64,000 nt of DNA. It comes from Strigops habroptila. Taxonomy: Eukaryota > Chordata > Aves > Psittaciformes > Psittacidae. This document shows positions 1 to 64,000 of the stretch, in pieces. Numbering within the stretch: position 1 is the first letter of the stretch; each line of letters begins with the position of its first letter. The stretch is taken from positions 27,308,252 through 27,372,251 of the forward strand of contig NC_044301.2 in NCBI RefSeq assembly GCF_004027225.2. Direction: 5' to 3'. Both the position numbers and the translations under genes were made by a program. The notes beneath the pieces were generated by a model, which saw only the letters and a program-made list of their open reading frames with translations, was not told the origin of the DNA and did not search any database.

Positions 1-1410
1 TTATGTTGCCAATCTAAGTCCATCTGAGCCACTTCAATCTTAGCAGCTTTATCCACTTGTTGGTTGTTCTGGTGTTCCTCAGTGGCCCGACTCTTGGGTA
101 CATGAGCATCTACGTGGCGTACCTTCACCACCAGGTTCTGCACCCGGGCAGTGATATCTTGCCACAGTACAGCAGCCCAGATTGGTTTACCTCTGCGTTG
201 CCAGTTGCTCTGCTTCCATTGCTTCAACCACCCCCACAGGGCATTTACCACCATCCATGAGTCAGTATAGAGATAAAGTACTGGCCATTTTTCTCATTTG
301 GCAATGTCTAAGGCTAGCTGGATGGCTTTCAGCTCTGAAAACTGACTCAATTCACCCTCTCCTTCAGCAATTTCTGCAAGTTGTCACAGGGGACTCCATA
401 CAGCTGCCTTCCATCTCCGATGCTTTCCCACATTATGGCAGGACCCATCAGTAAACAAGGCATATTGCTTCTCACTTTCTGACAGTTTATTATATGGTGG
501 GACTTCTTCAGCACGCATCACCTCCTCCTCCGGTGACATTCCAAAATCTTTGCCCTCTGGCCAGTCCATGATGACTTCTAGAATTCCTGGACGACTGGGA
601 TTTCCTTTTCGAGCTCGTAGCGTAATTAGTGCGGCCCACTTACTCTATGTAGCATCGGTTGCATGATGTGTAGAGGAGACCCTGCCTTTGAACAGCCAGC
701 CCAGCACAGGCAACCGGGGTGCCGGGAGAAGCTGTGCTTCAGTGCCAATCACTTCTGAAGCATCTCAAACCCCTTCATAGGCTGCCAGTATCTCTTTTTC
801 AGTGGGAGTATAGCTGGCCTCGGATCCTCTGTATCCCCGACTCCAAAAGCCGAGGGGTCAACCTCGAGTCTCCCCTGGAGCTTTCTGCCAGAGGCTCCAG
901 GTAGGACCATTCTCCCCGGCTGTGGTATAGAGCACATTTTTCAAATCTTGTCCAGTCTGGACTGGTCCAAGAGCTACTTCATGAACTCTCATTTAATTTG
1001 TTCAAAGGAATTGAGAAAAATGCATTGGCGATATCAGTTGTGGCATCCCACTTGGCTGCCATTGACTCCAGTTCGTATTGAAGTTCTAGGATGTCCGGTA
1101 CGGCAGCACTCGATGGTGGTGTGACTTTTTTCAGGCCACGATAGTGTACTGTTAGTCTCCACTCTCCGTTAGACTTTTGCACTCGCCATATGGGGCTATT
1201 AAAGGGTGAGCAGGTCCTGCTGATCACTCCTTGGCTCTCCAGTCTATGGATCAGCTGATCAATGGAAATCTGCGAGTCTCAGTTAGTGCGATATTGCTGC
1301 CGTTGCACTGTTGTGGTCGTGATTGGTAGTTCTTCGACCTTCAGCAACCCCACAACAGAAGGATCCTCTAAGAGACCAGGCAAGGTGGACAGCTACTTTA
1401 TTTCCCCCGA
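1..1410 (-). pseudogene. pol: ERVL-like pol fragment, RT core deleted
   Basis: Read on the minus strand this is the end of protease, the N-terminal part of reverse transcriptase, then the connection and RNase H domains of an ERVL-like provirus. RNase H is recognised from the TDGSC motif (about 450-470) and close similarity to the copies at 25.4-26.7 kb and 57.0-58.3 kb. Around 1005-1015 the sequence jumps from the RNase H connection straight into the early RT segment ending NAFFSIPL, so the palm with its YIDD active site is missing. The junction shares a short AAAGG with both parents. Frameshifts and stops break the rest. It runs off the left edge of the window. This is a dead copy. Confidence 0.88.
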
Positions 1411-1666
1411 AGGAATGAAAAAGAAAGATGTGTAATTGTTAAAAATTCCAATTGCATGCCTCCCATAGTATAGAGGTGAAGACCACGCTGAGAACATATA
1501 CCAGCTCAGTTTCATGATCAATGATTCTATTGTTTTACAAGTCATTACCATGAAGTACAGCGAATCAAAAACCTTAGCCCATGCCCCAAAGCGGATAAAT
1601 GTTAAAACAGCAAACACTGGCTGCAGGTAAGGTATGACATGCTGAAACTCTGAGACCAAGCACAAC
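1411..1666 (-). pseudogene. ERVL leader with hydrophobic ORF
   Basis: The minus strand carries the segment that lies between primer site and gag in sister copies, open for 92 codons (1671-1393). It encodes the same hydrophobic protein as 18545-18847, 30905-31183 and 53553-53861, sharing features such as SEFQHV, GAWAKV and FMVM. Here it is joined directly to protease/RT sequence, so all of gag has been deleted, and the primer site and U5 end of the LTR are also lost. I recognise no cellular homologue. Confidence 0.7.
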
Positions 1667-2032
1667 ACCAATAATAATAATGATAAGGGAAATAAGAAGG
1701 GGAGAGAGTATAAAACTTAAAGGGGAAAAGGAAAAGATCTGGTCTTCCGGGTAACTCCCCCCAGTTTATATACTGGCCATGACATGCTGTGGCACAGAAT
1801 ACCCCTTTGGCTACTTTGGGTCAGTCGTCCTGTCTCTGCTTCCTCACGGCTTCCCATTTCCCTCCTCACTGGCAGAATGTGAGACTGAAAAGCCCTTGAT
1901 TGGAGTAAGCATTACTTAGCAACAACTAAAAACTTTGGTTTGTTATCAGAGGTTTTCTCAGGCTAAAGTAGAAAACACAGCACTGCACCAGATACTAAGA
2001 AGGAGAAAAATGCTGCAGCTGAACCCAGGACA
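1667..2032 (-). repeat. ERVL LTR fragment
   Basis: Part of the family's LTR in minus orientation. Its U3 end is intact (GAACCCAGGACA at 2021-2032, the reverse complement of the family start TGTCCTGGGTTC). The other end is truncated at the CCAATAATAATAATGATAAGG stretch. A TATA-like TATATAAAC equivalent lies inside. It abuts minus-strand leader on one side and plus-strand integrase on the other. Confidence 0.85.
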
Positions 2033-3030
2033 AAGCAACAAGTGGATAAAGCTGCTAAGTTTGAAGTAGCTCAGATGGATTTAGATTGTTAACATAAGGG
2101 TGAATTATTTTTACCCCGGTGGGCCCATGACATCTCAGGCCATCAAGGCAGAAATGCAACATATAGATGGGCTCGTGATCGAGGGGTGGACTTAACAATG
2201 GACACTATTGCCCACGTTATTCATGAATGTGAAACAAGTGCTGCAATTAAGCAAGCCAAGCAGTTAAAGCCTCTCTGGTATGGAAGACAATGGCTGAAGT
2301 ACAACTATGGGGAGGCCTGGCAGACTGACTCTATCACACTCCCACTGACCCACCAAGGCAAGTGCCATATGCTTACCATAGTTGAAGCAACCACCAGATG
2401 GCTGGAAACATATGCTGTGCTCCACACCACCACCCAGAACACTATCCTGGGCCTTGAGAAACAAGTCTTATGGTGACAAGGCACCCCAGAAAGAATTGAG
2501 TCAGACAACGGGACTCATTTCCGGAACAAGCTTATAGACACTTGGGCCAAACAGCATGGCATTGAGTGGGTATATCACATCCCCTACCATGCACCAGCCT
2601 CTGAGATAATCAAATGGTACAATGGGCTGTTAAAAACTACACTGAGAGCAATGGGTGGTGGGACTTTCAAACTTTGGGATACACTTTTACCAAAAGCCAC
2701 CTGGTTGGTCAACAGTAGGGGATCTGCCAACAGGGCTGGCCCAGCCCAATCAGAACTTTTACATACTCTAGAGGGGGATAAAGTTCCTGTGGTGCACATA
2801 AAGAATTTGTTGGGGAAGACAGTCTGGTTATTCCTGCTTCGGGTAAAGGCAAACCCACTTGTGGGGTTGCTTTCGTTCAGGGACCTGGATATACTTGGTG
2901 GGTAATGCAGGAAGATGGGGAAGTCCGATGTGTACCTCAAGGGGATTTAATTTTGGGGGAAAACAGCCAATGGACTCAATTGTATGCTGTTGCCTGCTCT
3001 ATAACACTTTTATAGCCCATCAGCTAGATG
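2033..3030 (+). pseudogene. pol: ERVL-like integrase fragment
   Basis: This encodes the RNase H/integrase boundary and nearly the whole integrase of the ERVL family: the HHCC-type N-terminal region (WAHD..GHQG to HECET, about 2125-2235), the core with the QTDSI and ESDNGTHF aspartates (about 2320-2520) and the E of the third motif near 2610 replaced by a changed context (ASEIIKWYN). The C-terminal domain ends with the CVPQGDLIL motif near 2930. Stop codons occur near 2090 and at 2474-2476. It begins abruptly at the border of an opposite-strand LTR, so the upstream pol is missing. Confidence 0.87.
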
Positions 3031-3486
3031 CCCGTCTCCACCATTCTGGGCTTTGAAAAGAAGATATATGCTGTTAGGATCATCAGCAGGGAATAAAGTC
3101 ATAGGAAAAACAAGCAGCAGCGGAACTGTCCTTAGGTTACCATCGACTGACCCTGTCCTCCCTCAGATCATTACCCCAACAAAGAATGAACTTTGACGAA
3201 ACCAGACAAGCTCAGCAGTGACCAGATGAGTTCAGCGATGTCATCAGCAGGCAACAACCCAATACTACACACTGTCCCTCCTGCCCTGAAAGACTGTTAC
3301 AAGAGATGGAGCCTTACATCATGGACTGAATGAACTCAGCAAACTTTATAGGGATGGTCCACGGCCTAAGGAATGATATCTCTTTGTGTTTGTGTATGTA
3401 TATATATATGAGACAAAAAGCGATGGTATGTTGAAAAATGTGGGATCTGAGCATGATGTGAATGGTATGGAATAAGGGGTGGATAC
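3031..3486 (+). other. ERVL 3' untranslated region, no env
   Basis: The stretch between integrase and LTR is about 450 bases in this family and carries no env-like ORF. It contains a short TATATATA run (3399-3410) and ends in a purine-rich tract (AATAAGGGGTGGATAC at 3471-3486), the likely polypurine primer for plus-strand DNA. The same arrangement is seen in minus orientation at 24049-24480 and 38354-38900. Confidence 0.7.
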
Positions 3487-4110
3487 TGTCTTGGTTTCAG
3501 CTGTAGCAGTTTTTTTTCTCCTTCCTGGTAGCTGGTGCAGTGCTGTGTTTTTGACTTTAGTCTGGGAACAACGCTGATAACACACCGATGTTTTTAGTTC
3601 TTGCTAAGTAATGTTTACTCCGATCATGGACTTTCTCAGTCTCATGCTCCGCCATTGAGGAGGGGCATGGGAAGCTGTGAGGAAACAGAGACAGGAAACC
3701 TGACCCAAACTGGCCAAAGGGGTATTCCATACCACAGCACGTCATGCCCCGTATATAAACTGGGGGGAGTTACCCGGAAGGCCCAGATCGCCGCTTGGGT
3801 TGGGCTGGGTATCGGTCGGTGTGTGGTGAGCAATTGTATTGTGCATCACTTGTGTTTATTTTTTTCTTTTCCTTTTCCACTTTTAGTTTTATATTCTCTC
3901 CCCTTGTTATTTCCCTTATCATTATTATTATTGGTGGTAGCAGTAGTGGTTTTGTATTGTACCTTAGTTACTGGACTGTTCTTATCTCAACCCATGGGAT
4001 TTACATTCTTTTGATTCTCCTCCCTATCCTTCCGGGAGTGGGGCGGGGGGCCGGGAAGAAGGGGGTGGAGTGAGTGAGTGGCTGCATGGTTCTGAGTTAC
4101 CCATTGGGCT
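3487..4110 (+). repeat. ERVL 3' LTR
   Basis: The LTR starts TGTCTTGGTTTCAGC at 3487 directly after the polypurine tract and carries TATATAAAC near 3752. It retains a pyrimidine-rich segment (about 3845-3895) that is absent from several other copies in the window, so it belongs to a longer LTR subtype. The last bases, normally GGGCTCAAACCACGACA, are lost after about 4110. Confidence 0.87.
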
Positions 4111-5038
4111 TTGTAAATTTTCACTGACATGTATAAATCCCCTTCTGAAAGTAAATAAAACTTTATTTTAGCAAAGAACAAACACAGATGCATTAATCAA
4201 AAGTCAACTATATATGTCATGTCAGCAGCTAAGGAATAACAAAGACCTATACTCCTTTAGGGTAATGTCAGCTTCCTATAGGATCCAGCATTCTAATGAA
4301 CTGTCAGAGCCTGAGTACTAACAGTGAAAACACAACCAAACAACAACCAAATAGGGTCTTTTAAAGCTGTAGCCTGAAGACAAGTTCAGTCTCTGCCATT
4401 AGGCTTTCAGGACCTAAAAGCATCTTGCTTTTGGGTTGATAATTACAGTGTGCTGAGCCAAGCAGCTGTCACAGAGGAACAGGAGCTGCCCAAACACAGC
4501 AAAAGGCATAGAAGTTTACTGGCTGATTTATCACACCATAATTAACTTAGTTACAGACTTTTGAGACATGGAAATGAAAGACAGAAAGAGGGAGTAAAAA
4601 GAAGGAAAGGGAAGAAATGGTTCAAAGAGCTTTGAACATTTTTACCAGTAAGTTTCCAAGAAAAAGGAAAACACTAGGAAAGATTGAATTGACGAAGGCC
4701 CTCCCACAGCCCATGGTTTCTGGAGAAGTAGCTGATTGATAGGCAGATACTCAAGAGACGTATTTCCCAAAGCACACAGATGCAATGTCTATAGAGATGC
4801 GAACCCTCTCTGAAAGGCAGCACACGTGCATACCACAGCAAACAAGAATGGCAGAAAATGCTGAATGAACATTCAGGATCTAGCATACTATGTCAGTATA
4901 ACAAACATGACAAACAAGATTGTTACACTCATAAGCAGGCTAAGATGGACGCAACAACCAATTAGAACCTTTTTAATTTTATGGTGATAACTAGCACAAA
5001 TGTATGGTAGCCTTTATAGATATTATCATAAATCATGG
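4111..5038. other. No recognisable feature
   Basis: About 930 bases of A/T-leaning sequence between two LTRs. I see no long ORF, splice-flanked exon, repeat tail or RNA gene. It may be host DNA or a very old repeat. Confidence 0.5.
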
Positions 5039-6232
5039 TGTCCTGGTTTTGGCTGGAATAGAGTTAATTTTCTTCCTAGAAGTTGGTACAGTGCTGTGTT
5101 TTGGCTTTAGTCTGAGAAGGAGGTGATCCTGCCCTTCTATTTTGCTCTCATGAGACCCCACTTGGAGTACTGTGTGCAGTTCTGGTGTCCTCAACATAAG
5201 AAGGACATGGAGCTGTTGGAGCAAGTCCAGAGGAGGAGGGCCATGAGGATGATAAGGAGGCTGGAGCACCTCCCGTATGAAGACAGGCTGAGAAAGTTGG
5301 GGCTGTTCAGCCTGGAGAAGAGAAGGCTGTGTGGAGACATAGCAGCTTTCCAGTATCTGAAGGGGACCTACAAGGATGCTGGGGAGGGACTCTTCCTTAG
5401 GGACTGTATTGACAGGACAAGGGCTAACGGGTTCAAACTTAAACAGGGGAAGTTCAGGTTAGATATAAGGAAGAAGTTCTTTACTGTGAGGTTGGTGAGG
5501 CAAAGGAACAGGTTGCCCAAGGAAGTTTGTGAATGCTTCATCCCTGGCAGTGTTCAAGGCCAAGTTGGACAGAGCCTTGGGTGACATGGTCTAGGGTGAG
5601 GCATCCCTGCCCATGGCAGGGTGGTTGGATTTAGATGATCTTAAGGTCCTTTCCAACCCTAACTATTCTATGATTCTACGATTCTATGATTCTGTGATAA
5701 TGCTGATAACACACCAATGTTTTAGTTGTTGCTGCTAAGTAATGCTTACTCTGATCAAGGACTTTTCAGTCTCTCATGCTCTGCTAGCGAGTAGGGGCAC
5801 AGGAAGCCAGGAGGGAGCAGAGACAGGACACCTGACCCAAAGTAGCCAAAGGGCTTTTCCATACCATAGCACATCATGCCCAGTATATAAACTGGGGGGA
5901 GTTACCCGGAAGGAACCAATCGCTGCTTGGGGATGGGCTGAATATCAGTCATTGGGTGGTGAGCAACTGTATTGTGCATCACTGTTGTTTATTGTTTGAG
6001 GTTTTTTCCTTTCCCCTTTAGTTTCATATCTCTCTCTTTGTTATTCCCCTTATTAGAAATAGTATTAGGATTAGGATTATATTGTACTTTATTTTAGTTA
6101 GTAAGCTCTTCTTATCTCAACCTGCGGCTTTTACATTCTTTTGATTCTCCTCCCCATCCCACAAAGGGAGGGGGGAAGGGGAGCAAGCGGCTGTGTGGTA
6201 CTCTAGTTGCTGGCTGGGTTTAAACCACAACA
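5039..6232 (+). repeat. ERVL solo LTR split by a CR1
   Basis: The LTR begins TGTCCTGGTTTTGGC at 5039, is interrupted at 5119-5697 by a CR1, and resumes TAATGCTGATAACACACC to end at TTTAAACCACAACA (6232). It is a diverged subtype of the ERVL LTR. No internal region follows, so it is a solo LTR. I could not find a convincing 5-bp target duplication (CATGG on the left, GACAT on the right), probably because of age. Confidence 0.82.
5119..5697 (+). mobile_element. CR1 LINE, 5'-truncated 3' end
   Basis: A 579-bp CR1 fragment encodes the C-terminal end of the ORF2 protein (motifs [11 protein letters not shown] and RLDIRKKFF), followed by the short 3' UTR and the terminal CR1 signature of repeated ATTCTATG/ATTCTACG octamers (5667-5690). 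It landed inside an older LTR, so it is younger than that LTR. The reading frame is open for 153 codons but lacks endonuclease and RT. Confidence 0.92.
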
Positions 6233-6662
6233 GACATCCATATTTCTCCCCTGTGCTCTATTCTGAGAAACTACAATCCATGGGCGGAAGTGAACAGGCT
6301 GCGCAGCATTAGAGAAGATGGAGAAGGGAGATAGGATTTTCTCTGAGATAGAGCACCTTGAAGAGCCTCACACCCCATTTGCAGCAGAGATGCAGCCAAT
6401 GTCCAGCCCTAGTAAAATAGTAAGTTCAACCCCTAGAGAAGGTCCCTTCCAGTCCTAACCATTCTATGATTCTATGATGGAAGCTGGTGACTTCTGGCAC
6501 CAAGAGGAAGCCTCCTGCCCCACCTAAGGCTTTGCAATTGAAAAATAGTTTCAGCGCCCTCAGAGTTGAAGAGGACCCACATGTGCCTACAAGCAAAGGA
6601 CCTGGTCTACTAACCCTAAACCATGCAAGAACACCAGGAAAAAGTGGCAAGTTATCACGGGA
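6233..6662 (+). mobile_element. Probable CR1 ORF1 remnant with short CR1 tail inside
   Basis: Reading plus strand, 6480-6662 encodes a basic, proline-rich stretch (KRKPPAPPKAL, then NSFSALRVEEDP) of the type found in CR1 ORF1 proteins upstream of their esterase-like domain; 6260-6434 may be its upstream part. Between them at about 6435-6479 lies a 45-bp piece ending CATTCTATGATTCTATG, which looks like a severely truncated CR1 3' end. The assignment of the flanks to ORF1 is tentative. Confidence 0.45.
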
Positions 6663-7886
6663 TCATAGAAACATAGAATAGTTTGGGTTGGAAGGGACCT
6701 TCAAATGTCATTTAGTCCAACCCCTCTGCAATGACCAGAGACATCTTCAGTTAGATCGGGTTGCCCAGAACCACATCCAGCTTGGCCTTGAATGTCTCCA
6801 GGGATGGCACATCTACCACCTCTCTGGGCAACCCATGCCAGTATTTTACCACCCTCGTTGTAAAGAATTTCTTCCTCACATCCAGTCTGAATCTCCCCTC
6901 TTTTAGTTTAAAGCCATTACCCCTTCTCCTATCACAACAGGCCCTGCTAAAAAGTCTTATCCCGTCTTTCTTATAGGCCCCTTTAAGAATTGAAAGGCCG
7001 CAATAAGGTCTCCCCGGGGTCTTCTCTTCTCCAGTCTGAACAACCCTGACTCAGCCATTCCTCCTCTGATCAGTTTTGTGGACCTTCTCTGGACCTTCTC
7101 CAACAGGTCCATATCTGTCCTGTACTGAGGACTCCAGAGCTGGATGCAATACTCCAGGTGGGCTCTCACCAGAGCAGAGTAGAGGTGCAGAATCACCTTC
7201 CTTGACCTGTTGGCCTTCTGGGCTGTAAGTGCACATTGCTGGCTCATATCCAATTTCTCATCCACCAGTACCCACAAGTCCTTCTCCTCAGGGGTACTAT
7301 GAATCCCTTCATCCCCCAGCCTGCACTTGAACCCATCGAACCTCATGAGGTTCACATGGGCCCACCTCTCGAGCCTGTCCAAGTCCCACTGGATAGCTGG
7401 ATAGCTTCCTGTCCCTCAGGTGTGTCAACCACTACCCTCTGGATCTGATCATCCAGCCAATTCCTCACCCACCGAACAGTCCACACATCAAATCCATATC
7501 TCTCCAATTTAGAGAGAAGGATGTTGTGGGGGACCGTGTCAAAGGCTTTACAGAAGGCCAGATAGACAACATCCATAGTCCTTCCTTTGCTGATGTAGTA
7601 ACTCCATCATAGAAGGCCACTAGGTTGGTCAGGCAGGACTTGCCCTTGGTGAAGCCATGCTGGCTGGCTCGAATCACCTCCCTGTCTACTATGTGCCTTA
7701 GCATGGATCCTAGATTCCAAGATCTTCCCAGTCACACAGGTGAGGCTGACAGGTTGGTAGTTCCCAGGGTTCCCAGGGTCCTCCTTTCTACCCAGGAACC
7801 TCACATGATCGCCATGATTTCTCAAATATCATGGAGAGTGGCTTGGCAACTGCATCGGCCAATTCCCTCAGGACTCTGGGATGGAT
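6663..7886 (-). mobile_element. CR1 LINE, 3' portion, split by a provirus
   Basis: A minus-strand CR1 starts at its 3' tail (TCATAGAAACATAGAATAG near 6663) and runs through the RT C-terminal and palm regions towards the endonuclease/RT linker. Recognisable pieces include [11 protein letters not shown] (about 7515-7550) and [11 protein letters not shown] (about 7130-7165). Frameshifts break the ORF2 frame repeatedly. The element is cut at 7886 by the class II provirus and resumes at 11173; ATGGAT is duplicated at the cut. Confidence 0.9.
7881..7886. repeat. 6-bp target-site duplication, left
   Basis: ATGGAT precedes the provirus and is repeated exactly at 11173-11178, inside a CR1. A 6-bp duplication is typical of class II (alpha/beta-like) integrases. 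Confidence 0.92.
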
Positions 7887-8254
7887 TGTGGGAGAGGATA
7901 GAAACTATTTGATTATTGCCAAAGAGAAGTAACTGCTTGGCTGGAGAAGAAAGAGTTAAAGAAGAAACAAAGTACATTGTGCAATCAAGCAGAGTGACCC
8001 AGCTGGACAGAAGCAGGAGAACAGAAAGATAAGGAACTGGTTATTTTGGGACTGTTTGTGAAATGACGAAGAATGTTGAAAAAACAAAACTAAACCGGGA
8101 ACTAAACATGATGTGCTAAAAATAGCTTGGTATAAAAGTTAGAGCAATAGGCTAAAAATAGCTTTTGCTAGAATGGTGTAAAAGCTAGAGCATTAGGTAA
8201 TAAAGTGATTCACTGCATGAAGATGCTCTGAGTCCATGCCCTTCATACGCCACA
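7887..8254 (+). repeat. Class II ERV 5' LTR
   Basis: A 368-bp LTR runs from TGTGGGAGAGG to ACGCCACA. It has a TATA box at 8131-8137, a second mutated TATA-like site (TGTAAAAG, near 8177) in a duplicated module, and AATAAA at 8199-8204. It matches the 371-bp copy at 10802-11172 with roughly 20 differences by eye, so the insertion is not recent. Confidence 0.93.
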
Positions 8255-8256
8255 AA

Positions 8257-8274
8257 TGGCGCCTGAACAGGGAC
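8257..8274 (+). promoter_or_regulatory. Primer-binding site, tRNA-Lys3-like
   Basis: TGGCGCCTGAACAGGGAC begins two bases after the LTR. It is one base away from the primer site complementary to tRNA-Lys3 used by lenti- and betaretroviruses. Confidence 0.88.
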
Positions 8275-8605
8275 CTCAAAGAGACAGCAACGGCTGTACC
8301 GGTGGCGTAGCTCAGCCAAACAGCGGAGCTGAAAGAAAGCTCAAGGTGCACCATAATTGCCATTCTGCAGGACAGAAGGTAAGCGGCCGAGAACACGATG
8401 GGGAACACTATCACTCAGAGCACAAATGGCTGCCCGAACTGGGACATGAATAGGAGGCTCACAGAGCCCGAACCGGTGGCGTAGCCTGACTGAACCAGGA
8501 GCTACAGAGACTTTGATATTGTGCACCCATCACTGTTAAGAAGGTGAGCGGTCGGGAACCACGGGAGAGAAGCTATCCTGAGATCAGCAGCGCAGTCTGG
8601 AAGTA

Positions 8606-9182
8606 ATGTGCTGTCTGCTTGAAGCTCACCATTGTCCCATATCGGGTCCACAACTTGTGACTTTGTTAGAATGGATCCGTGATAAAGTGCCTGACTTTCC
8701 AGCTGGTGGCACTTTCCAAATCCCCGCTTGGCAAATTGTTGGTAAACGGCTGCATGATGCTGCTTCAAATGGGGACCCCACAGCAGGGAAGCATTTGGCA
8801 ACCTGGTGGCAGATCCTGGCCACTTTTCGCCAGGTACAGACCAGCGCTGCCACTGATGCCGTCACATCTAAGGAAGCTACCGATGCTCGTGAGGGGCTAA
8901 AATCTCCTGAAGCCTCATCACCAGCTGCCCTCCCTGCACCCCCTTCTGTCTCCCCCATCTGTGCCTCCTTTGTCATCGCAGTCCTTGCCGCTGATCATGA
9001 TGATCCTCGCAGCGCAAGCGCCTCTATCAAAAACGGCTGAGTTGGGTGATGACCCTGATAACCCTGATAATCCTGATGACCCTACAGACCCCTTTGATTC
9101 TGGCTTTGTAGGTCCAGAGAAGAAGCCAGACTTGTTTCCTCCTCCTGCTGAGTTGCAGACATTTACAGGGAAGCAGAGGTGA
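8606..9182 (+). pseudogene. gag: Truncated class II gag (matrix part)
   Basis: An open frame of 144 codons (8606-9040) encodes a matrix-like segment, with LLEWIRDKVPDFP and WQIVGKRLHDA resembling the N-terminal domain of alpha/betaretroviral Gag. It then becomes Ala/Pro/Ser-rich. A shifted frame (8961-9182) continues into a PDNPDNPDD acidic repeat and a proline-rich end. Capsid, nucleocapsid, protease, pol and env are absent: after about 9300 the sequence becomes an A-run and then unrelated A/T-rich DNA. The start codon is uncertain. Gag would drive particle assembly and RNA packaging in an intact virus; this one cannot. Confidence 0.72.
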
Positions 9183-9398
9183 GGTCTGGAGGACCGATGG
9201 CAGGACTGCAGGCAGGAAGCTCTTAAGCGAGGGGACATGGGGGTAGCAGTGGCATGCCCAGTTGTCTATCGGCCGCACCAGGCTCCCTCAAAGACATGTT
9301 AAATGAAAATTAAAAAAAAAAAGGGGGAACCGGGATCAAGACTCCCCACAAGATAGACTATGGAAAGCCACATTCGTCTTGAACTTTTTATATCGTAA

Positions 9399-9421
9399 TG
9401 GCTAGCTCAGTCGGTAGAGCA
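9399..9421 (+). other. tRNA-Lys-like 5' fragment
   Basis: These 23 bases match the D-arm half of vertebrate tRNA-Lys(CUU), including the A-box TAGCTCAGTCGG, with one mismatch by eye. No anticodon arm, B-box or acceptor match follows, so this is a fragment, not a tRNA gene. The provirus around it uses a tRNA-Lys primer, which hints at capture during reverse transcription. Confidence 0.65.
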
Positions 9422-9479
9422 GTTGGGGGGCATTGCACATTTGCTAGGCTCTCTTTCTTTCACCCCAACAACTCAGCCA

Positions 9480-10780
9480 TAACAGCATGGAAGTTACGCC
9501 ACATCTTTATATGCACCTTTGTGTTAAAATAATTAAAAACTTATTAAAATTAGTTGTTCCATATGCTATATGGAAATACAATTATTAAATTGCTATATGA
9601 ATAGACACAGTGAGAGTAAGGGCTGTGCACATGTGTGCGTGTGTGTGAGCACTTGCACATGCATCTGTGTGGTGTAACAAACATACATTGTGCATAATGC
9701 ATAATGGATATTAAACACAGACCTTTATAACAGTAAAATATATAATTATAGACACATGAATATAAACCTAGATTATTAAAGCCTGTTAAGTACGCTGTAT
9801 GAATATATATTTATATTATTTATAGCTGTATATGCAACAATATATAGACATCTAGATACACAGAGTGTGCAGGCATATGGATGTATTATGACAAATTGTG
9901 TGCATAATACACAGCATTTATCATAAAAACCCCCTTTAAAACAATAAAAGCTTTAAAAATATATATTTTAAAGCCATATTTAATTAGTAAATTCTGATGA
10001 TATGAGGTGTGGTGTGTATTATAACAAATATAGTGTGTGTGTATAAAAAAATATATAGTCATAGTAAATGCTGCTAAATACATGTTATGACAGTGTAATT
10101 ACCCAATTTAAACCGATATGGATCTACAGCTATGTAGAGAGCTCAATGTGCATCTGTGTGTCTGTGTGTGTCTGTTAGAACAAATACACTTTGTGTCTCA
10201 TTAAAGCCGGCATTTATATTGATAAAATCTACTATATGTATTGATAAATATAAAGCTAACCTTTAACAATAAATACTGCTAAATATGGTTTATGAAAATA
10301 GAATTTTAAAATGTTTTTCAACAGCCACATTTTTTTAATGTTGGTACATAAGTATGTTAAAATATATCAATTCACTTTTATATATTATCTAGATAAAACT
10401 AACAAGCAGGTGCATGCACATGGGGGGGGCTGAGCAAGAGCATGATTGTGTCTGTGTTATTTAAGCATGGGTGTGAGGATTTTAATGGAATGTGTTACAT
10501 GAATCTAAGCGACCACTCAGAATCAATTCATAAGAGTATCCAAAAATTGAAAGATTTAAACAAAGACTTGCAGCTAAATCAAAAATGAAACACTTTTGGT
10601 CTGTTTTCATGGCTCAGGAATTTTGGACCATGGGTCAAAAATATCTCAGGGTTTATTTTAATAGCTCTGATTGCTGTGTCAATGATTGTATTATGTCTTC
10701 CCTGTCTTTTTTCTTCAATCGAATGAAGTATGAATCAGGTTATGGTCACACAGTTATATGCGAACCTTGCCCCTTCCACA
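9480..10780 (+). other. A/T-rich non-viral filler inside provirus
   Basis: About 1.3 kb of A/T-rich sequence with TGTG-rich runs occupies the place of pol and env. A loosely repeated block (a TGT-rich run, then ACAAA, GTGTGCATAAT-like and ATAAA words) recurs near 9672, 9885, 10017 and 10170. No retroviral protein motif is visible in any frame. A 66-codon frame at 10585-10785 matches nothing I recognise. Confidence 0.5.
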
Positions 10781-10786
10781 GATAAA

Positions 10787-10801
10787 TAAAGAAGGGGGAG
10801 A
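10787..10801 (+). promoter_or_regulatory. Polypurine tract
   Basis: The purine-rich AATAAAGAAGGGGGAGA-type run ends directly against the 3' LTR, as expected for the plus-strand primer. Confidence 0.85.
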
Positions 10802-11172
10802 TGTAGGAGAGGATGGAAACTATTTGATTATTGCCAAAGAGAAGTAACTGCTTGGCTGGAGAAGAAAGAGTTAAAGAAGAAACAAAGTACATTGTGCAAT
10901 CAAGCTGAGAAACCCAGCTGGACAGAAGAAAGAGAACAGAAAGATAAGGAAGTGATTATTTTGGGACTGTTTGTGAAACAATGAAGAATGTTGAAAAAAA
11001 AAGATCTGTAAACCAGGAACTAAACATGATGTGCTAAAAATAGCTTGGTATAAAAGTTAGAGCAATAGGCTAAAAATAGCTTTTGCTAGAATGGTATAAA
11101 AGCTAGAGCAATAGGCAATAAAGTGATTCACTGCATGAAGATGCTCTGAGTCTGTGCCCTTCATACGCCACA
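10802..11172 (+). repeat. Class II ERV 3' LTR
   Basis: A 371-bp LTR with two intact TATAAAA boxes 46 bp apart (11049-11055 and 11095-11101), lying in a tandemly repeated module, and AATAAA at 11117-11122. It is followed directly by the ATGGAT duplication (11173-11178) and the resumed CR1. Confidence 0.93.
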
Positions 11173-11235
11173 ATGGATCTCATCAGGTCCCATAGATATG
11201 TGTATATTCAGGTTCCTCAAATGGTCACAAATGTG
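11173..11235 (-). mobile_element. CR1 LINE, continuation after provirus
   Basis: The minus-strand CR1 interrupted at 7886 resumes with the sequence equivalent to 45157-45220 (ATGGATCTCATCAGGTCC) and ends near 11235, where an opposite-strand CR1 starts. Confidence 0.8.
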
Positions 11236-11244
11236 GCAGGGGAG

Positions 11245-12757
11245 ACAACATGATCAGGCAGGTTGTTTTCCCAGGGCGAGGCCCATCCCCTCCATTCCGG
11301 GTATGCTGACCCCTGCAATTTCCCCAAATGCGGGAAACTTGACTACATAATTTGTGGTAGTGAGGGACTGTGTTCACGCTCTCCCCTGTTAATTTACCCC
11401 TTCTAGGGAACCTAGATGTGAAATTACCTCTCTGAAGTGCCTGTATACAAATGTGCATAGCATGGGAAATAAACAGGATGAACTGGAAATCCATGCGGGG
11501 TCTCAGGGTCATGATCTCATTACAATTACTGAGACATGGTGGGATAGCTCACATGACTGGAATGTTGTCATGGATGGCTCTGTACTTTTTAGAAAGGACA
11601 GGTTAGAAAGGTGAGGTGGTAGAGTTGCTCTTTATGTGAAAAGGCAACTGAAATGTATCAAGCTCTACACAGGGACAAATGAACAAGTAGAGGGTCTATG
11701 GGTGAGAATTAAGGGACCAGCTAATATTGGGTACACTGTTGTGGGTGTTTACTATAGGCCACCTGATCAGGAGGAGGAACTTGATGAGGCCTTCTATGGG
11801 CAGCTGGAAATAGCCTCATGGTCAGAGGCCCTTGTACTCTTGGGGGTCTTCAATCAGCCAGATATTTATTGGAGGGATAAAACGGTCCAGTGCACACAGT
11901 CCAGGAAATTCCTGCAGATCACTGAAGATAACTTTTTGTTACAAGTGGTGGAGGAGCCAACCAGGAAAGGTGTGTTGCTGGACCTTGTACTTGCAAACCA
12001 GGAAGGACTGGTTGATGACATAAAGGTTGGGGGCAGCCTTGTCTGTAGTGACCAGGAGATGGAGGAGCTCAGGATCCTTTGTGGGGGAAGTAAAACAGTA
12101 AGCAGGACTAGAACCCTAAACTTTTGGAGAGCTAACTTCAGCCTCTTCAAAGACCTACTTAGAGGAATCCCATGGGATAGGGCTCTAGAAAAGAAGGGAG
12201 TTCAAGAGAGCTAGTCAGTATTTAAGCAGCACTTCCTCCAAGCCTAAGACCAGTGTATCCCCATGACAAAGAAATCAGGCAAAGGGGCAGGAGACCTGCA
12301 TGAATGAGCAGGGAGTTCCTAGTAAATCTTAAACTCAAGAAGGAAATTTATGGAGGTGGAAAAAGGGCCAGGCCAAGTGGGACGACTATAGGAACATGAG
12401 TGTATGCAGGAATGCAACAATGAAGGCCAAGGCCCACTTAGAACTGAGTCTGGCAAAGGACATCAAGGACAACAAGAAGGGCTTCTACAAGTATATCGGC
12501 AGCAAAAGGAAGATTAGGGAAACTGTGGGGCCGCTGCTGAATCAGATGGGTGTCCTGGTAACAGAAGACACAGAGAAGGCGGAATTACTGAATGCCTTCT
12601 TTGTGTCAGTCTTTACCCCTAAGAATGGCCCTCAGGAGTCCCAAACCTCAGAGGTTAGAGATGAGGGCCGGAGAAAGGAAGACTTCCCCCTGGTCATAAA
12701 GAGTTGGGTTAGGGATAGGCTAGACAGACTTAACACCCATAAATCCATGGGCCCTGA
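11245..12757 (+). pseudogene. CR1 ORF2, endonuclease part
   Basis: This plus-strand CR1 begins upstream of ORF2 and enters the APE-type endonuclease at about 11440. Recognisable landmarks are TETWWD (about 11530), VGVYYRPP (about 11740) and the FNQPDIYW and SDQE regions. The normally conserved D of the DFNHPD motif and H of the SDH motif are replaced (VFNQPD, SDQE), so the nuclease would be dead. The 192-codon frame at 11636-12214 ends early, and a second piece at 12396-12779 covers the linker to RT. It is cut by a solo LTR at about 12757 and resumes at 13450. Confidence 0.88.
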
Positions 12758-13449
12758 TGGGAACTTAGCTGAGAGTTGATTCCCTCTCATGACTGAGAGA
12801 TATAACAAAGGATGTTGTTTGCCACAGTGTATTCAGCAGAATATATATGTTTATGTTCATCGTGACTGTTTTTTGGAAAAAGGCAGGAAAACATAGGTGT
12901 GCAGCTGTTCTATGACCTTCATACTTGGCTGCACTGGGGCGCCTGGCCAACGCTCTCAGGGTGGACAAACATGAGATCATGAGAAACTGAACAAGTAAAC
13001 AATTAGAGATCTGGCATAAAGCCAGTTGTTTTGATAAGGGTATAAAAGCGGGACCCTCTTGTGGCCATGAGAGAAGCCTCACCTATGGGTGGATGCACCG
13101 TGTAGGAATTTTCCAATTACCTGAGACTCCTGGCATCAGCGGCAATGGGGCTTCCCAGCTGGAAGTGTGGGCCTGGATGATGCTTCAGTGGTAATTGGTG
13201 ATGTATTTCTTCTTAATCTCTGTTCTTTCTATATGGTAATGATTTAATGCATTGCTAATTCTCTCCGGTACTTATATACCTATATCTCTGATTTGCTTTA
13301 TTGTACTTATTCACTATATATAGAGAGATATTTACCTAATTCACATTAGTGTGCTTGCTTTAGAGTGCTTATTGGCTTTAGCGTGCTTGTTTAATAAACT
13401 CTGCATATTATATAGCTAGTGTGTGGTCACTCTGCCTGTCAGCAGAACA
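12758..13449 (+). repeat. Solo LTR of another ERV family
   Basis: About 690 bp interrupts a CR1 between GGGCCCTGATG and GATGCACCC; GATG flanks both sides (12756-12759, 13450-13453). It has promoter and polyadenylation signals in order, TATAAAA near 13040-13046 and AATAAA at 13393-13398, and ends CAGAACA. It is unlike the ERVL or class II LTRs here. A 4-bp duplication would fit a gamma-like ERV, but overlap with the TG start makes the exact left border ambiguous. Confidence 0.78.
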
Positions 13450-14960
13450 GATGCACCCAAGGGTACCGAAGGAGCTGGCAGATGTTGTTGCTCTGCCGCT
13501 CTCCACCATTTCTGAAAAATCATGGAGAATGAGAGGGATGCCTGATGATTGGAGGAAGTCCAATGTTACTCCCATCTACAAAAAGGGCAAGAAGGAGGAC
13601 CCAGGAAACTACTGGCCAGTCGGCCTCACCTCCATCCCTGGAAAGGTGATGGAACAGGTCATTCTGGAAGTCATCACCAAACAGAAAGTCATCAGGAGTA
13701 GTCAGCATGGATTCGCCAAGGGTAAATCTTGCTTGAATAGTCTAATAGCCTTTTATGATGACATGGCAAGATGGGTCGATGAGGGGAGAGCAGTAGATGT
13801 TCTATACTTTGACTTCAGCAAGGCTTTTGACACTGTCTCCCATAACATCCTCATAGGTAAGCTTAGGAAATGTGGGTTAGATGAATGGACAGTGAGGTGG
13901 ATTGAGAACTGGATGAATAGCAGAGTTCAGAGGGTTGTGATCAGCAGAGTAGAATCCAGTTGGAGGCCTGTAGTCAGTGGTGTTCCCCAGGGACCAATAC
14001 TGGGTCCGGTCTTATTCAACTTGTTTATCAATGACCTGGATCAAGGGCTAGAGTGTACCCTCAGCAAGTTTGCTGATGATACAAAGCTGGGGGAGTGGCT
14101 GATACACCTGAAGGCTGTGCTGCCATTCAGCAGGATCTTGATAGGCTGGAGAATTGGGCAGAGAGAAACCTCATGAGGTTTAACAAGGGCAAGCATAGGG
14201 TACTGCACCTGGGGAGGAAGAACCCCAAGTACCAGTACAGGTTGGGGGCTGACCTACTAGAGAGCAGTTCAGCTGAGAAGGACCTGGGCATATTGGTGGA
14301 TGATAAATTGACCATGTGCCAGCAGTGTGCCCTTGCGGCCAGGAGGGACAATAGTATCCTGGGATGCATTGGGAGGATTGTGGCCAGCAGGTTGAGGGAG
14401 GCGATCCTTCCCCTCTACTCAACCCTAGTGAGGCCCCATCTGGAGTACTATGTCCAGTTCTGGTCTCCTCAGTACAAGAAAGACAAGGAGCTACTGGAGA
14501 GGGTCCAGCAGAGGGCCACAAGGATGATCAGGGGTCTGGAGCATTTCTCTTATGAGGAGAGATTGCAGGAGCTGGGCCTGTTTAGTCTAGAGAAGAGAAG
14601 AGAAGACTGAGAGGGGATCTCATTAATGCATGTAAGTATCTCAAAGGCAGGTGCCAAGAAGATGGTGCCAGACTCTTTTCAGTGGTGCCCAGTGACAGGA
14701 CGAGGAGCAGTGACCATAAACTAACACACGAGAAGTTTCACCTCAACATGAGGAAGAACTTCTTTACTTTGAGGGTGACAGAGCACTGGAACAGGCTGCT
14801 CAGGGGGGTTGTGGAGTCTCCCTCTCTGGAGACATTCAAAACCTGCCTGGACGTGTTCCTGTGTAACCTGCTCTAGGTGGCCCTGCCTTGGCAGGGGGGT
14901 TTGACTAGATTATCTCCAGGGGTCCCTTCCAACCCTAACGATTTTGTGATTCTGTGATTC
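13450..14960 (+). pseudogene. CR1 ORF2, reverse transcriptase part
   Basis: The CR1 from 11245 resumes and encodes the RT domain. Visible are the thumb-ward [14 protein letters not shown] region (13570), [11 protein letters not shown] (13700), [11 protein letters not shown] (13815), [10 protein letters not shown] (13980) and the FADDTKLG active-site block (about 14070). A frameshift near 14100 separates the 251-codon and 171-codon frames, and later stops break the C-terminus. The 3' UTR ends in GATTTTGTGATTCTGTGATTC (14941-14960), the octamer tail. With its 5' part this is the most complete plus-strand CR1 here apart from the solo LTR inside it. Confidence 0.92.
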
Positions 14961-15540
14961 ACTTACAGTGGAAGGAACTTTGTTCCCTCAGTTCCCACCT
15001 TGCAGTTCATCCACTCGAGAGGTGTAGGGAGAGATCCTGCCAGTGAAGACTGAGTCAAAAAAGTTGTTGAGTACCCCAGCCTTCTCTTTGCTCATCAGAG
15101 AGGCACACTTTCTTTGACCTTCCTCTTTTGGTTGACATATCTGCAGAAGCCCTTCTTGTCATTCTTTGCATCCCATGCCAAATTCAACTCCAGCTGCGCC
15201 TTGGCCTTCCTGACCCCATCTCTGCACAACCGGGCAGTGTCCCTGTACTCTTCCCAGGATACCTGTCTCTGCTTCCACTGCCTGTGCATTTCCTTTTTTC
15301 CCTTTAGTTTGACCAGCAGGTCTTAACTCAGCCATGCTGGAATATTGCCTTCCTTTCTCGATTTCTTACACCTAGGGATCACAAGCTCTTGTGCTCTGTG
15401 GAAAGTATCTTTAAAGATCTGCCATGTCTGTTCTGCTCCCTTGTCCCTGAGGCCGGTTTCTCAGGGGGTCCTATTGACTAACTCCTTAAGAGCTGGAAGT
15501 TGGCTTTCCTAAAATTCATAATGGGTCAATCCCTCATGTG
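14961..15540 (-). mobile_element. CR1 fragment, endonuclease-RT linker
   Basis: Minus-strand sequence encodes the CR1 ORF2 linker between endonuclease and RT (the KNDKKGFCRYVNQKRK motif at about 15150, the same block as YRYVANKRQ elsewhere in the window). It ends near 15540 where an opposite-strand CR1 piece begins. Neither CR1 end is present. Confidence 0.78.
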
Positions 15541-15821
15541 GGGTACAGAGGCACCCATCTGCTGACCTATCAACCAGAGAGGTTTGATGCCTGCCGGGAC
15601 TCATGATCCAGAATGTTGTGAAGGGACTGCCAAAGCTTGTCTGGTCCTCTGACTACTACCCCCTACTTTTCTTCCATATGGGCACAAAGGATACTACCAG
15701 GGAAAACTCAGGATCAGAAGTGACTACAGAGGTCTGGGGGCAGTACTCAAGGGCATAGGGGACCGGGTGTTGTTTTTCTTAATCCTGCCAGTGATGAGAA
15801 AGGGTGTAAGGAGAAGTGCAC
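15541..15821 (+). mobile_element. CR1 ORF1 esterase-like remnant, left half
   Basis: The plus strand encodes text of the type CLPG, GHKG, DYRGLGAVLKG, typical of the SGNH/esterase-like domain in CR1 ORF1. Stops are present. It is cut at 15821 by a solo LTR and continues at 16572. Confidence 0.65.
15817..15821. repeat. 5-bp target-site duplication
   Basis: TGCAC precedes the solo LTR and is repeated exactly at 16567-16571. Confidence 0.9.
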
Positions 15822-16566
15822 TGTAGGACTGATATGTAAAACAGGTATTTGTCTTAACCATTACTCTCAGTGAACTCAGGATTGATATATAAAACGGGTA
15901 TTTGTCTCAACCATTGCTCTCCATGAACTATGAACTGTAGCAGGTGTGGTGAGATCGTTTACCCCTTAGAAAGAGATTTTATTGTTCTCTGAAGCAACTT
16001 GTGGATTCGGCTCTGTTGATTCAGCTGTGCGTCCTTGCACAGGGAGGAGGCTGGGAGGTTTCAGTTCTGACAAGCGGACTGGAATGTCCTGGCAAGAACC
16101 AAAAAGTGGATGGGAACATCCTTGCAGGAACAAACTGTATGGTCAGCAGATAAAAAATCTGCTGAAACGCATGATTCACGGATGCAGCCCATGGCTGGTC
16201 ACAGTTGTTGTACAATGCTGGGGCAACGGCTATCTGATCGACATCCAGACACAATATGGTATAAAAGACCACACGACCACTGGCTACTTGGAAGACTTCT
16301 CCCACCGATCTGGACGAAGGGACACTGTATGACTCCGTGGTGGTAATTTAACTATTTGACTCTCTCTCTCTCTCTGCAAATCTATTGATATACTGCTTCT
16401 ATCCTTTTTCTTCCTGCTCTTCCTCTTTTCCTTCTTCTCTTTTTTTGTATTTTTTACAATAATGTTAGGTAATAAATTGCGTTATTTGGACATTTGACCT
16501 CGTTTGTATCTTGATTTCACCCAGCAAGATCCAAATCCTGTTTGTACTGTCCACTGGGACGTGACA
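15822..16566 (+). repeat. Solo LTR, 745 bp
   Basis: The element runs TGTAGGACT to GACGTGACA between perfect TGCAC duplications. It carries TATAAAA at 16260-16266 and AATAAA at 16471-16476. Its first 110 bases are a 53-bp tandem duplication (15825-15877 and 15878-15930, about 85% alike). It differs from the other LTR families in the window. Confidence 0.9.
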
Positions 16567-16571
16567 TGCAC

Positions 16572-16975
16572 TAATAAAGTAAGTCAATAATTGGCTATAG
16601 AAGTGGTGTTCCTGGCATGGTCTTGGGTTCAATGACCATGGGACCCTATTTGCATATCAGCACCTTCTTGGGACAGATGGCATGCAACTCACTAAGCAAG
16701 GCAAAGCTATTTTTTACAATAGGATGACTGACTTCATAAGGAGGGCTTTAAACTCGGAATGACGGGGGAGGAAGAGGGTGACTGAGTCCTAGGAGGCAGC
16801 TATGAACAGGGTCGATGAGGAAAGGGTATGGGCTCATGTGATTGGAAGGGATCACAAAGTCAGCAAAATAAGGCTGGGGGGGGGGGAATGGGTACCATCT
16901 CCAGCACTTCCATGTAAGCAAGGAAGTGTCTACAAGGCACAATTATGCAAAAATCCCCCAAACCCTCTCAAGGTA
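16572..16975 (+). mobile_element. CR1 ORF1 remnant, right half
   Basis: This continues the element cut at 15821: frames with LSKAKLFF and a GGCTTTAAACTCGGAATGACGGGGG stretch, which marks the ORF1 end of bird CR1s, then about 180 bases leading towards ORF2. It is replaced at 16976 by an opposite-strand CR1 tail. Confidence 0.6.
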
Positions 16976-17428
16976 TTCAACACAGAATCATAGAATAGTT
17001 TGGTTGGAAGGGACATTAAAGATCATCTGGTTCGACCCCCCCTGCCATGGTCAGGGAAACCTTCCATTAGACCAGGTTGGTCAAAGTGTCATCCAACCTG
17101 TCCTACAACAGTTCCAGGGATGGGGTATCCACAACTTCTCTGGGCAACCTGTTCCAATGTCTCATCACCCTCATAGTAAAGAATTTCTTCCTAATGTCTA
17201 ATCTGAATCTACACTCTGACAGTTTAGAGCCATTCCCCCTTGTCCTGTCACTACATGCCCTTGTAAAAAGTCCCTTTCCGGATTTCTTGTAGGCCCCCTT
17301 TGGGTATTGGAAGACTGGTAAAAGGTGTCCTTTGAGCCTTCTCTTCTCGAGGCTGAAGAAACCCAACTCTCTCAGTCTGTCTTCATAGGAGAGGTACATT
17401 AGCCTTTACATCATCTTTGTGTCTGTCA
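16976..17428 (-). mobile_element. CR1 3' end
   Basis: It begins with the tail (AGAATCATAGAATAG, 16985) and reads on the minus strand into the ORF2 C-terminus (98 codons, 17399-17103, with RLDIRKKFF and HWNRLPREVV). It is 5'-truncated at about 17428, where ERVL sequence begins. Confidence 0.9.
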
Positions 17429-17640
17429 TGGTTTGAGCTCGCTTTGGCATCATATATACTAAAATTGGCCATTTGGTTTAGCTGCAGTGTTTGTCACTGT
17501 GGTTGGAGTGGCTGCAGTGTCTGCCACTAGGATTGGAGTGGCTGCAGCGTCTGCCACTAGGGTTGGAGTGGCTGCAGTGTCTGTTGCCGGGGTTGGTGCA
17601 GCTGTTGTGCTTGGGGGTTGAGTAACACCAACAGCTGCAT

Positions 17641-17940
17641 TGTCTGTTGCTGTCGGGGTGTGAGTAGCTGCTGTGCTTGTCACTGGGGTTGGTGTAGCTG
17701 CGGTGCTTGGAGTAGCTATATTGTCTGTTGCTGTCGGGGTTTGAGTAGCTGCTGTGCTTGTCACTGGGGTTGGTGTAGCTGCGGTGCTTGGAGTAGCCAC
17801 ATTGTCTGTTGCTGTTGGGGTTTGAGTAGCTGCTGTTCTTGTCACTGGGGTGGGTGTAGCTGCTGTACTTGGAGTAGCTGCGTTGTCTGTTGTGGTCAGG
17901 GTTTGAGTAGCTGCTGTGCTTGTAGTTGGAGTAGCTGCGT
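17641..17940 (-). repeat. 81-bp tandem repeats in gag
   Basis: TGTCTGTTG anchors recur at 17641, 17722, 17803 and 17884, exactly 81 bp apart, then at 17941 after 57 bp. Each unit encodes 27 residues rich in Thr, Ala and Pro. Confidence 0.92.
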
Positions 17941-18279
17941 TGTCTGTTGCTTTGCCATCAGATCCAGAGACATATTTTTCCCTTTGAAGGTTAGTGTTGA
18001 GCAGGGCTCTGTAGGCGTAGGCCAAGCCCCAGCACGTTGCCATGATTTGTCCCTCTCTGGTATAACCAGGACGACAGCACACCTCGTTTAAGTGTTTTAC
18101 TAGTTTTTCCGGATGTTGCACTTGTTCAGGGGTGAAGTTCCAAAGCACTGGAGGGGCCCACTGGCCTAGATACTTGCCCATACTATCCCACACACCCTGC
18201 CACCCATAACTGTCCAGCCTCAGGGAAAATCTCTTGGTGGTCCTCCTATATCGTTGTCTAACCCTAGACCAGATTTGAA

Positions 18280-18345
18280 CCCGATACTGCTTAACTTTCG
18301 AGATCAGACAAAATAGGGTGTTCCCAGGGCGGGATGGCCGTAGGC
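18280..18345 (-). other. 5S rRNA-derived segment in gag
   Basis: On the minus strand these 66 bases align without gaps to bird 5S rRNA nucleotides 1-66, as I know that sequence, with about 56 identities. The first 15 bases (GCCTACGGCCATCCC) are identical. It is read in frame as 22 codons of gag. It stops before the intermediate element and C-box of the 5S promoter, so it is not a 5S gene. Confidence 0.85.
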
Positions 18346-18544
18346 AAAACACACTCCATATGTTTGCCAACATGCTGATCCCCAGCACAATCAGCAGGCA
18401 GGTCTCAAGGGTATTCAAAGGCCATCCAAAACCTTCAGAACTCTCAACTGCTGTTGTAAATAGGCTGGTGGGGGAGCGGGGGGTGTAAGGGAATGCCTCC
18501 TCCATAGGTTGACCCCCCGAGGGGAAAAAAAAGCTATGCAATTG

Positions 18545-18847
18545 CTAAAATATTTCATTATATACCTCCCAAAAGCATAGAGGTGATGGCCACACCAGAA
18601 GCGCAAGCCAGACCAGTTTCATGATCGGTGAGTCTATTGCATTACAAGCCATTACCATGAAGCACAGTGAAACAAGAACCTTAGCCCAGGCCCCCCAGCT
18701 GATAAACGCTAAAACAGCAAATACTGGCTGTAAGGAAGGTACAACATGCTGAAAAACTGAGATCAAGCGCAACAAGTCTGAGAGCAAAGAAATCACCATT
18801 GTGACGAGTAGTAACAATGAATGCTTATCACAAATATGATTAGACAC
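18545..18847 (-). pseudogene. Conserved hydrophobic leader ORF of ERVL
   Basis: A 100-codon open frame starting about 40 bases after the primer site and ending just before gag. The protein is largely hydrophobic, with segments at about residues 9-27, 37-50, 55-68 and 76-88, compatible with membrane association. The same frame is open in the copies at 1393-1671, 30905-31183 and 53553-53861. It may be a leader peptide, a separate small membrane protein or an N-terminal extension of Gag; the sequence alone does not decide. Confidence 0.6.
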
Positions 18848-18883
18848 ACTCTGGTCAGATCTGTCGTTATCTCAACCCTTCAT

Positions 18884-18901
18884 GCCCCACGTTGGGTGCC
18901 G
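18884..18901 (-). promoter_or_regulatory. ERVL primer-binding site, tRNA-Lys1,2 type
   Basis: On the minus strand this reads like TGGCGCCCAACGTGGGGC with two changes in the first half. It lies eight bases from the LTR border at 18910. With the polypurine tract on the far side of the same LTR (24049), it shows that the LTR is shared by two internal regions. Confidence 0.82.
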
Positions 18902-18909
18902 CAAAGAAC

Positions 18910-18976
18910 TGTCGTGGTTTGAGCCCAGCCGGTAACTCAGAACCATGCAGCCGCTCGCTCACTCCCCCCCTTCCTC
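18910..18976 (-). repeat. ERVL LTR, first piece (U5 end)
   Basis: The U5 end of a minus-strand LTR (TGTCGTGGTTTGAGCCCAGC on the plus strand), cut at 18976 by the young class II provirus. TTCCTC (18971-18976) is the left target duplication; the right copy at 23544-23549 reads TTCTTC. The LTR resumes at 23544. Confidence 0.92.
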
Positions 18977-19367
18977 TGTGGAGGACCACTTGGAACAAAA
19001 TGGACACATGAGCGATCCAGGACTCATGTCAATAGCAAGAGTTTGAGTTAGGTCTCACGGCCTAGCATCAAGGTCATCTAAAGGACACTTGTGGGGGCAG
19101 AATGAGAAAGTTGGCTCAAGAAGAACAACTCCCGGATGTGGAATGCAAAACTTGGCAAACTTAAGGACTTGTAAGGCCTTTGAGTGAACTGAAAGCTTTA
19201 GCCAATTATAAGCTGTATCTATGCGTGTGTCTCGTTAAGCTCAACCAATTAGGATTGTATAAGGTCCGCGTGGACACTCAGAGAGAATATATAAACAGCT
19301 ATCTGGGCTTAATAAAGCGTCAGCATTTAATCATATTGGTTGTCCTGCTGTCCGTTTATCTCCCGCA
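18977..19367 (+). repeat. Young class II ERV 5' LTR
   Basis: A 391-bp LTR from TGTGGAGGACC to TCTCCCGCA, with TATATAAA at 19288-19295 and AATAAA at 19311-19316, only 15 bases further. It differs from the 3' LTR at one base (C at 19058, T at 23234). Confidence 0.96.
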
Positions 19368-19369
19368 AA

Positions 19370-19389
19370 TGGCGCCCGAACCGGGACCC
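19370..19389 (+). promoter_or_regulatory. Primer-binding site, tRNA-Lys3-like
   Basis: TGGCGCCCGAACCGGGACCC follows the LTR by two bases; it differs by one base in the first 18 from the tRNA-Lys3-complementary site. Confidence 0.92.
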
Positions 19390-19610
19390 TCTCACTGTTG
19401 CTTTAACTGAGCAATGAAGACAGCTGAATAGCAGGGTGAGCGGGAAAGCCGACCGGAGTAGTTGCTGTCCCGGCAACTGGTTAAAGGAGTGCACTCAATG
19501 AACCGCGATCCGAAGGACGCGATGCCGCTCAAGGAGCGAAGCCGCCAGGAGGGCGAAGCCGTGACTGCCGTCGCGAAGACTTCAGAGGAAATCTCGCCTG
19601 AAGCAGGTGA

Positions 19611-20447
19611 GTGGTCGGGGAGGAGATGGGAGTCTCACTGCCTAAAGAAGAGGCAGCAGTAGTAAAGCTCCTCCAACATATACTCTCTAAGAGAGGAATT
19701 AAACACGACAAGCTTGTGCTCCGAAACTTATTAATATGGTGCCGAGAGAACGGGTTCCCCCCAGATCCACAGGCTGCTTTTAAGGTCGAAACTTGGGAAA
19801 AGGTTGGGGAACGGATAACCGACAGCAACAAAGAAGCTAAGGGACTAGCAACAACTTGGAAGCTGATTCTAACAACCCTTCAAGCGATGAGGGTGGAGCA
19901 ATCAGCTGCTGCCGGAGCTTTTATAGCTTTACAGCCCCCATCGTCTAACATCAGAGTTTTCGATCGGCTCCCTGTCCCTTCCCCCACTGCCCCGTCAGCA
20001 TCTCCAATAGAGGATGAGATGGATCCCTGGAAAAATGAGGGGATGGAAGTGGATGAATCCTGGTCCGTACCGCTGCCTCCCGACCCCTGCGTAGAGAAGC
20101 CACCCAGGGGAGAGCCGCCATCGCTTTTTCCACCTCTCCCTCCGTCCATGCCTCCCCCACCAACGTTTCTGCGAAAATCATCCACGCTCGAGCCCCACAG
20201 GGAACCGGACTGGGCGCAGAAACTACTTCGAAAGTTGGAGGACTTGAAAAGAGATAAGATTGCTCGAGAAGAACACAGGGGGGAGGAGGAAGGCGCGATA
20301 GCAACCTGCGGGAAGCTCCAGGGGTGGGGGGAGGTGAGAGGAGAAGCTGCGGGAAGCTCCAGGGGTGGGGGGAGGCGAAAGATGAAACTGCTAAAACTGA
20401 CGGGGACCCAACACGGCGATGGAGAGGGATTATTCAGAATGTGTTAG
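19611..20447 (+). pseudogene. gag: Truncated betaretrovirus-like gag
   Basis: A 278-codon frame. Residues about 10-100 form a matrix-like domain (LPKEEAAVVKLLQHILSKRG, then TWEKVGERI), followed by a proline-rich spacer with PPLPPSMPPPP. The final part is a short Gly/Arg-rich direct duplication (a GGAAGCTCCAGGGGTGGGG block repeated at about 20311 and 20352). Capsid and nucleocapsid are absent. An in-frame start upstream at 19498 is also possible, but it ends at a stop before 19665. Gag would form the particle; this remnant lacks the lattice-forming part. Confidence 0.82.
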
Positions 20448-21599
20448 TGAAAAAAAAAAAAAAAAATTTGCAAAAGGATAGAAAAAAAAAGGGGGATTTA
20501 AGACAAGGAAGTACAAAATGCAATATAATCTTTTGTAAATAAGAATATTTAGTTCTAAGTAACTTTAAGCTTGGTGGCTTTGTATATAAAACCAAAACTT
20601 TCCAAACCTAAAAAAGGCCTGACCAAAAGAACACAATAAGAGTCCTTGTCTAAGATGAATCATTGTAGCTGACATAGTTTTGGAACCTTATGACCTTCGC
20701 ATAAAATTTATTGTAACCAAAACAGAATTGTAGCTAAGGAGTAGCTGAAACTAAGCAGATGTTCAGGAGGTGATATAGTGAAGTTAACTGATAAGTAGAA
20801 GGACAAGGAGAAATCACTCATTTATGCCAGCAGTGTCACCGAACTAATTAAGTTGGCAAGTTCTTAACAAGTTCTACAAATCAATTTGGCACCCAGATGA
20901 GACACTCTCTGCTCGGCTGCAGGACCTGCTGAGAACAGGGCTCCCTAGGGCCCCCGGGGAATTTTCCCGGAGGGACCCCTCGACTCACTCGAATCACTGC
21001 GGGAGCAGACAAGTACCATCTTTAAGAAAGTATTCTTTTGTAAATATTATTTTGTTTTGGTTAACATTCCATAAGTCGTAGGAGATGTCCTGCACGGGAG
21101 TCTGTTTGAAGTTTGGATTTTGGTGGGTTAACCTTTTGTTTGGAGCCTTCTGTAAATCGAGATATAGAAATCTTGTAGGTAAAGGCATATACCCAGCTGC
21201 TAGCGCTCGATTGGTATACATTTGGATTTGTTTCTGTTTGTGACTTGCTGGTATTTGACCTAGTTTTGTGGATTATCACGGTAATGATTTTGGTGTTGAC
21301 GATATAATATGGTTAAGGCTGCACTGTATGTTGTGATTGTGTCCTTAATAGTTGTTTGTCTAATTGGATTTTGTTTGTGTTTTAGGTATTGTAGTTGTGT
21401 GGAGTGTGTTTGTGGGATCCCTTGTGTGTGTGTGTGTAAAATTAATAATGGAATATCAACAGAGCGAAGTAATGTATGCAGATATGCAGATATGTTTTTC
21501 ACGTTAAGAAACCAGCAGGAGTGGCAGAAGGAATGTGGAATTAAGAGAGCTCTGCCAGATCCCTTAATTTTAGCTTTGGAAAGGGACAGGAGCAATTAG
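20448..21599 (+). other. Non-gag filler in young provirus
   Basis: About 1.15 kb between gag and pol without a clear retroviral frame. It begins with A-runs and a second polypurine-like run (AAAAAAAAAGGGGGATTTA, about 20485-20503). Later TTTGGCACCCAGATGAGAC (20885-20903) resembles a primer site of tRNA-Arg type, followed by a GC-rich leader-like segment. The last 150 bases (96-codon frame 21309-21599) end in WQKECG and LILALERD, possibly a displaced viral piece. It looks patched in from another element. Confidence 0.45.
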
Positions 21600-22547
21600 A
21601 GAAAGGTCACATTAAACCGACCACAAGCCCTTGGAATACCCCAATTTTTACAATTCCAAAGAGAAGTGGCAAATGGTGCCTCTATTGCATGATCTGAGGA
21701 AAATTAATGAAGTCATGGAGGATATGAGGGCTTTACAGCCTGGATTACCCTCCCCAAATATGATTCCAAAAAATTGGGACATTTTAATTATCGATTTAAA
21801 AGATTGCTTTTTTACCATTCCCCTGCATCCAGAAGATTATCAGAAATTTGCTTTTTCTGTACCGAGCGTAAACAAAAGTGAACCTATGAAAAGGTACCAC
21901 TGGGTAGTGTTACCACAGGGCATGAAAAATTCACCAACCATGTGCCAGGTTTACGTGGCCTGGGCACTTACTCCAGTACGTGAAGCGCATCACATGCGTT
22001 CGGCTATAGTGGCCCTTGCCGTGCCACGAGAAATCAAAACTGACAACGGCCTTGGCTATGTAGCTCATTCCACGCAAGCGTTTTTCCAGCTCTGGGGCAT
22101 TACTCACTTGACGGGTACGCCCCATTCACCTACCGGTCAGGCTATGGTCAAACGTATGAATCAGACATTGAAGCGTTTGTTTCAAAAACAAAAAGGGGGA
22201 GAAAGTGCTATATCACCAACAGATAGATTAAACAAAGTCCTATATATGTGTTAAATTTCTTACAATTGCCGCAAGATAGCTTGGTGCCACCAATGGTAAA
22301 ACACGGGGCTGGTCTACAAGGAGGGTTGGAAGAAGTTAAGAGCAGACAATGTAAGGTAATGATTAAAAACGGGATAACAGGGGCCTGGGAAGGACCAGTT
22401 AAGTTAATCACATGGGGAAGAGGATATGCATGTGTTGTTACAGATACAGGAACCAGATGGATACCAGCCAAGTGGGTAAAGCCATGGCAAGAAAAGTTGC
22501 ATAACCCACCCGAAAACACCCCAGCACCTAAGGACTCCGTGCCATAA
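21600..22547 (+). pseudogene. pol: Class II pol: RT start fused to integrase end
   Basis: The RT N-terminus is unmistakable: SPWNTPIF, a frameshift within the KRSGKW block, then [24 protein letters not shown] and LPQGMKNSPTMCQ (about 21628-21960). After about 21985 the frame runs directly into integrase (REIKTDNG, TGTPHSPTGQA, near 22030-22140), so the RT palm with its active site, connection, RNase H and the first part of integrase are deleted in frame. A frameshift near 22250 moves the integrase C-terminal domain (WEGPVKLITWGRGYA, RWIPAKWVKP) to another frame ending at 22547. It cannot encode a working polymerase or integrase. Confidence 0.9.
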
Positions 22548-23134
22548 CTGTGGAACTTGGGAGCCTTGGAGTTTGTGTGTTTGCGAGTATTGTGGGGTCA
22601 GATGGTATTGTCGAAGTTCTAGAGCACGCGCAGGGTAGAAGGTTATCAGTCACAATGGTTCAAGGGATATGTGTCAAATGACATATTGTTTAAGTTAGAG
22701 CTCAATATTACTTATCAACAAGGATACAACTGAGGCCCAATTGTAATGATCAGGTACAATTTTGGGATGTGCCGTCTCGAGTTATCGTCTCCTTGTTTGC
22801 ACCTGGAGTAGCTGCAGCAAAAGCATTAGGAGACGTGACTGAGTTAGGGTGTTGGGCCGCAAAGCAGATAAATTTAACATCAGAAGTACTTACACAAATG
22901 CTTAATGATGTAGATAGCACAAGACGCTGTTTTGCAAAATAGAGCTACAATCGATTTTTGCTTTTAGCACAGGGTCACAGGTGTGAGGATTCTGAAGGGT
23001 TGGTTGATCTCCTTAGCGAAAGATGGCCTGATGATGTTTATAGTCATTCTAATGATCTTAATACTGTTGCCCTGCCTTTTTCACTGTATCCAACGTATGG
23101 TAACCAGTGCTATGAAACGTGTCTGGATTGCTCA
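22548..23134 (+). pseudogene. env: Class II env remnant (transmembrane end)
   Basis: Only scattered pieces survive. Near 22780-22940 one frame carries an FAPGVAAAKALGD stretch like a fusion-peptide-proximal region, followed by a TELGCWAAKQINLT helix. Near 22990-23130 another frame has a strongly hydrophobic stretch (LMMFIVILMILILLPCLF) consistent with a membrane anchor and a short tail. The surface subunit is essentially absent, and the frames do not connect. Confidence 0.6.
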
Positions 23135-23152
23135 AAGAAAAGAAGGGGGATT
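23135..23152 (+). promoter_or_regulatory. Polypurine tract
   Basis: AAGAAAAGAAGGGGGATT ends directly at the 3' LTR, matching the usual plus-strand primer. Confidence 0.9.
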
Positions 23153-23543
23153 TGTGGAGGACCACTTGGAACAAAATGGACACATGAGCGATCCAGGACT
23201 CATGTCAATAGCAAGAGTTTGAGTTAGGTCTCATGGCCTAGCATCAAGGTCATCTAAAGGACACTTGTGGGGGCAGAATGAGAAAGTTGGCTCAAGAAGA
23301 ACAACTCCCGGATGTGGAATGCAAAACTTGGCAAACTTAAGGACTTGTAAGGCCTTTGAGTGAACTGAAAGCTTTAGCCAATTATAAGCTGTATCTATGC
23401 GTGTGTCTCGTTAAGCTCAACCAATTAGGATTGTATAAGGTCCGCGTGGACACTCAGAGAGAATATATAAACAGCTATCTGGGCTTAATAAAGCGTCAGC
23501 ATTTAATCATATTGGTTGTCCTGCTGTCCGTTTATCTCCCGCA
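23153..23543 (+). repeat. Young class II ERV 3' LTR
   Basis: 391 bp, 390 identical to the 5' LTR. TATATAAA at 23464-23471 and AATAAA at 23487-23492. It is followed by TTCTTC, the right target duplication, and then the interrupted ERVL LTR. Confidence 0.96.
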
Positions 23544-24048
23544 TTCTTCCTCCCCCCGCTCCCGGGGGGATGGGGAGGAGAATCGGAAGAATGTAACTCC
23601 CACGGGTTGAGATAAGAGCAGTCCAGTAACTAAGGTATGATATAAAACCACTACTACCACCACCAATAATAATAATGATAAGGGAAATAACAAGGGGAGA
23701 GGATGTAATTGCTCACCACCTGCCGACCGATACCCAGCCTGACCCGAGCAGTGATCTGGGCCTTCTGGGTAACTCCTCCCGGTTTATATACTGGGCATGA
23801 CGTGCCATGGTATGGAATACCCCTTTGGCCAGTTTGGGTCAGGTGTCCTGTCTCTGCTTCCTCCCGGCTTCCCCTCCTCCCTGGCAAAGCATGAGACTGA
23901 GAAAGTCCTTGGTCGGAGTAGACATTACTTAGCAACAACTAAAAACATCGGTTGTATCAGCGTTGTTCCCAGGCTGAAAGTCAAAACCACAGCACTGCAC
24001 CAGCTACTAAGAAGGAGAAAAATGACTGCTATAGCTGAACCCAGGACA
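23544..24048 (-). repeat. ERVL LTR, second piece
   Basis: Continuation of the LTR that starts at 18910. Together the pieces make about 566 bp, the same as the intact LTR at 52925-53490. The U3 end GAACCCAGGACA (24037-24048) abuts the polypurine tract of the upstream internal region. Confidence 0.94.
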
Positions 24049-24478
24049 GTATCCACCCCTTATTCCATACCATTCATGTCATGCTCAGATCCCACATCTC
24101 TCAACACACCATCGCCCCTGTCCCATATATACACATACATATATACCCACACCCACACACAAAGAGAAAGATATCATTCCTTAGTCCATGGACCAATCCC
24201 TATAAAATTGCTGAATTCATCCAGTCCATGATGTCAGGCTCCATCTCTTGTAATAGTCTTTCAGGGCAGGAGGGATGGTGTGTAGTGTTGGGTTGTTGCC
24301 TGCTGATGACACCGCCAAACTCGTCTGGTCACTGCTGAGCTCGTCTGGTTTCCTCAAAATTCATTCTTTGTTGAGGTGATGATCAGAGGGAAGTCAGGGT
24401 CAGTTGAGGGCGACCTGAGGATATCTAGGTGATGGGCTATAGAAGTGTTATATAGCAGGCAACAGCATACAACCGAGT
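24049..24478 (-). other. ERVL 3' untranslated region
   Basis: Minus-strand region between integrase and LTR. The polypurine tract (GGAATAAGGGGTGGATAC on the minus strand) adjoins the LTR. A CA/TA-rich run lies at 24130-24165. There is no env frame in these 430 bases. Confidence 0.72.
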
Positions 24479-25345
24479 TCATTGGCTGTTTTCCCCCAAA
24501 ATCAAATCCCCTTGAGGTACACATCGGACTTCCCCATCTTCCCGCATTACCCACCAAGTATATCCAGGTCCCTGAGCAAAAGCAACCCCACGAGTGGGTT
24601 TGCCTTTACCTGAAGCAGGAATAACCCAGACTGTCTTCCCCAACAAATTCTTTATGTGCACCACAGGAACTTTATCCCCCTCTACAGTACGTAAAAGTTC
24701 TGATTGGGCTGGGCCAGCCCTGTTGGCAGATCCCCTACTGTTGACCAACCAGGTGGCTTTTGGTAAATGTGTATCCCAGTGTTTGAAAGTCCCACCACCC
24801 ATTGCTCTCAGTGTAGTTTTTAACAGCCCATTGTACCGTTCGATTTTCCCAGAGGCTGGTGCATGGTAGGGGATGTGATATACCCACTCAATGCCATGCT
24901 CTTTGGCCCAAGTGTCTATGAGGTTGTTCCGGAAATGAGTCCCACTGTCTGACTCAATTCTCTCTGGGGTGCCGTGTTGCCACAAGACTTGTTTCTCAAG
25001 GCCCAGGACAGTGTTCTGGGCAGTTTCGTGGGGCACAGCGTATGTTTCCAGCCATCCGGTGGTTGCTTCCACCATGGTAAGCACATGGCGCTTGCCTTGG
25101 CAGGTCGGTGGGAGTGTGATAGAGTCAATCTGCCGGGCCTCCCCATACTTGTACTTCAGCCATCGTCCTCCATACCAGAGAGGGTTTAACCACTTGGCTT
25201 GCTTAATTGCAGCACATGTTTCACATTCGTGAATAACCTGGGCAATAGTGTCCATCGTTAAGTCCACCCCTCGATCACGAGCCCATCTACATGTTGCAAC
25301 CTTGATGGTCTGAGGTGTCATGGGCCCACCGGGCTAAAAATAATT
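24479..25345 (-). pseudogene. pol: ERVL-like integrase, mostly intact
   Basis: A 280-codon frame, the longest integrase here. It contains the CC half of the zinc-binding domain (HECETC), the catalytic core with aspartates in QIDSITLP and ESDSGTHF and the glutamate in GKIERYNG, and a C-terminal domain with GYTWWV and CVPQGDLIL. The HH half of the zinc domain lies in another frame upstream; near 25341-25375 a short AATTCACCCTTAT duplication has broken the junction with RNase H. It would insert viral DNA into host DNA if whole. Confidence 0.9.
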
Positions 25346-27080
25346 CACCCTTATATTAATAATTCACCCTTATGTTGCCAATCTAAGTCCATCTGAGCCA
25401 CTTCAATCTTAGCAGCTTTATCCACTTGCTGGTTGTTCTGGTGTTCCTCAGTGGCCCAACTCTTGCGTACATGAGCATCTACGTGGCGTACCTTCACCAC
25501 CAGGTTCTGCATCCGGGCAGTGATATCTTGCCACAGTACAGCAGCCCAGATGGGTTTACCTCTGCGTTGCCTGTTGCTCTGCTTCCATTGCTGCAACCAC
25601 CCCCACAGGGCATTTGCCACCATCCATGAGTCAGTATAGAGATAAAGGACTGGCCATTTTTCTCATTCAGCAATATCCAAGGCCAGCTGGATGGTTTTCA
25701 CCTCTGCAAACTGACTCTATTCACCCTCTCCTTCAGCAGTTTCTGCAACTTGTTGCAGGGCACTCTACACAGCTGCCTTCCATCTCCGATGCTTTCCCAC
25801 AATAGGGCAGGACCCATCAGTAAACAAGGCATATTGCTTTTCACTCTCTGACAGTTCATTATGTGGTGGGGCCTCTTCAGCACGCGTCACCTCCTCCTCT
25901 GGTGACATCCCAAAATCTTTGCCCTCTGGCCAGTCCATGATGACTTCTAGAATTCCTGGACGACTGGGCTTTCCTATTCGAGCTCGTTGTGTAATTAGTG
26001 CAGCCCACTTACTCCATTTAGCATCAGTAGCATGATGTGTAGAGGAGACCCTGCCTTTGAACAGCCAGCCCAGCACAGGCAACCGGGGTGCCAGGAGGAG
26101 CTGCGCTTCAGTTCCGATCACTTCTGAGGCAGCTCGAACCCCTTCATAGGCTGCCAGTATCTCTTTTTCAGTGGGAGTATAGCTGGCCTCGGATCCTTTA
26201 TATCCCCGACTCCAAATGCCGAAGGGTCGACCTCGAGTCTCCCCTGGAGCTTTCTGCCAGAGGCTCCAGGTAGGACCATTCTCCCCGGCTGCACTATAGA
26301 GCACATTTTTCACATCTTGCTTGGTCCGGACTGCTCCAAGGGCTACTGCATGAACTATTTCTTGTTTAATTTGTTGAAAGGCTTGTTGTTGCTCAGGGCC
26401 CCATTTGAAATCATTCTTCTTCCGGGTCACGTGATAAACAGGGCTTACAATCAGACTGTAATTTGGGATGTGCATTCTCCAGAACCCCACAACACCTAAG
26501 AAAGCCTGTGTTTCTTTCTTGTTAGTTGGTGGAGACATTGCTCTTATCTTGTTGATCACGTTTGTGGGGATCTGGCGACATCCATCTTGCCATTTCATTC
26601 CCAAAAGTTCAATCTCCTGTGCAGGTCCCTTGACCTTACTCCGTTTTATGGCAAAACCGGCCTTCAGCAAGATTTGGATTATCTTCCTCCCTTTCTCAGA
26701 AGCTTCTTCTGCTGTACCGCCTCCATGATGATGTCATCAATGTATTGCAGGTGTTCTGGAGCTTGCCCCTGTTCCAGTGCAGTCTGGATCAATCCATGGC
26801 AGATGGTGGGGCTGTGTTTCCACTCCTGGGGCAATCGATTCCAAGTGGACTAGATGCCCCTCCAAGTGAAAGCGAACTGTGTCCTGCACTCTGCTGCCAA
26901 AGGGCTTGAGAAAAATGCATTGGCGATGTCACTTGTGGCATCCCACTTGGCTACCTTTGACTCCATTTCATACTGAATTTCTAGCATGTCCGGCACATCA
27001 GCACTCAATGGTGGTGTGACTTCGTTCAGGCCACGATAGTCTACTGTTAGTCTCCACTCTCCATTAGACTTTTGCACTGG
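25346..27080 (-). pseudogene. pol: ERVL-like reverse transcriptase and RNase H
   Basis: Minus-strand RT runs from the VDYRGLNEVTPP block (about 27020-27045) through the YIDD active site (encoded at 26733-26744), thumb and connection (SPPTNKKETQAFLGVVGFW) to RNase H (LFTDGSC, about 25830). The long 301-codon frame 26670-25765 covers thumb, connection and early RNase H. Frame breaks occur around 26680-26850, and within RNase H near 25765 and 25625. The final RNase H and linker lie at 25351-25623. Confidence 0.9.
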
Positions 27081-27541
27081 TCATATGGGGCTATTAAAGG
27101 GTGAGCAGGTCGTGCTGATCACTCCTTGGCTCTCCAGACTACAGATCAGCTTATGGATGGGAATCAAGGAGTCTCGGTTGGTGCGATATTTCTGCCGGTG
27201 CACTGTTGTGGTCGTGATTGGCACTTGTTGTTCTTTGACCTTCAGCAACCCCACAACAGAAGGATCCTCTGAGAGACCGGGTAAGGTGGACAGCTGCTTA
27301 ATTTCCTCTGTCTCCAAGGCAGCGATACCTAAAGCCCATCTATACCCTTTTGGGTCTTTGAAGTACCCTCTCCTGAGATAGTCTATGCCAAGGATGCATG
27401 GATCCCCTGGACCAGTCACAATGGGGTGCTTTTGCCACTTCCTCCCAGTCAGGCTGATTTCAGCCTCTAGTACAGTCATTTCTTGGGATCCTCCTGTCAC
27501 TCCAGAAATAAAAATTGGTTCCACCCCTTGATACCTTGATG
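27081..27541 (-). pseudogene. pol: ERVL-like protease C-terminal part and RT start
   Basis: A 154-codon frame beginning just after the CR1 insertion. It holds the protease region after the active site (ISGVTGG, ILGIDYLRRG) and the linker to the RT N-terminus. The active-site part is on the other side of the CR1 (28823 onward). Confidence 0.85.
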
Positions 27542-27545
27542 GCAT

Positions 27546-28822
27546 AGAATCATAGAATCATAGAATAGTAAGGGTTGGAAAGGACCTTAAGATCATCTAG
27601 TTCCAACCCCCCTGCCATGGGCAGGGACACCTTGCCCTAAACCATATGGTCCAAGGCTCTGTCCAACGTGGCCTTGAACACCGCCAGGGATGGAGCATCC
27701 ACAGCCTCTCTGGGCAACCCATTCCAGTGCTTCACCACCCTCACTGTAAAGAACTTCTTCCTTATATCTAACCTAAACTTCCCCTGTTTAACTTTGAAGC
27801 CATTACCCCTTGTCCTACCACTACAGTCCCTAAGGAAGAGTCCCTCCCCAGCATCCTTATAGACCCCCTTCAGATACTGGAAGGCTGCTATGAGGTCTCC
27901 ACGCAGCCTTCTCCAGGCTGAACAGCCCCAAGTTTCTCAGCCTTTCTTCATATGGGAGTTGCTTCAGCCCTCTTATCATCCTCATGGCCCTCCTCTGGAC
28001 GTGCTCCAACAGCTCCATGTCCTTTTTATTTTGAGGACACCAGAACTGTACACAGTACTCCAAGTGAGGTCTCACAAGAGCAGAGTAGAGGGGCAGGATC
28101 ACCTCCTTTGACCTGCTGGTCATGCTTCTTTTGATGCAGCCCAGGATACAGTTTGCTTTCTGGGCTGCAAGCACACACAGCTGGCTCATGTTAAGCTTCT
28201 CGTCAACCAACACCCCCAAGTCCTTCTCTGCAGGGCTGCTCTGAATCTCTTCTCTGCCCAACCTGTAGCAGTGCCTGGGATTGCCCGGACCCAGGTGTAG
28301 GACCTTGCACTTGGCTTGGTTAAACTTCATAAGGTTGGCATTGGCCCACCTCTCAAGCATGTCAAGGTCCCTCTGGATGGCATCCCTTCCTTCCAGCGTA
28401 TCAACCAAACCACACAGCTTGGTGTTGTCTGCAAATTTGCTGAGGGCGCACTCAATCCCACTGTCCATGTCGCCAACAAAGATGTTGAACAGGACCGATC
28501 CCTGAGGGACACCACTCGTTACAGGTTTCCAACTGGACATCGAGCCATTTACCACAACTCTTGGCGTGCAGCCCTCAAGCCAGTTTTTTATCCACCGAGT
28601 GGTCCATCTATCAAATTGATGTCTCTCCAATTTAGAGACAAGGATGTCATGCGGGACAGTGTCAAATGCTTTGCACAAGTCCAGGTAGATGACGTCAACT
28701 GCTCTGCCCCTGTCCATCAGTTCCGTGGCTCCATCATAGAAGGCCACCAAACTGGTCAGGCAGGATTTCCCCTTAGTGAAGCCATGTTGGCTGTTACCAA
28801 GCACCTCGTTGTTTTTCAATGT
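27546..28822 (-). mobile_element. CR1 LINE inserted in ERVL protease
   Basis: A 1277-bp 5'-truncated CR1. Its tail (three ATTCTATG-type octamers) is at 27546-27570, and a 320-codon minus-strand frame (28819-27857) covers RT from [11 protein letters not shown] through [17 protein letters not shown] and KFADNTKL to the C-terminus. The second active-site aspartate of FADD is read as N. GCAT flanks both ends (27542-27545 and 28823-28826), a short target duplication in the protease gene. Confidence 0.94.
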
Positions 28823-28960
28823 GCATCAGGGTACACTGTGCACCGGTATCTACTTGAGTCTTATACTTCTGTGGGACTGATGTGCCAGGCCATCTGATCC
28901 ACACAGTCCAGTAAACCCGATTGTTTTTTTCCTCCATGTGGCTGGACGCAGGGCCCCTCT
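28823..28960 (-). pseudogene. pol: ERVL-like protease, active-site part
   Basis: The minus strand encodes the region leading to the protease active site; the equivalent of [10 protein letters not shown] lies immediately at the CR1 junction. Stops and a missing aspartate context suggest decay. It is split from its C-terminal half by the CR1. Confidence 0.75.
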
Positions 28961-30785
28961 AATAGAGATCAAAAGATTCTCCACTTATGTCTTGTATAAA
29001 GAGATTAGTATTCCTTATCACAGGAGCTGGAGTAAAATCAGCTCTTCCACTCCATCTGGGAAACTGCTCACCAGACACTGGAGCAGCAGCTTTCATGGGA
29101 GGTTCATCCTTGACCATTGTTCTCCTCTTCAGTTCACGCACCCGTTGCTCCAGAACTGAGGTAGGTTTTCCATCCCACTTTCTCATGTCTTCTCCGTGAT
29201 CCCCCAGGTAAAACCATAGGGTGGACCGTGGTGTGTACCTCCTATATTTTCTCTCTCGAGCAGTAGGGCACCTTCTGTTAATAGTTGAGACATGGGTTGG
29301 TACACGTGGGGAGCTGGATAGATCGGATAAATCGTCTCTCACTTGTTTGAACTCCTGGGACAGTTTTTCCACAGCTGAAATGATGGAAGGGGTGAGATTG
29401 TCTTTGAACTCTTGGAGTTGACGAATCAGCTCATCCACCGTTGGTGATGTTCTGTCATTCCAGGTCATTGATGCCAATGAGTGGGCATATGATGATGGTG
29501 CACTCCGTGTAAGTTTCCGCCACATGGGTCATGTACATTCGACTTCATCTGGATCTACGGATGCGTTTGTGGGGTCTGGCCTATGATAGATCATCTCTGG
29601 AATGGCTGATTCCCTCAGGGACTGGATGCCTTTCTCTATCGTGGTCCAGTTGGCTGAGCGACACATAACATCATCCATGTAGGGAAACCTTTCCTTCCCA
29701 GCTGCCAAGAGCCTCCTCCAAAGGCTGAGGGCTTGTTTCTCTTTTGCAATCGCTTTGTCATTTCCTCCTTCCCTAGCAAGTGATCCCATCTGCTTGGCTT
29801 CCCTACCTTATAGTTCGTTACCTTCGGCCCCACTGTCCCAGCATCGGAGCAACCAGGTGACAATGTGCTCCCCTGGAAGACGGGTGAAATCTTTTTGCAT
29901 ATTCTGCAGCTCGGTCGAGGTCAGGGGTCGTCAAGTCACCTGTTCTTCCTCTTCCTCTGATCCACATATTAGTAACTCTTGTTCACATCCTGTTCCCTGT
30001 AGTAACTGCATTGGGTCTTCTTCTTTCTTCATTGCAGGGGTTGCTCTTTGTGCCTCTCGTTTGCCTTTGCTTACAGGGGCAACCGATATTGTCTCAAATT
30101 GGCTATTTGATTTAGCTGCACTGTCTGTTACTGTGGTTGGAGCGGCTGCAGTGTCTGCCTCTAGGACTGGAGTGGCTGCAGTGTCTGTTGCAGGGGTTGG
30201 TGCAGCTGCTGTGCTTGGCGGTTGAGTAACACGAACAGCTGCGTTGTCTGTTCGTGTCGAGGTTTGAGTAGCTGCTGTGCTTGGAGTTGGAGTAGCTGCG
30301 TTGTCTGTTGCTTTGCCATCAGATCCAGAGACACCTTTTTCCCTTAGAAGGTGCTGGATAGTGTTGAGCAGGGCTCTGTAGGTGTAGGCCAAGCCCCAGC
30401 ACGTTGCAGCGAGTTGTCCCTCTCTGGTATAAACAGAACAACAGCACACTTAAATAAAGTGTTTTACTAGTTTTTCCGGATGTTGCACTTGTTCAGTGGT
30501 GATGTTCCAAAGCACTGGAGGGGCCCACTGGCCTAGATACTTGCCCATACTATCCCACACACCCTGCCACTCATGACTGTCCAGCCTCAGGGAAAATCTC
30601 TTGGTGGTCCTCCTATATTGTCGTCTAACCCTAGACCAGATTCGAACCCGATACTGCTTAGCTTTTGAGAACAGACATAATAGGGTGTTCCCAGGGTGGG
30701 ATGGCTGTGGGTAAAAAACACTCCGTATGTTTGCCAACATGCTGATCCCCAGCACAATCAGCAGGCAGGTCTCAAGGGTATTCAA
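28961..30785 (-). pseudogene. gag: ERVL-like gag, broken into several frames
   Basis: Minus-strand gag reads in pieces: 30785-30450 (hydrophobic segment, 5S-like segment, basic block, WAPPVLW), 30449-29931 (AYTYRALL, then the Thr/Ala/Pro domain, then an acidic EEEEEQ run), 29789-29529 and 29525-28959 (WTTIEKGIQSL, then a predicted helical DELIRQLQEFKDNL stretch and an Arg-rich RRCPTARERKYRR run that may bind RNA). No CCHC zinc knuckle is visible. Frameshifts separate the pieces. Confidence 0.8.
30647..30712 (-). other. 5S rRNA-derived segment in gag
   Basis: The third diverged copy of the 66-nt block, about 52 of 66 positions matching 5S rRNA nucleotides 1-66 by eye, gap-free and in gag frame. 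Confidence 0.8.
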
Positions 30786-30904
30786 AGGCCATCCAAAACC
30801 TTCCGAACTCTCAACTGCTGTTTTAAATAGCCTGATGGGGGGGCGGGGGGTATAAGGGAATGCCTTCTTCGTAGGTTGACTCTCTGAGGAAAATAAATAA
30901 AAAA

Positions 30905-31183
30905 TTAATTGCTAAAATATTTCATTATATACCTCCCAATGTATAGAGGTGATGGCCACGCTGGAAGCACAAACCAGACCAGTTTCATGATCAATGAGTC
31001 TATTGTATTACAAGTCATTACCATGAAGTACAGTGAAACAAGAACCTTAGCCCAGGCTCCCCAGCCGATAAACACTAAAACAGCAAATAGTGGCTGTAAG
31101 TAAGGTACAACATGCTGAAACTCTGAGATCAAGCGCAACAACTCTGAGAGCCAATAAATCAACGTTGTGATGAGTAGTAACAA
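30905..31183 (-). pseudogene. Hydrophobic leader ORF of ERVL
   Basis: A 92-codon open frame between primer site (31250-31267) and gag, homologous to 18545-18847. It keeps SEFQHVVPYLQP, GAWAKVLVSLYFMVM and SPLYIGRYIMKYF. Amino-acid differences from the 53553 copy are mostly conservative, and the frame has no internal stop although neighbouring gag has several. Confidence 0.6.
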
Positions 31184-31249
31184 TTAATGCTTATCACAAA
31201 TATGATTAGACACACTCTGGTCAGATCTGTCATTATCTCAACCCTTCGT

Positions 31250-31267
31250 GCCCCACGTTGGGCGCCA
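31250..31267 (-). promoter_or_regulatory. ERVL primer-binding site, tRNA-Lys1,2
   Basis: The minus strand reads TGGCGCCCAACGTGGGGC, a perfect match to the site complementary to tRNA-Lys1,2. It lies eight bases inside the LTR border. Confidence 0.92.
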
Positions 31268-31275
31268 CAAAGAAC

Positions 31276-31819
31276 TGTCGTGGTTTGAGCCCAACCGGTA
31301 ACTCACTTCCCCCTTTCTTCCTCCCCCCGCTCCTGGAGCGATGGGGAGGAGAATCGGGAGAATGTAACTCCCACGGGTTGAGATAAGAGCAGTCCAGTAA
31401 CTAAGGTACAATACAAAACCACTACTGCTACCACCAATAACAATAATGATAAGGGAAATAACAAGGGGAGAGGATACAATTGCTCACCACCCGCCGACCG
31501 ATACCCAGCCCGTCCCAAGCAGTGATCTGGGCCTTCCGGGTAACTCCCCCCAGTTTATATACTGGGCATGATGTGCTGTGGTATGGAATACCCCTTTGGC
31601 CAGTTTGGGTCAGGTGTCCTGTCTCTGCTTCCTCCCGGCTTCCCCTCCTCCCTGGCAAAGCATGAGACTGAGAAAGTCCTTGGTTGGAATAAACATTACT
31701 TAGCAACAACTAAAAACATGGTGTTATCAGTGTTGTTCCCAGGCTGAAAGTTAAAAAACACAGCACCGCACCAGCTACTAAGAAGGAGAAAAATGACTGC
31801 TGTAGCTGAACCCAGGACA
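31276..31819 (-). repeat. ERVL 5' LTR
   Basis: A 544-bp LTR in minus orientation, TGTCGTGG to CCCAGGACA on the plus strand, slightly shortened near 31310 compared with other copies. It is the upstream LTR of the tandem provirus and lies inside gag of an older ERVL. Confidence 0.93.
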
Positions 31820-32366
31820 AGTGTCTGTTACTTTGTATCAGATCCAGAGACCTTCTATTCCCCTTGAGGGTACTGGATAGTGTTGAGCAGGGCTCTGTAG
31901 GCATAGGCCAGGCCCCAGCATGTTGTGGTGATTTGTACCTCTCTGGTATTGCCAGGTTGACAGCATACCTTTTCCGAAGTATTTTACTAGTTTTTCTGGA
32001 TTTCACACTTGTTTTGGGGGTGAAGTTTCAAAGCACTGGAGGGGCCCACTGGCCTAGGTACTTGCTCATACTGTCCCGCACCCCTTGCCACTCATGACTG
32101 TCCAGCCTCGGGGAAGATCTCTTGGTGGTGTTCTTAGATAGTTGTTTAACCTTAAACAAGACCTGAACCATATTCATCAAAATGATGGTTCCCAGCAAAA
32201 GGAGCAGGTTGGTTTCAAGGGTATTCAAAGGATATTCAAAATCTTTAAAATTCTCAGATGCTACTGTAAGTAGCCTGTTGGGGGAGGATATCTCCTCCAT
32301 AGGCTGGCCCTCTGGTGGGTGAGTGTCTACGTAAAGATGTGTAATTATTAATATTATTAAAGGGAC
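31820..32366 (-). pseudogene. gag: Older ERVL gag fragment lacking the 5S segment
   Basis: Minus-strand gag of a diverged subfamily: a 90-codon frame (32300-32028) with LNTLETNLLLLLG, then a direct join into VQVLFKVKQ and SPRLDSHEWQG. Compared with the copies at 18 and 54 kb the protein is 26 residues (78 nt) shorter exactly where they carry the 5S-like block. Leader and primer site are deleted, and the younger provirus entered at 31820. Confidence 0.8.
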
Positions 32367-32908
32367 TGTCGTGGTTTAAACCCAGTTGATAACTCAGCAC
32401 TACGCAGCTGCTCGTTCACCCCCCATCCCACCCCTTCCTCACCTCCCTCTGGGCAGGATGTGGAAGAGAATTGAAAGAACGTAAACCCCACGGGTTGAGA
32501 TAAGAACTGTCCGATAACTCAAGTGCAGTATACTGTTACTACTTCTAAGGGAAGTAACAAGGGGAGAGAATATAAAACTAAAAGGGGAAAGGAAAAGGCA
32601 GTAAACACAAGTGATGCACAATACAATTGCTCACCACCCGCCGACCGATACCCAGCCCAACCTGAGCAGTGATCAATCCATTCTGGGTGGCACCCCCCAG
32701 TTTATATACTGGGCATGACGTGCTGTGGTATGCAATACCCCTTTGGCTAGTTTGGGTCAGGTGTCCTGTCTCTGCTTCCTCCCTGCTTCCCATGCCCCTC
32801 CTCCCTGGCAGAGCCTGAGACTGATAAGTCCTTGATCAGGCTAAGTGTTACTAAGCAACAACTAAAACATCAATGTCTTATCAGCATTGTTCTCAGACTA
32901 AAGCCAAA
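32367..32908 (-). repeat. Older ERVL LTR
   Basis: A minus-strand LTR starting TGTCGTGGTTTAAACCC at 32367, with TATATAAAC equivalent near 32702. It is more diverged than the 31276 LTR. Its outer end fades at about 32908 before the usual terminus. Confidence 0.85.
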
Positions 32909-34984
32909 ATGCCGCAGAAACAGTTGCTGCAGATTTTGGGGTAATGTAATCTATTTGGAGGCTGCAGTAAATGAAAACTGAATCTTATTTGTGCTATAGT
33001 AAGCTTCTGTGATCAGCTTTTTACTGTCAGTTTCCATGAGAGATCTCAGTTGCGTAGCAATAATTGAATGCGTACATAGGTGGAAGTTTTGATATGAGAA
33101 TCTTAACTTTTGTTTTATCTTGGGAACAGGCGCTGTCTAATTCTATTTTTGTTGTATGAGGCTATATACAGAATCCCAGTGTTCATTATAGCCTTTCACT
33201 TACACTGAAAGAAGTGGTTATAGTAAAAACTTAAACCACTGTCTGAATCTGGAACACCTGTGAAGCATTAGAAATCAATCCCTTGAATTGGACTGCTTTT
33301 CACTATTTTTCAGTGTAAAATCAGTAGTAGTTCATCAATGTAATATAGGCAGCAAAAAATACCCCTCTTCTTTTAAAAGGGCTTTTTTGGGTTTTTTTGT
33401 GGGGGTTTTTTTGTAGTTTTGAAGTGAATGGATGCATCTTCAGTTCTGTGTACTTAGGCTACACAATATGTATTAGCAGGCAAAATGGAACTTACCAGAG
33501 AAGAGACCTGATCCTAAGATCATAGATGTGCTGAAATTATTATGGCTAATACCTCAAGGCATTTTGGTTTCCTCTGACTCATAAATAAGTATATTTCTCA
33601 TTTATCTGAATCTTAGGTGGGAGTTACTTCAGAGAATTCCTGTGATCTGGAATCTAGACATACTTGCACCCCAAAATGAGGGATATATCAAGAGACCAAT
33701 TCTTCTTGACAAATAGTTATTGGCTTCAGTTATCACTGAGAAAGCTGTTCCAGATACCATTAGTGATAGAATGCTTCTGACTTGACCAGTCAGAGCTCTT
33801 TCAGAAGAAAAGGAATGTAGATATAAACTTCAGAGAAAACTCCAATAGAAAGAACATGGAAATAATAATAAAAAACCCCAAACAAACAAACAAAAAACCC
33901 AACAAAAACCCCCTGCACACAACAACAACAACAACAAAAACCCCACAAAAAAACCCACACAACCCACCAAAAAACAAACACCTCAACTTCCCAGCAGCTC
34001 ATGAGTCACTCTTGGTAGTAATTTTTTTTTCATCATCTGTTGATGAGACTATCCCTTTGGTATTGTTTGACTGCACCAAGTCAAGCTCCTCTGTGTTCTT
34101 GTTGTCTGGCAGCACAGCTAAGTAGTCATTCAGGTTTAAGCGATGTGCCAGGTGGACTATCTTGGTCATCTTAATGCTGTCCCTTCAAGCCTTTCTCACT
34201 TGTCATCTCTCTGTGACAGTTGTTTCTGTCATCAGTTTTGTCCTGTCATTTCTCTGTTTCTGCATTTTTGTGTTGTTTAGGGGGTTGTTTTTTTTTTTGT
34301 TGTGGTTGTTTCCCTGTTCCCCCCATACCCTTCTATCATCACTCTGCCCTCATCCTGGGCTCTGCTATACTCTCTTGCTCTGGCTGGCTGGTTTTAAAAA
34401 TGTTGCCCTATTTGCCTCAGTGTTAAGTGAAAAAAGAACATACAGATGGGAAGGGAAGAGCTCGTATCAGGTTGCTTCAGTGGCTGCTGATGTTAAAGTT
34501 GCTTATAACTTTTAGGCACTTGTAGCCCTGATCCTCTCTTCAGAGGGTTAGCTAGAAACAAGAATGAGGGAATGGGGCTAAGGAGGTCTATGTTTATAGA
34601 AGAGAGCTTGTAGGTGGCTATAAGAAAACCTTGTAGTATTATGTAACTAACTTGTTTCCCTAGCCCAGGAAAGGTGTTGAAAAAGTTTACATGCAGTAGA
34701 GTGCGTTCTTTGTCAATTTAAAATGTGCAGTAAAGCATCAGACGAAAATGTGAGTCCCTATGCACCATTCCCACAGATGCCCTTCAGCATAACTGTTCTG
34801 GAGTCTGGAGATCAAAGGTGACAGTGATAGGGCTGCAGTCATCTATTAGCTGGTTTGAAGTAAGGCTTTGGAAGCAAGTCCTTTAAATCTCAAAGGGTGG
34901 TAACTAAGGTAAGCAAATCTTTACTGCACAGTGTAACAGCTTTGACTAAGCAAATACAGTTCAGGCCCAGAAGCATAGTAGTAA
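32909..34984. other. Host-like non-repetitive DNA
   Basis: Two kilobases of intron-like sequence with no retroelement signature and no long convincing frame. It contains a low-complexity A/C-rich tract (see separate entry) and T-rich runs near 34286. It probably belongs to the same host gene as the exon at 36502. Confidence 0.5.
33870..33995. repeat. Low-complexity A/C-rich tract
   Basis: Runs of AAAC, AAC and CAAAA units (for example four CAA repeats at about 33922-33935). Frames across it (Phe/Gly/Cys-rich on the minus strand) are artefacts of the composition. Confidence 0.85.
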
Positions 34985-34985
34985 C

Positions 34986-35240
34986 AGAATCATAGAATGG
35001 TTAGGGTTGGAAAGGACCTTAAGATCATGCAGTTCCAACCCCCCCCACCTTGGGCAGGGACGCCTCACACTAGACTATGTTGCCCAAGGCTCTGTCCAGC
35101 CTGGCCTTGAACACTGCTAGGGCTGGAGCATTTACCACTTCTTTGGGCAACCTGTTCCAGTGCCTCACCACCCTCACAGTAAAGAACTTCTTCCTTATAT
35201 CTAACCTAAACTTCCCCTGTTTAAGTTGCTCTGAGGTCTC
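34986..35240 (-). mobile_element. Short CR1 3' end
   Basis: It starts with the tail AGAATCATAGAATGG and encodes the final ORF2 residues ([19 protein letters not shown]) on the minus strand, stopping near 35235. A 5'-truncated insertion in the host intron. Confidence 0.9.
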
Positions 35241-36494
35241 CATGCAGCTTCTCTTTTCCAGTAACATCATTAGCCTTCTAACTGTATGCAATTTCCCCCT
35301 CCCCCAGCCAGTAGGACAGAGTAACAGCAAGATGCTTGTAATGGTGGTTCCCAAATAACCCATCAAATCTGATAAGTCAGAAGACACTATTTTAATTAAA
35401 CCCTCTTTGGAAAGGAAGTGATGAAATGTGGCTAGCAGCCTCTTCTAGCGTCACTGTGTGCAGTGCTTAACAATTCTGTTTACTGACAGTGCCTTCTGCA
35501 GTAATGATATCTTAAGTGCATGCTCACAGTGCATCGGGAAGAGCTAGTGTGCTATAAACTCAAATGCTACCTGAATCTGAAGTGTGACTCTCTCTGGAAA
35601 TAGTGCGTTTCGTGATTAGCTTGGTGTTGATGTACCTTAGCTAGTTCTGTAGTTAAAATAAGGTGTTGCATATGGTAGAGGAATAATTTTTTTTCCACTG
35701 CACCTTGAAGTTAATGCAGGTGCCTGGTCTGTACTAGGATTTTACTTGCCAACAAAAGCAAGATTCTTATTGCTTATGTGGGATATTGTGACACTGAGGA
35801 CACATCCAAGCATCCAAGGCTTTATGCAGCTCCAGATTGATATATTACTGCAAAACTCCCTGGATGCCAGACATGCACATTAAGTTGTTTATTAAAACTC
35901 TATGGGCAGTGGATGAGGGCTATTGTTAGCATTGTTTTCTTTTGTGTATCTGAAAATATCTTCCTAATGGTACCATTTATTGTATACTTGTATTGTTATC
36001 TGTGCATTACCCAGTGTGTCTAGACAAGTGCTACACTGGCTAACTGACTGCGTCCCCAATATGATAGTATCCCTTTTTAGAGCAACAGGGATTAAACTGA
36101 AGAGGATCAGTGTGGTATTTCCAGTAGGAAAGGCTATTCTTAATGCCAGGGGAGGCAGAGTGTCCCATGGGGCTGGGACAGAGTGGTCTCTGAGCATTGC
36201 GATCTGGAGCCTTCCTGATCAATCTGGCTGCTTCTCAATTCTTTCTTCTTTTTTTTTTTCCCCCCCATTTTAGTCTTCATTTTTCCATTTAGATTGTCAG
36301 ACCCTGAGCTAAGTTATTTGTCTGGTCAGTCAATTCTGAGATATAAAATAAGTTTGCTTATCTATCTTGGGAACAGGATAAGCAAGTGTCTGCAACATGT
36401 CCCATAATCCAGAGATAAGATGCTGTAGAATTGCATAGGCTTATGCTGTGCTACACGTATAAAGTTGTTAAAGCTGTTTTAAAATATTTTTCAG
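35241..36494. other. Host-like intron sequence
   Basis: No repeat, RNA or protein signature seen. The stretch ends in a pyrimidine-rich TATTTTTCAG (36485-36494), a plausible splice acceptor for the following exon. Confidence 0.45.
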
Positions 36495-36535
36495 GCTCTA
36501 AATGGCTTCTAAGAAGTTGGGATCTGACTCTCATG
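36495..36535 (+). CDS. UBAP1: Candidate first coding exon of UBAP1 (gametolog)
   Basis: After the acceptor-like TTTTTCAG, GCTCTAA precedes ATG at 36502, and 11 codons plus one base run to a strong donor (CATG|GTAAGTG at 36535/36536). The peptide is MASKKLGSDSH, followed by a split Gly codon. As I remember it, the UBAP1 protein begins MASKKLGADFHG, so ten of twelve residues agree, including the exon's phase-1 end. UBAP1 is an ESCRT-I subunit that sorts ubiquitinated membrane proteins at endosomes through its N-terminal MABP-binding and C-terminal ubiquitin-binding parts, which are not in this window. The two substitutions may mean a W-linked gametolog or pseudogene. The exon is short, so chance cannot be excluded; I found no second exon. 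Confidence 0.6.
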
Positions 36536-37783
36536 GTAAGTGAAACTTGATATCTCTGTCACTTCAATAGGATGAATCCTACTTTTGCTGCTGACTAATG
36601 TCCCCGCTTAGACAGTCCATAGAGACTAATCTGTTTAGTCTCTGAGTAGTTTTTTGCTAGGAATGAAGTGCCTTGGCTTCCTTCTTGCATAGCTGCTTCT
36701 TGAAGCTGTGCCTGTTCTCTGGTTAAACTGAAATTCAGCCTGTGTTCCCCACTCCTTCATGGCAGAATACCACCTTCCCCTTCCCCTACTTCCCCCTTCA
36801 AAATTCAAGCTGAACTGCAGTTGTGATACTGATCTGATGTTTGCTGATGTGGACACTAGATCTGTAGCTCCTTTCTATGGAAGTCATGTGGGAAGTTTTA
36901 GATTGAAAGGGAAGCTTTTAATATATCATTGAGCCATGCTTGCATTTTGCTCAGCAGTGAATTTTTTTCCTAAATTGGACTAACCTGGTTCAGCAAGCAA
37001 GTGGAAAAAGAGAATATGTTCTACATTTAAGATGTGTAGTGTCATGCAGATGATTGGTATCATAAAAATTATTTGCTTGTATATGTGCTTATCTTTTAGA
37101 AAATGGGGGGTAATTTGGGAGGATTAATATTTCTGTGGAACATTAAAGTTCAGTTTGTTGTATGTAATGTAGCTTCTTCAAAACAGTAATCATTCAAGGC
37201 AGTACTGGGAGGTTCATGTGAAAGTTCTAACATGATTTTTCATGCTATACAAACTTCTACTTGTAGAAACTCAGCCTTGATCTTCCTGGATAGTCTTTCA
37301 GATAAGAGGGCCCTAGGGAATTTGGTTTTTCCTTGAGCTTTTTATTCAGTCTTGCAAGTGTAAAGTTGAAGTACAGAGTAGGAAATGCCTCACTTAAATA
37401 CATTGTTACAGATTAATGAAAATAGCCTATCAAAACTTAATTTTTTAAGTGCTACAGCCCAGTGATCCTGCTGCAAGACTAATTTCTTTATTAGATAGCT
37501 GTCAGCTCTTCAGCAGTTCTTCTCTTGTATCTAGGAACACTCTGAACTGCTTGTCTTTTCAGTTCGTTTTTATCTCTCTCTTCTGCTTCCTAAATTAGAC
37601 TAACAGAGACACTGCTCGGAGCTAGAATTCAGCCTGTCTCAAATATTTCTCAAATCAATACAGTGTGGTAGAACATGCTTCTGGCTTAAAAATGACAAAA
37701 TCTAAACAAATGGTGCTGTAAACTGGCTGGTTAACTTGTCTACCCTTTCATGTACCATCTTACTAATGATACCAGTGACACTA
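36536..37783. other. Host-like intron sequence
   Basis: No repeat or exon recognised. It starts at the GTAAGTG donor of the candidate UBAP1 exon and ends at an ERVL LTR. Confidence 0.45.
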
Positions 37784-38353
37784 TGTTGTGGTTTAAGCCC
37801 AGCTGGTAACTCAGAACGACGCAGCCGCTCGCTCACTCCCCACCTTCTTCCTCCCCCCGCTCCCGGAGGGATGGGGAGGAGAATTGAAAGAATGTAAATC
37901 CCACGGGTTGAGGTAAGAACAGTCCAGTAACTAAGGTATAATACAAAACTACTACTACTATCACCAATAATAATAATGATAAGGGAAATAACAAGGGGAG
38001 AGAATACAATTGCTCACCACCTGCCGACTGATACCCAGCCTGACACAAGCAGCGATCTGGGCCTTCCGGATAACTCCCTCCAGTTTATATACTGGGCATG
38101 ACATGCTGTGGTACGGAATACTCCTTTGGCTAGTTTGGGTCAGGTATCATGTCTCTGCTTCCTCCCAGTTTCTTGTGCCCCTCCTCCCTGGCAGAGCATG
38201 AGACTGAAAAGTCCTTGATCGGGGTAAGTGCTACCAAGCAACAATTAAGCATTGGTGTGTTATCAGCATTGTTCTCAGACTAAAGCCGAAAACAGAGCAC
38301 TGCACCAGCTACTAAGAAGGAGAAAAATAACTGTTACAGCTGAACCCAGAACA
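37784..38353 (-). repeat. ERVL 3' LTR
   Basis: A 570-bp minus-strand LTR from TGTTGTGGTTTAAGCCC to GAACCCAGAACA on the plus strand, with both termini slightly mutated. It is followed by the polypurine tract of the internal region, so it is the 3' LTR of the element extending to 43216. Confidence 0.92.
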
Positions 38354-38942
38354 GCATCCACACCTTACTCCATACCATTCATGTCATGCTCAGATCCCAT
38401 ATTTTTCAATACACCATAGCTTTTTGTCTCTTTATATTTGTATATATATATATACACACACAGAGAGATAGATATCATTCCTTAGTCCATGGACCATCCC
38501 TATAAAGTTTGCTGAGTTCATTCAGTCCATGATGTCAGGGTCCATCTATTGTAACAGTCTTTCAGGGCAGGAGAGACAGTGTGTAGTGCTGGATTGTTGC
38601 CTGTTGACGACACTGCTGAACTGGTCTTGTTTTATCCAAGTTCATTCTTTGTTTGGGTACTGATCAGAGTGAAGTCAAGTTCAGTCGATGGTGATATGAG
38701 GAAAGCTCTGGGAGACTCCCGCTGCTGCTGCTGGCTTTTCCCATGACTTAATTCTCTGCTGATAATCATGACAGTACACATATTCTTTTTAAAATCCAGA
38801 GTGGCGGAGATGGGCATTTAGCTAATGGGTTATAGAAGTGTTATATAGCAGGCAACAGCATACAACCGAGTTCATTGGCTGTTTTCACCCAAAATTAAAT
38901 CCCCTTGAGGTACACACTGGACTTAGCAATCTTCCAGCTTTA
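38354..38942 (-). pseudogene. pol: ERVL 3' UTR and integrase C-terminus
   Basis: Minus-strand 3' region with a TA/CA run (38440-38470), then the last integrase codons (CVPQGDLI equivalent near 38905). A solo LTR enters at 38948. About 100 bases (38690-38800) have no match to the sister copy at 24.4 kb, perhaps a small insertion. Confidence 0.75.
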
Positions 38943-39516
38943 CCCACTGTCGTGGTTTGAGCCCAGCCGGTAAATCAGAACCACACAGCCGCTCGCTCAC
39001 TCCCCCCCTTCCTCCCCCCGCTCCCGGAGGGATGGAGAGGAGAATCGGAAGAATGTAACTCCCACGGGTTGAGATAAGAGCAGTCCCGCAACTAAGGTAC
39101 AATACAAAACCACTACTGCTACCACCAATGATAATAATGATTAGTGAAATAACAAGGGGAGAGGATACAATTGCTCACCACCCGCCGACCGATACCCAGC
39201 CCGACCCGAGCAGTGATCTGGGCCTTCCGGGTAACTCCCCCCAGTTTATATACTGGGCATGGCGTGCTGTGGTATGGAATACCCCTTTGGCTAGTTTGGG
39301 TCAGGTGTCCTGTCTCTGCTTCCTCCCGGCTTCCCCTCCTCCCTGGCAAAGCATGAGACTGAGAAAGTCCTTGGTTGGAATAAACATTACTTAGCAACAA
39401 CTAAAAACATCAGTGTTACCAGCGTTGTTCCCAGGCTGAAAGTTAAAAAACACAGCACTGCACCAGCTACTAAGAAGGAGAAAAATGACTGCTATAGCTG
39501 AACCCAGGACACCCAC
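38943..39516 (-). repeat. ERVL solo LTR with 5-bp duplication
   Basis: A 564-bp LTR (38948-39511) sits inside integrase of an older relative. CCCAC flanks it exactly at 38943-38947 and 39512-39516, establishing a 5-bp target duplication for this family. No internal sequence remains, so the two LTRs of a provirus recombined. Confidence 0.95.
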
Positions 39517-40369
39517 AAAGTACACCCAGGTCCCTGAGCCGAAGTAATCTCACCATTGGGTTTGCCTTTACCTGAAGCAGGAATAACCAGACTGTCTTCC
39601 CCAGTAAATTCTTTTTGTGCACCACAGGAACTTTATCCCCCTCTACAGTATGTAAAAGTTCTGATTGGGCTGGGGCAGCCCTGTTGGCAGATCCCCTAGT
39701 GTTGACCAACCAGGTGGCTTTTGTCTAATTGTGTATCCCAGTATTTGAAAGTCCCACCACCTGTTACTCTTAGCATAGTTTTTAACAGCCCATTGTAGTG
39801 TTTGATTTTTTTCCCAGAAGCTGATGCATGATAGGGGATGTGATATACCCACTCAATGCCATGCTCTTTTTGGTCCAAGTGTCTGTAAGGTTATTCTGGA
39901 AATGAGTCCCATTTTCTGACTCATTTCTTTCTGGGGTGCTGTGTCACCACAAGACTTGTTTCTCAAGGCCCAGGATAGTGTTCCGGGCAGTGGCATCGGG
40001 CACAGAATATGTTTCCAGCCCTCCGGTGGTTGCTTCCACCATGGTAAGCACATGGTGCTTGCCTTGGCAGGTTGGTGGGAGTGTGATATAGTCAATCTGC
40101 CAGGCCTCCTCATACTTGTACTTCAGCCATCGTCCTCCATACCAGAGAGGCTTTAACTGCTTGGCTTGCTTAATTGCAGCACGTTTCACATTCGTGAATA
40201 ACCTGGGCAATAGTGTCCATTGTTAAGTCCACCCCTCGATCACGAGCCCATCTATATGTTGCATCTCTGCCTTGATGGCCTGAGGTGTCATGGGCCCACT
40301 GGGCTAAAAAGAATTCCCCTTTATATTGCCAATCTGAATCCGTCTGAGCCACTTCAATCTTATCAGCTT
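39517..40369 (-). pseudogene. pol: ERVL-like integrase, main part
   Basis: Minus-strand integrase from the zinc-binding region (RWARDRGVDLTMDTIAQVIHE near 40200-40260) through the core (QIDYITLP near 40090) to the C-terminal domain. Frameshifts are frequent; the longest pieces are 88 codons or less. It is interrupted by solo LTRs on both sides. Confidence 0.87.
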
Positions 40370-40995
40370 GATCTGTAGGCTTAATTATATGTTTAAAATA
40401 ACAATAGCGTGTGTGGCTTTAAACTTACATAGTAGAGTACAGCAAACTGTTCTAATTTGCTAACACATAGAGAGAAAGGAGTGTCCGGCTGATGAGGGAA
40501 GGAGCATCACAGGATTGATAAAAACTATGGAGACAGTAAATAAGACCAAGTATGCTGGCCTTCAAGATAACACAGTGATGCCCAGCGTGGAGAGAGAGTG
40601 AAATGGAACAGAAGCAAGGACATAATATTGCTCTGGTCAGCACTAGGACCTTGTGAGCATGCACAAGCACTGAGGTCACTCAGTAAACACAGTGAGGAAG
40701 ACTATCGAGGACCACCAGAGACCCCCGCTCAGCAAGAAAGCACAGGTGTAATTAGAATGCAAATATTATCATTAGTTCCTGGAGGTCTCATGATTATGTA
40801 AAATGTTTCCTGGAAAATCTGTAAATGTGCATGAGTATGCTAAATATGTAGCTGCTGCTGGCAAGTAACGGGTGCGCTCACTTTTGAGAAACGATTCACG
40901 TGTGCACCCAGCGCTGCGTTAAGGAATGGCTGCTTTCTAAAATTCTAAATTGAGTCTTAGGGAGTTTTTCTGACCAACTTTTGTGGTAAGAGATC
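40370..40995. repeat. Solo LTR-like insertion, GATC duplication
   Basis: 618 bases (40374-40991) interrupt the RNase H/integrase boundary, with GATC at 40370-40373 and 40992-40995. The left end is TGTAGGC; the right end (GGTAAGA) lacks the usual CA. The length, 4-bp duplication and lack of coding suggest a gamma-like solo LTR, but I do not recognise the family and cannot fix its orientation. Confidence 0.62.
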
Positions 40996-42570
40996 CACTT
41001 GGTGGTGGCTCTGATGTTCCTCAGTGACCCAACTCTTGGGTACGTTAGCATCTACGTGGCATACCTTCACCACCATGTTCTGCATCCGGGCAGCGATATC
41101 TTGCCACAGTGCAGCAGCCCAGATGGGTTTCCCTCTGTGTTGCCAGTTGCTCTGCTTCCATTGCTGCAACCACCCCCACAGGGCATTTGCCACCATCCAT
41201 GAGTCACTATAAAGTACTGGCCATTTTCCTTGTTCAGCAATGTCCAAGGCCAGGTGGATGGCTTTCACCTCTGCAAACTGACTCGATTCACCCTCTCCTT
41301 CAGCAGTTTCTGCAACTTGTCACAGGGGACTCTATACAGCTGCCTTTTCTACAATATAGAAAGACCCATCAGTAAACAAGTCATATTGCTTCTTACTTCC
41401 TGACAGTTTAGTGTACAGTGGGGCTTCTTCAGCATGCATCACCTCCTCCTCTGGTGATATTCCAAAATCATGATGACTTTGGATTCCCCCATGACTGACT
41501 GGGATTTCCTATTTGAGCTCATTGTGTGATTAGTGCGGCCCACTTACTCCATGTAGCATCAGTTGCAAGATGTGTAGAGGAGATCCTGTCTTTCAATATC
41601 CAGCCCAGCACGGGCAAGCGGGGTGCCAGGAGGAGCTGTTCTTCAGTGCCAATCAATTCTGAAGCAGCTCAACTGCTTAATAGGCTGCCAATATCTCTTT
41701 TTCAGTTGGAGCATAGTGGGCCTTGGATCCTCTGTATCCTCAACTCCAAAAGTCTGTGCAGGTCCCTTGACTTTAGTCTGTTTTATGGCAAAATGGTTCT
41801 TCAAATGGATTTGGATGATCTTCCTCTCTTTCTCAAAAACTTCTTCTGCTGTATCCCCCCACATGATGATGCCATCAATGTACTGCAGGTGTTCTGGAGC
41901 TTGCCCCTGTTGTAGTGCAGTGTGGATCAGTCTATGACAGATGGTAGGGCTGTGCTTCCACCCCTGGGGCAGTCAATTCCAAGTGTACTGGACGCCCCTC
42001 CAAGGAAAAGTGAACTGTGGCCTGCACTCTGCTGCCAAAGGGATTGAGAAAAATGCATTGGCAGTATCAATTGTGGCATCCCACTTGGCTGCCTTTGACT
42101 CCAGTACTTCCACACTGGCCAAATGGGGCTGTTAAAGGGTGACTGGGTCGTTCTGATCACTCGTTGGCTCTCCAGTCAATGGATCAGCTTATGGATGGGA
42201 ATCAGGGAGTCTTGGTTGGTGCGATATTGCTGCTGGTGTACTGTTGTGGTTGTGATTGGCACTTCTTGTTCTTTGACCTTCTACTACCCACTAACCAAAG
42301 GATTGGCAAGGCACGGTGGACAGGTGCTTAATTTTCTCCATCTCCATGGCAGCTATAGCAAAAGCCCATCAGTACCCTTTTGGGTCTTTCAAGTACCCAC
42401 TCCTGAGGTAGTCTATGCCAAGGATGCATGGAGCTTCTGGACCAGTCACAATGGGGTGCTTTTGCCACTTCCTCCCAGTCAGGCTGATTTCAGCCTCCAG
42501 TACAGTTAACTCCTGGGGTCCTCTTGTCACTCTGGAAATGCAAATGGGTTCTACCCCTTGACAGCTTCAT
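40996..42570 (-). pseudogene. pol: ERVL-like RNase H, RT and protease, internally deleted
   Basis: Minus-strand RNase H (40996-41720) is followed at about 41755 by a direct join to the RT thumb start (KVKGPAQ). This removes most of the connection domain, while the YIDD region is retained near 41870-41885 in altered form. RT N-terminal sequence has a further gap near 42110 (the VDYRGLNEVTPP block is missing). Protease follows to about 42570, with ILGID-type and VTG-type sequence. It is heavily decayed. Confidence 0.83.
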
Positions 42571-43216
42571 GGCATCAGGGTACACTGTGCACCGGTATCT
42601 ACTAGAGCCTTATATTCCTCTGGGACTGATGTGCCAGGCCATCTGATCCACACGGTCCAGTAAACTCGATTGTCCCTCTCCTCAACCTGGCTGGAGGCAG
42701 GGCCCCTCTAATAGAGATCATAAGGTTCTCTACTTAATACTTGGATAGAGGTATTAGAATTCCTTATCATAGGAGTCAGAGTAAAATCAGCTCTTCCACT
42801 CCATCTGGGAAGCTGCTCACCAGAGACTGGAGCAGAAACTTTGCTGTGAGGATCATCGACTGTTGTTTTCCTTTTCAATTCACGCACCTGTTCTTCCAGG
42901 ACTAAGGTAGGTTTTCCATCCCAGTGTCTCATGTCTTTTCCGTGATCCTGTAGGTAAAACCATAGGGTGGCCCATGGCGTGTACCTTGTATATCTTTACT
43001 CTCAGCAATAGGGCACTTTCTGTTAATAGCTGAGATGTGGGTCTGTACACGTGGGGAGCTGGATGGATCGTCTCTCAATTGTTAGATCTCCTGGTAGAGT
43101 TTTTCCACAGCCGAAATGATGGAAGGGGTGAGATTGTCTTCGAACTCCTGGAGCTGATGACTCACTTGATCCACTGATGGTGCCACTGCTTCCCTCTAGC
43201 TCATCAATGCAAACGA
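42571..43216 (-). pseudogene. gag: ERVL-like protease start and gag C-terminus
   Basis: The minus strand matches the gag C-terminal region of 28961-29525 (WSGRADFTLTP, VLEEQVRELKRK, LSREPYDLY). Frames are broken. It stops at 43216, where a CR1 tail starts, so the 5' part of this provirus with the 5S-like region is missing. Confidence 0.8.
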
Positions 43217-43639
43217 TTTCATAGAATCATAGAATAATTAGGGTTGGAAAGCACCTTAAGATCATCTAGTTCCAACCCCCCTGCCATGGGCAGGGACACC
43301 TCACGCTAAACCATGTCACCCAAGACTCCATCCAACCTGGCCTTGAACACTGCCAGGGATGGAGCATTCACAACCTCCCTGGGCAAACCGTTCCAGTACC
43401 TCGCCACCCTCACAGTAAAGAACTTCTTCCTTATATCTAACCTAAACTTCCCCTGTTTAAGTTTCAAGCCATTACCCCTTGTCCTACCACTACAGTCCCT
43501 AAGGAAGAGTCCCTCCCCAGCATCCTTGTAGGCCCCCTTCAGATACTGGAAGGCTGCTAGGAGGTCTCCACGCAGCCTTCTCTTCTCCAGGCTGAACAGC
43601 CCCAACTTTCTCAGCCTGTCTTCATATGGGAGGTGCTCC
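43217..43639 (-). mobile_element. CR1 3' end, copy 1
   Basis: A 423-bp 5'-truncated CR1: tail (ATAGAATCATAGAATAATTAG) at the left, 111-codon minus-strand frame for the ORF2 C-terminus. It ends exactly at the tail of the next CR1, so two insertions lie head to tail. Confidence 0.92.
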
Positions 43640-45398
43640 ATAGAATCATAGAATCATAGAATCGTAAGGGTTAGAAAGGACCTTAAGATCATCTAGTTCC
43701 AACCCCCCTGCCATGGGCAGGGACACCTTGCCCTAAACCATGTGGCTCAAGGCTCTGTCCAACCTGGCCTTGAACACCGCCAGGGATGGAGCATCCACAA
43801 CCTCCCTGGGCAACCCATTCCAGTGCTTCACCACCCTCACTGTAAAGAACTTCTTCCTTATATCTAATCTAAACTTCCTCTGTTTAAGTTTGAACCCATT
43901 ACCCCTTGTCCTACCACTACAGTCCCTAAGGAAGAGTCCCTCCCCAGCATCCTTGTAGGCCCCCTTCAGATACTGGAAGGCTGCTAGGAGGTCACCACGC
44001 AGCCTTCTCTTCTCCAGGCTGAACAGCCCCAACTTTCTCAGCCTGTCTTCATATGGGAGGTGCTCCAGCCCTCTTATCATCCTCGTGGCCCTCCTCTGGA
44101 CTCGCTCCAACAGCTCCATGTCCTTTTTATGTTGAGGACACCAGAACTGTACGCAGTACTCCAAGTGGGGTCTCACAAGAGCAGAGTAGAGGGGCGGGAT
44201 CACCTCCTTCGACCTGCTGGCCATGCTCCTCTTGATGCAGCCCAGGCTACGGTTGGCTTTCTGGGCTGCAAGCGCACACTGCCCGCTCATGTTAAGCTTC
44301 TCATCAACCAACACTCCCAAGTCTTTCTCCTCAGGGCTGCTCTCAATCGAGTCTTGACACTGCCTGTAGCTGTGCTTGGGATTGCCCTGACCCAGGTGCA
44401 GGACCTTTCACGTGGCCTTGTTGAACTTCATGAGGTTTGTGCAGGACCACCTCTCAAGCGTGTCAAGGTCCCTCTGGATGGCATCCCTTCCCTCCAGCGT
44501 ATCAACCGAACCGCTCAGCTTGGTGTCATCAGCAAACTTGCTGAGGGCGCACTCAATCCCAGTGCCCATGTCGCCGACAAAGATATTGAACAAGACAGGT
44601 CCCAACACTGACCCCTGAGGGACCCCACACATTACTGTTTTTCACCTGGACATTGAGCTGTTGACCACAACTCTTTGCGTGCGGCCATCCAGCCAATTCT
44701 TTATCCACCGAGTGGTCATCCATCAAATTGATGTCTCTCCAATTTAGAGACAAGTACATCATGCGGGACAGTGTCAAACGCTTTGCACAAGTCCAGGTAG
44801 ATGATGTCAACTGCTCTGCGCCTATCCACCAGTACTGTAGCCCCATCATAGAAGGCCACCAAATTGGTCAGGCAGGATTTCCCCTTAGTAAAACCATGTT
44901 GGCTGTCACCAACCACCTCATTGTTTTTGATGTGCCTTAGCATGCTTTCCAGGAGAATCTGCTGCAGGATTTTGCCAGGCACAGAGGTGATGCTGACTGG
45001 TCTGTAGTTCCCTGGGTCTTGCATTTTCCCTTTCTTGAAAATGGGTGTTATATTACCCTTCTTTCAGTCATCAGGAACTTCACCTGACTGCCATGATTTT
45101 TCAAATATGATGGACAGTGGCTTAGCAACTTCATTCGCCAGCTCCTTCAGGACCCGCGGATGGATTTCATCAGGTCCTGTGGACTTGTGCACATTCAGGT
45201 TCTTAAGATGGTCTCGAACCTGATCCTCTCCTACAGTGGGCCTAAGGTCTTCATTCTCCCAGTCCCCGCATCTGCCTTCCAAGACTTGGGTGGTGTGGTC
45301 AGAGCATTTGCCAGTGAAGACTGAGGAAAAGAAGTCATTGAGAACCTCAGCCTTCTCCAAATCCGGGGTAGCCAGTTCTCCCGATAGCTTCTGAATCG
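43640..45398 (-). mobile_element. CR1, RT half, copy 2
   Basis: A 1.76-kb CR1 with octamer tail at 43640-43664. The minus-strand ORF2 is in several frames: 44320-43733 (195 codons, [12 protein letters not shown]), 44632-44408 ([20 protein letters not shown]), 45024-44716 ([22 protein letters not shown]) and 45360-45064 (the linker, with [17 protein letters not shown]). The endonuclease is absent. It joins an opposite-strand LTR scrap at 45398. Confidence 0.93.
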
Positions 45399-45510
45399 AA
45401 TTCTTTCAATTCTCCTCCCCATCCCTCCAGGAGCAGGGGGGGAAGAATGGGGGGAAGTGAGTGAGCAGCTGCATGGTTTTGAGTTCCCGGATGGGCTTAA
45501 ACCATGACAC
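45399..45510 (+). repeat. ERVL LTR end fragment
   Basis: About 112 bases matching the U5 end of the LTR in plus orientation, ending GGGCTTAAACCATGACA. Nothing of the provirus remains on either side. Confidence 0.82.
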
Positions 45511-48486
45511 ACATAAATTTTAACTCCACCCTTCTACTCCCAGGAATTTACACCATTTTTCTATTAGGTCTGCTAAGGAGCCCCAGCACTTGCACCGAAA
45601 AAGAAAAAAAAGAGTGATTGAACTACATATTTGTACTTACAGTTGTCTGGCTTGAGCTGACTTTTGGCAATTCCAAAGTACTGGGGATTTTTGATTATGG
45701 GAATCTGTCATCCCAATGATGACTGCATCAGGACCCCTCAGAAGAAGATGGATTGTTACTGCCATTTGAGATGTGATGGAGGGGATTTGCTGAACCATCA
45801 TCATTGCTAATAACTGAAGAAGGACCTTGCTGATCTTACCTTAGGATTTTTATGCGTCTGGCCATTAGCAGTGGGAATCTGATATAATTTTTTGTACTAT
45901 AGATCACCTAGACTAAATAGATCAAGGTCTAACATACTGTGTCACTGGGAAAGATCTCCATATTTGATGAACTCCTATCATTCTCAGAAATAAGCTACGA
46001 AATACATAAATTAACTTTCTTACCTTATGCCCTAATCTCATCATGCTGCAATAGTTCCTTTTCCCACAAAGCTGGTGAACAACCACCTTCCATTTGAGAT
46101 GGCATTATAACATGACGAGAGACATGGAGGAGATGGGCTCATCCTAACATGGGAAGCTGTATGATTCCTGAAGGACAAAATGGCTGAGAGCCAAAATCCA
46201 GAAGACAATTTGCACAGTCACAGTAGGTGCATGGCAGAAGAGCAGTGGAAAACACTCCTCCCACTCCACTGTGAGATCTGGGGTCATTTCACAGGGTCTT
46301 GTCCAGCCCAGGGGAACGTTTCTCTGCCTTATAAGGCCCCATCTAGAAACTTTCCTTAAGGAGAGGTTTATTTTGATCAGTAATTTAGTAACAAGTTTTG
46401 TTGTTTGTTTGTGTGTGTATTTGCATATATCATTATTCACATTTTATTCTTGTAAGCATGGCTTGCAGGAATAAAATGCGAATAATTTGGCATGTGGCTA
46501 TTTCAACCATAGCTTTAGAGGCTCATGCATGCTCCTCCCCCTATCCTGCTTTCTTTTATCCCTAACTAGTTTAATGATGCATGAGGGAAATCTCATTCTT
46601 TGAAAAAGTACTTCCTCCACTGGCTTGAAACATTAGAAGCAATTTTTCAAATGCCTTGTACTTCACTGGAAAGTCCCTGTTGACAAATGTAAGTGAAGCC
46701 CAGATGTCTGCAATTTATCAAATGGAATACTAATACCAAGGCTGGTTTTGTCATTACTGACCACCCAAATCCTCAAAAGACTGATTCTACTAGGAAAGTT
46801 ACCAGGATTAATTTTTTGGTGAAGATTTTTTCCAATGAAGTGCAGAGCCTAACAAACTGTTAGTCCCTCAGATGGCATGCAAGACACATTTTTCAAGTGC
46901 ATATGACTATGTTCAGTAGAAATAGCGTGCAAACGTGAAAAAAACTTGTTTATTTTTTCTAGAAATTGTACTTAGGTCTCCAAAATTTCTGAATGTCAGG
47001 CTAATGGCACCAAAAAGAAAGCAGACAAATACACATTTTCTTGGAAATAATGCAGTCTTTTTATACTAATACAGCTTTAGTATGAGGGTCAAATCCCTTC
47101 CTTTACAGCGAATGGGTGAATTTTCTTGGCTATGCACTTAGAGGCACTCTAAGTCTTTCATCCTTGCTGTTCTCTGCTTCACAGGAGGAGGCTGTTTTGT
47201 CATCATTTACTTCTACCATGGCATCATTTGCTTCTACAGCAATGGCATGGAAAAGTATCCATCACACATTTCTAGGACAGTAAAGAAGGATATTCAATAG
47301 GAATTCATAGCAACTATGTGAGTACTTGGCTGCTGGCCAGGGTCAATCCACCACACTCACCTAAGCAGTCTCAGGCAAAAAAAAAAAAAAGGCTTGCAAA
47401 TACAGAATCAGAAAGAACATATGGTTCTGGTTTGCACTTGGCATGGCATTGGTAGCACGTATTCCCAGACTTTAGTTTAGATGGTCATAATCACTGTATT
47501 CATCTACTTCTCCCTCAACCTAAAACGTGCTGATGATATAAGCAATCTACTGTATGTACATTTACTCTCTGAACTATAAAAAGATTTCTTGGAGGCTACC
47601 ATATCCCACATCCCCCTTGCCACACATTTTTGTGCATCACGTATCACTTGAATTATCCCTGAAGTTACCACTAATGACTCAGCCATGATAGGAGGCAATA
47701 GAAGTAATAATTATCGAACCCAGGCAATTTTAGCTTTGTGGTTGGACCCATGTAGTTAATCCAGGGATACATCTGATTAGTCAAGTGTTAGAAGGCAGCT
47801 CAAGTAAAGAGGATTGCTTATAGAAATTACATTTGTACTGATGCTTTAATAACTATGACTTCTTCCATGAAAAAGGATGTTGATTACTAGGAAGATTTAT
47901 TGATAGATCTTGCACTAGCATTGGCTCTTCTTGCTTCAAGTCCTTGTTCCCAGAGCAAAAAAGACCAGTCTGTGCAGAGACATGGTAATGGCACACCATC
48001 AGTCAAAAGCGGGACAGTGAGTGAATATTAGCAGTCAGCATCAGCTCTGTTGGATTTCAAGCCCATACTGAATCTTCTCTCTTTTTCCTTTTGGGATAGA
48101 TTTATTTTTTCGCTACTTAAATACTTGTTCTCAAAAAGCACAAGACTTCTTTATCCATAAGACTCACATATTTCCTGTAGATTCTAATAAATCCTTTTTT
48201 TTCTGTATGATTAAAAGGCAAATTTCCTACTTCATCAGGAACAGAGACTCTTGTTATCAAGCTGAGATACAAGTTTCTTAACAGAATATGTATCTCATTT
48301 TTAGCTCAATTCTTGAATCCATGTCTATCTTCCAATTCCTCTAGAAGACATCTCATCAGTCATGGTTTGGCACACTTTTTTCAGACTGAGATGCTACAAA
48401 CTTTATTTTGAATGCTCTTTTATCTAAATTCAACAACTATAAGCAACTGTGATATTAAATAATGTTTATGCGATTGCATATTGCAC
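45511..48486. other. Non-repetitive DNA, no gene seen
   Basis: Nearly 3 kb without recognisable repeat, exon or RNA gene. An A14 run lies near 47378. Short frames have no recognisable motif. It could be more intron of the host gene or intergenic DNA. Confidence 0.5.
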
Positions 48487-48489
48487 TCC

Positions 48490-48585
48490 GCAGGCTGGAG
48501 ACCAGTGACGTCCCTCAGGGGTCAGTATTGGGACCAGTGTTATTTAACATCTTTGTCAGTGACATGGAGAGTGGGATTGAATGAA
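48490..48585 (+). mobile_element. Tiny CR1 RT fragment
   Basis: About 95 bases encode the RT block [29 protein letters not shown] region (compare 63330-63405). No tail is present, so it is a scrap left by deletion or another mechanism rather than a fresh insertion. Confidence 0.82.
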
Positions 48586-49600
48586 TTCAGAATTAAGTCT
48601 TCATATACTCACATTGTGTTCTCCAAATATGTTTCTAAATGTCTGAAGACTTGCATAAATTCAGAGATCATATATGTAAACCCAAACATTCAAGGGAAAG
48701 CACAAATGAAATAAATGTTGAGCAATTAAAAGTTTCTAAGATGTTAAGCCTCATTATGCTTTTTTTTCTTCACCAAGTACATATGGTTTATCCTTATGCG
48801 TAGTGTTACTTGGGGCTTTGATCCAAACAGAATATTCTGAAACAAAAATCAAGTTGCATTTTTACTTTTTCCAACTTGGAGGCAATCAAGTATAACATGA
48901 CATGTATGTCTAGTCCTTTTAAATGGATGGTATTTTATATGGAGAAAGCTCAAACTGCTGAGTAAAAGGCAGGAAAGCAAATAAAAAAATAATGTAGTTG
49001 CATTACATATAAAGATATTCTTATCAATTTTGTCAGTTTCTAATTTCAAGTAGAAAATTGAATAATTCATTCCAAGTTTTAGTTGCCGAACCACTGCTTC
49101 AAAGAGCAGTGCTGGCTAACAAAATGAGGCAAAAATGTCACCTCATATTTATTTTTAAATCTCTAATTATAAAAAATATATATTTTTTACCTAAAGATAC
49201 AAGCATTGATAGAAACCAAACAGATGAAAACCTAAGAGTTAAACGCAAAGACTTGAACACATTCTGACTTATAAAGAGGGTAGGAATTCCTGGGACATTT
49301 TGGATTGGTATTTCGCATTAGTCCTTTACAGATCAGATTTTCCAATGACTGAATTTATTTAGTAATTGGAGAAATTAATACCAGGAAAGGTTGAACAATC
49401 TGCCCTATGAATTTGTCCATGAAACAGAGACGTAACCCTCTTACTTTCTCTAGCTACTTGCAACACTAATAAGGCAGTACACAATACAATGATATTAACC
49501 TCAGGACTAATTAGAGTAAATCCAAACTTAGAACTTATGCTCTTATTTATAATTCTTCAGTAATTGCAGTATTTAAAAAATAGTTATTTTATACTATTAG
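48586..49600. other. A/T-rich DNA, nothing recognised
   Basis: About 1 kb with several A/T runs (for example TATATATTTTTT near 49177). No gene or repeat family identified. Confidence 0.5.
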
Positions 49601-50275
49601 TCACTGGGTGGAGTGCATGGAGCTCCACCTGGGGATGGATGAGGAGCTGACCGAGAGCTTACGGGTCAGGATTAAAGGGAGGGAAGGGACAGGGGACATT
49701 AGAGTGGGGGTCTGCTAAAAGCTGCCTTACCAGGAAGACCGAGTAGATGAGGCCCTCTATAGACAGATAGGTGAGGCCTTGCGTTCACAAGCCCTGGTCC
49801 TCATGGGGGCTTCAACCACCCGGATATTTGTTGGAGGGACAACACAGCAGAGCATAAGCGATCCAGGAGGTTCCTGGAATGCATTGATGATAACTTCCTT
49901 CTCCAAGTGATAGAGGAACCAACGAGGAAGGGGGTTATGATGGACCTCACCCTCACCAACAGGGAGGGGCTGGTGGGGAATGTGAAACCTGAGGGCAGCC
50001 TTGGCTGCAGTGACCATGAAATAGTGGAGTTTGAGATACTTCAGGGTGGCAAGGAGGGTGCGCAAGATGCTCGCTACCCTGGACTTCGGGGAGCAGGCTT
50101 TGGCTTCTTGAGGGATCTGCTTGGTATGGTACCATGGGATAAAGCCCTGGATGGAAGAGGGGCCCAAGAAAGCTGGTTAATATTCAAGGATCATCTCCTC
50201 CAGGCTCGGGGATATGCATCCTGACAAAGAGGAAGTCAGGCAAGAATGCCAGGAGGCCTGCATGGATGAACAAGG
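49601..50275 (+). pseudogene. CR1 ORF2 endonuclease fragment
   Basis: The plus strand encodes the late endonuclease domain (HPDICWRDNT-type at about 49818 and SDHEIVEFEIL at 50012) and the start of the linker. Frameshifts near 49800 break it. A minus-strand LTR begins at 50276; RT sequence of the same orientation follows after it at 50704 with a large gap between. Confidence 0.85.
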
Positions 50276-50703
50276 TGTCGTGGTTTGAGCCCAGCCGGTA
50301 ACTCGGAACCACGCAGCCACTTGCTCACTCCCCCCGCTTCTTCCTCCCCCCGCTCCCGGAGGGATGGGGAGGAGAATCAGAAGAATGTAACTCCCATGGG
50401 TTGAGATAAGAGCAGTCCAGTAACTAAGGTACCATACAAAACTACTACTGCTACCACCAATCGTAATAATGATAAGGGAAATAACAAGGGGAGAGGATAC
50501 AATTGCTCACCACCCGCCAACCGATACCCAGCCCGACCCGAGCAGCGATCTGGGCCTTCCGGGTAACTCCCCCCCCCCCGGTTTATATACTGGGCATGAC
50601 GTGCCATGGTATGGAATACCCCTTTGGCTAGTTTGGGTCAGGTGTCCTGTCTCTGCTTCCTCCCGGCTTCCCCTCCTCCCTGGCAAAGCATGAGACTGAG
50701 AAA
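50276..50703 (-). repeat. ERVL LTR, truncated
   Basis: A minus-strand LTR with intact U5 end (TGTCGTGGTTTGAGCC at 50276) but lacking the last ~140 bases of U3 after CATGAGACTGAGAAA. It lies in a CR1 that has also lost sequence at this place, so a deletion removed both. Confidence 0.9.
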
Positions 50704-51085
50704 CTGGAGAAGCATGGATTTGATGGATAGACCACTCAGTGGATAAGGAATTTTCCCAGTGTTTGCACTCAGAGTTGTGGTCAATAGCTTGATATCCAAG
50801 TGAAGACCAGTGATGAGTGGTGTTCCTCAGGGGTAGGTATAGGGACTGGTGCTGTTTAACATCTTTGTTGGCGACTGGGACAGTGGGATTGAGTGCACCC
50901 TAAGCAAGTTTGCTAACGACACCAAGCTGTGTGGTGCAGCTGACACGCTGGAGGGAAGGGATGCCATCCAGAGGGACTTTGAATGGCTTGAGAGATGGGC
51001 CTGTGCAAAACCTCATGAAGCTCAACAAGGCCAAGTGCAAGGTCCTGCACCTGTGTTGGGGCAATCCCAAGCAGATGCTCCACAG
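50704..51085 (+). pseudogene. CR1 RT fragment
   Basis: The plus strand carries RT sequence from the block before the GVPQG motif (at 50815) through FANDTKLCG (about 50905-50930) to the start of the thumb. The active-site box reads FAND rather than FADD. It ends near 51085 without a tail. Confidence 0.85.
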
Positions 51086-51693
51086 ATTATATACAGAGTA
51101 TATAATTTTATGGATGCTGCCACCCATATGAGATTTCAAAATGAGTTTAATAAAATTCGAGCCTTTAACAGTAGTGTTGCAAGCAGCATTTAATCTATTT
51201 AATGGTTTGGCTCATTGATCTACAAGTTCATATAACTAGGAAGAGGGTAAAATAGAATTATATATACTTTAGTAAAAGATCCTATGAAGCTCTTATCAGT
51301 TTAAAATGAGTTATGACCAAGACATAGTAAAACTTGACCTCTCTAGTCAGCATTTCAGAGGCCAAATATATTTTGGGTTAACAGTCCCCTAGCCTGCCAA
51401 CAATAATAATTTATTATCTTAATCTCATTTTCCTTCATCTGATTTGTTTTGGTTTGGTTTATTTCCTGGTATGAAACATTGGAAGATGTGGTTGTTTTCC
51501 AAGCAGGCAGCAGAAACTGAAACATTTCTGTTCAGCATTCTTAAGGAGAATATACTGCACCTTTCTCAAGGAGAGTCACTACCCTCATGTCTTCCAGCAC
51601 CATATCCAGTGGATGTTTCCTTTCACAGTACTGCTGCTGCTGCTGTACTTGTTCTGATTGCTAGTGATTAATGAGTCAAGGACATTAAAACCT
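51086..51693. other. No recognisable feature
   Basis: About 600 bases of A/T-rich DNA with a CTG-rich stretch at 51630-51645. No gene or repeat identified. Confidence 0.5.
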
Positions 51694-52038
51694 TCTCCTG
51701 GGTTCAGCAGTAGCAGTTATTTTCCTCCTTCCTAATAGCTGGTGCAGTGCTGTGTTTTCGACTTTAGCCTGAGAACAGTGCTGATAACACACCGATGTTT
51801 TTAGTTGTTGCAAAGTAACGTTTACTCCAATCAAGGACTTCTCAGTCTCATGCTCTGCCAGTGAGGAGGGGCAAGGGAAGCCATGAGGAAGCAGAGACAG
51901 GACACCTGACCCAAATTAGCCAAAGGGATATTCCATACCACAGCACGTCATGGCCAGTATGTAAACTGGGGAGAGTTAGCCCGAAGGCCCAGATCGCTGC
52001 TTGGGTCCGGCTGGGTATCGGTCAGCAGGTGGTGAGCC
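51694..52038 (+). repeat. Older ERVL LTR, 3'-truncated
   Basis: A plus-strand LTR starting CTCCTGGGTTCAGCAGTAGC and running to GGTGGTGAGC at about 52038. There it joins gag directly, so the U5 end, primer site and leader ORF are missing. It is the remains of the element into which the 52925 LTR later inserted. Confidence 0.85.
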
Positions 52039-52924
52039 CTTGAAAGCACCCTGCTCCTTTTGCTGGGAATCAGCATGTTTCTGCATATGTTCTCGATGTT
52101 TTGCCTATGGCATGAACACCCTGAGAACGCCTGATCTTGTCCAATCTCAGAAGCTAAGCAGGGTCCGGCTTGGGTCTTGTCTAAGGTTTAATGACTATTT
52201 AAGAATACCACCAAGAGATCTTCCCCGAGGGTGGACAGTCATGAGTGGCAGGGCGTGCAGGATTGTATGGGCAAGCTCCTAGACCAGCTGGCCCCTCCAG
52301 TGCATTGGAATTTCACTCCTGAACAAATGTGGAATCCGGAAAAATTAGCAGAACACTTAGACAAGGTGTGCTGTCATTCTGGCAATACTGGAGAGGGACA
52401 ACTTACTGCGCTGTGCTGGGGTTTGGCCTATGCCTACAGAGCCCTGTTCTGTAAGGAGCAGGAAAAAGATGTCTCTGGATCTGATGGCAAAGCAACACAC
52501 AACGCAGCTACTCAAACCCCAAGCACAGCAGCTCCCCCAACTCCAGCGACAAGCACAGCAGCTACTCAAACCTTGACAACAGACATTGCAGCCACTTCAA
52601 CCCTAGTGAAAGACACTGCAGCTACTCCAAGTCCAATGACAGGCACTGCAGGCACTCCAACCTCAGTGAAAGACACTGCAGCCACTCCAATCTCAGTGAC
52701 AGACACTGCAGCCTCTTCAAGCCCAGTGACAGACACTGCAGCCACACCAATCCCAGTGATAGCAGCCACTCCAACTCCAGTGAAAGATATGGAATCTGAA
52801 CCAAAGGATCAATCCATGCCACTATCCGTCGCCCCTACAAGCAAGAAGAAAAGCAAACGAAAGGCATGAAAAACAACTCGTGCAGCGAAGGAAGATGAAG
52901 ACTCAGCGGGCGAAATAGAGAGGG
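52039..52924 (+). pseudogene. gag: Older ERVL gag with 5S segment
   Basis: Starts at the hydrophobic LLLLLGISMFLHM-type region, passes the 5S-like block (52103-52168) and a broken basic region. It then has a 212-codon frame (52231-52869) with DSHEWQGVQD, WAPPVHWNFTPEQ-like sequence, CWGLAYAYRAL and a Thr/Ala/Pro domain. The repeat unit here is about 13 residues (39 nt; KDTAATP-type) instead of 27, so the tract evolved separately. It ends with a Lys-rich tail and is cut by the next LTR. Confidence 0.8.
52103..52168 (+). other. 5S rRNA-derived segment, least altered 3' half
   Basis: About 52 of 66 positions match 5S rRNA nucleotides 1-66 gap-free. The second half is closest to 5S of all copies: AGAAGCTAAGCAGGGTC (52149-52165) is exact apart from the first base context, whereas the younger copies share GCAGTATC here. 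Similarity may extend to about 52174. Confidence 0.83.
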
Positions 52925-53490
52925 TGTCCTGGGTTCAGCTATAGAAGTCATTTTCTCCTTCTTAGTAGCTGGTGCAGTGCTGTGGTTTTGACTTTCAGCC
53001 TGGGAACAATGCTGATAACACACCGATGTTTTTAGTTCTTGCGAAGTAATGTTTACTCCGACCAAGGACTTTCTCAGTCTCATGCTCTGCCAGGGAGGAG
53101 GGGAAGCCGAGAGGAAGCAGAGACAGGACACCTGACCCAAACTAGCCAAAGGGGTATTCCATACCATGGCACGTCATGCCCAGTATATAAACTGGGGGAG
53201 TTACCCAGAAGGCCCAGATCGCTGCTCGGGTCGGGCTGGGTATCGGTCGGCGGGTGGTGAGCAATTGTATCCTCTCCCCTTGTTATTTCCCTTATCATTA
53301 TTATTATTGGTGGTAGCAGTAGTGGTTTTGTATTGTACCTTAGTTACTGGACTGCACTTATCTCAACCCGTGGGAGTTACGTTCTTCCGATTCTCCTCCC
53401 CATCCCTCCGGGAGCGGGGGGAGGAAGAAGGGAGGGAGTGAGCGAGCGGCTGCGTGGTTCCGAGTTACCGGCTGGGCTCAAACCACGACA
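52925..53490 (+). repeat. ERVL 5' LTR
   Basis: A complete 566-bp LTR from TGTCCTGGGTTCAGC to AAACCACGACA, with TATATAAA at 53184-53191. No AATAAA or ATTAAA is visible downstream of the TATA box. A GGTGGTGAGC (about 53252-53261) resembles a splice donor. It serves the plus-strand provirus that follows. Confidence 0.94.
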
Positions 53491-53498
53491 GTTCTTTG

Positions 53499-53516
53499 TG
53501 GCGCCCAACATGGGGC
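53499..53516 (+). promoter_or_regulatory. ERVL primer-binding site, tRNA-Lys1,2
   Basis: TGGCGCCCAACATGGGGC matches the tRNA-Lys1,2 site at 17 of 18 positions. It starts eight bases after the LTR, a wider gap than the two bases in the class II proviruses nearby. Confidence 0.92.
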
Positions 53517-53552
53517 ACGAAGGGTTGAGATAACGACAGATCTGACCGGAGT

Positions 53553-53861
53553 GTGTCTAATCATATTTGTGATAAGCATTCATTGTTACTACTTGTCACA
53601 ATGTTGATTTCTTTGCTCTCAGAGTTGTTGCGCTTGATCTCAGAGTTTCAGCATGTTGTACCTTCCTTACAGCCAGTATTTGCTGTTTTAGCGTTTATCA
53701 GCCGGGGGGCCTGGGCTAAGGTTCTTGTTTCACTGTACTTCATGGTAATGGCTTGTAATACAATAGACTCACCGATCATGAAACTGGTCTGGCTTGCGCT
53801 CCCAGCGTGGTCATCACCTCTACACTTTGGGAGGTATATAGTGAAATTTTTTGGCAATTAG
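53553..53861 (+). pseudogene. Hydrophobic leader ORF of ERVL
   Basis: A 102-codon open frame 36 bases after the primer site, the longest of the four copies. Hydrophobic stretches occur around residues 10-28 (LLLLVTMLISLLSELL), 37-50, 56-69 and 76-90. The N-terminal MSNHICDKH and the C-terminal GRYIVKFFGN are shared with other copies. It ends shortly before gag; an AG-containing T-rich tract lies between. No cleavage site or enzyme motif is visible. Confidence 0.6.
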
Positions 53862-53879
53862 ATTTTTTTTTTTTTCTCC

Positions 53880-54986
53880 TCAGGGGGTGAACCTACGAAG
53901 GAGGCATTCCCTTACACCCCCGGCACCCCCACCAGGCTATTTAAAACAGCATTTGAGAGTTCTGAAGGTTTTGGATAGCCTTTGAATACCCTTGAGACCT
54001 GCCTGCTGATTGTGCTGGGGATCAGCATGTCGGCACACGTACGGAGTGTTTTTTACCCACAGCCATCCCACCCTGGGAACACCCTGTTTCGTCTGATCTC
54101 GAAAGTTAAGCAGTATCGGGTTCAAGTCTGGTCTAGGGTTAGACGACGATATAGGAGGACCACCAAGAGATTTTCCCCGAGGCTGGACAGTCATGAGTGG
54201 CAGGGTGTGTGGGATAGTATGGGCAAGTATCTAGGCCAGTGGGCCCCTCCAGTGCTTTGGAACTTCACCCCTGAACAAGTGCAACATCCGGAAAAACTAG
54301 TAAAACACTTAAACGAGGTGTGCTGTCGTCCTGGTTATACCAGAGAGGGACGACTCGCTGCAACGTGCTGGGGCTTGGCCTACGCCTACAGAGCCCTGCT
54401 CAACACTATCCAGCACCTTCAAAGGGAAAAAAATGTCTCTGGATCTGATGGCAAAGCAATGGACAACACAACTACTCCAACTCCAAGGACAGCAGCTACA
54501 CCAGCCCCAGTGACAAGCACAGCAGTTACTCAAACCCCGACAGCAAAAGACAATGCAGCTGTTGGTGTTAATCAACCCCTAAACACAGCAGCTGCACCAA
54601 CCCCTGCAACAGACACTGCAGCCACTCCAACCCTAGTGGCAGACACTGCAGCCACTCCAGCCACAGTGATAGACACTGCAGCTAAATCAAATGGCCAATT
54701 TGTGACAATTTGTGTAAGCAAAAGCAAACGAGAGGCACAAAGAGCAACCCATGCTGTGAAGAAAGAAGAAGTCCCAATGCATTTACTACAGGGGACAGCA
54801 TCTGAACAAGAGTTACTACTACATGGGTCAGAGGAAGAGGAAGAAGAAGAAGAGGTGACTTCTCGACCCCGGACCTCGACCGAGCTGCGGAATATGAGAA
54901 AAGATTTCACCCATCTTCCAGGGGAGCACATCATCACCTGGTTGCTCCGATGCTGGGACAATGGGGCCGACGGTCACGAACTATAA
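53880..54986 (+). pseudogene. gag: ERVL-like gag, N-terminal half
   Basis: Frame open from 53982 for 334 codons, with a stop codon just upstream (near 53968-53970) where sister copies read through, so the true N-terminus is lost. In order: hydrophobic LETCLLIVLGISM, the 22 residues encoded by 5S-like DNA, a basic RRRYRRTTKRF block, DSHEWQGVWDSMGKYLGQWAPP, AATCWGLAYAYRALL, the Thr/Ala/Pro tract (about residues 165-245), a Glu-rich run (about 285-297) and a short tail. It stops at 54986; the gag C-terminus continues in another frame from 55128. Confidence 0.82.
54055..54120 (+). other. 5S rRNA-derived segment in gag
   Basis: About 54 of 66 positions agree with 5S rRNA nucleotides 1-66, with no gap. 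GCCATCCCACCCTGG (54063-54076 region) and CGTCTGATCTCG (54090-54101) are exact. It is translated within the gag frame. The 5S copy is in the sense orientation of the viral RNA. Confidence 0.87.
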
Positions 54987-55836
54987 GGTAGGGAAGCCAA
55001 GCAGCTGGGATCACTTGCTAGGGAAGGAGGAACTGACAAAGAGATTGCAAAAGAGAAACAAGCCCTCAGCCTTTGGAGGTGGCTCCTGGCACCTGTGAAG
55101 GAAAAGTTTCCCTAAAAGGACCATGTTATGAGTCGCTCAGCCAACTGGACCACGATAGAGAAAGGCATCCAGTCCCTGAGGGAATCAGCCATTCTAGAGA
55201 TGATCTATCGTAGGCCGGATGCCGGGAATGCATCCATAGATCCAGGTGAAGTCGAATGTACACGACCCATGTGGCGGAAACTTACACGGAGTGCGCCATC
55301 ATCATATGCCCACACATTGGCATCAATGACCTGGAATGACAGAACATCACCAACGGTGGATGAGCTGATTCGTCAACTCCAAGAGTTCAAAGACAATCTC
55401 ACCCCTTCCATCATTTCAGCTGTGGAAAAACTGTCCCAGGAGTTCAAAGAATTGAGACATGATTTATCCAATCTATCCAGCTCCCCACGTGTACCAACCC
55501 ATGTCTCAACTATTAACAGAAGACGCTGTACTGCTCGAGAGAGAAAATATAGGAGGAACACGCCACAGGCCACCCTATGGTTTTACCTGGGGGATCACGG
55601 AGAAGACATGAGAAAGTGGGATGGAAAACCTACCTCAGTTCTGAAAGCAACGGGTGCGTGAACTGAAGAGGAGAACAGCAGTCAAGGATGACCCTCCCAG
55701 GAAAGCTGCTGCTCCAGTCTCTGGTGAGCAGTTTCCCAGATGGAGTGGAAGAGCTGATTTTACTCCAGCTCCTGTGATAAGGAATACTAATCCCTTTCTA
55801 CAAGTCATAAGTGGACAATCTTGTGATCACTATTAG
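54987..55836 (+). pseudogene. gag: ERVL-like gag, C-terminal half
   Basis: A 177-codon frame (55128-55661) starting MSRSANWTTIEKG, with a probable coiled-coil (DELIRQLQEFKDNLTPSII, about residues 78-110) and an Arg-rich RRRCTARERKYRR segment that could bind RNA. A frame change near 55650 leads to a short piece ending at 55836. No CCHC knuckle is seen. In an intact virus this part would cover capsid and RNA-binding roles; that is inference from position. Confidence 0.78.
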
Positions 55837-55857
55837 AGGGGCCCTGCCTCCAGCCAG

Positions 55858-56230
55858 GTGGAGGAGAGGGATAATCGGGTTTACTGGACCGTGTGGCTCA
55901 GATGGCCTGGCACATCAGTCCCACAGGAGTATAAGGATCTAGTAGATACCGGTGCACAATGTACCCTGATGCCATCAAGGTATCAAGGGGTGAAACCCAT
56001 TTATATTTCTGGAGTGACAGGAGGATCCCAAGAGTTGACTGTATTGGAGGCTGAAATCAGCCTGACTGGGAGGAAGTGGTAAAAGCACCCCATTGTGACT
56101 GGTCCAGGGGCTCCATGCATCCTTGGCATAGACTGTCTCAGGAGAGGGTACTTCAAAGACCCAAAAGGGTATAGATGGGCTTTTGGTATCGCTGCCTTGG
56201 AGACAGAGGAAATTAAGCAGCTGTCCACCT
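55858..56230 (+). pseudogene. pol: ERVL-like protease
   Basis: A retropepsin-like aspartic protease. The active-site DTGA is encoded at 55945-55956 in the context [13 protein letters not shown], and the ILGID motif near the C-terminus at about 56120. One in-frame stop (TAA near 56081) interrupts it. Its C-terminal end is cut at 56230 by an LTR fragment, after which pol resumes at 56598. Confidence 0.87.
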
Positions 56231-56597
56231 TGTCCCGCCCTGGGAACACTAGCCAAAGGGGTATTCCATACCACAGCACGTCATGCCGAGTATATAAACC
56301 GGGGGGAGTTACCCGGAAGGCCAGATCACTGCTCGGGTCGGGCTGGGTATCGGTCGGCGGGTGGTGAGCAATTGTATCCTCTCCCCTTGTTATTTCCCTT
56401 ATCATTATTATCATTGGTGGTAGCAGTAGTGGTTTTGTATTATACCTTAGTTACTGGACTGCTCTTATCTCAACCCACGGGAGTTACATTCTTCCGAATC
56501 TCCTCCCCATCCCTCCGGGAGTGGGGGAGGAAGAAGGGGGGAGTGAGCAAGCGGCTGCATGGTTCAGAGTTACCGGCTGGGCTCAAACGACGACACC
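56231..56597 (+). repeat. Chimeric LTR fragment inside pol
   Basis: The 3' part of an ERVL LTR (from TAGCCAAAGGGG at 56250 to AAACGACGACA at 56597) interrupts pol. Its first 17 bases after the junction (TCCCGCCCTGGGAACAC, 56233-56249) are not LTR but match the 5S-like part of gag. The U3 half is missing and no clean target duplication is visible. Confidence 0.83.
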
Positions 56598-58440
56598 TGG
56601 TCTCTCAGAGGATCCTTCTGTTGTGGGGTTGCTGAAGGTCGAAGAACAACAAGTGCCAATCATGACCAAAACAGTGCACCGGCAGCAATATCGCACCAAC
56701 CGAGATTCCCTGATTCCCATCCATAAGCTGATCCATAGGCTGGAGAGCCAAGGAGTGATCAGCAGGACCCGCTCACCCTTTATTAGCCCCATGTGGCCAG
56801 TGCAAAAGTCTAATGGAGAGTGGAGATTAACAGTAGACTATCGTGGCCTGAACGAAGTCACACCACCATTGAGTGCTGACGTACTGGATATGCTAGAACT
56901 TCAATATGAACTGGAGTCATCGGCAGCCACGTGGGATGCCACAAGTGACACTGCCAATGCATTTTTCTCAATCCCTTTGGCAGCAGAATGCAGGCCACAG
57001 TTTACTTATACTTGGAGGGGCGTCCAGTACACTTGGAACTGACTGCCCCAGGGGTGGAAACACAGCCCTACCATGTGCCATGGATTGATCCAGCCTGCAC
57101 TGGAACAGGGGCAAGCTCCAGAACACCTGCAATACATTGATGACATCATCGTGTGGGGTGATATAGCGGAAGAAGTTTTTGAGAAAGGGAGGAAGATAAT
57201 CCAAATCCTGCTGAAGGCCGGTTTTTCCATCAGACGGTGTAAGGTCAAGGGACCTGCACAGGAGATTCAATTTTTGGGAATAAAATGGCAAGATGTGATC
57301 AACAAGGTAACAGCAATGTCTCCACCAACTAACAAGAAAGAAACACAAGCTTTCTTAGGTGTTGTGGGGTTCTGGAGAATGCACATCCCAAATTACAGCC
57401 TGATTGTAAGCCCTCTCTATCACGTGACCCGGAAGAAGAATGATTTCAAACAGGGCCCTGAGCAACAGCAAGCCTTTGAGCAAATTAAACGAGAGAGAGT
57501 TCATGCAGCAGCCCTTGGACCAGTCCGGACTGGGCAAGATATGCAAAATGTGCTCTATAGTGCAGCCGGGGAGAATGGTCCTGCCTGGAGCCTCTGGCAG
57601 AAAGCTCCAGGGGAGACTCGAGGTCGACCCCTTGGCTTGTGGAGTCGGGGATACAGAGGATCGGAGGCCAGCTACACTCCCACTGAAAAAGAGATACTGG
57701 CAGCCTATGAAGGGGTTCGAGCTGCCTCAGAAGTGATTGGCACTGAAGCGCAGCTCCTCCTGGCACCCCGGTTGCCTGTGCTGGGCTGGATGTTCAAAGG
57801 CAGGGTCTCCTCTACACATCATGCAACCGATGCTACATAGAGTAAGTGGGCCGCACTAATTACACTACGAGCTCAAATAGGAAATCCCAGTCATCCAGGA
57901 ATTCTAGAAGTCATCATGGACTGGCCAGAGGGCAAAGATTTTGGGATGTCACCAGAAGAGGAGGTGACGCGTGCTGAAGAGGCCCCACCATATAATGAAC
58001 TGTCAGAGAGTGAAAAGCAATGCGCCTTGTTTACTGATGGGTCCTGCCATATTGTGGGAAAGCATCGGAGATGGAAGGCAGCTGTGTGGAGTCCCCTGGG
58101 ACAAGGTGCAGAAACTGCTGAAGGAGAGGGTGAATCGAGTCAGTTTGCAGAGGTGAAAGCCATCCAGCTGGCCTTGGACATTGCTGAACGAGAAAAATGG
58201 CCAGTACTTTATCTCTCTACTGACTCATGGATGGTGGCAAATGCCCTGTGGGGGTGATTGAAGCAATGGAAGCAGAGTAACCGGCAACGCAGAAGTAAAC
58301 CCATCTGGGCTGCTGCATTGTGGCAAGATATCGCTGCCTGGGTGCAGAACCTGGTGGTGAAGGTACGCCACTTAGATGCTCATGTACCCAAAAGTCGGGC
58401 CACTGAGGAACACCAGAACAACCAACAAATGGATAAAGCT
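56598..58440 (+). pseudogene. pol: ERVL-like reverse transcriptase and RNase H
   Basis: RT starts near 56640; VDYRGLNEVTPP lies at 56840-56880, the YIDD active site at 57133-57144, then thumb and connection (SPPTNKKETQAFLGVVGFW, 57318-57375). RNase H has the expected acidic residues: FTDGSC (58030), FAEVKAI (58145) and STDSW (58215). In-frame stops occur near 57041, 57838 and 58255; otherwise the frame is long (173, 255 and 113 codons). It copies viral RNA to DNA and removes the RNA strand when intact. This is the best-preserved RT in the window. Confidence 0.92.
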
Positions 58441-58781
58441 GCTAAGATTGAAGTGGCTCAGATGGACTTAGATTGGCACCATAAGGGTGAATTATTTTTA
58501 GCCCGGTGGGCCCATGACACCTCAGGCCATCAAGGCAGAGACGCAACATATAGATGGGCTCGTGATCGAGGGGTGGACTTAGCAATGGACACTATTGCCC
58601 AGGTTATTCACGAATGTGAAACATGCTGCAATTAAGCAATCCAAGCGGTTAAAGCCTCTCTGGTATGGAGGACGATGGCTGAAGGACAAATACGGGCAGG
58701 CCTGGCAGACTGACTATATCACACTCCCACCGACCCGCCAAGGCAAGCGCTGTGTGCTTACCATGGTGGAAGCAACCACCA
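58441..58781 (+). pseudogene. pol: ERVL-like integrase N-terminal part
   Basis: Contains the zinc-binding HHCC region (HDTSGHQG, HECETC; 58510-58625), then a two-base deletion relative to the sister copy shifts the frame. The first catalytic aspartate region (QTDYITLP, about 58710) is present, and the sequence stops at 58781 in VEATT, where an opposite-strand CR1 begins. The remaining core is missing. Confidence 0.88.
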
Positions 58782-60655
58782 AGGCTCTGTCCAACCTGTC
58801 CTTGAACACTGCCAGGGATGGAGCATCCACAACCTCCCTGGGCAACCCATTCCAGTGCTTCACCACCCTCACTGTAAAGAACTTCTTCCTTATATCTAAC
58901 CTAAACTTCCCCTGTTTAAGTTTGAAGCCATTACCCCTTGTCCTACCACTACAGTCCCTAAGGAAGAGTCCCTCCCCAGCATCCTTATAGACCCCCTTCA
59001 GATACTGGAAGGCTTCTATGAGGTCTCCATGCAGCCTTCTCTTCTCCAGGCTGAACAGCCCCAACTCTCTCAGCCTGCCTTCATACGGGAGGTGCTCCAG
59101 CCCTCTTATCATCCTTGTGGCCCTCCTCTGGACTTGCTCCAACAGCTCCATGTCCTTTTTATGTTGAGGAGACCAGAACTGTACGCAGTACTCCAAGTGA
59201 GGTCTCACAAGAGCAGAGTAGAGGGGCAGGATCACCTCCTTCGACCTGCTGGTCACGCTTCTTTTGATGCAGCCCAGGATACGGTTGGCTTTCTGGGCTC
59301 CAAGCGCACACTGCTGACTCATGTTAAGCTTCTTGTCAACCAACACCCCCAAGTCCTTCTCCACAGGGCTGCTCTGAATGTCTTCTCTGCCCATCCTGTA
59401 GCAGTGCCTGGGATTGCCCTGACCCAGGTGTAGGACCTTGCACTTGGCTTGGTTAAACTTCATAAGGTTGGCATCGGCCCACCTCTCAAGCGTGTCAAGG
59501 TCCCTCTGGATGGCATCCCTTCCCTCCAGCGTATCAACCGAACCACACAGCTTGGTGTCATCAGCAAACTTGCTGAGGGCGCACTCAATCCCACTGCCCA
59601 TGTCGCCAACAAAGATGTTGAACAGGACCGGTCCCAACACCGATCCCTGAGGGACACCACTTGTTACTGTTTTCCAACTGGACATCGAGCCATTTACCAC
59701 AACTCTTTGCGTGTGGCCATCGAGCCACTTCTTTATCCACCGAGTGGTCCATCTATCAAATTGATGTCTTTCCAATTTAGAAACAAGGATGTTGTGTGGG
59801 ACAGTGTTGAACGCTTTGCACAAGTCCAGGTAGATGACGTCAACTGCTCTGCCCCTGTCCATCAGTTCCGTGGCCCCATCATAGAAGGCAACTGAATTGG
59901 TCAGGCAGGAATCGCCCTTAGTGAAACCATGTTGGCTGTCACCAACCACCTCATTGTTTTTCATGTGCCTTAGCATGCTTTCCAGGAGAAAGTGCTCCAA
60001 CATTTTGCCAGGCACAGAGATGAGGCTGCCTGGTCTGTAGTTCCCCGGGTCTTCCACCTTCCCCTTCTTGAAAATGGGGTGTTATATTACCCTTCTTCCA
60101 GTCATCGGGAACTTCACCTGACTGCCAGGATTTTTCGAATATGATGGACAGTGGCTTAGCAACTTCATTCGCCAGCTCCTTCAGGACCCGCGGATGGATT
60201 TCGTCGGGTCCCATGGGCTTGTGCACGTTCAGGTTCTTAAGATGATCTCGAACCTGATCCTCTCCTACAATGGGCCTAAGGTCTTCATTCTCACAGTCCC
60301 TGCATCTGCTTTCCAAGACTTGGGTGGTGTGGTCAGAGCATTTGCTAGTGAAGACTGAGGCAAAGAAGTCATTAAAAACCTCAGCCTTCTCCAAATCCGT
60401 GATAGCCAGTTCTCCCGATAGCTTCTGGAGAGGGCCCACGTTGTCCCTAGTCTGTCTTTTATTTGCTACGTACCTATAGAATCCTTTCCTGTTATCTTTG
60501 CCATCCCTTGCCAGATTCAATTCTAACTGGGCCTTATCTTTCCTAACCTGGTCCCTAGCTTCCCAGGCAATGTTCCTGTATTCTTCCCAGGCCGCCTGTC
60601 CTCGCTTCCACCTTCTATAAGCTTCTTTTTTCCCTCTAATGGCTTTACTAGCTGC
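58782..60655 (-). mobile_element. Long CR1 without its 3' tail
   Basis: A minus-strand CR1 with the longest ORF2 remnant in the window: 447 codons (60057-58714, the last ~20 read into ERVL DNA). It covers [53 protein letters not shown] and the C-terminus. A second frame (60520-59951) covers the linker ([17 protein letters not shown]). The octamer tail and last ~100 bases are missing at the 58782 border, so a deletion joined it to integrase. The 5' side fades at about 60655. Confidence 0.93.
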
Positions 60656-61253
60656 AGAATATTATACTACTACATACATTTCTGTTTGGGAATGCAATGG
60701 GGAAAATACTTAAGTTGTTTTTTTTTCTGTGGCCAGAACTCATTAAAAATAGAGGTTCTCTTTTTTCAATATATCATGCAATGCACAGAGCCAGTGTGTC
60801 CTGTCCTAGAAACAAAACAAGTTAGTTAAAAAATGTTTATAAAATGTATTTGAAACAATCACTTCTAACATTTAAATCAGTTGACTGGAAATAAAAATTA
60901 GCATTATAATGCACACCAAGTTCAGTTTCGTGTCTCTTTCTTCCTAACGTAGATTTGCTACCACTGCCTGAAGGCTAACAATATCTTCTAGACACTTTAT
61001 CAATAAAAGGGTTTTAGTGAAATAGTACTTTTATATTACAAATGCCTAGAAGTATCTGATCAAAGTCACGATTATGCAACACCTTTGCTCAGTAGTTTGA
61101 CAAATGCAATGTGATTGATCAAACATTAAACTATTGCTCCCATTTCATCTTTCAACACAGTAACTGCTGGGTGAATGCAACAAATGACAATGTGGACAAA
61201 TAAATGCATTTGCTATTGTCATTATAGAACAAATTCCCCCTGGCATTCAAGGC
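60656..61253. other. A/T-rich DNA, nothing recognised
   Basis: About 600 bases without coding potential or known repeat. It separates a CR1 from an ERVL LTR. Confidence 0.5.
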
Positions 61254-61789
61254 TGTCCTGGGTTCAGCAGTAGCAGTCCTTTTTCTCCTTCTTAGTAGCT
61301 GGTGCAGTGCTGTGTTTTCAACTTTAGTCTGGGAACAGTGCTGATAACACCACCAATGTTTTCAGTTGTTGCTCAGAAATGTTTACTCCGACCAAGGACT
61401 TTTTCAGTCTCATGCTCTGCCAGGGAGGAGGGGCACAAGAAACTGGGAGGAAGCAGAGACAGGACACCTGACCCAAACTAGCCAAAGGGCTATTCCATAC
61501 CACAGCACATCATGCCCAGTATAGAAACTGGGGGGAGTTACCCGGAAGGCCAGATCACTGCTCAGGTCGGGCTGGGTATCAGTCGGCAGGTGGTGAGCAA
61601 TTGTATTCTCTCCCCTTGTTATTTCCCTTATCATTATTACGATTGGTGGTAGCAGTAGTAGTTTTGTATGGTACCTTAATTACTGGACTGTTCTTATGTC
61701 AACCCCTGGGATTTACATTCTTTTGATTCTCCTCCCCATCCCTCTGGGATCAGGGAGGGAGGAGTGAGCGAGCGGCTGTGTGGTTGTGA
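61254..61789 (+). repeat. ERVL LTR, 3'-truncated
   Basis: A plus-strand LTR from TGTCCTGGGTTCAGCAGTAG to GGCTGTGTGGTTGTGAGT. The last ~25 bases are replaced by CR1 sequence. The TATA equivalent is mutated (GTATAGAAAC near 61518). Confidence 0.9.
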
Positions 61790-64000
61790 GTTCATCTGTG
61801 GATGAAGTTCTCTGTAGACAGATAGGAGCAGCCTCATGCTCACAGGCCCTTGTCCTCATGAGGGACTTCAACCATCCTGACATCTGTTGGAGGGACGGTA
61901 CAGCGCGGCACAAGCAATCCAGGAGGTTCCTCGATTGTGTGGAAGACAACTTCCTCTTTCAAGCAATAGAGGAGCCGACGAGGAGAGGTGCCATGCTTGA
62001 CCTCGTGCTCACCAACAGGGAGGGGCTGGTTGGGAAAATGATGCTCCAAGGCAGCCTTGGCTGTAGCGATCATGAGATGGTCGAGTTTGAGATCCTCAGG
62101 ACAGTGAGAAGAGCATGCAGCAAGCTCACTGCCCTGGACTTCAAGAGAGCAGACTTTGGCTTCTTCAGGAACCTGCTTAGTAAGGTTCCATGGGATAAAG
62201 CCCTAGAGGGCAGGGGGGCCCAAGACTGCTGGTCGATATTCAAGGATCACCTGCTCCAAGCTCAAGAGTGTTGCTTCCTGACTAGAAGGAGGTGCGGCAG
62301 GAGGGCCAGGAGGCCTCCATGGATGGATAAGGAACTGCTGAGGAAACTTAGAGGGGAAAAAAGAGAAGCTTATAAAAGGTGGAAGCGAGGACAGGCAGCC
62401 TGGAAGAATACAGGGATGTTGTCCGGGAAGCTAGGGACCAGGTCAGGAAAGGTAAGGACTAGTTAGAATTAAATCTGGCAAGGGATGTGAAAGATAACAG
62501 GGAGGGCTTCTATAGGTATGTAGCAAACAAAAGACAGATTAGGAACAATGTGGACCCTCTCCAGAAGCTAACGAGAGAACTGGCTACCCTGGATTTGGAG
62601 AAGGCTGAGGTTCTCAATGACTTCTTTGCCTCAGTCTTCACTTGCAATTGCTCTGACCACACCGCCCAAGTCTTGGAAGGCAGATGCGGGGACTGGGAGA
62701 ATGAAGACCTTAGGCCCACTGTAGGAGAGGATCAGGTTCAAGATCATCTTAAGAACCTGAATGTGCACAAGTCCATAGGACCTGATGAAATCCATCCACG
62801 TGTCCTGAAGGAGCTGGCGAATGAAGTTGCTAAGCCACTGTCCATCATATTTGAACAATCGTGGCAGTCAGGTGAAGTTCCCGATGACTGGAAAAAGGGA
62901 AAATATAACCCCCATTTTCAAGAAGGGGAAAGTGGAAGACCCCGGGAACTACAGACCAGTCAGTCTCACCTCTGTGCCTGGCAAAATCTTGGAGCGGATT
63001 CTCCTGGAAAGCATGCAAAGGCACATGAGAAAAAAGGTGGTTAGTGACAGCCAACATGGCTTCAGTAAGCAGAAATCCTGTCTGACCAATTTGATGGCTT
63101 TCTCTGATGGGTCTGCAGAACTGGCAGATAGGGGCAGAGCAGTTGATGTCATCTACCTGGATTGTGCAAAGCGTTCGACACTGTCCCGCACAACATCCTT
63201 GTCTCTAAATTGGAGAGACATCAATTTGATGGATGGACAACTCGATGGATAAAGTACTGGCTCGATGGCCGCACGCAAAGAGTTGTGGTCAACAGCTCAA
63301 TGTCCAGCTGGAGACGGGAAATGAGTGGTGTCCCTCAGGGATCGGTGTTGGGACCGGTCCTGTTCAACATCTTTGTCAGCAACATGGACAGTGGGATTGA
63401 GTGTGCCCTCAGCAAGTTTGCCAGTGACACTAAGTTATGTGGTTCGGTTGATACGCTGGAGGAAGGGATGCCATCCAGAGGGACCTTGACACGCCTGTGA
63501 CGTGGGCCAATGCCAACCTCATGAAGTTAACCAAGCCAAGCGCAGGTCCTATAACCTGGGTCGGGGCAATCTCAGGCACAGCTACAGGTTGGGCAGAGAA
63601 AAGATTCAGAGCAGCCCTGTGGAGAAAGACTTGGAGGTGATGGTTGATGAGAAACTGAACATGAGCTGGCAGCGTGCGCTTGAAGCCCAGAAAGCCAACC
63701 ATATCCTGGCGGCATCAAAAGAAGCATGACCAGCAGGTCAAAGGAGGTGATCCTGCCCCTCTACTCTGCTCTTGTGAGACCTCACTTGGAGTATTGTGTA
63801 CTGTTCCGGTGTCCTCAGCATAAGAAGGACATGGAGGCTGTTGGAGCAAGTCCAGAGGAGGGCCATGAGGATGATAAGAGGGCTTGAGCACCTCCCGTAT
63901 GAAGACAGGCTGAAAAAGTTGGGGCTGTTCAGCCTGGAGAAGAGAAGGCTGTGTGGAGACCTCATAGCAGCCTTCCAGTATCTGAAGGGGCCTGAAGGGG
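61790..64000 (+). pseudogene. CR1 ORF2, endonuclease to RT, runs off window
   Basis: A 228-codon frame (61780-62466) covers the endonuclease C-terminal half with MRDFNHPDICWRD and SDHEMVEFEIL, so the D and H catalytic motifs are preserved here. Next come the linker (62487-63044; [15 protein letters not shown]) and RT in shifted pieces: [27 protein letters not shown] (63330) and FASDTKLCG (63420), where the active-site box reads FASD. The thumb and C-terminus follow in further frames to the window end. The first third of the endonuclease is missing. Confidence 0.92.

Follow-up and report, generated by a model that had tools for sequence, protein, structure and literature searches.

The gag gene of an ancient parrot retrovirus appears to contain the first part of host 5S rRNA as coding sequence

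The initial part of the host's 5S rRNA appears to have been copied into the Gag gene of an ancient parrot retrovirus, where it is read as protein. In the window, which is the whole stretch of 64,000 nucleotides analyzed here, four gag copies of an endogenous retrovirus (ERV), c1 to c4, carry a block that aligns without gaps to nucleotides (nt) 1 to 66 of 5S rRNA. The block originates from 5S, occupies a single insertion site, and starts at the 5S transcription start, and joins between 5S and ERV sequence recur in the same genome. Host-RNA capture, 5S in long terminal repeats (LTRs), and 5S/LINE-1 chimeras are already known. For the block, we consider it highly probable that template switching of the reverse transcriptase (RT) brought the 5' part of host 5S RNA into the N-terminal region of gag in a foamy/ERVL-like retrovirus of the parrot lineage.

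The four blocks were scored against the host 5S, human 5S, and chicken 5S.

54055..54120, plus strand: 5S-derived gag block of c1, 52/66 to chicken 5S, 51/66 to host 5S, 49/66 to human 5S; frame open
to 54125, plus strand: sequence after the c1 block, either native or 5S nt 67 to 71
18280..18345, minus strand: 5S-derived gag block of c2, 54/66 to chicken 5S, 53/66 to host 5S, 51/66 to human 5S
30647..30712, minus strand: 5S-derived gag block of c3, 50/66 to chicken 5S, 49/66 to host 5S, 47/66 to human 5S
52103..52168, plus strand: 5S-derived gag block of c4, 50/66 to chicken 5S, 54/66 to host 5S, 51/66 to human 5S

The first 11 nt of the c2 block are exactly those of the host 5S, and in c4 the match may extend to nt 71 (position 52173; 58/71 to host 5S). 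Copies c1 to c3 are 90 to 92% alike over about 700 nt; c4, at about 75 to 76% to these three, belongs to an older, broken gag lineage. A first-pass annotation of this DNA had placed ungapped 5S matches at these four places, where they indeed lie, but its scores of 54, 56, 52, and 52 were about 2 too high. It had also suggested a comparison with shuffled sequence, and such controls, all run with the chicken reference, do not reach the observed match: the best matches in 20 random 64-kb order-1 Markov sequences were 31 to 37/66 over both strands, and shuffled 5S references gave at best 36/66 (n = 200). The next-best window site beyond the four blocks scored 32/66. The Rfam 5S model picked up only two of the four blocks, at 23.4 and 22.7 bits (E values of 2.2 and 3.2) against a cutoff of 38, so this model alone would have missed them. 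Elsewhere in the window, positions 11225 to 11388 (plus strand) match U1 snRNA with 104.9 bits, above the Rfam cutoff, and are a gene or pseudogene.

The host 5S genes form an array on contig C8. Two 5S sequences, differing at nt 12, were found in the 20 array units examined (12 and 8 units), and the commoner one (12/20 units) was used as the host reference. At 69 of 71 sites, the host base is present in at least one of c1 to c4, and of the two exceptions, one is variable in the host itself. The 5S base is kept in c1 to c3 and lost in c4 at 9 sites, and the reverse holds at 10 sites; this reciprocal retention points to a common ancestor nearer to 5S. The 5' flank of the host 5S gene ends with GAGAGAGAGT in 19 of the 20 units and is absent from the block. 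Since the block begins at 5S nt 1 without the gene flank, it was copied from RNA.

The window has a fifth gag copy, c5, in which the site is preserved without the block.

31800..32285 (approximate), minus strand: c5 gag remnant around the empty site, found by tblastn with parrot and non-parrot Gag
32162..32173, minus strand: empty site of c5, ATATGG/TTCAGG, where gag has no block

At the block site, c5 reads ATATGGTTCAGGTCTTG, and the block is absent. This block-free copy has to be added to the earlier description, which named four copies on both strands. A match continuing up to nt 120 in c1 to c4 was considered and rejected, as the downstream sequence is native gag, as c5 shows; 5S sequence beyond nt 66 to 71 is absent from all four copies.

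We searched the window's genome (1.149 Gb, 89 contigs) with a c1 query that contained the block and a c5 query that did not, and scored the best 40 matches per query. The block was present in 40/40 c1-type loci, c1 included, with 50 to 54/66 to chicken 5S and 49 to 53/66 to the commoner host 5S. An intact empty site was present in 30/30 c5-type loci examined, c5 included. Because the queries select the block state, 40/40 and 30/30 are not frequencies; they establish that both states exist. Locus L001 is the window's c1 and L021 its c5, with L002 and L022 as identical copies. The window lies on contig C25 (37.4 Mb), possibly the W chromosome, as do 34 of the 40 best c1-type matches.

The block is part of an open gag frame, and the features of the c1 element around it are as follows.

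53982..54986, plus strand: c1 gag open frame with the block, 334 codons in the open reading frame list, homologous to database Gag proteins
54049..54054, plus strand: T-run that immediately precedes 5S nt 1 in c1, with TTTT as its counterpart in c2 to c4
53499..53516, plus strand: primer binding site of the c1 element, read from the sequence, which we take to be of the lysine-tRNA type

The gag frame passes through the block in c1 to c3. In c4 the block frame is interrupted by a stop, so the in-frame translation claimed for all four copies holds for only the first three. Among the best 40 matches of the c1 query, c1 included, all 40 loci have a block without an internal stop, and TTTT stands directly before 5S nt 1; the T-rich filler ahead of nt 1 measures about 4 to 13 nt. 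The 3' junction falls in the range from nt 66 (c1 class, with native GTTCA next) to nt 71 (c4, GCTTGG). The block sits outside the LTR, within gag and some 550 bp downstream of the 5' LTR, and presumably ends before polymerase III (Pol III) box C. One sense frame of the host 5S is open in nt 1 to 66, and the other two have stops; in the gag frame, the host 5S meets a stop at nt 114 to 116. Translated in the gag frame, the host 5S reads LRPHHPENARSRLISEAKQGRAR, and the Gag protein of Guaruba reads PWPHHPENTRSCPISEAKQGQAQ, with 16 of 23 residues equal. The number of residues equal to the translated host 5S is 14 in Melopsittacus, 15 in c4, and 11 in c1 and c2.

The pol pieces match RVT_1, RT_RNaseH_2, RNase_H, and rve. 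The integrase piece is closest to prototype foamy virus (PFV; 4.5e-14), and the RT piece is closest to reverse transcriptase p80 chains, which we take to be of the XMRV/MLV type, followed by other families. Hallmarks of ERVL (class III ERVs) are a dUTPase behind the integrase and a tRNA-Leu primer; no dUTPase was found in 17 different stretches scanned, which covered part of pol. Judged by sequence, ERVL would be a plausible family. The c3 provirus occupies window positions 23544 to 31694 (minus strand), with two LTRs about 93% alike (ungapped), and is broken by sequence that carries its own reverse-transcriptase frame (27860 to 28819).

We collected at least 205 related proteins, one search contributing the best 120 of 298 matches. 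Among the matches listed, the block occurs in at least 11 database Gag proteins, all from parrots: Guaruba, Melopsittacus, Amazona (2), Neopsephotus (3), Pezoporus (2), and Lathamus (2). In 9 of these 11, the class B parrot proteins, about 7 codons inside the block are missing. Of the 205 listed proteins, 24 were flagged as carriers, of which 13 (scores of 31 to 44) were dropped as chance and 11 (scores of at least 228) were retained; another 111 do not span the site, and 70 were classed as lacking the block by a loose rule that admits some proteins with an unrelated fused upstream part (e.g., P0011, P0013, and P0020). Listed relatives without the block include those of Morphnus, Accipiter, Buteo, Mycteria, Theristicus, Anser, Anas, and Manacus, and no block was seen in Gag of these named non-parrot birds among the matches listed. 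Compared with Morphnus Gag, Guaruba Gag has 23 additional codons at the site. A gradual origin in basal members was rejected, as the named non-parrot relatives span the site without the block; the wider survey proposed in the first-pass annotation thus found no grading into non-5S sequence. A region search with P0001 returned P0001 and P0002 only. One relative of bird Gag, P0193, is filed under Klebsiella pneumoniae, and this record is probably host contamination of the assembly.

A 44-row protein tree of the neighboring region groups the 15 block rows in one clade, with support of 83/75, which is not strong, and a single change accounts for the block. Copy c5, with half its columns empty, is sister to the block clade within a parrot group supported at 98/95. 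The flanks gave a poorly resolved DNA tree of 58 rows (25 of the 40 c1-type loci with c1 to c4, and 28 of the 30 c5-type loci with c5). The best tree needs two changes for the block, and block copies are monophyletic in 15% of bootstraps; the AU test does not reject a single clade (p-AU of 0.51).

Copies of 5S are also dispersed outside the array. Of 33,183 first-look candidates, 47 were scored, a choice that favors near-full-length 5S, and all 24 matches outside contig C8 (L091 to L106 and L108 to L115) were examined; L107 (119/119, array-like) was examined too and is excluded from the 24. The copies lie on contigs C1 to C4, C6, C7, C25, and C26 and are mostly near-full-length. In 18/24, the ERV family of the block or a related LTR begins within 12 nt of the 5S 3' side. 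A LINE-like element does so in 2/24 (L094 and L106), which brings the joins to 20/24; comparable edges at other offsets on the 3' side number 1 to 4/24. On the 5' side, joins were found in 7/24, versus 0 to 2 at other offsets. At L092, L095, L096, L104, and L108, 5S is joined to an antisense LTR at or near the U5/primer-site end, and in L096 six primer-site bases come first at the join. At L102, 5S joins gag in sense; at L103, it lies inside pol in sense, with pol on both sides; and at L099, it joins antisense gag that begins inside the block. The empty sites in paralogues and non-parrot relatives, the host 5S with its gene flank, and these recurrent joins in the same genome support the first-pass view of the block as a 5S-derived segment in sense orientation that is read as codons and was plausibly captured by template switching.

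Such a capture would begin with 5S RNA inside the particle. The minus strand, while being made on gag RNA, would jump to 5S RNA at about nt 66 to 71, where GG is common to 5S and the native site, and the enzyme would copy to the 5' end of the 5S RNA and run off there, at nt 1. After the addition of a few bases that are T-rich when read in sense, synthesis would go back to gag RNA at the same place; the direction of both jumps is the one we infer. The insertion left the gag frame intact, with 23 codons gained (26 in the c1 lineage).

Three dispersed loci, L104, L112, and L113, carry the gag N-terminal flank and a T-run ahead of a long 5S, i.e., at the block's gag site. Their 5S reaches nt ~119, ~112, and ~116, respectively, and each then joins a different ERV part. 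The gag-flank alignment scores are 48, 27, and 39, against shuffle maxima of 13, 15, and 12; in the other 22 loci, no gag flank ahead of 5S scored above its own shuffles. A G at nt 23 is common to c1 to c4, L104, L112, L113, L094, L097, and L106 and is absent in the other 19 of the 25 loci. In L094, 5S nt 1 to 66 have 9 differences, several of them as in the gag block, and nt 67 to 119 have 1, and this locus is a possible mosaic of block and cellular 5S. The three loci with gag flank arose in one of two ways: either the first capture was longer, or the block recombined later with 5S RNA of the cell. The second course belongs to a broader idea that we put forward tentatively, namely that 5S rRNA takes part regularly, beyond a single event, in the reverse transcription of this ERV and that the gag block is a landing pad for recombination with cellular 5S. 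Time and again, and often at the U5/primer-site end, the enzyme would switch from its template to the 3' terminus of 5S and copy to the 5' end, and the homologous gag block would let viral genomes recombine with cellular 5S RNA, as in L104, L112, and L113.

The longer 5S at the block's gag site in these loci also means that the first capture may have been longer. Full-length or near-full-length 5S would then have been captured first, and the coding lineages would later have lost nt ~67 to 119 by a frame-restoring deletion, a course that we think unlikely. It is favored by the gag flank and T-run before long 5S and by the similar divergence of the two 5S halves in L104 (8/66 and 6/53) and L113 (8/66 and 9/50). 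The three loci, however, never run on into native gag, the c1 class, c4, and the parrot proteins all have the short form, with a common 3' end, and L104, L112, and L113 would also result if the block had recombined with cellular 5S RNA.

The joins in L094 and L106, together with a LINE-like element on the 5' side of L091, are what would be expected if LINE machinery (CR1 type) had joined 5S RNA to ERV RNA, in the manner of the 5S/LINE-1 chimeras documented in human (PMC13174262). The LINE-like reference stretches are putatively CR1, to judge from their RVT_1 and endonuclease matches. We hold this route to be improbable, as five joins lie at the U5/primer-site LTR end, a place special to viral reverse transcription, the block is embedded in gag and flanked by native sequence, and no exact direct repeats were found at 16 dispersed loci, where the far insert ends lie outside the range examined. 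Some of the dispersed chimeras may nevertheless be products of LINE machinery. Entry of DNA from a 5S-derived SINE or 5S pseudogene into a provirus that then spread is very unlikely. Vertebrate 5S-derived SINEs such as AmnSINE1 are described (PMC3234267), and dispersed 5S copies are present in the window's genome, but the block ends at nt 66 to 71 and passes straight into native gag without a SINE body or tail, and no SINE body is common to the 24 dispersed copies, in which 5S is mostly followed by ERV at differing coordinates.

From chicken 5S, pN/pS was 1.4 to 4.6 in six c1-class copies and 0.67 in c4 (three uncertain codons excluded); among 17 distinct c1-class blocks it was 2.1, and in neighboring gag 2.0. 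The dN/dS check that had been suggested for the block gave no sign of purifying selection on its peptide, with pN/pS above 1 in the c1-class copies, and dN/dS is a poor test of constraint in dead paralogues. The predicted folds of the blocks differ from that of 5S and are weaker (-13 to -17 versus -23 to -25 kcal/mol). Of 15 helix II/III pairs, 11 are kept in c1, c2, and c4, 8 in c3, and 10 to 12 in the 40 c1-type loci, and partner-slid controls keep 2 to 7. The excess over these controls would suit a block kept as an RNA element that mimics the 5S beta domain and binds a 5S partner protein, rather than as a peptide. We give this very little credence: descent from 5S would by itself leave such pairs, c3 keeps only 8, the folds are weak and unlike 5S, and the class B parrot proteins lost about 7 codons within the block. 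A function as RNA structure was rejected on the same grounds. With no purifying selection seen and a decaying 5S fold, the block is best read, though with low confidence, as a tolerated coding spacer that separates a hydrophobic segment from the basic part of Gag. P0001 and P0002 have a hydrophobic stretch directly ahead of the insert, and the structure prediction of P0001 Gag has a mean pLDDT of 42.3. Chance or convergence as the source of the 5S likeness was rejected and has a negligible probability, given controls of at most 37/66 against 47 to 54/66 observed, the reciprocal retention of 5S bases in two lineages, and the empty sites.

Known systems resemble parts of this capture. It is reported that 5S rRNA occurs in virions of murine leukemia virus (MLV), that 7SL was patched into a recombinant, and that host sequences served in patch repair (PMC4997597). 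The likeness, as far as that source describes it, is that host RNA in the particle is copied into viral cDNA; the parrot ERV differs in having an rRNA piece that is inherited in frame in gag throughout an ERV lineage, with filled and empty sites in one genome. The elements Cassandra and Ajax TRIM are likewise LTR retroelements with 5S-derived sequence, carried in the LTRs of noncoding elements with Pol III promoter boxes A, IE, and C kept, according to the parts of PMC10886601 and PMC7215508 that treat them. Unlike these, the parrot ERV block lies in gag and is translated. In human, 5S is found in 27 of 253 catalogued LINE-1 chimeras, which are similar in being single-event joins of 5S RNA to a retroelement; there 5S is described as mostly truncated, antisense, and at the LINE-1 5' end (PMC13174262), whereas in the parrot genome it is mostly near-full-length and at many ERV places, with one piece coding. 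AmnSINE1 has a 5S-derived promoter (PMC3234267), and AmnSINE1/SINE3 share with the block the presence of 5S-derived sequence in a mobile element (PMC3234267 and PMC10886601), but by their description they are set apart from it, as no SINE body, tRNA part, or tail stands beside the block. In titles and abstract openings, we found no report of 5S-derived coding sequence in gag or of 5S-ERV chimeras.

A structural rRNA was here turned into inherited retroviral protein sequence, with the states before and after in one genome, and the window's genome holds an independent record of many similar 5S-ERV joins. This offers a natural system in which to test how often host RNA enters retroviral genomes, at which points the enzyme jumps, and how a noncoding RNA fares once it is translated. 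It also calls for caution with bird genomes, in which a repeat resembling 5S may be neither a SINE nor a gene copy but a retroviral chimera.
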